Part shown: positions 1 through 32,143 of the stretch, piece after piece | Layout: every line of letters starts with the position of its first letter | Numbering within the stretch: position 1 is the first letter of the stretch | NCBI GenBank assembly: GCA_002746215.1 | Contig: NVWI01000001.1 | Location: 479,140-511,282, forward strand | Length of the DNA stretch: 32,143 bases | Reading direction: 5' to 3' | DNA from: SAR86 cluster bacterium | Lineage (GTDB): Bacteria > Pseudomonadota > Gammaproteobacteria > Pseudomonadales > Pseudohongiellaceae | Program-made: the position numbers and the translations under genes | Notes under the pieces: generated by a model | Told to the model about the DNA's origin: nothing | The model's input: only the letters and a program-made list of their open reading frames with translations | The model's database searches: none

Positions 1-293
1 TTCTGGCTTATCGAGTGTTTTCTGATGATGAAGATAAAATGAATTTAAGCGTCAGAGATGTACAGGGCGGCTTGTTAATTGTTTCACAATTTACACTCGC
101 AGCAGATACTAATAAGGGCTTGCGTCCGAGTTTCACCTCAGCTAAACCGCCTCAAGAAGCTGAAGAGCTATACCAATATTTTTTGGACCAGGCACAAAAT
201 CAATATGATCTGATTTCCAGTGGAAAGTTTGGGGCTGATATGCAGGTTAGTTTGGTGAACGATGGGCCGGTAACTTTTTTATTAAACAGCTAG
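1..293 (+). CDS. dtd: D-aminoacyl-tRNA deacylase, 3' part (5' end outside window)
   Basis: This gene hydrolyses D-amino acids wrongly attached to tRNA, a cytoplasmic proofreading step. The reading frame is open to the left edge (in frame from base 3, reading [10 protein letters not shown]), so the start lies outside the window; the GTG at 15 is an internal valine. About 97 C-terminal residues are present of a family usually near 145. Both family motifs are visible: SQFTL, which carries the catalytic-site residues, and the C-terminal NDGPVT, matching the Gly-cisPro-type NxGPVT loop that rejects L-aminoacyl-tRNA. It converges with tatC on the other strand, with a hairpin region between them. 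Identification is firm; only the N-terminus cannot be described. Confidence 0.93.
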
Positions 294-323
294 GGAAGTT
301 ATTACGCTTGCCAATCTCGCGTT

Positions 324-372
324 AAAAAGCAGATCAAAAGATTCATTTACTACGTGTAAACTGTGCTTTTTT
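324..372. terminator. Candidate bidirectional terminator between dtd and tatC
   Basis: Arms AAAAAGCA (324-331) and TGCTTTTT (364-371) are perfect complements. A second small stem, TTTAC/GTAAA (346-350 and 356-360), lies inside the loop. The A-run on the left and T-run on the right would give a U-tract in either direction, which suits the convergent dtd and tatC genes. The stem is AT-rich and the 32-nt outer loop is long, so efficiency is uncertain. Confidence 0.35.
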
Positions 373-426
373 CCAATTGTTGCCTTGTCTTGACTGTGCT
401 CATGACGTTTTCAATAGCCTGCTCTA

Positions 427-1209
427 CTAGGGGCTTTCTTCTTCGTTCTCTTCATCTTCCTTTTCACTTTCATCTTCGTCAGATTTTTTATAGATGATTC
501 TACCCGCGATTACTCCCAGCTCGAAAAGCATCCACATTGGGATGGCGAGCATGGATTGTGAAAAAGGATCCGCGGGTGTGAGTAGCATGCCAGCCACAAA
601 ACACCCTATGACGACATAAGGTCTTTTTTGCGTTAATTTTTCAGGTGTAGTTGCTCCTGAAATTATCAATAAAACAGTAGCAATGGGTATTTCAAAAGTA
701 AGCCCGAAAGCAAAAAACATTAACAAAACAAAACTTAGATATTCATTAATGTCGGTCATGATCGCTACGCCTTCAGGAGCAACAGACGTAAAGAAACCGA
801 AAATAAAGCTCAATACTACAAAATAAGAAAAGGCGATGCCTAAATAGAAAAGTATTATGCTAGATACGAGAATAGGGAAGGCCGTCTTTATTTCATTTTT
901 ATAAAGGCCCGGCGCAATAAAAGCCCAAATTTGATGTAAAAGAAAGGGTACGGAAATGAACACTGCAGTAAAAAAAGCGAGTTTAAAAGGAGCGAAAAAT
1001 GGAGAAGTGACTTGAGTAGCAATCATCTGCGCACCTTCAGGAAGCACATTTAATAAGGGTGAAGCTACGAAGGTATAAATATCATTGGCAAACGGAAACA
1101 GACAGAGAAAAATAATTCCTACAACGAGCAAGCAGCGCAGGATACGATCACGCAATTCGACTAAATGTGAAATAAGCGGTTGTTCTTTAGGGTCGGTTTC
1201 GAGCGCCAT
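427..1209 (-). CDS. tatC: Sec-independent protein translocase TatC
   Basis: TatC is the inner-membrane receptor that binds the twin-arginine signal peptide of folded proteins bound for export. The 260-residue protein has about six hydrophobic segments and the two best conserved family sites: the N-terminal cytoplasmic HLVELR (Glu18) and the first cytoplasmic loop APGLYKNE (Glu106, equivalent to E. coli Glu103), which contact the signal peptide. The C-terminal tail of about 20 residues is almost all Asp, Glu, Ser and Lys, more acidic than I expect for the family. The ATG start follows the tatB stop by a single base, so tatA-tatB-tatC is a coupled operon. It is the last gene of the minus-strand run that begins at ubiE. 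Confidence 0.97.
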   Translation of the reverse strand: MALETDPKEQPLISHLVELRDRILRCLLVVGIIFLCLFPFANDIYTFVASPLLNVLPEGAQMIATQVTSPFFAPFKLAFFTAVFISVPFLLHQIWAFIAPGLYKNEIKTAFPILVSSIILFYLGIAFSYFVVLSFIFGFFTSVAPEGVAIMTDINEYLSFVLLMFFAFGLTFEIPIATVLLIISGATTPEKLTQKRPYVVIGCFVAGMLLTPADPFSQSMLAIPMWMLFELGVIAGRIIYKKSDEDESEKEDEENEEESP

Positions 1210-1210
1210 A

Positions 1211-1648
1211 TTAGCTTTTCGGTTCTTTTGATTCTTTCGAGTTAGGCGCTGATTTTTCAGTGGTATTGGAGCTCACTGTAGATTCAGTCTTATTTATATT
1301 TTCAGAAGAGCTGTCGGTTTTAGCCTTGCCACTATCTAAAATTTGTTGCTTGAGATCTAAAGAGCTTTTGAGGCTATTGGTTTGTTGCTTGGCTGATTCC
1401 ACGGTATCAGTAATTCGCTGTTTACCTTCTTTAAATTTGTCCATAATGGCTTCGTTTCGAAGCTGTCGGCGAATATCATCAGCACCTATTTCTTTCTCAA
1501 TATCTCGTTTGATATCATCAAAGCTACGCCTGAAACGACCTATCCATAAAGCCATTGTGCGTAACGCACCAGGTAGCTTGTCGGGCCCAAGAATTAATAA
1601 GCCAACGACACCAATTAGTAGAATTTCAAAGAAACCGACGCCAGTCAT
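1211..1648 (-). CDS. tatB: Sec-independent protein translocase TatB
   Basis: TatB partners TatC in the substrate-receptor complex of the twin-arginine translocase. The 145-residue protein has the usual plan: a very short periplasmic N-terminus with Glu8, one transmembrane helix (about residues 5-21), the hinge LGPDKLP, an amphipathic helix rich in Arg and Lys, then a polar, Ser/Thr/Lys-rich tail from about residue 95 that looks disordered. GPDKLP separates it from TatA, which has FGTKKL at this place. The ATG lies 21 bases after the tatA stop, with an AAGG-type ribosome site. Length is in the normal range. Confidence 0.95.
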
Positions 1649-1669
1649 AGGAAAACCTTTTAAATAAGA

Positions 1670-1936
1670 TTAGGACTTATTTTCCTCTTCAACTTTTTCA
1701 ACTTTTTCAGCTTTTACATCAAAGGTATCACCTTCATCGTCTTCGCTGATTTTGGCTTGCGTAGCATCTTCAGTCTCATCTTTGTTTTTGTCGCCTTCAT
1801 CCATGGCACTTTTAAAGCCCTTGATCGCGCCGCCTAAATCTGAGCCAAGATTTTTTAGCTTCTTGGTACCAAACACAAGAAGGATAATGACCAGAAGAAT
1901 GACCAACTGCCAAATTCCAATTCCACCGAACCCCAT
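1670..1936 (-). CDS. tatA: Sec-independent protein translocase TatA
   Basis: TatA is the small, multi-copy membrane protein thought to make the passage for folded proteins once TatBC has bound a substrate. It has 88 residues: a transmembrane helix at about 6-21, the hinge FGTKKL, an amphipathic helix ([17 protein letters not shown]) and an acidic, lysine-containing tail. A clear AGGAG ribosome site precedes the ATG. It follows hisE by about 54 bases on the same strand, as in Pseudomonas. The tail holds a short VEKVEE-type repetition. Confidence 0.96.
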
Positions 1937-1990
1937 AATGCTCTCCTACTAAGTTAAAATGTAATGTAAATATTCACGTATTGTAGCGTT

Positions 1991-2323
1991 CTAGCTAGTC
2001 TTGCGCGATGCTTTTTCATCGAGTCCAGAGGTGCCAAATCGTCTTTCTAATTCATCGAGAACTTCCTGTGGGCCAAGATCCAGCTTTGATAGCATTACTA
2101 GCGTATGAAACCAAAGATCTGCAGTTTCATAAATGAGCTTGGACTTATCGTCACTCTGTTCAACATCTCTGGCAGCTAGAATAGTTTCTACTGCTTCTTC
2201 ACCAACTTTTTCCAGAATCTTATTTAGGCCGGAGTTTTGTAAAAGGGCCACATAAGAAGAGGAGGGATCAGATCCCTTTCGTTCTTCAATTATTTGTGCA
2301 AGTTTTATTAGGGTATCAGCCAT
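1991..2323 (-). CDS. hisE: Phosphoribosyl-ATP pyrophosphatase HisE
   Basis: HisE performs the second step of histidine synthesis, hydrolysing phosphoribosyl-ATP to phosphoribosyl-AMP and pyrophosphate. The 110-residue all-alpha protein shows the MazG-like metal-binding acids: KVGEEAVE (Glu42, Glu43) and ETADLWFH (Glu66, Asp69). It is a separate gene here, not fused to hisI as in E. coli. The ATG start is 18 bases past the hisI stop, so the two are co-transcribed. The polar C-terminus (DEKASRKTS) is not conserved. Confidence 0.96.
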
Positions 2324-2341
2324 GCTTTGAGCCTGATTGGA

Positions 2342-2731
2342 TTACTTTTTATAAATTTCTTCGGGTGCTTTTAAAACGGGTTCTATATCTTGCCATTCAT
2401 TATTTTCCAATTTTCGATAGAAACAGGAAAAACGGCCTGTATGACAGGCTATACCACCGATTTGTTCTACCGCATAAATCAAACTGTCAGCGTCGCAATC
2501 GAGATAAATACCACAAAGTTTTTGTATATGTCCTGATTCTTCACCTTTATGCCAAAGTTGATTTCTGGATCGTGACCAATATACCGCCCGGCCTTCATTC
2601 TGAGTCGCCGCTAAAGCTTCACGGTTAATCCAGGCCTGCATAAGAATTCGACCCGAACTCATCTCTTGAGCAGTTACGGGCAGTAAGCCTTCAGCATTCC
2701 ACTTTAGCTGATCCAGCCAGCTTTCTGCCAT
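2342..2731 (-). CDS. hisI: Phosphoribosyl-AMP cyclohydrolase HisI
   Basis: HisI catalyses the third step of histidine synthesis, opening the adenine ring of phosphoribosyl-AMP. The 129-residue protein carries the family signature: DCDAD (Asp78, Asp80, Asp82) for magnesium, and Cys79, Cys96 and Cys103 for the zinc site ([13 protein letters not shown]). [13 protein letters not shown] is the substrate-binding stretch. I chose the ATG at 2731, which gives MAESWLDQ; the frame could also start from a TTG four codons upstream (2743), but that adds only four residues. hisE follows directly, making a split hisI-hisE pair next to the tat genes as in pseudomonads. Confidence 0.95.
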
Positions 2732-2819
2732 GTTCAATACCAATACTCAAACCAATAAGAGGCGAAATAAAAGCGCCTAGAATACTCTATTTGGGGTTAA
2801 TAGTGCGATATTCAAGGAA

Positions 2820-4457
2820 CTAGCGACGAAAATACAGCAATCCTATGCCGGTAAAGCTTAGTAGCCATATTTCCAGGGGCATAGAGTCCATCCATTGGCC
2901 TAAATTTGTAAACACCATAATTACGGCTAGTAGTAAGGCTGAGACTCCAAAACGGAAGCGTTTTTTCGATTGCGTACGGCGTACTTGTTGACGGGCTTTA
3001 GCTTGTTCTTGCAACAAGCGTTTCGCTTGCCTTCTAGATGAGCGAGTATCGGCTAGAAAGTCATATACCAGCTCGGGTAACTCAGGTAATTGTTCCAGCC
3101 ATTCTGGCACTTTGCCTTTTAATTTCTTTAGGTTTTCCCACGGTGATAAGCGCCGTTTTTGCCAATTTTCCAGGAAGGGTAATGCTGTTTGCCAAAGGTC
3201 TAGATCTGGATAAAGTTCTTTGCCAAGGCCTTCAATGTTCAACATGGTTTTTTGCAACAGAACCAGGGATGGCTGAAGTTCCATATTGAAACGTCCTGCG
3301 GTACGAAACAATTGTAATAGAAGCATGCCAAAGGAAATTTCACGTAGGGATTTCTCAAATATTGGTTCGCAGACACTACGCATGGTCGCTTCAAAAGCAT
3401 GAATAGGTGTGTCCGCAGGAACCCAACCACACTCTACATGCAACTCAGCAACTTTACGGTAATCTCGTTTAAAGATAGCCAATAAATTTTTTGCCAGATA
3501 CTGCTGATCATCTTCACTAAGACTGCCAAATATAGCGCAGTCCAAGGCAATATATTGCGGTTTATCAGTATGTTCTCTGGAAACAAAAATATTGCCAGGA
3601 TGCATGTCAGCATGAAAAAAACTGTGATCAAATACCTGAGTAAAGAATATTTCGACTCCGGTTTCAGCAAGTTTCTTTAAATCTATATTAGCTTTTTTAA
3701 GCTCATCAATATGGCTTATTGGTATGCCATGAATACGTTCCATGACTAATATATTTTTGCGGGTGTAGTCCCAATATACTTTTGGGACATAAAGCACGTG
3801 GTTGTTTTCAAAGTTTTTTCTTAGCTGAGTGCCATTTGCGCCTTCTGCTTGCAGGTTGAGTTCGTCATGAATGACAAAATCATAGTCTCTTATGATTTCT
3901 TTGGCACGTAAACGCTTACCATCTTTTATATAGTTTTCGATAAACGCTGCAAGAAAATTTAATAGCGCTAAGTCCTGATCAATAATTTTATCGATACCAG
4001 GTCTAACTACTTTAATAACAACCTCTTCACCGCTGAGCAACTTGGCAGTATGAACCTGGGCCACAGACGCAGAAGCAAGCGGGGTGCTGGAAAAGTCATT
4101 GAATAGATTTTCTATTTTATCGCCTAATGCTTTCTCAATTAGTGATTGCGCTTCAAGACCATCGAAGGGAGCAACCTGATCTTGCAGCTTGGCCAGTTCG
4201 TCGGCTATGTCTAATGGCAACATATCTCGACGTGTGGAAAGAAGCTGGCCAAATTTAATAAAAATTGGGCCAAGCTTTTCTAAGGCGAGACGTAAACGAG
4301 TGCCTCTATTAAGCTTTGCAGAATCAGGGTCAGATTTAAAAGGTAGTTTAAGCAGAAATTTTGCTGGTCCTTTTAAATCAAAATCATCGAGCAACTCTTG
4401 CAAATTAAAGTGTGCAGCAACTCGAAGGATTGTAATAAGGCGAAAATACTTCTTCAC
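2820..4457 (-). CDS. ubiB: Ubiquinone biosynthesis ABC1/ADCK-family protein UbiB
   Basis: UbiB is an atypical kinase-like ATPase needed for ubiquinone synthesis, thought to help extract or hand over lipid precursors at the inner membrane. The 545-residue product has the diagnostic KxGQ helix (IKFGQ, residues 68-71), an Ala/Ser-rich loop replacing the usual glycine loop (ASASVAQVH), Lys149, the catalytic loop HADMHPGN (282-289) and the metal-binding Asp306 (LDCAIFG). Two hydrophobic segments close the C-terminus and anchor it in the membrane. No ATG fits the N-terminus. I prefer the GTG at 4457 (MKKYFRLI), by similarity to Pseudomonas UbiB; a TTG two codons earlier (4463) is possible. It sits between ubiJ and hisI. 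Confidence 0.95.
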   Translation of the reverse strand: MKKYFRLITILRVAAHFNLQELLDDFDLKGPAKFLLKLPFKSDPDSAKLNRGTRLRLALEKLGPIFIKFGQLLSTRRDMLPLDIADELAKLQDQVAPFDGLEAQSLIEKALGDKIENLFNDFSSTPLASASVAQVHTAKLLSGEEVVIKVVRPGIDKIIDQDLALLNFLAAFIENYIKDGKRLRAKEIIRDYDFVIHDELNLQAEGANGTQLRKNFENNHVLYVPKVYWDYTRKNILVMERIHGIPISHIDELKKANIDLKKLAETGVEIFFTQVFDHSFFHADMHPGNIFVSREHTDKPQYIALDCAIFGSLSEDDQQYLAKNLLAIFKRDYRKVAELHVECGWVPADTPIHAFEATMRSVCEPIFEKSLREISFGMLLLQLFRTAGRFNMELQPSLVLLQKTMLNIEGLGKELYPDLDLWQTALPFLENWQKRRLSPWENLKKLKGKVPEWLEQLPELPELVYDFLADTRSSRRQAKRLLQEQAKARQQVRRTQSKKRFRFGVSALLLAVIMVFTNLGQWMDSMPLEIWLLSFTGIGLLYFRR

Positions 4458-4507
4458 AATCAATTACTTAAATTATTTGGGGCGACAACGATAGCATATT
4501 TCATAAC

Positions 4508-5119
4508 TTATATTTCTAGTTTAGTTAACTTGGCATGGCTGCGATCCAGGCGCAACCTTAAGGCATCAATACGATGATAAAAATCTTCTAGTTCGTAAGC
4601 TGTTGGGACTATTTTGACTTCTTCATGAATATATTCATCAATGTCAGTTTTCAAACTAGCAACGCTTTTATTTAGAAAATTCTTTAGTAAGTCTAAACCA
4701 TCGCTAAATGTTTGGGTCGGAATATCACCAATAAATTTACTCAATTGATACTCCCAGTCGATATCCAGTTCAAAAAGAATTGTTTGTAGCTCTTGTATGC
4801 TAGTAGCATCTCCTTTTAGGCGGATATTATTATTTCGAATGATATTGCCTTTTTCTTTGGCAAAAAGTAATTTTAAAAGCTCATTAGCAGAACCTGAAAT
4901 TTCAGCATCTGCTTCATCTGCAATAACAGTTGAAAGTAAAAACCCTTCTTCAAGAACAGTGATAAAAATTGAATATTCAGGTGCTGTGCATTTTATTGAA
5001 AAAATTTTCCCATGCAGCTTGGTCAGTTTTTTTTTGCTCATGGAATCGAGCATGAGAGTTTTATTTAAAAAAGCTTCAACCCTAGAAAGGGCGGTGCTTA
5101 TAAGTAGCTTAAGCGGCAT
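4508..5119 (-). CDS. ubiJ: Ubiquinone biosynthesis accessory factor UbiJ (SCP2 domain)
   Basis: UbiJ is a lipid-carrier-like accessory protein of the soluble ubiquinone-synthesis complex. The product is about 203 residues. Its N-terminal part resembles an SCP2 sterol-carrier fold (roughly 1-110), and the rest is helical with a C-terminal heptad-like stretch ([23 protein letters not shown]) split as [12 protein letters not shown] and [11 protein letters not shown]. Sequence conservation in this family is low; the call rests on length, the SCP2-like N-terminus and the position between ubiE and ubiB. I chose the ATG at 5119 (MPLKLLIS), which overlaps the ubiE stop by 11 bases and implies translational coupling. 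The frame is open upstream to a possible start at 5191, but that would lie deep inside ubiE. Confidence 0.88.
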
Positions 5120-5888
5120 CTTTATAGCCAATATGGACGGCGCAGATACCATCCATGACATCATGGTATTCGCATCGTTGAAAACCTGCATCTAAGAACA
5201 TTGATTTCAAGGTTTCCTGGTCAGGGTGCATACGAATTGACTCCACCAGATATTGATAACTTTCACTATCACCACTAATTATTTTACCGGCAATAGGCCA
5301 TAATTTTGAATACAAATCATAAGCTTTACTGACTAGTGGCTTGTGAGGTTTGGAAAACTCTAATACTACAACTCGGCCGCCAGGTTTGGTGACTTTAAAC
5401 ATTGACCGCAAAGCTGCATCTTTATCAGTTACATTCCTAAGGCCATAAGCAATACAAATACAATCAAAACTGTCTGCAGAAAAAGGTAGTTTTTCAGCAT
5501 CGGCCAGGCTGTAGGAAATATTAGTTAAATGACCTTTATCTATAATTCTGTCGCGACCAACACGCAGCATCGATTCATTAATATCAGCCAATACGACTTG
5601 CCCTTTGCTTCCTACGATGGGGGAAAACTGTAAGGAGAAGTCACCAGTACCACCGGCAAGATCAAGCACAGTTTGCCCTGGTCGAAGTGCCGTTAACTGC
5701 ACAGTAAATTTTTTGATAAGCCGATGGGAACCCAATGACATTATGTCATTCATAATGTCGTAGTTTCGAGCAACAGAATGAAAAACATTGGCAACATGCT
5801 CTGCTTTTTCGTCAACAGGCACTTCTTTGTAACCAAAATCTGTTGTTTTATTATTGCTGGATTCGTTCATGCTGGCATTGTAACTCAT
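5109..5888 (-). CDS. ubiE: Ubiquinone/menaquinone C-methyltransferase UbiE
   Basis: UbiE is the SAM-dependent C-methyltransferase of ubiquinone (and menaquinone) synthesis. The product has 259 residues. The N-terminal region [19 protein letters not shown], motif [11 protein letters not shown] (74-83), [19 protein letters not shown] and [15 protein letters not shown] match the family closely from end to end. The frame has three candidate starts: TTG at 5891, ATG at 5888 (chosen) and ATG at 5870. None has a strong ribosome site, and the conserved sequence begins at about residue 17, so the exact start is open. It is the first gene of the minus-strand run ubiE-ubiJ-ubiB-hisI-hisE-tatABC. Confidence 0.96.
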
Positions 5889-6024
5889 CAAGAGGGGAAG
5901 AGCTTATTTTGCATTCAGTGAGTAATAGTAGCTGTTCAGATGGTTAGATCGTTGGTGAGGTGCATCTTAGCGAGCGACGACTTACTCCGGCAGTGGGCTT
6001 AAAATTTCAAACTGAGCCACTAAA

Positions 6025-6054
6025 TTTCAGTTGCGGTTTCAGTTACGCTTTCAG
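6025..6054. repeat. Short 12-bp tandem repeat at the end of the DUF971 gene
   Basis: TTTCAG recurs at 6025, 6037 and 6049, exactly 12 bases apart. The first two units (TTTCAGTTGCGG and TTTCAGTTACGC) differ at two positions, and the third is partial. The repeat crosses the stop codon of the DUF971 gene. It is probably slippage debris; a second use is not evident. Confidence 0.4.
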
Positions 6055-6435
6055 TGGGGTGATGGTAACAACTTGCGTGCCTTCGGGCAGAGCTTCTCTG
6101 CTGGAATTGGCAGCCTTTAGTTTTTTTAAGTATTGCTCCCACATTATTGATTGATTCAGGCATAGTTCATGCAAATATTCCCATGAGTAAATCCCTGTAT
6201 TGTGGTCGTCGGTGAAGTGTAGACGTAGAGCATAGTTTCCTACCTGGTCTATTTTTGAGATTAATACATTTTTTTTACCGAATTGTAGTACTTCCTGACC
6301 TGGGCCATGTCCTCTGACTTCAGCAGAAGGCGAGTGAACGCGAAGAAACTCAGCATTTAGTTCATAAACGCCATCACTGTAGTGAAGCTCCAATAAACCA
6401 GATTTGAGATGAAGTTTTATATCTACAGGCAGCAT
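6043..6435 (-). CDS. DUF971 / gamma-butyrobetaine-hydroxylase-like N-terminal domain protein
   Basis: This is a 130-residue stand-alone DUF971 protein (the Pfam domain also seen at the N-terminus of gamma-butyrobetaine hydroxylase). Typical residues are visible: LRVHSPSAEVRGHGPGQ, then GKKNVLISKIDQVGNYAL, then FTDDHNTGIYSWEYLHEL. In larger relatives this domain binds zinc or Fe-S-type ligands, but no cysteine cluster is present here, only scattered His and one Cys, so its ligand is unknown. It lies 23 bases downstream of hslU, as does PA5055 in Pseudomonas, which suggests shared transcription with the HslVU protease. The function is not established; the family assignment is good. Confidence 0.85.
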   Translation of the reverse strand: MLPVDIKLHLKSGLLELHYSDGVYELNAEFLRVHSPSAEVRGHGPGQEVLQFGKKNVLISKIDQVGNYALRLHFTDDHNTGIYSWEYLHELCLNQSIMWEQYLKKLKAANSSREALPEGTQVVTITPLKA

Positions 6436-6458
6436 AAGGCAATAAATAGAGCTATAAA

Positions 6459-7805
6459 TTATAAAATAAAGCGGCTGAGGTCTTCATTTTGCGCAAGTTC
6501 GCTTAACGTAAACTCAACGAAAGCAGCATCGATGACAAATGAATCTTTGCCGCTCTCAACCAGCTCAATGGCACGAAAAGAGATATCTTCCAGTAATTTT
6601 TCAAGCACTGTATGCAAGCGTCTGGCCCCAATATTTTCAGTGCGTTCATTAACGTCCCAGGCAATTTCAGAAATTTTTTGAATACCATCTTCGGTAAACG
6701 TAAGTGATAAGTTCTCTGTTGCAAGTAATGCCTGATATTGTTTACTTAATGAGGCATCTGGTTCAGTTAATATACGATTAAAATCGTTTACAGAGAGTGC
6801 ATCTAACTCTACTCGGATAGGCAGTCGCCCCTGTAATTCAGGAATCAAGTCTGAAGGTTTGGAAAGGTGGAATGCTCCAGAAGCAATAAAAAGGATGTGA
6901 TCGGTTTTAATCGGACCGTATTTGGTTGTGACGGTGCAGCCTTCGATTAAAGGTAAGAGGTCGCGCTGCACACCTTCTCTGGAAACGCCACCTGTTGTTG
7001 CCTCGTTTTTAGTGGCAACCTTGTCTATTTCGTCAATGAAAACTATTGCAGTTTGCTCTGTGCTGGTGACAGCCTGGGTTTTTAACTCTTCTTCGTTTAT
7101 CAATTTGGCAGCTTCTTCATCTTTAAGTAATTTAAGTGCAGATTTCACTGTGACACGTCGAGTTTTTTTTCTCTGGTTACCAAGGTTGGAGAACATGGAG
7201 CTGAGTTGATTGGTCATATCTTCCATGCCTGGAGGAGCCATAATTTCAACGCCTGTGATCATGTCACTCACTTTAATTTCAATTTCTTTATCATCTAACT
7301 CACCTTCGCGTAATTTTTTTCGAAAAATTTGCCGCGTGCTAGTATCAGCTTCAGTAATACTTAAAGGTTCGACATTCTGTTGTGAAGAGGGGCCAGGTAA
7401 TAATATATCGAGGACTTTATCTTCTGCGGCATTTGCAGCTGGGGTGTCGACTTTTTCAATTTGTTGTTCGCGTAGCATTTTATAAGCCACATCAACTAAA
7501 TCACGAATGATAGATTCAACATCTCGGCCAACATAACCAACTTCGGTGAATTTTGTGGCTTCCACTTTAATAAAAGGCGAGCCGGCAAGTCGTGCCAGTC
7601 TTCGCGCTATTTCAGTTTTGCCAACACCGGTAGGCCCTATCATCAAAATATTTTTTGGGGTGACTTCATTGCGTAATGCTTCAGGCAATTTCATTCTGCG
7701 CCATCGATTACGTAAGGCGACTGCCACAGCTCGTTTAGCAGCATCCTGGCCAACAATATGCTTATCAAGTTCTGCTGCAATTTCCTTAGGGCTCAAATCT
7801 GTCAT
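6459..7805 (-). CDS. hslU: ATP-dependent protease ATPase subunit HslU (ClpY)
   Basis: HslU is the AAA+ unfoldase that feeds proteins into the HslV peptidase. The 448-residue product has Walker A GPTGVGKT (57-64), the pore loop GYVG (90-93), an I-domain (roughly 110-240), Walker B FIDEIDK and the sensor region [14 protein letters not shown]. The last residues, EDLSRFIL, are the conserved C-terminal tail that inserts into HslV and activates it. The ATG is preceded by AGGAAA. It lies 25 bases after hslV in the same operon. Confidence 0.98.
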
Positions 7806-7830
7806 GCATGTTTCCTATAACTTAATTTTT

Positions 7831-8370
7831 TTAACAATCGAGCTCTTCGATTGTTAGATTATGATTCGTATAAACGCAGATATTAGCGGCTATGTTAAGA
7901 CTGTTTTCGACAACAATGCGAGCATCAAGCTCTGTATTTTCTAATAGGGCTATAGCAGCGGCTTGCGCATATGGGCCGCCAGAGCCAATTGCCATTAATG
8001 AATTCTCGGGTTCTATGACATCACCATTGCCGGTAATAATTAACGAAGCTTCTTTATCCGCAACAACAAGTAAGGCTTCGAGACGACGCAAGGCACGTTC
8101 TGTACGCCAAAGTTTGGCTAGTTCAACCGCTGCCCGGGTTAATTTTCCTGAGTATTTTTCCAATTGTTCTTCGAAGCGTTCAAACAGGGTAAAGGCATCG
8201 GCTGTGCCGCCAGCAAAGCCGGCAATGACTTGATCATTGTAAAGTCGGCGAACTTTTCGGGCATTGCCCTTCATCACCGTATTGCCCTGACTTACCTGGC
8301 CATCACCGCCAATAACGACTTTGTTGCCTCGGCGAACTGAAACGATGGTAGTGCCGCGATATTGCTCCAT
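7831..8370 (-). CDS. hslV: ATP-dependent protease proteolytic subunit HslV (ClpQ)
   Basis: HslV is the Thr-type peptidase of the two-part HslVU protease, related to proteasome beta subunits. The product is 179 residues. The catalytic residue is Thr7, at the start of TTIVSVRR, exposed after removal of a six-residue propeptide, MEQYRG; the E. coli enzyme loses only its Met. Other conserved features are [10 protein letters not shown], Lys in the [11 protein letters not shown] stretch, [10 protein letters not shown] and [11 protein letters not shown]. It is the first gene of hslV-hslU-DUF971 and has a heat-shock-like promoter candidate upstream. Confidence 0.98.
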
Positions 8371-8404
8371 GATTCTCTCACTCAGTGGGATTAAGAACTC
8401 TACT

Positions 8405-8434
8405 ATGTGGTGATGCCTATTAGTATTTCAAGGC
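8405..8434 (-). promoter_or_regulatory. Candidate sigma32 (heat-shock) promoter for hslVU
   Basis: On the minus strand the gap before hslV holds GCCTTGAA (8427-8434), close to the sigma32 -35 consensus CCCTTGAA. Fourteen bases further is CACCACAT (8405-8412), a partial match to the -10 consensus CCCCATNT. hslVU is a known sigma32 target in E. coli, which supports the call. The -10 box is imperfect, and TTGAAA could instead be a sigma70 -35. Confidence 0.42.
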
Positions 8435-8454
8435 TTCAAATGTAAATCAGATGA

Positions 8455-9030
8455 TCAACGAACGACTATTTTTATTGTGTCAGGCATGTTGTTGCGAGCC
8501 AAAAGGTCAACAGCATCATTGGCATTGGCATTTCCTACGAAAGGACCAGCTTGAACCCGAAACATTGTTTGGCCCAGCACTTCAGCCTGAGAAATTGAGG
8601 TTTCCAGGCCTAAGAGAATAATTTCTGCCCGAAGTTTTTCTGCATCCGCTATTGAATTAAAGGAGCCAGCTTGAACGCGATAAATGTCAGGGTTTTCTTC
8701 AATTTCAGGTTCGAGTTCAACCGCAATAACGTCTACGATCACTTCTGCTTCGCTGAGACGATCATAAAAAGTAAAGTCAGTACTTTCGCCATCCACATCT
8801 CCCAAAGGAAAGTCTTGGCTCATAATGTTGCTGTTAATGCCCTGTAGTGGGCCAGTTCCAAAGAGCCCTAGGTATCCGATTAAGGCAACGAATAAGCCTG
8901 AAAGCAAGCCGGAAAAAAACCAGGGCCAATGACTTCTTGCAGGAGCAGTTTTGGTTGCAGATTTAGTGCTTGTGCGTTTCTTCGCAGAGCTCTTACTTGA
9001 AGAACGTTGTTTAGCAAAATCATGAGCCAT
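8455..9030 (-). CDS. FtsN-like SPOR-domain membrane protein
   Basis: This 191-residue protein has a cytoplasmic N-terminus rich in Lys, Ser and Thr (1-33), one transmembrane helix (about 36-57), a periplasmic acidic linker and a C-terminal SPOR domain (about 114-191) with the paired motifs YRVQAGSF and FRVQAGPF. SPOR domains bind denuded peptidoglycan glycan at the division septum. Its place between priA and hslV is that of ftsN in E. coli (priA-cytR-ftsN-hslVU) and of PA5052 in Pseudomonas, so a cell-division role is likely. The linker is short and the essential FtsN segment cannot be recognised by eye, so I leave the symbol blank. Confidence 0.87.
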   Translation of the reverse strand: MAHDFAKQRSSSKSSAKKRTSTKSATKTAPARSHWPWFFSGLLSGLFVALIGYLGLFGTGPLQGINSNIMSQDFPLGDVDGESTDFTFYDRLSEAEVIVDVIAVELEPEIEENPDIYRVQAGSFNSIADAEKLRAEIILLGLETSISQAEVLGQTMFRVQAGPFVGNANANDAVDLLARNNMPDTIKIVVR

Positions 9031-9108
9031 TAGGTATCAATATCTTAAACGGATGACACGCGCATTATCCCGAATTTACCTCGTTATTGATAGTTGAAAG
9101 CAAGAGTC

Positions 9109-11154
9109 CTAGCTGAAATCGAGAGGGTCTACATCAATTGACCAACGTACTTTTCGACTTTGAGGTAACGCTTCATAGGCGGGAACTAAATGATTTAATA
9201 GTGTATGTAATTCTGCTCGGCTTGACGATTGAAGTAATAATTGGAAGCGAAAACGTCCAGCCCTTTTCTCCATTGGAGCGGGTAAAGGTCCAAGCGCGAA
9301 GGTGGTGTTTGTCAGCATTTTTTTAGTTAAGTTCTTTACGTCCTGCAAAAAGGACATCGGTAGCGAAGCGTTACTGGCTTCGGCACGAATCAGCACCTGA
9401 TAAGAAAAAGGCGGCAAATTAGTGATGTCTCTTTGTTCCAGTAGTGTTCTTGAAAACTTTTTATAACCATCATTGATAAGTGATCTTAGCGTAGGATGCG
9501 TACTATTGTGTGTCTGGATAAGCACTTCTCCAGCGTTTTCACCTCGCCCGGAACGTCCCGCGACCTGTATTAATAACTGGCCCATAAACTCCTGGCCTCG
9601 AAAATCAGAACTGAATAAACCGGCATCAGCGTCAAGCACGGCAACTAAAGTAACTTCGGGGAAATGATGCCCTTTGGCCAGCATTTGTGTGCCAACCAGA
9701 ATTGCGGCCTGGCCTTTGTTGATCTCAGAAATAATGTTTTCTAACTTACCGCGATTGCGTGTGGTATCACGATCAATTCGAAAAACTGGTACGTCTGGAA
9801 AAGTTTCTTCCAGTTTTTTTTCTGTGCGCTCAGTGCCTAAACCAATGGGTAATAAGGCCTTACTTTGGCAAGAGGGGCAGGCAGGGATAATCTTTCGTTG
9901 GGATTCACAGCGATGACAACGTAATTCGGGACTGTTTCTGTGTAAGGTGTAACTGGTTTCGCAGCGGGGGCAGCTAGCGGTCCAACCACAATCATGACAT
10001 TGCAATAGTGGGGCGTAGCCTCTGCGGTTTAAAAAGATAAGCACTTGTTTATTTTGCTGTAAATGGCTTTTTATGGCAGCCAGTAGTTGTTCTGAAAAAC
10101 CTTCACTCAGGGCTTTACCTTTCAAGTCAATACAAGCAAAAGTTGGCTGCTTGGCTTTTGCTGCGCGTTGTTCAAGTGACATGAGTGAATAGCGTTTACG
10201 TAAGGCATTATGGAGGCTTTCCAGACTTGGTGTAGCAGAGCCTAAGACAATGGGGATGTCGAACAATTGAGCTCTATATATGGCTAGGTCTCGAGCTGAA
10301 TAACGGAAACCTTCCTGTTGTTTGTATGAGCCATCATGCTCTTCATCAATAATGATCAAGCCGGGACGGCGTAGAGGCGTAAAAATTGCAGAGCGGGTTC
10401 CAATAATAATATCGGCATCACCAAGGCGAGCATCTGTCCATGCCATGAAGCGTTGCTTATCGGTTAAGCCTGAGTGAATGGCAACAATCTTGTCAGCAAA
10501 ACGCCCTTGGAGATGTTGAATAGTTTGAGGTGTTAGGCTGATTTCGGGAACTAACATGATGACCTGTAGCCCAGCTTGAACTTTTTCTGCAATGAGTTGC
10601 ATGTACACTTCAGTTTTACCGCTTCCGGTAACGCCTTCCAATAAAAAGCAATGAAAGCCATTGCCTTGTTGCAGGATAGAAGCCTTAACCTGTTCTTGTT
10701 CATCGTTTAAGTGCAGTTGTGGTGTTAATTCCTTTGCATTTTCTTGCGAGTTGGAGTCGCTGTTGGTTTTAATAGTCAGTGTTTTTCCTTGCCGAACGCG
10801 TGTTGGCAAAGCATTGTGAATGACCTGTCCTAAAGGGTAGTGATAATAAGTTGCTGCCCATTTAAAAAGTTTCATCATGGAAGCGTCGATAACAGGCTCC
10901 TGGTCGATGACTTCAATGATTCTTTTTAAATCATCTAGGGCGAATTCACTTTCTGCAGAGGTATTAACAATCAGGCCAATAAGTTCACGTTTGCCAAAAG
11001 GGACTTTGACTCTCAATCCTTCTACTAGTTGGCAAGTGAGATTTTCCGGGGGCAAATAGTCAAAGCTCCGCCTCAAGGGCGTATTTACGACGACCTTTAC
11101 AACAGAGTTGGCATTAGAGGAATGGAGCGTATTACCGCCTTGGTTTATACTCAC
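9109..11154 (-). CDS. priA: Replication restart helicase PriA
   Basis: PriA recognises abandoned replication forks and starts reloading of the replisome. The 681-residue product has the N-terminal fork-binding region (about 18-120), Walker A GVTGSGKT (174-181), the DEEH box (270-273), SATPS, and eight zinc-binding cysteines in four CxxC pairs (386/389, 395/398, 413/416, 426/429), followed by GTERTEKKL, the GTQMLAKGHHF motif and QVAGRSGR. It is about 50 residues shorter than the E. coli protein, mostly in the linker before the helicase core. The start is a GTG without a clear ribosome site, and the first 17 residues precede the conserved region. It diverges from the chorismate mutase gene with only 45 bases between. 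Confidence 0.96.
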   Translation of the reverse strand: MSINQGGNTLHSSNANSVVKVVVNTPLRRSFDYLPPENLTCQLVEGLRVKVPFGKRELIGLIVNTSAESEFALDDLKRIIEVIDQEPVIDASMMKLFKWAATYYHYPLGQVIHNALPTRVRQGKTLTIKTNSDSNSQENAKELTPQLHLNDEQEQVKASILQQGNGFHCFLLEGVTGSGKTEVYMQLIAEKVQAGLQVIMLVPEISLTPQTIQHLQGRFADKIVAIHSGLTDKQRFMAWTDARLGDADIIIGTRSAIFTPLRRPGLIIIDEEHDGSYKQQEGFRYSARDLAIYRAQLFDIPIVLGSATPSLESLHNALRKRYSLMSLEQRAAKAKQPTFACIDLKGKALSEGFSEQLLAAIKSHLQQNKQVLIFLNRRGYAPLLQCHDCGWTASCPRCETSYTLHRNSPELRCHRCESQRKIIPACPSCQSKALLPIGLGTERTEKKLEETFPDVPVFRIDRDTTRNRGKLENIISEINKGQAAILVGTQMLAKGHHFPEVTLVAVLDADAGLFSSDFRGQEFMGQLLIQVAGRSGRGENAGEVLIQTHNSTHPTLRSLINDGYKKFSRTLLEQRDITNLPPFSYQVLIRAEASNASLPMSFLQDVKNLTKKMLTNTTFALGPLPAPMEKRAGRFRFQLLLQSSSRAELHTLLNHLVPAYEALPQSRKVRWSIDVDPLDFS

Positions 11155-11199
11155 GAGAATTAATTAAACTTTAAGCCACTAAACTGTTGGAAGATTACC

Positions 11200-11490
11200 A
11201 TGCAAACGAACTCCATGCCTGATGAATTACTAAGCTTACGTGATCAAATAGATGCACTTGATGATGAACTCTTATTAATTTTGGCTAAGAGGTTTGAGGT
11301 GACCGCTAGAGTCGGTAAGCTCAAAGCAGATAAAGGTCTGGATTCTGTCGATGAAGAACGGGAAAAACAAAAGTTAATTGATCTAAGAACGCGGGCTGAA
11401 GAAAAAGCCCTTAACCCTGAATTTGTATTAAATCTTTTCAATATGATATTCGCAGAGGTTGTAGGGAATCATCGTGCGTACCTTACGTAA
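11200..11490 (+). CDS. Small chorismate mutase (AroQ class), stand-alone
   Basis: This enzyme converts chorismate to prephenate, the branch point to Phe and Tyr. The 96-residue all-helical protein aligns without gaps to the mutase domain of the E. coli P-protein. Active-site equivalents are Arg14, Arg31, Lys42, Asp51, Arg54 and Glu55. Two positions differ: Val87 for E. coli Ser84 and His91 for Gln88. It is not fused to a dehydratase or dehydrogenase and has no signal peptide. ATG 11200 follows GGAAG; a second Met at 11215 would also retain the domain. Its position, between priA and rpmE, is not one I know from Pseudomonas or E. coli. A mutase-like fold with another substrate (isochorismate pyruvate lyase) is less likely but not excluded. 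Confidence 0.85.
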   Translation: MQTNSMPDELLSLRDQIDALDDELLLILAKRFEVTARVGKLKADKGLDSVDEEREKQKLIDLRTRAEEKALNPEFVLNLFNMIFAEVVGNHRAYLT

Positions 11491-11514
11491 CGCAAATCTT
11501 AAGCAAACCAGCTC

Positions 11515-11542
11515 TTGCTAAATAATGCGACTCTGCTAGAAT
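11515..11542 (+). promoter_or_regulatory. Candidate sigma70 promoter of rpmE
   Basis: TTGCTA (11515-11520) and TAGAAT (11537-11542) are separated by 16 bases. A TG lies one base before the -10 box (extended -10). A GC-rich stretch follows, as in many ribosomal-protein promoters. Transcription would begin near 11549, giving an 85-base leader before rpmE. Confidence 0.55.
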
Positions 11543-11548
11543 TCGCGC

Positions 11549-11633
11549 TCTTTTTTATCTAGAAGAATATGGTGCCTGCAACGAATATTTATAGTTCGTT
11601 GCTTAGGTGGCGATATTCAGTTTGAGGCCTTTC
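11549..11633 (+). promoter_or_regulatory. rpmE 5' leader with strong hairpin, candidate L31 autoregulatory leader
   Basis: GCAACGAA (11578-11585) and TTCGTTGC (11595-11602) form a perfect 8-bp stem with a 9-base loop. CCT/AGG (11575-11577 and 11605-11607) can extend it across a two-base bulge. A GAGG ribosome site (11624-11627) sits 6 bases before the rpmE ATG. Ribosomal-protein L31 leader motifs, including a gammaproteobacterial one, are described in RNA family collections; I assign this by position and shape, not by a model search. Confidence 0.5.
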
Positions 11634-11843
11634 ATGAAAGCAAAAATACATCCTAAGTATGAAGATACGGTAGTAACCTGTGGTTGCGGTAATGTTATCA
11701 ACACTCGCTCTACTTTAGGTGGTGAGCTACGAGTTGATGTTTGTTCCCAGTGTCACCCTTTTTATACAGGGAAGCAAAAGATTGTTGATACGGGCGGCCG
11801 TGTCGATCGCTACAAGAAGCGTTTTAGCAATCGTAAGCTATAA
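11634..11843 (+). CDS. rpmE: Large ribosomal subunit protein bL31, zinc-binding form
   Basis: This is bL31, a late-assembly protein that bridges the two ribosomal subunits. The correct start is the ATG at 11634 (MKAKIHPKY), giving 69 residues and a GAGG ribosome site 6 bases upstream; the frame stays open upstream but the extra residues are not L31. Zinc ligands of the C+ form are present: CGCG (Cys16, Cys18) and CSQC (Cys37, Cys40). The stop lies 6 bases from the mrcA stop on the opposite strand, and a small CTGTT/AACAG hairpin (11846-11858) spans the junction but has no proper U-tract. Confidence 0.97.
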
Positions 11844-11849
11844 AGCTGT

Positions 11850-14228
11850 TCAAAACAGGTCGTTTTCATCTTCTAGGCTATTGGGGTCGTTTAATGCGTT
11901 TGCATTATCGGCCTCTAATGGTTGAGACTCTTCTCTAAACACTTCAAAGATAGCGCCTTCTTCATTGGGCTGAGCTCTAAAACCTGTTTCAGGGTTTATT
12001 CTGACAGTGACGATGCCATCTGGTTGAGCCATTGAGTTTATTGGCATCCCATTAAGAGCATCTTCCATAAAATCAATCCAGATAGGCACTGCAACTGTAG
12101 CGGCTTGTTCATCTCGCCCTAAGGTTTGAGGACTGTCAAAACCGATATAAACAGTTGTTACCATATCGCCATTGAAGCCTGAAAACCAAAGGTCAAAATT
12201 GTCATTGGTAGTGCCTGTCTTGCCAGCAAGGTCGGAACGGCCGATTTCGCGATTTATGCGTCGGCCACTACCATTCGTAATTACCGAACGCAGCATAGTA
12301 TTCATTATGTAAGCGACATCTTCATCAATGACCCGAGGTGCAGGGTAGAAAGAGGGATCCTGCTGATTTTCAGGATCAAAACTTGCTTCACATGCTTGGC
12401 AAACAAGAGCAGGCTGGGCTTGATAAACATTGCCATCATTAAAGTTTTCAATTCGTTCTATCAGATAAGGTTGTACTTGATAACCACCATTGGCAAATAC
12501 TGTATAAGCACTAGCGACGGCCATTGGTGTTAGTGCATGAGAGCCAATAGCCACGGTTAGATCGTTGCGCGGGAACTCAGCCTCATTCAAGCCAAATCTT
12601 GCGATATATGGCATTACTAGATCATCACCTAAGGCATCGTAAAGTCGAAGGGAAACGAGATTTTTCGAGTTAGTAAGCGCATACTTCAAAGAGATAGGTC
12701 CAAGAAACTCTCCACCAAAATTTTCTGGTCTATAATCGCTCCGATCCAAAGGCGCATCATTAATCAGGCTGGCTGCGGTATAGCCATTCTCGAGTGCTGC
12801 AGCATACAAAAAGGGTTTAAAGTTGGAGCCTGGCTGACGTCTAGCCTGAGTCACACGATTAAAATTACTTTGATAAAAATCATAACCTCCTGCAAGAGCC
12901 AAGATTGCACCATTATTTGGGTTGATTGATACCAGTGAGCCATTAACAGCAGGAACCTGGCTAAGCATCCAGCGATTTTCACTATTTCGGCTAACTCTGA
13001 TCAGATCCCCGACATCTACTACTTCTCCGGCAGTTCTAGGGCTGGAAGTCCATGTGCTGTTATTAATAAATTGTTTAGCCCAGCGAATACCATCCCATTC
13101 AATAGTGATACTTTCACCCGTTTTCAGAAGAGCAAGTAGTGATCTTTCGCTAATTTGCTGCACAAAGGCGGGTTCTTGATCGCCTATTGTTACTGTTCTA
13201 GCTAATATAGACAGCCACATATCAACATCATCATCACTATTTGAGGGCCTCATATGATTTTCAGGCCCGCGATAGCCATGGTTTCTATCATAATTTTCCA
13301 GCCCATCGGTTAAGGCCTGACTGGCCTGCGCCTGAGTTTCACTATTAACTGTGGTATACACTTCAAAACCATCGGTAATGGCTAAACTACCATAGCGAGC
13401 CTCCATATCCAGCCGAACCATCTCAGCGATATATGGCGCCTCTACTTCAATTTCCACCCCGTAACGCTGTGCGGTTAAAGGCGTATCATTTGCTTCATTA
13501 AACTGGCTTTGAGTGATCATGCTCAGCTCAAGCATTCGACGTAAAACCCTGTTCCTATAAGTTAGGGCTCTTTGTTCTGAACGAAGCGGGTTTATTGTAT
13601 TTGGAGCGGGCAATAATGCGATTAGCATCGCCATTTCAGACAAGCTTAATTCATTTGGTGTTTTGTTATAGAACTGACTGGAGGCTGCGGATACGCCGTA
13701 GGCTGAAATTCCAAAAAAGATGCGATTCAGGTAAAGCTCTAGAATTTCTTCTTTATTGAGCTCTCTTTCTATTTTCAGAGCCAGTAATATTTCTTTAAAC
13801 TTCCTGGAATAGGGGCTCTCTCCTTCAAACGAAATGTTTTTTGCTAGCTGCATGGTCAAAGTGCTGCCACCACCGCTAGGATTGCCACTTAAAATGCCTA
13901 ATACTGAGCGGCCCAGGGCTTTTAAATCGACACCATTATGTTGGTAAAAGCGCGTGTCTTCGCTGGCTATTAAGGCATCGACGAGAAGTTGGGGGATATC
14001 GTTATATTTGACAGGGTCGCGGCGCACCTCCCCAAATTCAGCAATTAATTTATCGTCTGCAGAGTAGATACGTAAGGGGTTAACTAGCCTGACATTACGA
14101 TAATCTTCTGCAGGCGGTAATTTAGGAGACAGGTACAAATAGGCGCTGGTTGAAATCATAACGACTCCCAGGCCGCTAAATAAGCAGCACCAGAAAAGAA
14201 GATTTAAACCTTTTCGTACTAAGTTCAC
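11850..14228 (-). CDS. mrcA: Penicillin-binding protein 1A (bifunctional transglycosylase/transpeptidase)
   Basis: This class A penicillin-binding protein polymerises and cross-links peptidoglycan. The 792-residue product (also called ponA in Pseudomonas) has an N-terminal membrane anchor (about 8-32), a GT51 glycosyltransferase domain with catalytic Glu90 (IASEDTRFYQH), an OB-like insert, and a transpeptidase domain with SNFK (Ser468-Lys471), SKN (521-523) and KTG (670-672). Cys610 and Cys613 form a CxxC in the insert before the KTG region, and the C-terminus is acidic. Start is GTG with GGAAG upstream; a four-codon ORF (MEVL) ends on this GTG. It diverges from pilM, as ponA does in Pseudomonas. 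Confidence 0.97.
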   Translation of the reverse strand: MNLVRKGLNLLFWCCLFSGLGVVMISTSAYLYLSPKLPPAEDYRNVRLVNPLRIYSADDKLIAEFGEVRRDPVKYNDIPQLLVDALIASEDTRFYQHNGVDLKALGRSVLGILSGNPSGGGSTLTMQLAKNISFEGESPYSRKFKEILLALKIERELNKEEILELYLNRIFFGISAYGVSAASSQFYNKTPNELSLSEMAMLIALLPAPNTINPLRSEQRALTYRNRVLRRMLELSMITQSQFNEANDTPLTAQRYGVEIEVEAPYIAEMVRLDMEARYGSLAITDGFEVYTTVNSETQAQASQALTDGLENYDRNHGYRGPENHMRPSNSDDDVDMWLSILARTVTIGDQEPAFVQQISERSLLALLKTGESITIEWDGIRWAKQFINNSTWTSSPRTAGEVVDVGDLIRVSRNSENRWMLSQVPAVNGSLVSINPNNGAILALAGGYDFYQSNFNRVTQARRQPGSNFKPFLYAAALENGYTAASLINDAPLDRSDYRPENFGGEFLGPISLKYALTNSKNLVSLRLYDALGDDLVMPYIARFGLNEAEFPRNDLTVAIGSHALTPMAVASAYTVFANGGYQVQPYLIERIENFNDGNVYQAQPALVCQACEASFDPENQQDPSFYPAPRVIDEDVAYIMNTMLRSVITNGSGRRINREIGRSDLAGKTGTTNDNFDLWFSGFNGDMVTTVYIGFDSPQTLGRDEQAATVAVPIWIDFMEDALNGMPINSMAQPDGIVTVRINPETGFRAQPNEEGAIFEVFREESQPLEADNANALNDPNSLEDENDLF

Positions 14229-14665
14229 AGTACTTCCATGATACCTATAATAGAGTCAATGTCGATACGCACAGCAATAAGATGAAAAGTAGGAGAATCA
14301 AACACCTGAGTTTTCCTGTCTCTTGCCAAGAACGATGATTTTAAACGTTTTTTTACTCCATGTGTGATTCTATGTGCATAATTGCGTAATCGATAGATAA
14401 AACTAATGAATTTATGATAATTGAAAAGTAATTTGCTGCTGATTAGACGGAGTGTGAAGTAGTTAGCAATTTAAAGTAATTTGTTGAAAAAAGACTTAAT
14501 TAGTTGAAATTCATACTTAAATTAAGTAACGTGCTGGTTTGTATGTGGCGCGTTCTCTTACGCGGAAAGGTGTGTATGTGGAATTTTAGCCTCATGCTAG
14601 GATGAAGTGACTAAACAATGCCCTTCATTGAAGGGGGCGAAAATGGGTTTTAGGAGTATGGTTTT
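14229..14665. other. Divergent intergenic region between mrcA and pilM
   Basis: These 437 AT-rich bases hold no gene that I can support. They must carry promoters for mrcA (leftward) and pilM (rightward). Plus-strand candidates are TCGATA (14390) with TATGAT (14414) at an 18-base spacing, and an extended -10 TGCTAGGAT at 14595-14603 with a poor -35. TTGAAA occurs at 14484 and 14504 without a good -10. I could not identify a convincing mrcA promoter or a sigma54 (GG/GC) site. Confidence 0.5.
14621..14635 (+). promoter_or_regulatory. Hairpin in the pilM leader
   Basis: CCCTTC and GAAGGG form a perfect 6-bp GC-containing stem with loop ATT. It ends 16 bases before the AGGAG ribosome site of pilM (14652-14656). 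It could affect mRNA stability or ribosome access; no U-tract follows, so it is not a standard terminator. Confidence 0.4.
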
Positions 14666-15727
14666 GTGAGTATTTTTGGTAAAAAAAATACGGCTCTGCA
14701 TGGTGTAGATATCAGCTCCAGCTCTATTAAGCTTATTGAATTGAGTAAGTCTGGCAGCAAATATAAAGTTGAAAATTATGCAAGCCGCCCAGTGCCAGAA
14801 AATGCGGTAGTGGAAAAGAATATTAATGAATTAGAAGCTGTAGGTGATGTGATCATCAAGATGGCTTCTGTATTGAAAACGAAGACTAAGGATGCAGCTG
14901 TCGCTGTCGCTGGATCTGCCGTCATTACTAAGATAATTGAAATGAATGCATCACTTACTGATGCTGAAATGGAAAATCAAATAATCATAGAAGCTGACCA
15001 GTACATTCCTTATCCTTTGGATGAAGTTGCAATTGATTTTGAACGACAAGGGCCCTCCCCGAAAAATGAAGAAATGGTTCAGGTGTTGCTAGCTGCATGT
15101 AAAAAAGAGAATGTAGATTTACGAGTGGCGGTACTAGAGGCAGGCGGTTTTACTGCGAAAATAGTAGATATCGAAGCCTATGCAATGGAGCGTGCATATC
15201 GCTTACTGCAAGAGCAAATGGACTTGCCTAAAGCTAAATTAGTCGCGATTGTCGACATTGGGTCGACAATGACTACGCTCTATATTCTAAATGATGGTGT
15301 TTCCATTTATACCAGAGAGCAAATTTTTGGTGGAGCGCAGTTAAGTAGTGAAATACAGATACGATATGGTATACAGCCCAATGAAGTGGAAGCGGCCCTT
15401 AAAGAGGGAAATTTACCTGAAGGTTATGAAGAAGAAGTGTTATCTCCCTTTAAGGAAGAGATAACCGAGCAAATTAGTAGGGCTTTACAATTCTTTTTTT
15501 CGTCCAGCCAATATAATGATATAGATCTTATAGTTCTAGCAGGAGGCACCGCGGCAACTAAGGGGTTGGCTGCTCAAGTAGAAGAAGTACTTTCTTGTGA
15601 AACTATTGTTGCAAACCCTTTTGCAAAAATGAGTTTAGGAGCTAAAGTTAATAAGGCCCAGTTAAAAAATGATGCCTCATCATTACTTATGGCTTGTGGC
15701 TTAGCGGCAAGAGGGTTTATGGAATGA
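14666..15727 (+). CDS. pilM: Type IV pilus assembly protein PilM (actin-like)
   Basis: PilM is the cytoplasmic actin-like protein that links the pilus motor platform to the PilNOP inner-membrane complex by binding the PilN N-terminus. The 353-residue product begins IFGKKN, then HGVDISSSSIKLIEL (phosphate-1-like loop) and shows AIVDIGSTMTTLYIL (phosphate-2) and VLAGGTAATKGL (adenosine-binding loop). The start is a GTG 9 bases after AGGAG. The final ATGGAATGA overlaps the pilN start by four bases. It is the first gene of pilMNOPQ. Confidence 0.97.
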   Translation: MSIFGKKNTALHGVDISSSSIKLIELSKSGSKYKVENYASRPVPENAVVEKNINELEAVGDVIIKMASVLKTKTKDAAVAVAGSAVITKIIEMNASLTDAEMENQIIIEADQYIPYPLDEVAIDFERQGPSPKNEEMVQVLLAACKKENVDLRVAVLEAGGFTAKIVDIEAYAMERAYRLLQEQMDLPKAKLVAIVDIGSTMTTLYILNDGVSIYTREQIFGGAQLSSEIQIRYGIQPNEVEAALKEGNLPEGYEEEVLSPFKEEITEQISRALQFFFSSSQYNDIDLIVLAGGTAATKGLAAQVEEVLSCETIVANPFAKMSLGAKVNKAQLKNDASSLLMACGLAARGFME

Positions 15728-16287
15728 CAACTATAAATTTACTGCCATGGCGTGAAACATTACGTGAAGAACGGAAGCAGGAATTTTTTGTTTCATTAGG
15801 CGTAGTGGTTGCTATTGCGGCCGTTATGCTATTTTTAGTGGATCGTTATTTTAATTCTGAGGTGAACGGACAGCAAAGAGTCAATGACTACCTTTCTGAA
15901 CAAATTACTGTACTGGATGCTGAAATAGTCGAAATCAGAGATTTACAGGCGCAAAGAACAGCATTAACAGAGCGCATGGCTGTTATACAGGATTTACAGG
16001 GAACAAGACCGATCATCGTTAGGCTGTTTGATGAGCTAGTGAAAACGTTGCCAACAGGCGTCTATTACAACACGGTTAGCAGAAACGATAACAGGATTCA
16101 AATGAGCGGAATAGCCGAATCTAATAACAAAGTGTCTGAGTTAATGCGGGCGCTTGAAGCTTCTGACTGGTTCGCTAATGCCAGCCTTCAGCAAATTAAT
16201 GCCCAAGAAGATGGGGATGCTGACGGCACGTATCTTTTTCAATTAGAACTTACAGTAACGGCTCCAGTCCTGGAAGTTGAGGAATAA
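15724..16287 (+). CDS. pilN: Type IV pilus assembly protein PilN
   Basis: PilN is an inner-membrane protein of the alignment complex. The N-terminal cytoplasmic INLLPWRE motif (residues 4-11) docks on PilM. One transmembrane helix follows (about 22-42), then a periplasmic coiled coil (about 45-95) and a ferredoxin-like domain. The protein has 187 residues. The start is the ATG at 15724, which shares ATGA with the pilM stop; the frame is open 30 bases upstream but those codons lie within pilM. Confidence 0.97.
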   Translation: MTTINLLPWRETLREERKQEFFVSLGVVVAIAAVMLFLVDRYFNSEVNGQQRVNDYLSEQITVLDAEIVEIRDLQAQRTALTERMAVIQDLQGTRPIIVRLFDELVKTLPTGVYYNTVSRNDNRIQMSGIAESNNKVSELMRALEASDWFANASLQQINAQEDGDADGTYLFQLELTVTAPVLEVEE

Positions 16288-16312
16288 GCTAGCACTACTA
16301 CGGTAGAAGATT

Positions 16313-16951
16313 ATGAATGCTCTGGAAACCATTAAAGTAAAAATAAACAGCTCAATAAATGAACTGAAAAATTTTGACTGGAATGATCTCAGTGATATTG
16401 AAACCATTGGTGTTTGGCCTAATGTTGTAAAGTTTGTCTTGGGCGCATTATTGTTTGTTGCCTGCCTTGGGGGCGGATACTGGTTTCATGTCAAAGATTT
16501 ACAGGCAAGGCTTGTCAGTGTGCAGAGTGAAGAAACTGGATTACGTAGTGATCTGGAAACTAAAGCAGTTTTGGCATCGAACCTGGAGCCTTACCGCCAG
16601 CAAATGATAGAAATGGAAGAAGATTTCGGTTCATTGTTGGCACAACTGCCTGGTGAAACAGAAGTGCCTGGCTTGTTGGAAGATATATCGGAGACAGGTC
16701 TGGGAAGTGGGATAGAGTTTGAATCCATACAATTGCAACCTGAGCAGGCTCAGGAATTTTATATTGAATTACCCATCAATATATTGGTGAGGGGCGCTTA
16801 TCATGATTTTGGTGCTTTTGTGAGTGCAGTCGCAAGTTTGCCGCGAATTGTAACCTTGCATGACTTCAACATAAATGTCGGTGATAACCGTAGTGAGTTG
16901 GCTATGCAAATTACGGCTAGAACATATCGTTTTAGGTCAGATGATGAATAA
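16313..16951 (+). CDS. pilO: Type IV pilus assembly protein PilO
   Basis: PilO pairs with PilN in the inner-membrane alignment complex and contacts PilP. The 212-residue product has a cytoplasmic N-terminus of about 38 residues, one transmembrane helix (about 39-58), a coiled coil and a periplasmic ferredoxin-like domain with the typical FYIELPINILVRGAYHDFGAF stretch (split as FYIELPINI and LVRGAYHDFGAF) and LPRIVTLHDF. A GGTAGAAG ribosome site precedes the ATG, which lies 25 bases after pilN. The 3' end overlaps pilP by a few bases. Confidence 0.96.
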   Translation: MNALETIKVKINSSINELKNFDWNDLSDIETIGVWPNVVKFVLGALLFVACLGGGYWFHVKDLQARLVSVQSEETGLRSDLETKAVLASNLEPYRQQMIEMEEDFGSLLAQLPGETEVPGLLEDISETGLGSGIEFESIQLQPEQAQEFYIELPINILVRGAYHDFGAFVSAVASLPRIVTLHDFNINVGDNRSELAMQITARTYRFRSDDE

Positions 16952-17474
16952 GTTCAGCCGATCCAGCTTATTGTTCATAGTGCTATTCTCAGTAGTCGGC
17001 TGCTCGGGGAATAATGAAGCGCTAATAGCTATTCAAAATTATACTAATCAGGTAGTTAATCGCCCACCAGGACGAATACCGCCACCACCAGAAATGATTT
17101 CATATGAAGCTTTTACCTACAGCGCCGCTAGTTTACGCGGTCCTTTTGCGATTCCTCTGGATGTCTCTTTGGCTACTTTAAGAGAGCAGTCTAATGATAT
17201 TCAGCCAGATTTAAACCGATCAACTGAAGCATTAGAAGTATTTGCTATTGGGACGCTCCAAATGCGAGGCATCATGTCACGAAATAATACAATTTGGGCG
17301 TTGGTTCAGGATGGAAATAACGATCTTCATTATGTCACTGAAGGTAGTTATATGGGCCGTAATCACGGCAGAGTAGTTACTATCTCTGAAGCACAAATTA
17401 ATTTAATTGAAATAGTTCCAAATGGTGCCGGTGGATGGCTAGAGCGCCCTCAAACGATCACCTCTAATGAATAA
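16944..17474 (+). CDS. pilP: Type IV pilus assembly lipoprotein PilP
   Basis: PilP is a lipoprotein that joins the PilNO complex to the secretin PilQ. With the ATG at 16944 it has 176 residues. The signal peptide MNKFSRSSLLFIVLFSVVG ends at a lipobox (VVGC), so Cys20 would be lipidated. A proline-rich segment (PPGRIPPPPEM) follows, and the C-terminal beta domain contains LRGPFAIPL, LEVFAIGTLQMRGI and YVTEGSYMGRNHGRV. ATG 16941 is one codon earlier; I prefer 16944 because AGG (16934) is 7 bases away. It overlaps the pilO stop and the pilQ start. Confidence 0.95.
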   Translation: MNKFSRSSLLFIVLFSVVGCSGNNEALIAIQNYTNQVVNRPPGRIPPPPEMISYEAFTYSAASLRGPFAIPLDVSLATLREQSNDIQPDLNRSTEALEVFAIGTLQMRGIMSRNNTIWALVQDGNNDLHYVTEGSYMGRNHGRVVTISEAQINLIEIVPNGAGGWLERPQTITSNE

Positions 17475-19653
17475 AAAAAGAGACCTCTCAATGCGTGTAA
17501 ATAAATACAGACATAGATTGGCCGCATGGACAGGGGCTAGTCTACAGAAGTCCGCCAGCTTAGTTGGGAGTTTCACTATGATTACTTGTTCAGGCATCTC
17601 AAAAATTACTACTTCAACCAGTAAGACAATTAGTGCAATTTTGTTGTTTTGCAGTGTTGTTTCGTCCAGTGTTGTGTTCGCCCAGCAAATCAACCTTGAA
17701 GCAATCGATTTTGTAACTTTACCTGGAAAACAACTGGAAATTGAACTTACGTTTGATAATGAGCCCCCTACACCGGCAATTTTTGAAATTGCTAACCCAG
17801 CTCGCCTTTCAATGGATTTTAATAATGTTAGCAATCGGCTAACTGCTAGGCGTTATCCATTAGATGTTGATTTGGCTGATAGTGTGATGATCTTAGAAGA
17901 TCAAAATCGCACAAGAATGATCGTTAATTTAAACAACTTGCAGCCATACTCCACAAGAGTTCAAGGTAATAGTTTGTTTATTGTATTGGGCGATGCTGAA
18001 GTTGCAAGTAATGCTAATGTTCTTGCTGCAGCCTCAGTAAACCTAGGTGGCAATGCGGCTTCTCAAAGAGCTTCAGATATTGCTGGTGTGGATTTTCGTC
18101 GAGGGAATAATGGTGAAGGTCAAATAATGATTCAAATGGCAGATAATTCCTTAACTGGGGATATTGACAGATCTGGGTCTTCCCTGATTCTTGAATTCAG
18201 AAATGCAGTAATCGACCAAGGGCAGCAGGCTCGTTTAGATGTTTCAGATTTTGCCACACCTGTACAATTTATTGATGTGTACGAAGAAAACGGCGCAGTC
18301 ATGATAGTTGCCAATGTTGTTGGTGAATATGAATATATTGCCTATCAGAGCAATGATCAATTTATTATTGACGTAAGCGCTGTGCTTGTTGCTGATGGTG
18401 GTTTTGCTCAAGATGATTTTAATTTTAGTGGTGAAAGAATGTCCTTAAACTTTCAGGATATTCCGATCAGGCAGGTTTTACAGATTTTTGCCGAGTTTCA
18501 GAATTTTAGTTTGGTAGTCAGTGATGCTGTTACCGGGGATATTACTTTACGTCTGGTCGATGTGCCCTGGGATCAGGCTTTGGACCTGGTACTTCGTTCA
18601 AGAGGCCTAGGACAGCGTCAAGAAGGTAGTGTGCTTTACGTAGCGCCAGCAGCAGATATTGCACAAACAGAGTTGGAAGAGTTAGAAGCTAATCGAGAAG
18701 TTGAAGCGCTGGTGCCATTAGAGACGGCTTATATTTCCGTCAATTATGCTGTTGCTAGTGAGATGCTTGCCTTAATTCAAGGTGGAGCTGGGGGAGGAAT
18801 GCTTTCTGATAGAGGTAGTGTGACAGTTGATACCAGAACCAATACATTAATTATTCAGGATGCTCCGGTAATACTTGCCGAGGTTCGAGGAATGTTAGAA
18901 AGACTCGATGTTCCGGTTCAGCAGGTGTTGATTGAAGCTCGAATTGTTAACGCAGAAACCAGCTTTGGTGATGCTCTGGGTATTCGTTGGGGTGGTGTAC
19001 AAACTTTTCCTGAATTTGGAGATGAGTTTATTTTAAGTGGCAGTTTGGGCGGTTTTGGCTCAGGTTTTTCTGATGGCCAGTTGGCCGTTGATTTAGGTCC
19101 AGCAGCATCCAACTCTTCTTTTGCTATTGGTTATGCCGGTGATAATGGGTTGTTGCAGCTTGAGTTGGCAGCCCTAGAAGATAGCGGTACTGGTGAAGTT
19201 GTGGGTCAACCTTCTATTACGACACAAGATCAGCAAATGGCCCGTATTGAGTCGGGTTTGCAGTTCCCTTACCAATCTCAGGCAGGCGGAACCGCTGGTG
19301 GTTCCGTAACGGAGTTCATATCAGCCGTGTTGTCTTTAGAAGTTACTCCTCAAATCACACCAGATGGTAGAATTATTATGTTGTTGGATATCCATCAAGA
19401 TTCAGTGGTTCCCACTGGAAGTGGGGTGCCAGCCATCAACACCAATAATATAACTACTCGTGTATTGGTAGATGATGGTGAAACGATCGTTTTAGGGGGA
19501 GTCTTCCGTGAGGAAGCAACCACTACGGTTTCTAAAACCATGTTTTTTGGTGATTTACCTTATATAGGTGGTTTATTCCGGCGGACCGAAAACTCTCAGA
19601 CAAAAACTGAGCTGCTTATTTTTATTACGCCCTCAATCCTGAATGATATATAA
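17467..19653 (+). CDS. pilQ: Type IV pilus secretin PilQ
   Basis: PilQ forms the outer-membrane channel for the pilus. Domains in the 728-residue frame are two AMIN domains that bind peptidoglycan (about 75-170 and 205-305), a secretin/TonB short N-terminal domain (about 324-383), an N1 domain (about 415-484) and the secretin core (about 484-727, with VGQPSITTQDQQM, VPAINTNNITTRV and GGLFRRTENSQTKTELLIFI). The hydrophobic signal ends at about Ala72 (VVFA, then QQINL). The start is unclear: ATG 17467 overlaps pilP, ATG 17491 is possible, and ATG 17578 has the best ribosome site (GGGAG, 7 bases) and gives a normal 35-residue signal peptide. Confidence 0.96.
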   Translation: MNKKRDLSMRVNKYRHRLAAWTGASLQKSASLVGSFTMITCSGISKITTSTSKTISAILLFCSVVSSSVVFAQQINLEAIDFVTLPGKQLEIELTFDNEPPTPAIFEIANPARLSMDFNNVSNRLTARRYPLDVDLADSVMILEDQNRTRMIVNLNNLQPYSTRVQGNSLFIVLGDAEVASNANVLAAASVNLGGNAASQRASDIAGVDFRRGNNGEGQIMIQMADNSLTGDIDRSGSSLILEFRNAVIDQGQQARLDVSDFATPVQFIDVYEENGAVMIVANVVGEYEYIAYQSNDQFIIDVSAVLVADGGFAQDDFNFSGERMSLNFQDIPIRQVLQIFAEFQNFSLVVSDAVTGDITLRLVDVPWDQALDLVLRSRGLGQRQEGSVLYVAPAADIAQTELEELEANREVEALVPLETAYISVNYAVASEMLALIQGGAGGGMLSDRGSVTVDTRTNTLIIQDAPVILAEVRGMLERLDVPVQQVLIEARIVNAETSFGDALGIRWGGVQTFPEFGDEFILSGSLGGFGSGFSDGQLAVDLGPAASNSSFAIGYAGDNGLLQLELAALEDSGTGEVVGQPSITTQDQQMARIESGLQFPYQSQAGGTAGGSVTEFISAVLSLEVTPQITPDGRIIMLLDIHQDSVVPTGSGVPAINTNNITTRVLVDDGETIVLGGVFREEATTTVSKTMFFGDLPYIGGLFRRTENSQTKTELLIFITPSILNDI

Positions 19654-19694
19654 GGTTTAGTTATTTTGTTCTTCCAGCTTAAGCATGACGCTTA

Positions 19695-20246
19695 ATGAAA
19701 AATTCTGTTGAAAATATTTTTTTAATCGGACCAATGGGTGCAGGTAAGACCACCATCGGTAAGTTGCTTGCGCAAGAGTTAAAACTTGATTTTTATGATT
19801 CTGATCATGAAATTGAAAGTCGCACAGGTGCGGATATTGCCTGGATTTTTGATATGGAAGGTGAAGAGGGTTTCCGTAAGCGTGAAGAAAAAGTCATTGA
19901 AGAGCTTAGTGCAAAAAGCAAAATTGTCCTTGCCACTGGTGGTGGGGTTGTAGTCTCAGAGCAAAATCGCCGCTTCTTGCATAGTCGTGGAACAGTTATC
20001 TATTTGATGACAACAATTAATCAGCAATTAGAACGAACTCGCAAAGACCAAAAACGTCCTTTACTGCAAAATGTAGATGATCCTGAAATGAAATTACGGG
20101 ATTTAATGGAGGAGCGTGAACCGTTATATCGAGAAATTGCTGATCATATGGTAATGACGAGTCGCAGAAGTGCTAAGGCGGTTAGTACTGAATTAACCCA
20201 ATATATTTTAGGTAGTCCTAATAGCAGCTCTGATGAATATGTCTGA
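19695..20246 (+). CDS. aroK: Shikimate kinase AroK
   Basis: AroK phosphorylates shikimate at the 3-hydroxyl with ATP, the fifth step of the shikimate pathway. The 183-residue product has the P-loop GPMGAGKT (12-19), the shikimate-binding acids in FYDSD (Asp35, Asp37), FRKRE, GGG (82-84) and the lid Arg in KRPLL. It follows pilQ and overlaps aroB, as in Pseudomonas and E. coli. The hydrophilic C-terminus [10 protein letters not shown] is variable. Confidence 0.97.
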
Positions 20247-21366
20247 TCTGACGACTGTCGTCGTAGAGCTGGGTGACAGATCCTACCCGATTCATATTGG
20301 TTCGGGGCTCTTAAGCAATCGTGAATTGCTGATTCCTCACATCAAAGGAAAACAAGTTTGTATCATCACTAATGATGTTGTGGCTCCTTTGTATCTTGAA
20401 AAGCTTAAAACGACTCTTACAGGTTTTGAGCTAAGTGAATTTATTCTGCCCGACGGTGAAGCTGAAAAAACGCTCGATAATATTGCCAAAATTTATGATG
20501 CTTTATTGTCTGATCGACTTGATCGTAATGTGACGCTAATTGCTCTTGGAGGGGGCGTTGTCGGTGATATGGCCGGCTTTGCTGCAGCCACTTATTTGCG
20601 TGGGGTTAATTTTATTCAAGTACCAACTACATTATTGGCGCAGGTCGATTCATCTGTTGGTGGAAAAACAGGGGTAAACCGGCCGCTGGGCAAAAATATG
20701 GTAGGGGCTTTTTATCAACCTCAATGCGTTATAGCTGATACAGATACTTTAAATACGCTTCCTGATAAGGAGCTCTCAGCAGGCTTAGCTGAAGTTATTA
20801 AATATGGCCTGATTAATAATCTGGAATTTTTCAATTGGCTAGAGGCAAACATTAATAATCTGGCTGCACGCAATGAGGATAGCTTGGTGCAGGCTATTAA
20901 AATGAGCTGTGAAGAAAAAGCTGCAATTGTGTCAGCTGATGAAAAGGAAACAGGGATAAGAGTCATTCTAAATTTAGGCCATACTTTTGGTCATGCTATC
21001 GAAGCAGCTATGGGCTATGGCAGTTGGTTACATGGTGAGGCCGTTGCTACAGGAATGCTGATGGCAGCAGATTTATCATGCCGCATGCGTAAGCTATCTG
21101 TGGAGGATGTGGCTAGAATCAAGGCTCTTCTTATTGCAGCAGGTCTGCCCGTTGTGCCGCCAGAAGCAATTACAAAGTCAGAGTACTTGTCATTGATGAG
21201 CCGAGACAAGAAAAATGTAGAAGGTTCAATACGCTTTGTATTACTGGAAAAGCTTGGAAAAGCGTTGGTTACTTCAGATGTTGATCCTCTATTGTTAGAT
21301 CAAACACTTCAGGCTGGAACTAAGTTGGGTGAAAGACTGGGTGAAGCCCCTTCAGCGCTAACTTAA
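20233..21366 (+). CDS. aroB: 3-dehydroquinate synthase AroB
   Basis: AroB converts DAHP to 3-dehydroquinate, the second shikimate-pathway step, using NAD and a divalent metal. The 377-residue product has DGEAEKTL, the NAD-binding [34 protein letters not shown] (split as [13 protein letters not shown] and VGGKTGVN), the metal ligands Glu in [10 protein letters not shown] and the two His sites HTFGHAIE and HGEAVA, and SRDKKNV. The start overlaps the aroK stop by 14 bases; a second ATG two codons later (20239) is equally plausible. In Pseudomonas aroB is followed by damX; here it is followed directly by gltB. Confidence 0.97.
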
Positions 21367-21427
21367 CTCCTCTTACTAGAACCCTTATTGCTCGAACCCT
21401 ATCAACTTCTCTTTAAATTAATCAGGA

Positions 21428-21456
21428 TTGCCGAAAACCCGCGCCTTGTGTAAAAT
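21428..21456 (+). promoter_or_regulatory. Candidate sigma70 promoter of gltBD-hemE
   Basis: TTGCCG (21428-21433) and TAAAAT (21451-21456) are separated by exactly 17 bases. TG lies two bases before the -10 box. Transcription would begin near 21463, giving a leader of about 100 bases that could fold a small CTCTTT/AAAGAG stem (21463-21483). The ribosome site GGTAGAG (21550) is 8 bases before gltB. No clear Lrp or NtrC site is visible. Confidence 0.55.
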
Positions 21457-21564
21457 GGCCGGCTCTTTGGCATTAAAAAAGAGGCTGTTTCCCCCTCCAG
21501 GAAAGATTAGGGCTGAACTGCCCGTACATTTACACCCTGTTTAATAATTGGTAGAGAAATTGGT

Positions 21565-24500
21565 ATGAGACCCGGGTTATATAATCCCAGTGAGTTTAGA
21601 GATAATTGTGGCTTCGGCCTGGTTGCCCATATTGAAGGGGAGGCCAGCCATGATCTGTTACAAACAGCTATTAAATCACTGACTCGCATGACACATCGTG
21701 GAGGCATTGCTGCGGATGGAGTGACAGGCGATGGCTGTGGTCTTTTGATGCAAAAGCCAGACGCTTTCCTGCGTGCCATAGCAAATGAGCAGTTCAGTGT
21801 TGAGTTAAGCGAGAACTATGGTGTTGGTATGGTTTTCTTCAGTCAGGAAGAAACTAAAGCCAATAATGCTCGGAATATTCTAAATCAAGAAATCATCAAT
21901 CAGGGCCTAGACGTTATAGGTTGGCGCAATGTTCCTTATGACGCCTCTTTCTGTGGCCGTATGGCTCTGGATTGTATGCCTGATATTGAGCAGGTTTTTG
22001 TCAATGCAGAAGGTATTGGTAAAGAGCAGCTAGCCGTCAAATTGTTTATCGCCAGGCGCAAAGCCGAGAACCAACTCGTTGAAGATGAGGATTTTTATAT
22101 CTGCTCTTTATCAGCGAGCGTACTTTGCTATAAAGGGCTGGTTATGCCGGTTGATTTACCTAACTTTTATCTGGATCTACAGGATCCTCGTCTAGAAGTG
22201 GCGATGTGTACTTATCACCAGCGTTTTTCAACCAATACTTTACCGAAATGGCCCCTGGCTCAACCGTTTCGCATGCTGGCGCATAATGGTGAGATTAATA
22301 CTATTCGTGGTAACCGTAATTGGGCCAAAGCTAGAATTTCGAAATACAGATCAGCGGCGATTCCTAACATTGAAGAGATAGCTCCTTTGGTTAATTCCGC
22401 TGGTTCGGATTCTTCCTCAATGGATAATATGCTGGAGTTACTTGTTACCAGCGGTATGGACTTGTATCAGGCTATTCGCTTAATCATGCCACCAAGCTGG
22501 CAGAACATGGAAGATCTTGATGAAGCCTTACGTGGCTTTTACACCTATAACTCTTTCCATATGGAGCCATGGGATGGTCCTGCAGGCGTTGTCCTGACCG
22601 ACGGTCGCTTTGCTGTATGTGTACTGGATAGTAATGGCTTACGCCCTTCAAGATGGGTAATGACTAAGAATGGTTATCTAACAGCGGCTTCGGAGATTGG
22701 CGTCAATGATTATAAACCTGAAGATGTCATTGCCAAGGGGCGAGTTGGCCCTGGTCAAATATTGGTAGTTGATACTCAGGAAGGCAAAATTCTGCATACC
22801 GATGACGTTGGGAATTACTTAAAAGTTAAGCAGCCCTATGCTCAATGGGTCAAAGAAAAATCTTTTTATGTCGAGTCTACTCTGGCGGAACATGTCCCTG
22901 ATCTGGAGCCATTGACCGTTGAAGAACGCGATCAACATATGAAAATGTTTCAGGTAACGTTTGAAGAAATGGATCAGGTCATGCGTCCATTGGCTGAAAG
23001 TGCATCTGAAGGCACAGGCTCTATGGGTGATGACACTCCCATCGCAGTCTTATCACAACAAGTTCGCCCGCTTTATGATTATTTCAGGCAACAATTTGCA
23101 CAAGTGACAAACCCGCCAATTGATTCTTTACGTGAAACTATTGTGATGTCCTTAGAAACAAGGATGGGGCGTGAGTTAAATGTTTTCGAAGAAACTTCGG
23201 AACATGCGAATCGGGTTATTCTTACATCGCCATTATTGTCGCCAGCTAAATATTACAACCTTTTGCATTTAGAGAGGCCTGATTATGAATCCTCTCATAT
23301 CAGTTTGGCTTATGATCCAGATATTGGACTAGAGCAAGCTATAAAAAATCTTGTTACAGAATCAGAAAGTGCTGTTCGTGCAGGCAAAGTTTTATTGTTT
23401 ATTTCCGAACGCTTACCGCAAAAAGGCCAGCTGGTAATAAATGCTTTATTGGCAACAGCAGCTATACATCAAAACCTCAATGAGAAAGGCTTGCGTTGTG
23501 AGAGCAACTTAATTATTGAAACAGCGAGTGCGCGTGACTCCCATCAAATTGCTTGTCTTATTGGTTACGGCGCAACGGCAGTTTATCCTTACATGAGTTA
23601 TGACGTTATTGATCATATGATTGCTCATAATATTTTAAAAATGCCCGAGCTTAAGGCGCATAAAAATTACCGTAAAGGCATTAATAAAGGTTTATTAAAA
23701 ATTCTTTCAAAAATGGGTATTAGCACTATTAGTTCCTACCGTGGAGCTGAATTATTTGAAATTATTGGGCTCGCTGACGAAGTGACTGAATTATGCTTTC
23801 CAGATAGCTTAAGCCGGATTCAGGGCGCCACCTTTAAGCACCTCCAACAAGATCAACAAATTCTGGCCAAAGAGACATGGTTAGCAAGAAAAGGCTTACA
23901 GCCAGGCGGCTTGCTCAAATATATCCATGGTGGTGAGTACCACATGATCAATCCTGATGTGGTGAGCACCATTCAGGAAGCCGTTAAAAGTGGCGATTTT
24001 GAAAAATATCGAGTATTTGCCCAAGTGGTGGATAATCGCCCACTGTCAACTTTGCGCGATATGCTGGCATTACGTGAAGATGTTGATGCTATTAATATTG
24101 ATCAGGTGGAGCCTGTCGAAAATATCCTTAAAAGATTTGATTCGGCAGGTATGTCTTTAGGCGCTCTTTCACCTGAAGCCCATGAAGCATTAGCACAGGC
24201 CATGAATCGGCTTGGCGGTCGCTCTAATTCTGGAGAAGGTGGTGAAGATCCCGCACGTTTCAACACAGATAAAGTGTCGAAAATTAAGCAAATTGCTTCT
24301 GGGCGTTTTGGTGTAACGCCACATTACCTGGTTAATGCGGAAGTCCTTCAAATTAAAATTGCGCAAGGGGCAAAACCAGGAGAAGGCGGGCAATTACCAG
24401 GAAGAAAGGTCAATGAATTAATAGCCAAGTTGCGCTTCTCAGTGCCAGGTGTAACACTTATTTCGCCGCCGCCGCATCATGATATTTATTCCATCGAGGA

Positions 24501-26013
24501 TTTAGCGCAATTAATTTTCGACCTGAAACAGGTAAACCCTGATGCGATGGTCTCGGTGAAACTGGTTGCTGGGCCTGGGGTGGGCACTATCGCAGCGGGG
24601 GTCGCAAAGGCTTATGCCGACTTTATCACTATTTCAGGGCATGATGGTGGAACCGGTGCCAGTCCATTAACGTCTATTCGTTATGCCGGTAACCCTTGGG
24701 AATTAGGCTTAAGTGAAGTGCAGCAGGCGTTGCGTGCTAATGATTTACGTGGGCGCATTCGTTTGCAAACAGATGGCGGATTAAAAACAGGCCTGGATGT
24801 TATTAAAGCTGCAATTTTAGGTGCAGAGAGTTTTGGCTTTGGCACCATTCCAATGATTGCTATGGGCTGTAAATATTTACGTATTTGTCATTTAAATAAT
24901 TGTGCTACTGGTGTTGCTACACAAGATGAGACCTTACGAGAAAAACATTTCATTGGTGAAGCCGAAATGATAATGAACTATTTTAAATTTGTCGCACAAG
25001 ATACACGGCAATGGATGGCTCGCCTTGGTGTTAGCAATCTGGTTGACTTAATAGGACGTACAGATTTATTTGAAATGCTGGAACCTCAAACCGAGAAGCA
25101 AGCTAATATAGATCTATCAAGACTGCTGCATAACGATCATATTTCGGAAGATAAAGATCAGTATTGCGTAACTGCCAGTAATGATCCTCGGGATAAAGGC
25201 CTGCTTGCTGAGCAAATGGTTAACGATATGCTGCCAGCAATTGAAAGCAAAAGTGGTGGTATTTTTAATTATGAAGTGCAAAATTTTAATCGTTCTATAG
25301 GTGCACGTTTGTCTGGTGAAATTGCTAAACGTCATGGCAATAATGGTATGGCTGATGCACCGCTGAATATTAGATTAAGCGGATGTATTGGGCAAAGTTT
25401 TGGTGTTTGGAACGCCGGCGGATTAAACATGACCTTGGTTGGCGATGCTAACGACTATGTTGGTAAAGGCATGGCAGGAGGTAAATTGGTAATTGTGCCT
25501 CCCGCTGGCTCAAGTTTTAAGACTCAAGATACTTCTATAATTGGCAACACCTGCTTGTATGGGGCAACTGGCGGTAAATTATTTGTTTCAGGCCGGGCAG
25601 GTGAAAGATTTGCAGTGAGAAACTCTGGAGTACACACGGTTGTGGAAGGTGTCGGTGATCATTGTTGTGAATATATGACGGGAGGAATGGTCACAGTACT
25701 TGGAAGCACCGGGCATAACTTCGGTGCGGGTATGACGGGTGGGTTCGCTTATGTACTGGATCTTGAGAAAAATTTTGTTGATCAATATAACCACCAACTA
25801 GTGGAAGTCCATCGTATTCGTCAGGAAGGCATGGAAGAACACAGGCATCACTTACGTGGGGTTATTGAAGAATTTGTGGCCGAAACTGGCAGTGTCTGGG
25901 GTCAGACTTTACTTGATAATTACGTCGATTATTTACGTAAATTTTGGTTAGTCATTCCAAAAGAAACCAATATGAAAAGTTTGCTAGATAATATTGATGT
26001 GACTTCGCAGTAA
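21565..26013 (+). CDS. gltB: Glutamate synthase (NADPH) large subunit GltB
   Basis: GltB makes two glutamates from glutamine and 2-oxoglutarate, with GltD supplying electrons. The 1482-residue protein begins with a 14-residue propeptide ([14 protein letters not shown]); Cys15 ([12 protein letters not shown]) becomes the N-terminal nucleophile of the glutaminase domain (about 15-430). A central domain (about 470-780), an FMN-binding synthase domain (about 800-1200, with [12 protein letters not shown] and the 3Fe-4S cysteines 1102, 1108 and 1113) and the C-terminal GXGXG beta-helix (about 1240-1480) follow. The propeptide is much shorter than in E. coli (about 40 residues). It is the first gene of gltB-gltD-hemE. 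Confidence 0.98.
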
Positions 26014-27462
<1,449 letters not shown>

Positions 27463-28530
27463 ATGATGACTACACCTCTTAAAAATGATCGTTTCTTAAA
27501 AGCACTATTACGTCAGGATGTTGATGTGACACCGGTCTGGATGATGCGACAGGCGGGGCGTTACTTGCCGGAATACCGGGAAATTCGATCTAAAGCCGGC
27601 AACTTCATGAACCTTTGCCAAAATCCAGAACTGGCCTGCGAAGTGACACTGCAACCATTGCGTCGATACGAGCTAGATGCCGCAATTCTTTTTTCTGATA
27701 TTTTAACAATTCCTGATGCTATGGGGCTGGGTTTATATTTTGAAACGGGTGAGGGGCCAAAATTTCGAAAACCTGTTCGTACAGAAGCCGATATTGAAGC
27801 TTTGCCTGTGACCAATGCCGCACAAGATTTACCTTATGTATTGGACGCGATTAGCCTGATTCGTAAAGAGTTGAATGGGCAAGTTCCCTTGATTGGGTTT
27901 TCAGGTAGCCCTTGGACAGTTGCCACATATATGGTGGAAGGTGGCAGCAGTAAAGATTTTGCGACGATAAAAAGTCTGATGATGAATTCACCTGAATTGA
28001 TGCATCAGTTGCTTGAGAAAGTTGCTTTGTCAGTTATTGATTATCTCAATGCGCAGATCCGTGCTGGTGCCCAAGCTGTACAAATTTTTGATACCTGGGG
28101 CGGTGCGTTAAGCCCGCACGCCTATAAGGAATTCTCTTTGGCCTATATGGAAAAAATCATAGCCGGTTTAATCCGTGAAAATGAAGGGCGTCAGGTGCCG
28201 GTGATTGTTTTCACGAAAAATGGTGGCTTGTGGTTGGAGACAATTGCAGAGTGTGGGTCGGATTGTGTTGGCCTGGATTGGACAATCAATATTGCAGATG
28301 CCAGGGCCAGAATTGGTAATAAGGTCGCTTTACAGGGCAATATGGACCCTTCTGTGCTTTACGCTAATTCAGATAAAATTCGGACAGAAGTGGGTATGAT
28401 TCTGCAACAATATGGTTCAGGCTCTGGGCATGTTTTTAATCTTGGGCATGGTATTCACCAGCATGTAGATCCAGACCATGTAAAAGTTTTTATCGACGCT
28501 GTACACGAACTTTCTGCTAAATATCATTAG
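27463..28530 (+). CDS. hemE: Uroporphyrinogen decarboxylase HemE
   Basis: HemE removes four carboxyl groups from uroporphyrinogen III to make coproporphyrinogen III for haem synthesis. The 355-residue product has both family signatures: [17 protein letters not shown] (starting about residue 24) and [17 protein letters not shown], with the catalytic Asp in [13 protein letters not shown]. The first two codons are both ATG; the first follows the gltD stop with no gap, so hemE probably depends on translational coupling with gltD. It is the last gene of the group, followed by a large inverted repeat. Confidence 0.97.
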
Positions 28531-28558
28531 GAGCTATTGCACTCGCTGATATTTCGTT

Positions 28559-28620
28559 AAACGCCTTATTTAACGCAGTCACTTATTCTAAAATAAGCTC
28601 CTTTATTAAATAAGGCGTTT
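28559..28620. repeat. 15-bp perfect inverted repeat with nested hairpin
   Basis: AAACGCCTTATTTAA (28559-28573) and TTAAATAAGGCGTTT (28606-28620) are perfect reverse complements around a 32-base centre. The centre contains CTTATT/AATAAG (28582-28587 and 28592-28597) with a four-base loop. The left arm can also form its own TTAAA/TTTAA stem with the T at 28557. It begins 28 bases after the hemE stop and has no following U-run, so it may stop or stabilise the transcript, or be a dispersed palindromic element. Confidence 0.65.
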
Positions 28621-28674
28621 GCCTCATCTCAGCTTCGCTCATAACGCTCTTAAATTTGTACTACAATTTGGGAA

Positions 28675-29196
28675 ATGATAATAAATTTTTTCAGTAAATT
28701 TGTATTTATTGGTATTGGCTCTAATCTTTGGTTGGGTTTAAGAACGCCTAAAGATAATGTACTGGAAGCTATTGAGTATTTAAAAAAACTAAGCGATGAG
28801 CCACTTCAGGTTTCATCCCTGATTGAAAGTAAGCCCTTTGATTGTCCGCCTGGTTCTCCTGATTTTGTTAATGCAGTTGTTGCATTAGTGCCTAAAAAAA
28901 ATGAAACGCCTCTCAGTTTTTTATATGCGTTACAGCATATAGAAAATAGTATGGGACGAGTGCGTAGTGGTTTAAAAAATGAAGCCAGAATAATTGATTT
29001 AGATTTACTGTTATTTAAAGCGGAAACTAATGCTAGTGAAGAACTGATGTTGCCACACCCAGAAATACTCAATAGAAATTTTGTGCTAGAGCCTTTGCAA
29101 GAGATTTTTCACCGAGAGTGTTTTAAAAAAGACGAGTTTGATAGCTTGATTCGATTTATAAAAAAAACTCCGCCTAAAAAGGCGGAGTTAAGCTAA
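28675..29196 (+). CDS. folK: HPPK: 2-amino-4-hydroxy-6-hydroxymethyldihydropteridine diphosphokinase FolK
   Basis: FolK transfers pyrophosphate from ATP to the hydroxymethyl pterin in folate synthesis. The 173-residue product has the N-terminal FIGIGSNLW, the pterin-site sequence in KPFDCPPGSPDFVNAVV, and the signature RVRSGLKNEARIIDLDLLLF with the two metal-binding Asp (IDLD), then LPHPEILNRNFVLEPLQEI. The DNA is AT-rich with long A-runs, more so than neighbouring genes. It stands alone after hemE, not beside pcnB as in many gammaproteobacteria. Its last codons also form a terminator for the opposite strand. The weak GGGA site before the ATG suggests low expression. Confidence 0.92.
   Translation: MIINFFSKFVFIGIGSNLWLGLRTPKDNVLEAIEYLKKLSDEPLQVSSLIESKPFDCPPGSPDFVNAVVALVPKKNETPLSFLYALQHIENSMGRVRSGLKNEARIIDLDLLLFKAETNASEELMLPHPEILNRNFVLEPLQEIFHRECFKKDEFDSLIRFIKKTPPKKAELS
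29160..29189 (-). terminator. Rho-independent terminator for bioA, inside the folK 3' end
   Basis: AACTCCGCCT (29166-29175) and AGGCGGAGTT (29180-29189) form a perfect 10-bp GC-rich stem with loop AAAA. The A-run at 29160-29167 reads as a U-tract only on the minus strand, so the terminator serves the leftward transcript from bioA. It lies within the codons for folK KTPPKKAEL and so overlaps coding sequence. Confidence 0.75.
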
Positions 29197-29339
29197 GAGG
29201 ATAGTAAACATCCCGAGTTTGCTTGGTTACTTATAGATTACGTCAAACATCTACAACTAAGCACATGGGGGAAACCATAAATACTACGGTTTAATTTTAG
29301 ATAGGCCCTTAAAATAAACTGGGAGGTGGCTCACAAAAT

Positions 29340-30632
29340 TTAACTCTTGCTGTCAGTGTTAAGTTCTTCTAATTCAGTGAATTCAATGATCACTTGTGTC
29401 AGTTTACTAAGTTCTTCTTTTTTAATGATGTAAGGCGGCATGATATAGAGCAGTTTGCCGAAAGGGCGTATCCAAACACCTTTGCTGACAAAAAATGCTT
29501 GTGCCATTTTTAAATCAACGGCATCTTTCATTTCAACAACGCCGATTGCGCCTAATACTCTAACATCACTAACTGTTGTGCTTTCTAGGCATACTTTTAA
29601 TTCTGTTAATAATTGTTGTTCGATACTTTTTACTGTTTCTTGCCAGGGTGATTCCAGTAATAATTTTATACTGGCTATAGCTGTCGCACAGGCCAGTGGG
29701 TTACCCATAAATGTTGGGCCATGCATAAAGACTCCGCCATCTTTTGAAATCCCAGCACTGACTTTTTCAGTGCAAAGTGTTGCAGCCAAACTCATGTAGC
29801 CGCCAGTCAGGGCCTTGCCCAAGCAAAGAATATCGGGTGCAATATTTGCGTGTTCACAGGCGAAAAGTTTGCCTGTTCTACCAAAGCCGGTAGCGATCTC
29901 ATCGGCAATTAATAAGACATCATATTCGTCACACAAAGTTCTGACTCTAGTTAAGTAATCAGCCGAGTAAAACCACATGCCGCCGGTAGCTTGGACAATC
30001 GGTTCTAAAATAATGGCGGCGATTTTATCTTGATGGGACTGCAATAAAGATTTAATACTTGAGATATCTTTTTCAGAGCATAAGTCTCCGAAACGGCAAG
30101 CTGGCTTTTCAGCAAAATAGTTAAGTGGCATGCTGTCTTTGAACAAATGATGCATGCCAGTAACAGGGTCACAGACAGACATAGCCGTAAAAGTATCACC
30201 ATGATAAGCACCACGTAAACTAAGTATCTTACTTTTTGTTTGCTTACCTTGATTGATCCAAAACTGCTTAGCCATTTTAATAGCGACTTCAACGGCTACT
30301 GAACCGGAATCGGAAATGAATATTTTTTGTAGCGATGGAGGCGTAATGCTAATGAGAAGTTTTGCTAATTCGATAGCCGGTTCGTGAGTAAGTCCACCGA
30401 ACATGACGTGGGCCATATTTTCGAGTTGCCCACAAACTGCTTTATTAAGTTCTGGTCGGTTGTAACCGTGAATCATGCTCCACCAGGATGCCATGCCATC
30501 AATAAGGCGGCGGCCATCTTCAAGTTGTATGTAAACGCCTTCAGCTTTAACCACAGGATAAACGGGCAAGGGGGTTTGCATGGATGTATAAGGGTGCCAG
30601 ATATGGTTTTTATCGAATTCAGTATCAATCAT
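29340..30632 (-). CDS. bioA: Adenosylmethionine--8-amino-7-oxononanoate aminotransferase BioA
   Basis: BioA uses SAM as amino donor to make 7,8-diaminopelargonate in biotin synthesis. The 430-residue class III aminotransferase begins HIWHPYTSM, typical of BioA, and shows [27 protein letters not shown], the PLP-contacting Asp244 ([14 protein letters not shown]) and the Schiff-base Lys273 ([10 protein letters not shown]). It is not next to other bio genes in this window, and I see no BirA operator upstream. The ATG at 30632 has no clear ribosome site. It converges on folK, with a 143-base gap that I cannot assign. Confidence 0.96.
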
Positions 30633-30783
30633 CAGTAAGGATTTTAATCTAAAAAGAATTAGAAAGCCCTAAGCGAATGGTGTATCTAAAAACTCTAAAA
30701 AATAGCGTTGATTCTTGGACTAATGGAGAAAGATTAGGTAGCCTTGGTTTCGAAAAAGTAGAATCCACTTATCGGAGGGGAGC

Positions 30784-31158
30784 ATGAGTTCAATTGTAAG
30801 AAAATTTAGCATTGGAATAGCGCTGTTTGCTATGACTTCTTCACTAGGTCTAGCACAGGATCGTCAAATTGCTGGAACTAATTGTACAAATCCAGTAGTA
30901 CCGAGCATTCCTGGTGATGCAGGTCAAGATGTTGAGACACTTCTAGATGCACAAGATGCCGTACAAGCGTTCATGGCTGATTCAAACGCTTTTATTGATT
31001 GTTTAGAAAACGTTATGGATCGTCGCTCACGTCGTGGTTTAAACCAGGAAACCAGCGATCTATGGACGGCCTCAATTAATGGGAATATAGATGCGCAGGA
31101 AACAATTGCTGCGGCGTTTAATGAGCAAGTTCAAATTTACCAAGCCAGTGAAGATTAG
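30784..31158 (+). CDS. Small secreted protein of unknown function
   Basis: This 124-residue protein has a clear signal peptide: SSIVRKF, hydrophobic core IGIALFAMTSSLGLA, cleavage probably after Ala24. The mature part of about 100 residues has a Pro/Gly-rich start (CTNPVVPSIPGDAG), two cysteines (34 and 73) that could form a disulfide, and predicted amphipathic helices (about 50-80 and 100-120) with AQDAVQAFMADSNAFIDCLE and FNEQVQIYQA. The pattern resembles small uncharacterised secreted proteins that I recall from many proteobacteria, but I know of no named function. A very strong ribosome site (GGAGGGGAG) and a strong terminator suggest a well-expressed single-gene unit. Confidence 0.85.
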   Translation: MSSIVRKFSIGIALFAMTSSLGLAQDRQIAGTNCTNPVVPSIPGDAGQDVETLLDAQDAVQAFMADSNAFIDCLENVMDRRSRRGLNQETSDLWTASINGNIDAQETIAAAFNEQVQIYQASED

Positions 31159-31173
31159 TTTTGTTTCGTGAAT

Positions 31174-31203
31174 AAAAAAAGGGCTCTTTAGGGCCCTTTT
31201 TTT
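31174..31203. terminator. Strong bidirectional rho-independent terminator
   Basis: An A7-GGGCTC arm and a GGGCCC-T7 arm form a 13-bp stem (one G-U pair) with loop TTTA. The A- and T-runs give a U-tract on both strands. It separates the convergent genes at 30784-31158 (+) and 31212 (-). Confidence 0.88.
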
Positions 31204-31211
31204 ATATCTAG

Positions 31212-32143
31212 TTAGTTTAAGCCTCGCCTAATTAATAAAGGTTCTACATTAGGTTCACGGCCACGAAAATTTCTGAAAAGTTCCATGGCTTCAGTGCTAC
31301 CCCCCTGAGAAAGCAAGCTGTCCCTGAAGTGCTGCCCATTTTCTCTAAGCATTCCTCCATTCTCTTTAAACCACTCGACAGTATCAGCATCAAGTACCTC
31401 ACTCCAGATATAGGAATAATAACCTGCAGAATAGCCTCCCATAATGTGAGAAAAATAACTTAGACGATATCTGGGAGATACAGCAGGCAAGTCTATTCCA
31501 GCATTAACCAAGGCATCTGCTTCGAATTGCATGATGTCATCTGCATTGGGTATTTCATCGGCTGATAACTGGTGCAAGGCTAAATCAGTAAATGCTGCCG
31601 CGAGATATTCGGTTGTGGCAAAGCCCTGGTTAAACTTCTGGGAAGCTATTACACGCGCGAGTAACTCAGCAGGCAATGGCTCCCCTGTTGCGTAGTGTAC
31701 TGCATAATTTTCCAACACTTCAGGCCAGCTAGCCCACATTTCGTTAACTTGAGAAGGAAACTCTACAAAATCTCTTGGCACGCTGGTGCCGGAAAAAGAG
31801 GGATAAGTCACATTTGAAAACATGCCATGAAGCGCATGTCCAAACTCATGAAACATAGTGGTTACTTCATCAAACGTCATTAGTGTTGGTTCACCAGCAG
31901 GAGGTTCAGGTATATTCAGATGATTGGCAACAACCGCTTGCTGCTCCAGTAAACTGGATTGGCTTACATAGGCATTCATCCAGGCACCTCCACTTTTACT
32001 GGAGCGGGCATATAAATCCATAATAAAGAATGCCAGAGTATTGCCGTCTTGTTCTAATACTTCAAAAACACGCACGTCATCTTGGTATACCGGCAAATCT
32101 TTACGCTCTTCAAAGCTAAGGCCATAAATCTGTTCTGCCGCAT
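31212..32143 (-). CDS. M3-family peptidyl-dipeptidase Dcp-like, C-terminal part (5' end outside window)
   Basis: This is the C-terminal part of a thimet-oligopeptidase-family zinc peptidase that cleaves peptides, often at the C-terminus by dipeptides. About 310 residues are present of a family usually near 680-720; the frame stays open to the right edge (AAEQIYGLSFEERKDLP). The zinc motif HEFGH is visible in TMFHEFGHALHGMFS, followed by SGTSVPRDFVEFPSQVNEMWA, the Dcp-type version with the third ligand Glu in VEFPSQ; oligopeptidase A has a different sequence here. The substrate-binding region HIMGGYSAGYYSYIWSEVLDAD is also present (split as HIMGGYSAGYYS and YIWSEVLDAD). The N-terminus, and so a possible signal peptide, cannot be seen. 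Confidence 0.9.
   Translation of the reverse strand, partial: AAEQIYGLSFEERKDLPVYQDDVRVFEVLEQDGNTLAFFIMDLYARSSKSGGAWMNAYVSQSSLLEQQAVVANHLNIPEPPAGEPTLMTFDEVTTMFHEFGHALHGMFSNVTYPSFSGTSVPRDFVEFPSQVNEMWASWPEVLENYAVHYATGEPLPAELLARVIASQKFNQGFATTEYLAAAFTDLALHQLSADEIPNADDIMQFEADALVNAGIDLPAVSPRYRLSYFSHIMGGYSAGYYSYIWSEVLDADTVEWFKENGGMLRENGQHFRDSLLSQGGSTEAMELFRNFRGREPNVEPLLIRRGLN

Follow-up and report, generated by a model that had tools for sequence, protein, structure and literature searches.

The translational operator of the Escherichia coli rpmE gene, which encodes ribosomal protein bL31, is reportedly that described by Aseev et al. in 2020. In gammaproteobacteria, bL31 represses the translation of rpmE by way of a conserved hairpin with two critical internal bulges; this operator hairpin separates the Shine-Dalgarno (SD) sequence from an AU-rich bS1 enhancer, and it is the N-terminal segment of bL31 that acts in the repression, according to the review PMC10931766. 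Single positions of the E. coli hairpin have been assayed by mutation, in experiments that measure repression by the zinc-lacking paralogue of bL31 (Rasmussen et al. 2022, PMC9825181). In that study, the substitution G79U, which closes bulge 1, almost completely eliminated regulation; a symmetric bulge 2 eliminated it and U54C acted similarly; deletion of both Gs of bulge 1 kept regulation, and changes in the upper stem and loop were of little effect. Comparative work has described five L31 leader motifs, all of them single hairpins, and places the gammaproteobacterial one (Rfam RF03157) just upstream of rpmE; those of Actinobacteria, Coriobacteria, Corynebacteriaceae and Firmicutes are also single hairpins before rpmE with bL31 as the presumed ligand, and are described as motifs that seem unrelated in structure (Eckert and Weinberg 2020, PMC7247131). 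A literature search returned no title on the rpmE leader in the order to which the organism studied here belongs (Pseudomonadales), and the leader may have been detected earlier in some of its species (PMC7247131).

The window analysed here, a stretch of 32,143 nucleotides from a SAR86 cluster bacterium, carries an rpmE gene of the zinc type, the product of which matches Pfam Ribosomal_L31 with 110.7 bits and has the four-cysteine pattern. To judge from sequence comparison, the hairpin in the leader of this gene is very probably of the same kind as that by which E. coli bL31 limits its own synthesis (Table 1). A first-pass annotation of the window had proposed an L31-type autoregulatory leader in which a perfect 8-bp stem, extendable to 11 bp, formed the bL31-binding hairpin. 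That stem (GCAACGAA paired with TTCGTTGC) was found, as were its extension by CCU and AGG across a UU bulge, the GAGG and the 85-base leader, the length of which depends on a start inferred from the -10 element. Beyond that account, there is a lower stem (GAATAT/ATATTC) and there are two internal loops, and the hairpin ends 5 bases before GAGG and 15 before the AUG of the bL31 gene. The word GAATAT occurs twice (11565-11570 and 11583-11588), and either copy can pair with ATATTC at 11613-11618; this repeat, seen in the window only, could give an alternative fold.

Table 1. Features of the rpmE leader and its surroundings (positions in the window; P1 and P2 are the lower and the next helix of the hairpin).
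Feature	Position	Strand	Basis
Probable promoter: TTGCTA, 16-nt spacer, TAGAAT, with TG at the extended -10 position	11515-11542	+	Promoter scan, conservation in the genus
GC-rich stretch TCGCGCTC, between the -10 element and the inferred start	11543-11550	+	Identical in 5/5 genus leaders
rpmE leader (5' UTR), 85 nt	11549-11633	+	Start inferred from the -10 element
P1, lower stem, 5' side GAAUAU, pairs with 11613-11618	11565-11570	+	Fold, covariation in relatives
G of the G.G mismatch, partner G11612	11571	+	Corresponds to E. coli bulge 1 (G52/G79) in our own mapping
G-C11611 pair, U.G11610 wobble, inner-loop G11574	11572-11574	+	Fold, alignment
P2, 5' side CCU, pairs with 11605-11607	11575-11577	+	Fold, covariation
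Apical 8-bp stem (11578-11585/11595-11602) with 9-nt loop; variable tip	11578-11602	+	Comparison with genus and relatives
UU bulge between P2 and apical stem	11603-11604	+	Fold
P2, 3' side AGG; inner loop U11608-G11609; GC (11610-11611); mismatch G11612	11605-11612	+	Fold, alignment
P1, lower stem, 3' side AUAUUC	11613-11618	+	Fold, covariation
Shine-Dalgarno GAGG, 6 nt before ATG	11624-11627	+	Sequence
rpmE, ribosomal protein bL31 (zinc type), 69 aa	11634-11843	+	Pfam Ribosomal_L31

As in E. coli, the structure is a single hairpin between the promoter and the SD sequence of rpmE, with priA upstream (the frame in the window was named by eye). In our own mapping of the E. coli operator, G52/G79 falls on G11571/G11612, U54.G77 on U11573.G11610 and G55/AGA74-76 on G11574/U11608-G11609, and the G.G mismatch, the G-C and U.G pairs and an asymmetric inner loop follow one another in the same order in both leaders; RF03157, too, has the same gene and the same hairpin plan. 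Unlike that of E. coli, where the inner loop is G/AGA (1x3), the loop here is G/UG (1x2); the apical stem is longer and has the UU bulge, and priA and rpmE are separated by a reading frame for a free-standing chorismate mutase of 96 aa (CM_2, 70.6 bits) at 11200-11490 (+). A search with PF01197 at E ≤ 1 matched rpmE only in the 3.1-Mb, 98% complete genome and thus gave neither a second bL31 gene nor a zinc-lacking paralogue, in which the genome differs from that of E. coli; with one bL31 gene found, the role of the operator here would be simple autoregulation rather than a zinc-paralogue switch of the E. coli type. Elsewhere in the window, a reading frame of 124 aa at 30784-31158 (+) appears by eye to start with a signal peptide and has no Pfam match at E ≤ 0.001.

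The public model makes no call at this site. Rfam at its gathering threshold gave no match in the window, and the significant match to an Rfam L31 leader model that the first-pass annotation had looked to did not appear, since RF03157 scores 11.7 bits (E 4) against a gathering cut-off of 33.2. This sub-threshold alignment is in register with the structure of the window and ranks behind an unrelated family at E 1.6; the other L31 families gave nothing at 11480-11700 up to E 10. In the whole genome, the single match listed for RF03157 lies elsewhere than in the rpmE leader, and none of the five leaders of the genus is listed at E ≤ 10. The same model scores the E. coli leader at 60.1 bits, and across the order it exceeds its cut-off in 4 of 194 genomes and reaches E ≤ 1 in 65 of them. 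By that model's own cut-off, the rpmE leader falls outside RF03157.

To compare the leader with those of its relatives, bL31 genes were gathered from named contigs (at least 80 loci), from the order (a bL31 match in 188 of 194 genomes) and from the family (57 of 59). Upstream DNA was taken for part of the loci, about one per genus outside the family, and the 244 loci gave 236 distinct upstream stretches, among which E. coli, actinobacteria and further phyla are represented. Of the 236, 78 satisfied a strict descriptor (GGTG ... T[AG]GCG, with at least 4 pairs below and at least 3 above); 100 dinucleotide-shuffled controls averaged 0.03 and never exceeded 1, and the reverse complement gave none. 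In the genus itself the window and two other leaders (L002, L114) pass, and the remaining two (L112, L113) fail by one mismatch each. When the sequence anchors alone were sought and no pairing was demanded, 114 of the 236 qualified, and 8 on the reverse complement. In this anchor-only set, none of 1000 partner swaps gave standard pairs as often as the true partners did at P1 pairs 1-5 and P2 pairs 2-5. The first pair of P2 hardly varies, and 62 of the 1000 swaps did as well there; beyond these pairs, pairing is at chance level.

The first alignment (A1) had 83 rows. Nine of these, in which an anchor was misplaced or matched by chance (L003, L010, L055, L149, L150, L163, L165, L225 and L230), were dropped, leaving 74 leaders with the own genus excluded (A2); a further set excludes the whole family (A4, 58 leaders). 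Both A1 and A2 were limited to rows in which the anchors are at most 42 nt apart. As the nine rows were dropped by eye, A2 is biased in favour of the structure, a selection of which the anchor-only swaps are free; likewise, the letters GGTG and T[AG]GCG are invariant in A2 partly by construction, because they were used as search anchors. In A2, 94.3% of cells pair, and the covariation score is 0.598 against 0.248 in shuffles, which ignore relatedness, and at most 0.138 with partners slid, a control that keeps it. Two-sided changes occur in 168 cells against 49.6, and are seen in nine of the 12 pairs, a count not above that of shuffles (8.4; 251 of 500); of the other three pairs, two are constant and one changes on a single side. 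With the family excluded (A4), the score is 0.462 against 0.219 in shuffles and at most 0.118 with partners slid, and nine pairs have two-sided changes against 6.3, with 6 of 500 shuffles as good. The covariance check that had been suggested at first pass therefore came out in favour of the structure, base pairs being kept by compensatory change among relatives in A2, in A4 and in the anchor-only swaps. Genus members share the G.G mismatch, the U.G wobble, the inner loop and P1, apart from one A.A mismatch (in G204), and one member (G201) has a compensatory change of A11566-U11617 to G-C.

The part of the hairpin that is conserved, to judge by these alignments, is its base, and the perfect 8-bp stem is its variable tip. 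The apical part of the leader in the window differs from those of all four other genus members, and among the 74 relatives its length runs from 5 to 28 nt (median 9; 23 in the window); the stem stressed in the first-pass annotation is hence the least conserved part. It is probably a structural cap, the length and sequence of which are of little importance. The rpmE leaders of three relatives (L119, L120 and L234) have much longer hairpins on the same lower stem, that of L119 reaching 100 nt; longer forms such as L119 lie outside the 74-leader set, and in these three leaders the expanded arm may be more than a cap.

Two covariance models were used in searches: R1, made from the 74 leaders of A2 with the own genus held out, and R2, from which the whole family was held out. 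R1 finds the site in the window with 27.6 bits (E 1.6e-5; next site E 3.7), and a genome search that scored 150 of 487 first-look candidates reported this site (E 0.0016) and no other up to E 10; in larger searches with stricter filters, the genome was listed once and missed twice. For the leaders of the other genus members R1 gave 37.0, 36.4, 33.7 and 17.4 bits; in the E. coli leader it located the hairpin correctly, with 14.2 bits (E 0.053). R2 ranks the site first in the window (23.5 bits, E 0.0018; next E 6.1); at E ≤ 1 it finds 19 of the 57 family loci and misses 38, and it did not find the E. coli leader.

Matches to R1 are largely confined to bL31 genes. At E ≤ 0.1 there are 109 matches in 101 of the 194 order genomes, 83 of them at 10-23 nt before a bL31 match, 10 elsewhere and 16 without a listed bL31 place. 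At E ≤ 1e-3, 88 of 89 matches have a bL31 gene directly downstream, which was already listed for 74 and was found in the fetched DNA for the other 14; the one exception is G170. Those 14 loci were all absent from the model, which includes most of the other 74 genomes or near relatives of them. In the class, R1 matched 28 of 274 genomes at E ≤ 0.1; the best 10 were fetched and all lie before bL31, and two weaker matches (G456, G515) do not. The family search gave matches at E ≤ 1 in 29 of 59 genomes, some of which are not beside bL31. Second targets away from rpmE were considered in ten fetched stretches (L257-L263, L267-L269) and in L272, all without a bL31 gene, and were rejected; the match in L258 sits within a 427-aa reading frame, and the off-rpmE matches are taken for chance matches, L258 being the main case in which the frames were looked at. 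Three of the off-rpmE matches have E < 1e-3 (2.1e-5 in G170, 6.2e-5 in G226 and 1.7e-4 in G214), so the rough E-values of the model are optimistic. Mimicry of rRNA was sought in a 2,243-base locus around the 5S gene, where the best R1 match had 5.0 bits (E 2.1); the 16S and 23S genes were covered by the R1 genome search.

With regard to transcription, the extended -10 promoter claimed at first pass is present with its TG, and a scan of 1 kb found one such site against a mean of 2.1 in shuffles, a count not above chance. It is the conservation of the hexamers in the genus (TTGCTA and TAGAAT in 5/5 leaders, TG in 4/5), and not the scan, that supports the call. A GC-rich stretch after the -10 element is a feature of promoters sensitive to ppGpp and DksA, and the one found here might act as a stringent-control discriminator. 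In E. coli, rpmE is under stringent control, as stated in PMC9825181. A U-rich run at the start of the leader (UCUUUUUUAU), looked at as a possible bS1 enhancer, is kept in the genus; among the 74 relatives the mean T content before the hairpin is 0.30, with no clear excess. An SD-like word, by a loose pattern, is found within the last 20 nt in 72 of the 74.

In all likelihood, on the evidence of these comparisons, the rpmE leader carries a bL31 operator, in which free bL31 would bind the base of the hairpin and lower its own synthesis. The reading of the site as an L31-type autoregulatory leader is supported by covariation, by a location next to bL31 that recurs throughout the order and by its correspondence to the E. 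coli operator. Counting against it are the Rfam score under the cut-off, the misses of R1 under stricter filters and of R2 in the family, the unremarkable number of two-sided pairs in A2 and, on the E. coli side, the regulation kept without both bulge-1 Gs and the use of a paralogue not found in this genome. The first-pass claim that the hairpin is the bL31 site is supported for the hairpin as a whole, with the likely binding determinants in the lower part, which had not been described, and not in the 8-bp stem. As far as comparison tells, the operator would work as it does in E. coli. Free bL31, left over when more of the protein is made than ribosome assembly consumes, would bind the lower part of the hairpin at the G.G mismatch, the U.G wobble and the asymmetric inner loop; binding through the N-terminal segment and translational repression are both inferred here from the E. 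coli work. As the hairpin ends so close to GAGG and the AUG, its occupied form would hinder 30S loading, and bL31 synthesis would fall.

Among the alternatives, the one that survives best is that rpmE mRNA has in this hairpin a conserved structural element, for stability or as a ribosome standby site, to which bL31 does not bind. Sequence comparison reveals a conserved structure and its place and not its ligand, which leaves room for such a role, but the conserved non-helical positions have their counterparts in E. coli among the positions that matter for repression, and the tip varies freely, as would be the case for a protein site at the base; we therefore regard it as unlikely. Very unlikely is control of rpmE by translation of a leader peptide: an 18-codon frame (ATG at 11569 to TGA at 11623-11625, +) does run through the hairpin and end at the SD sequence, and its ATG is present in four of five distinct genus leaders, but the ATG is absent in G204, the AT that it needs occurs in only 11 of the 74 relatives, the frame is not conserved, and the changes in P1 preserve pairing. 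It is also most improbable that the hairpin is due to chance and that rpmE is uncontrolled by its leader here. The 58-nt hairpin alone folds with -22.9 kcal/mol (z -5.24; 1 of 200 shuffles as good), and the fold of a 112-nt stretch is not exceptional (z -1.09; 28 of 200), so that stability alone is no proof of function and the case is carried by the comparison; this unremarkable stability and the lack of an Rfam match over the cut-off would suit a chance hairpin, but the matches of both held-out models and the covariation argue against it. A transcription attenuator in the leader is hardly credible, as the one terminator-like site called (11596-11613), with 0.9 expected by chance, has a tail (TATTCAGTTT) without a T-run and a stem that conflicts with the covarying one.

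The leader is, then, a divergent and otherwise ordinary example of a known control element. A more far-reaching version of the bL31 operator reading is distinctly unlikely: that the order has an operator subtype of its own, with a 1x2 inner loop, the core GGUGC...GU(A/G)GCG and an apical arm free to grow, from a compact 5 nt to about 100 nt in L119, the arm having a second regulatory role in some lineages; in the window, the two ways of pairing GAATAT with ATATTC would then allow a switch.

For the biology of the order, self-control by bL31 would be extended to a lineage in which the public model makes no call. Natural variation across the order and mutagenesis in E. coli point to the same positions, and the variation also indicates that the tip of the hairpin is dispensable. 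The leaders collected here could also serve to widen the Rfam family, given that R1 matches 101 of 194 genomes at E ≤ 0.1 and RF03157 only 4 of 194 over its cut-off.
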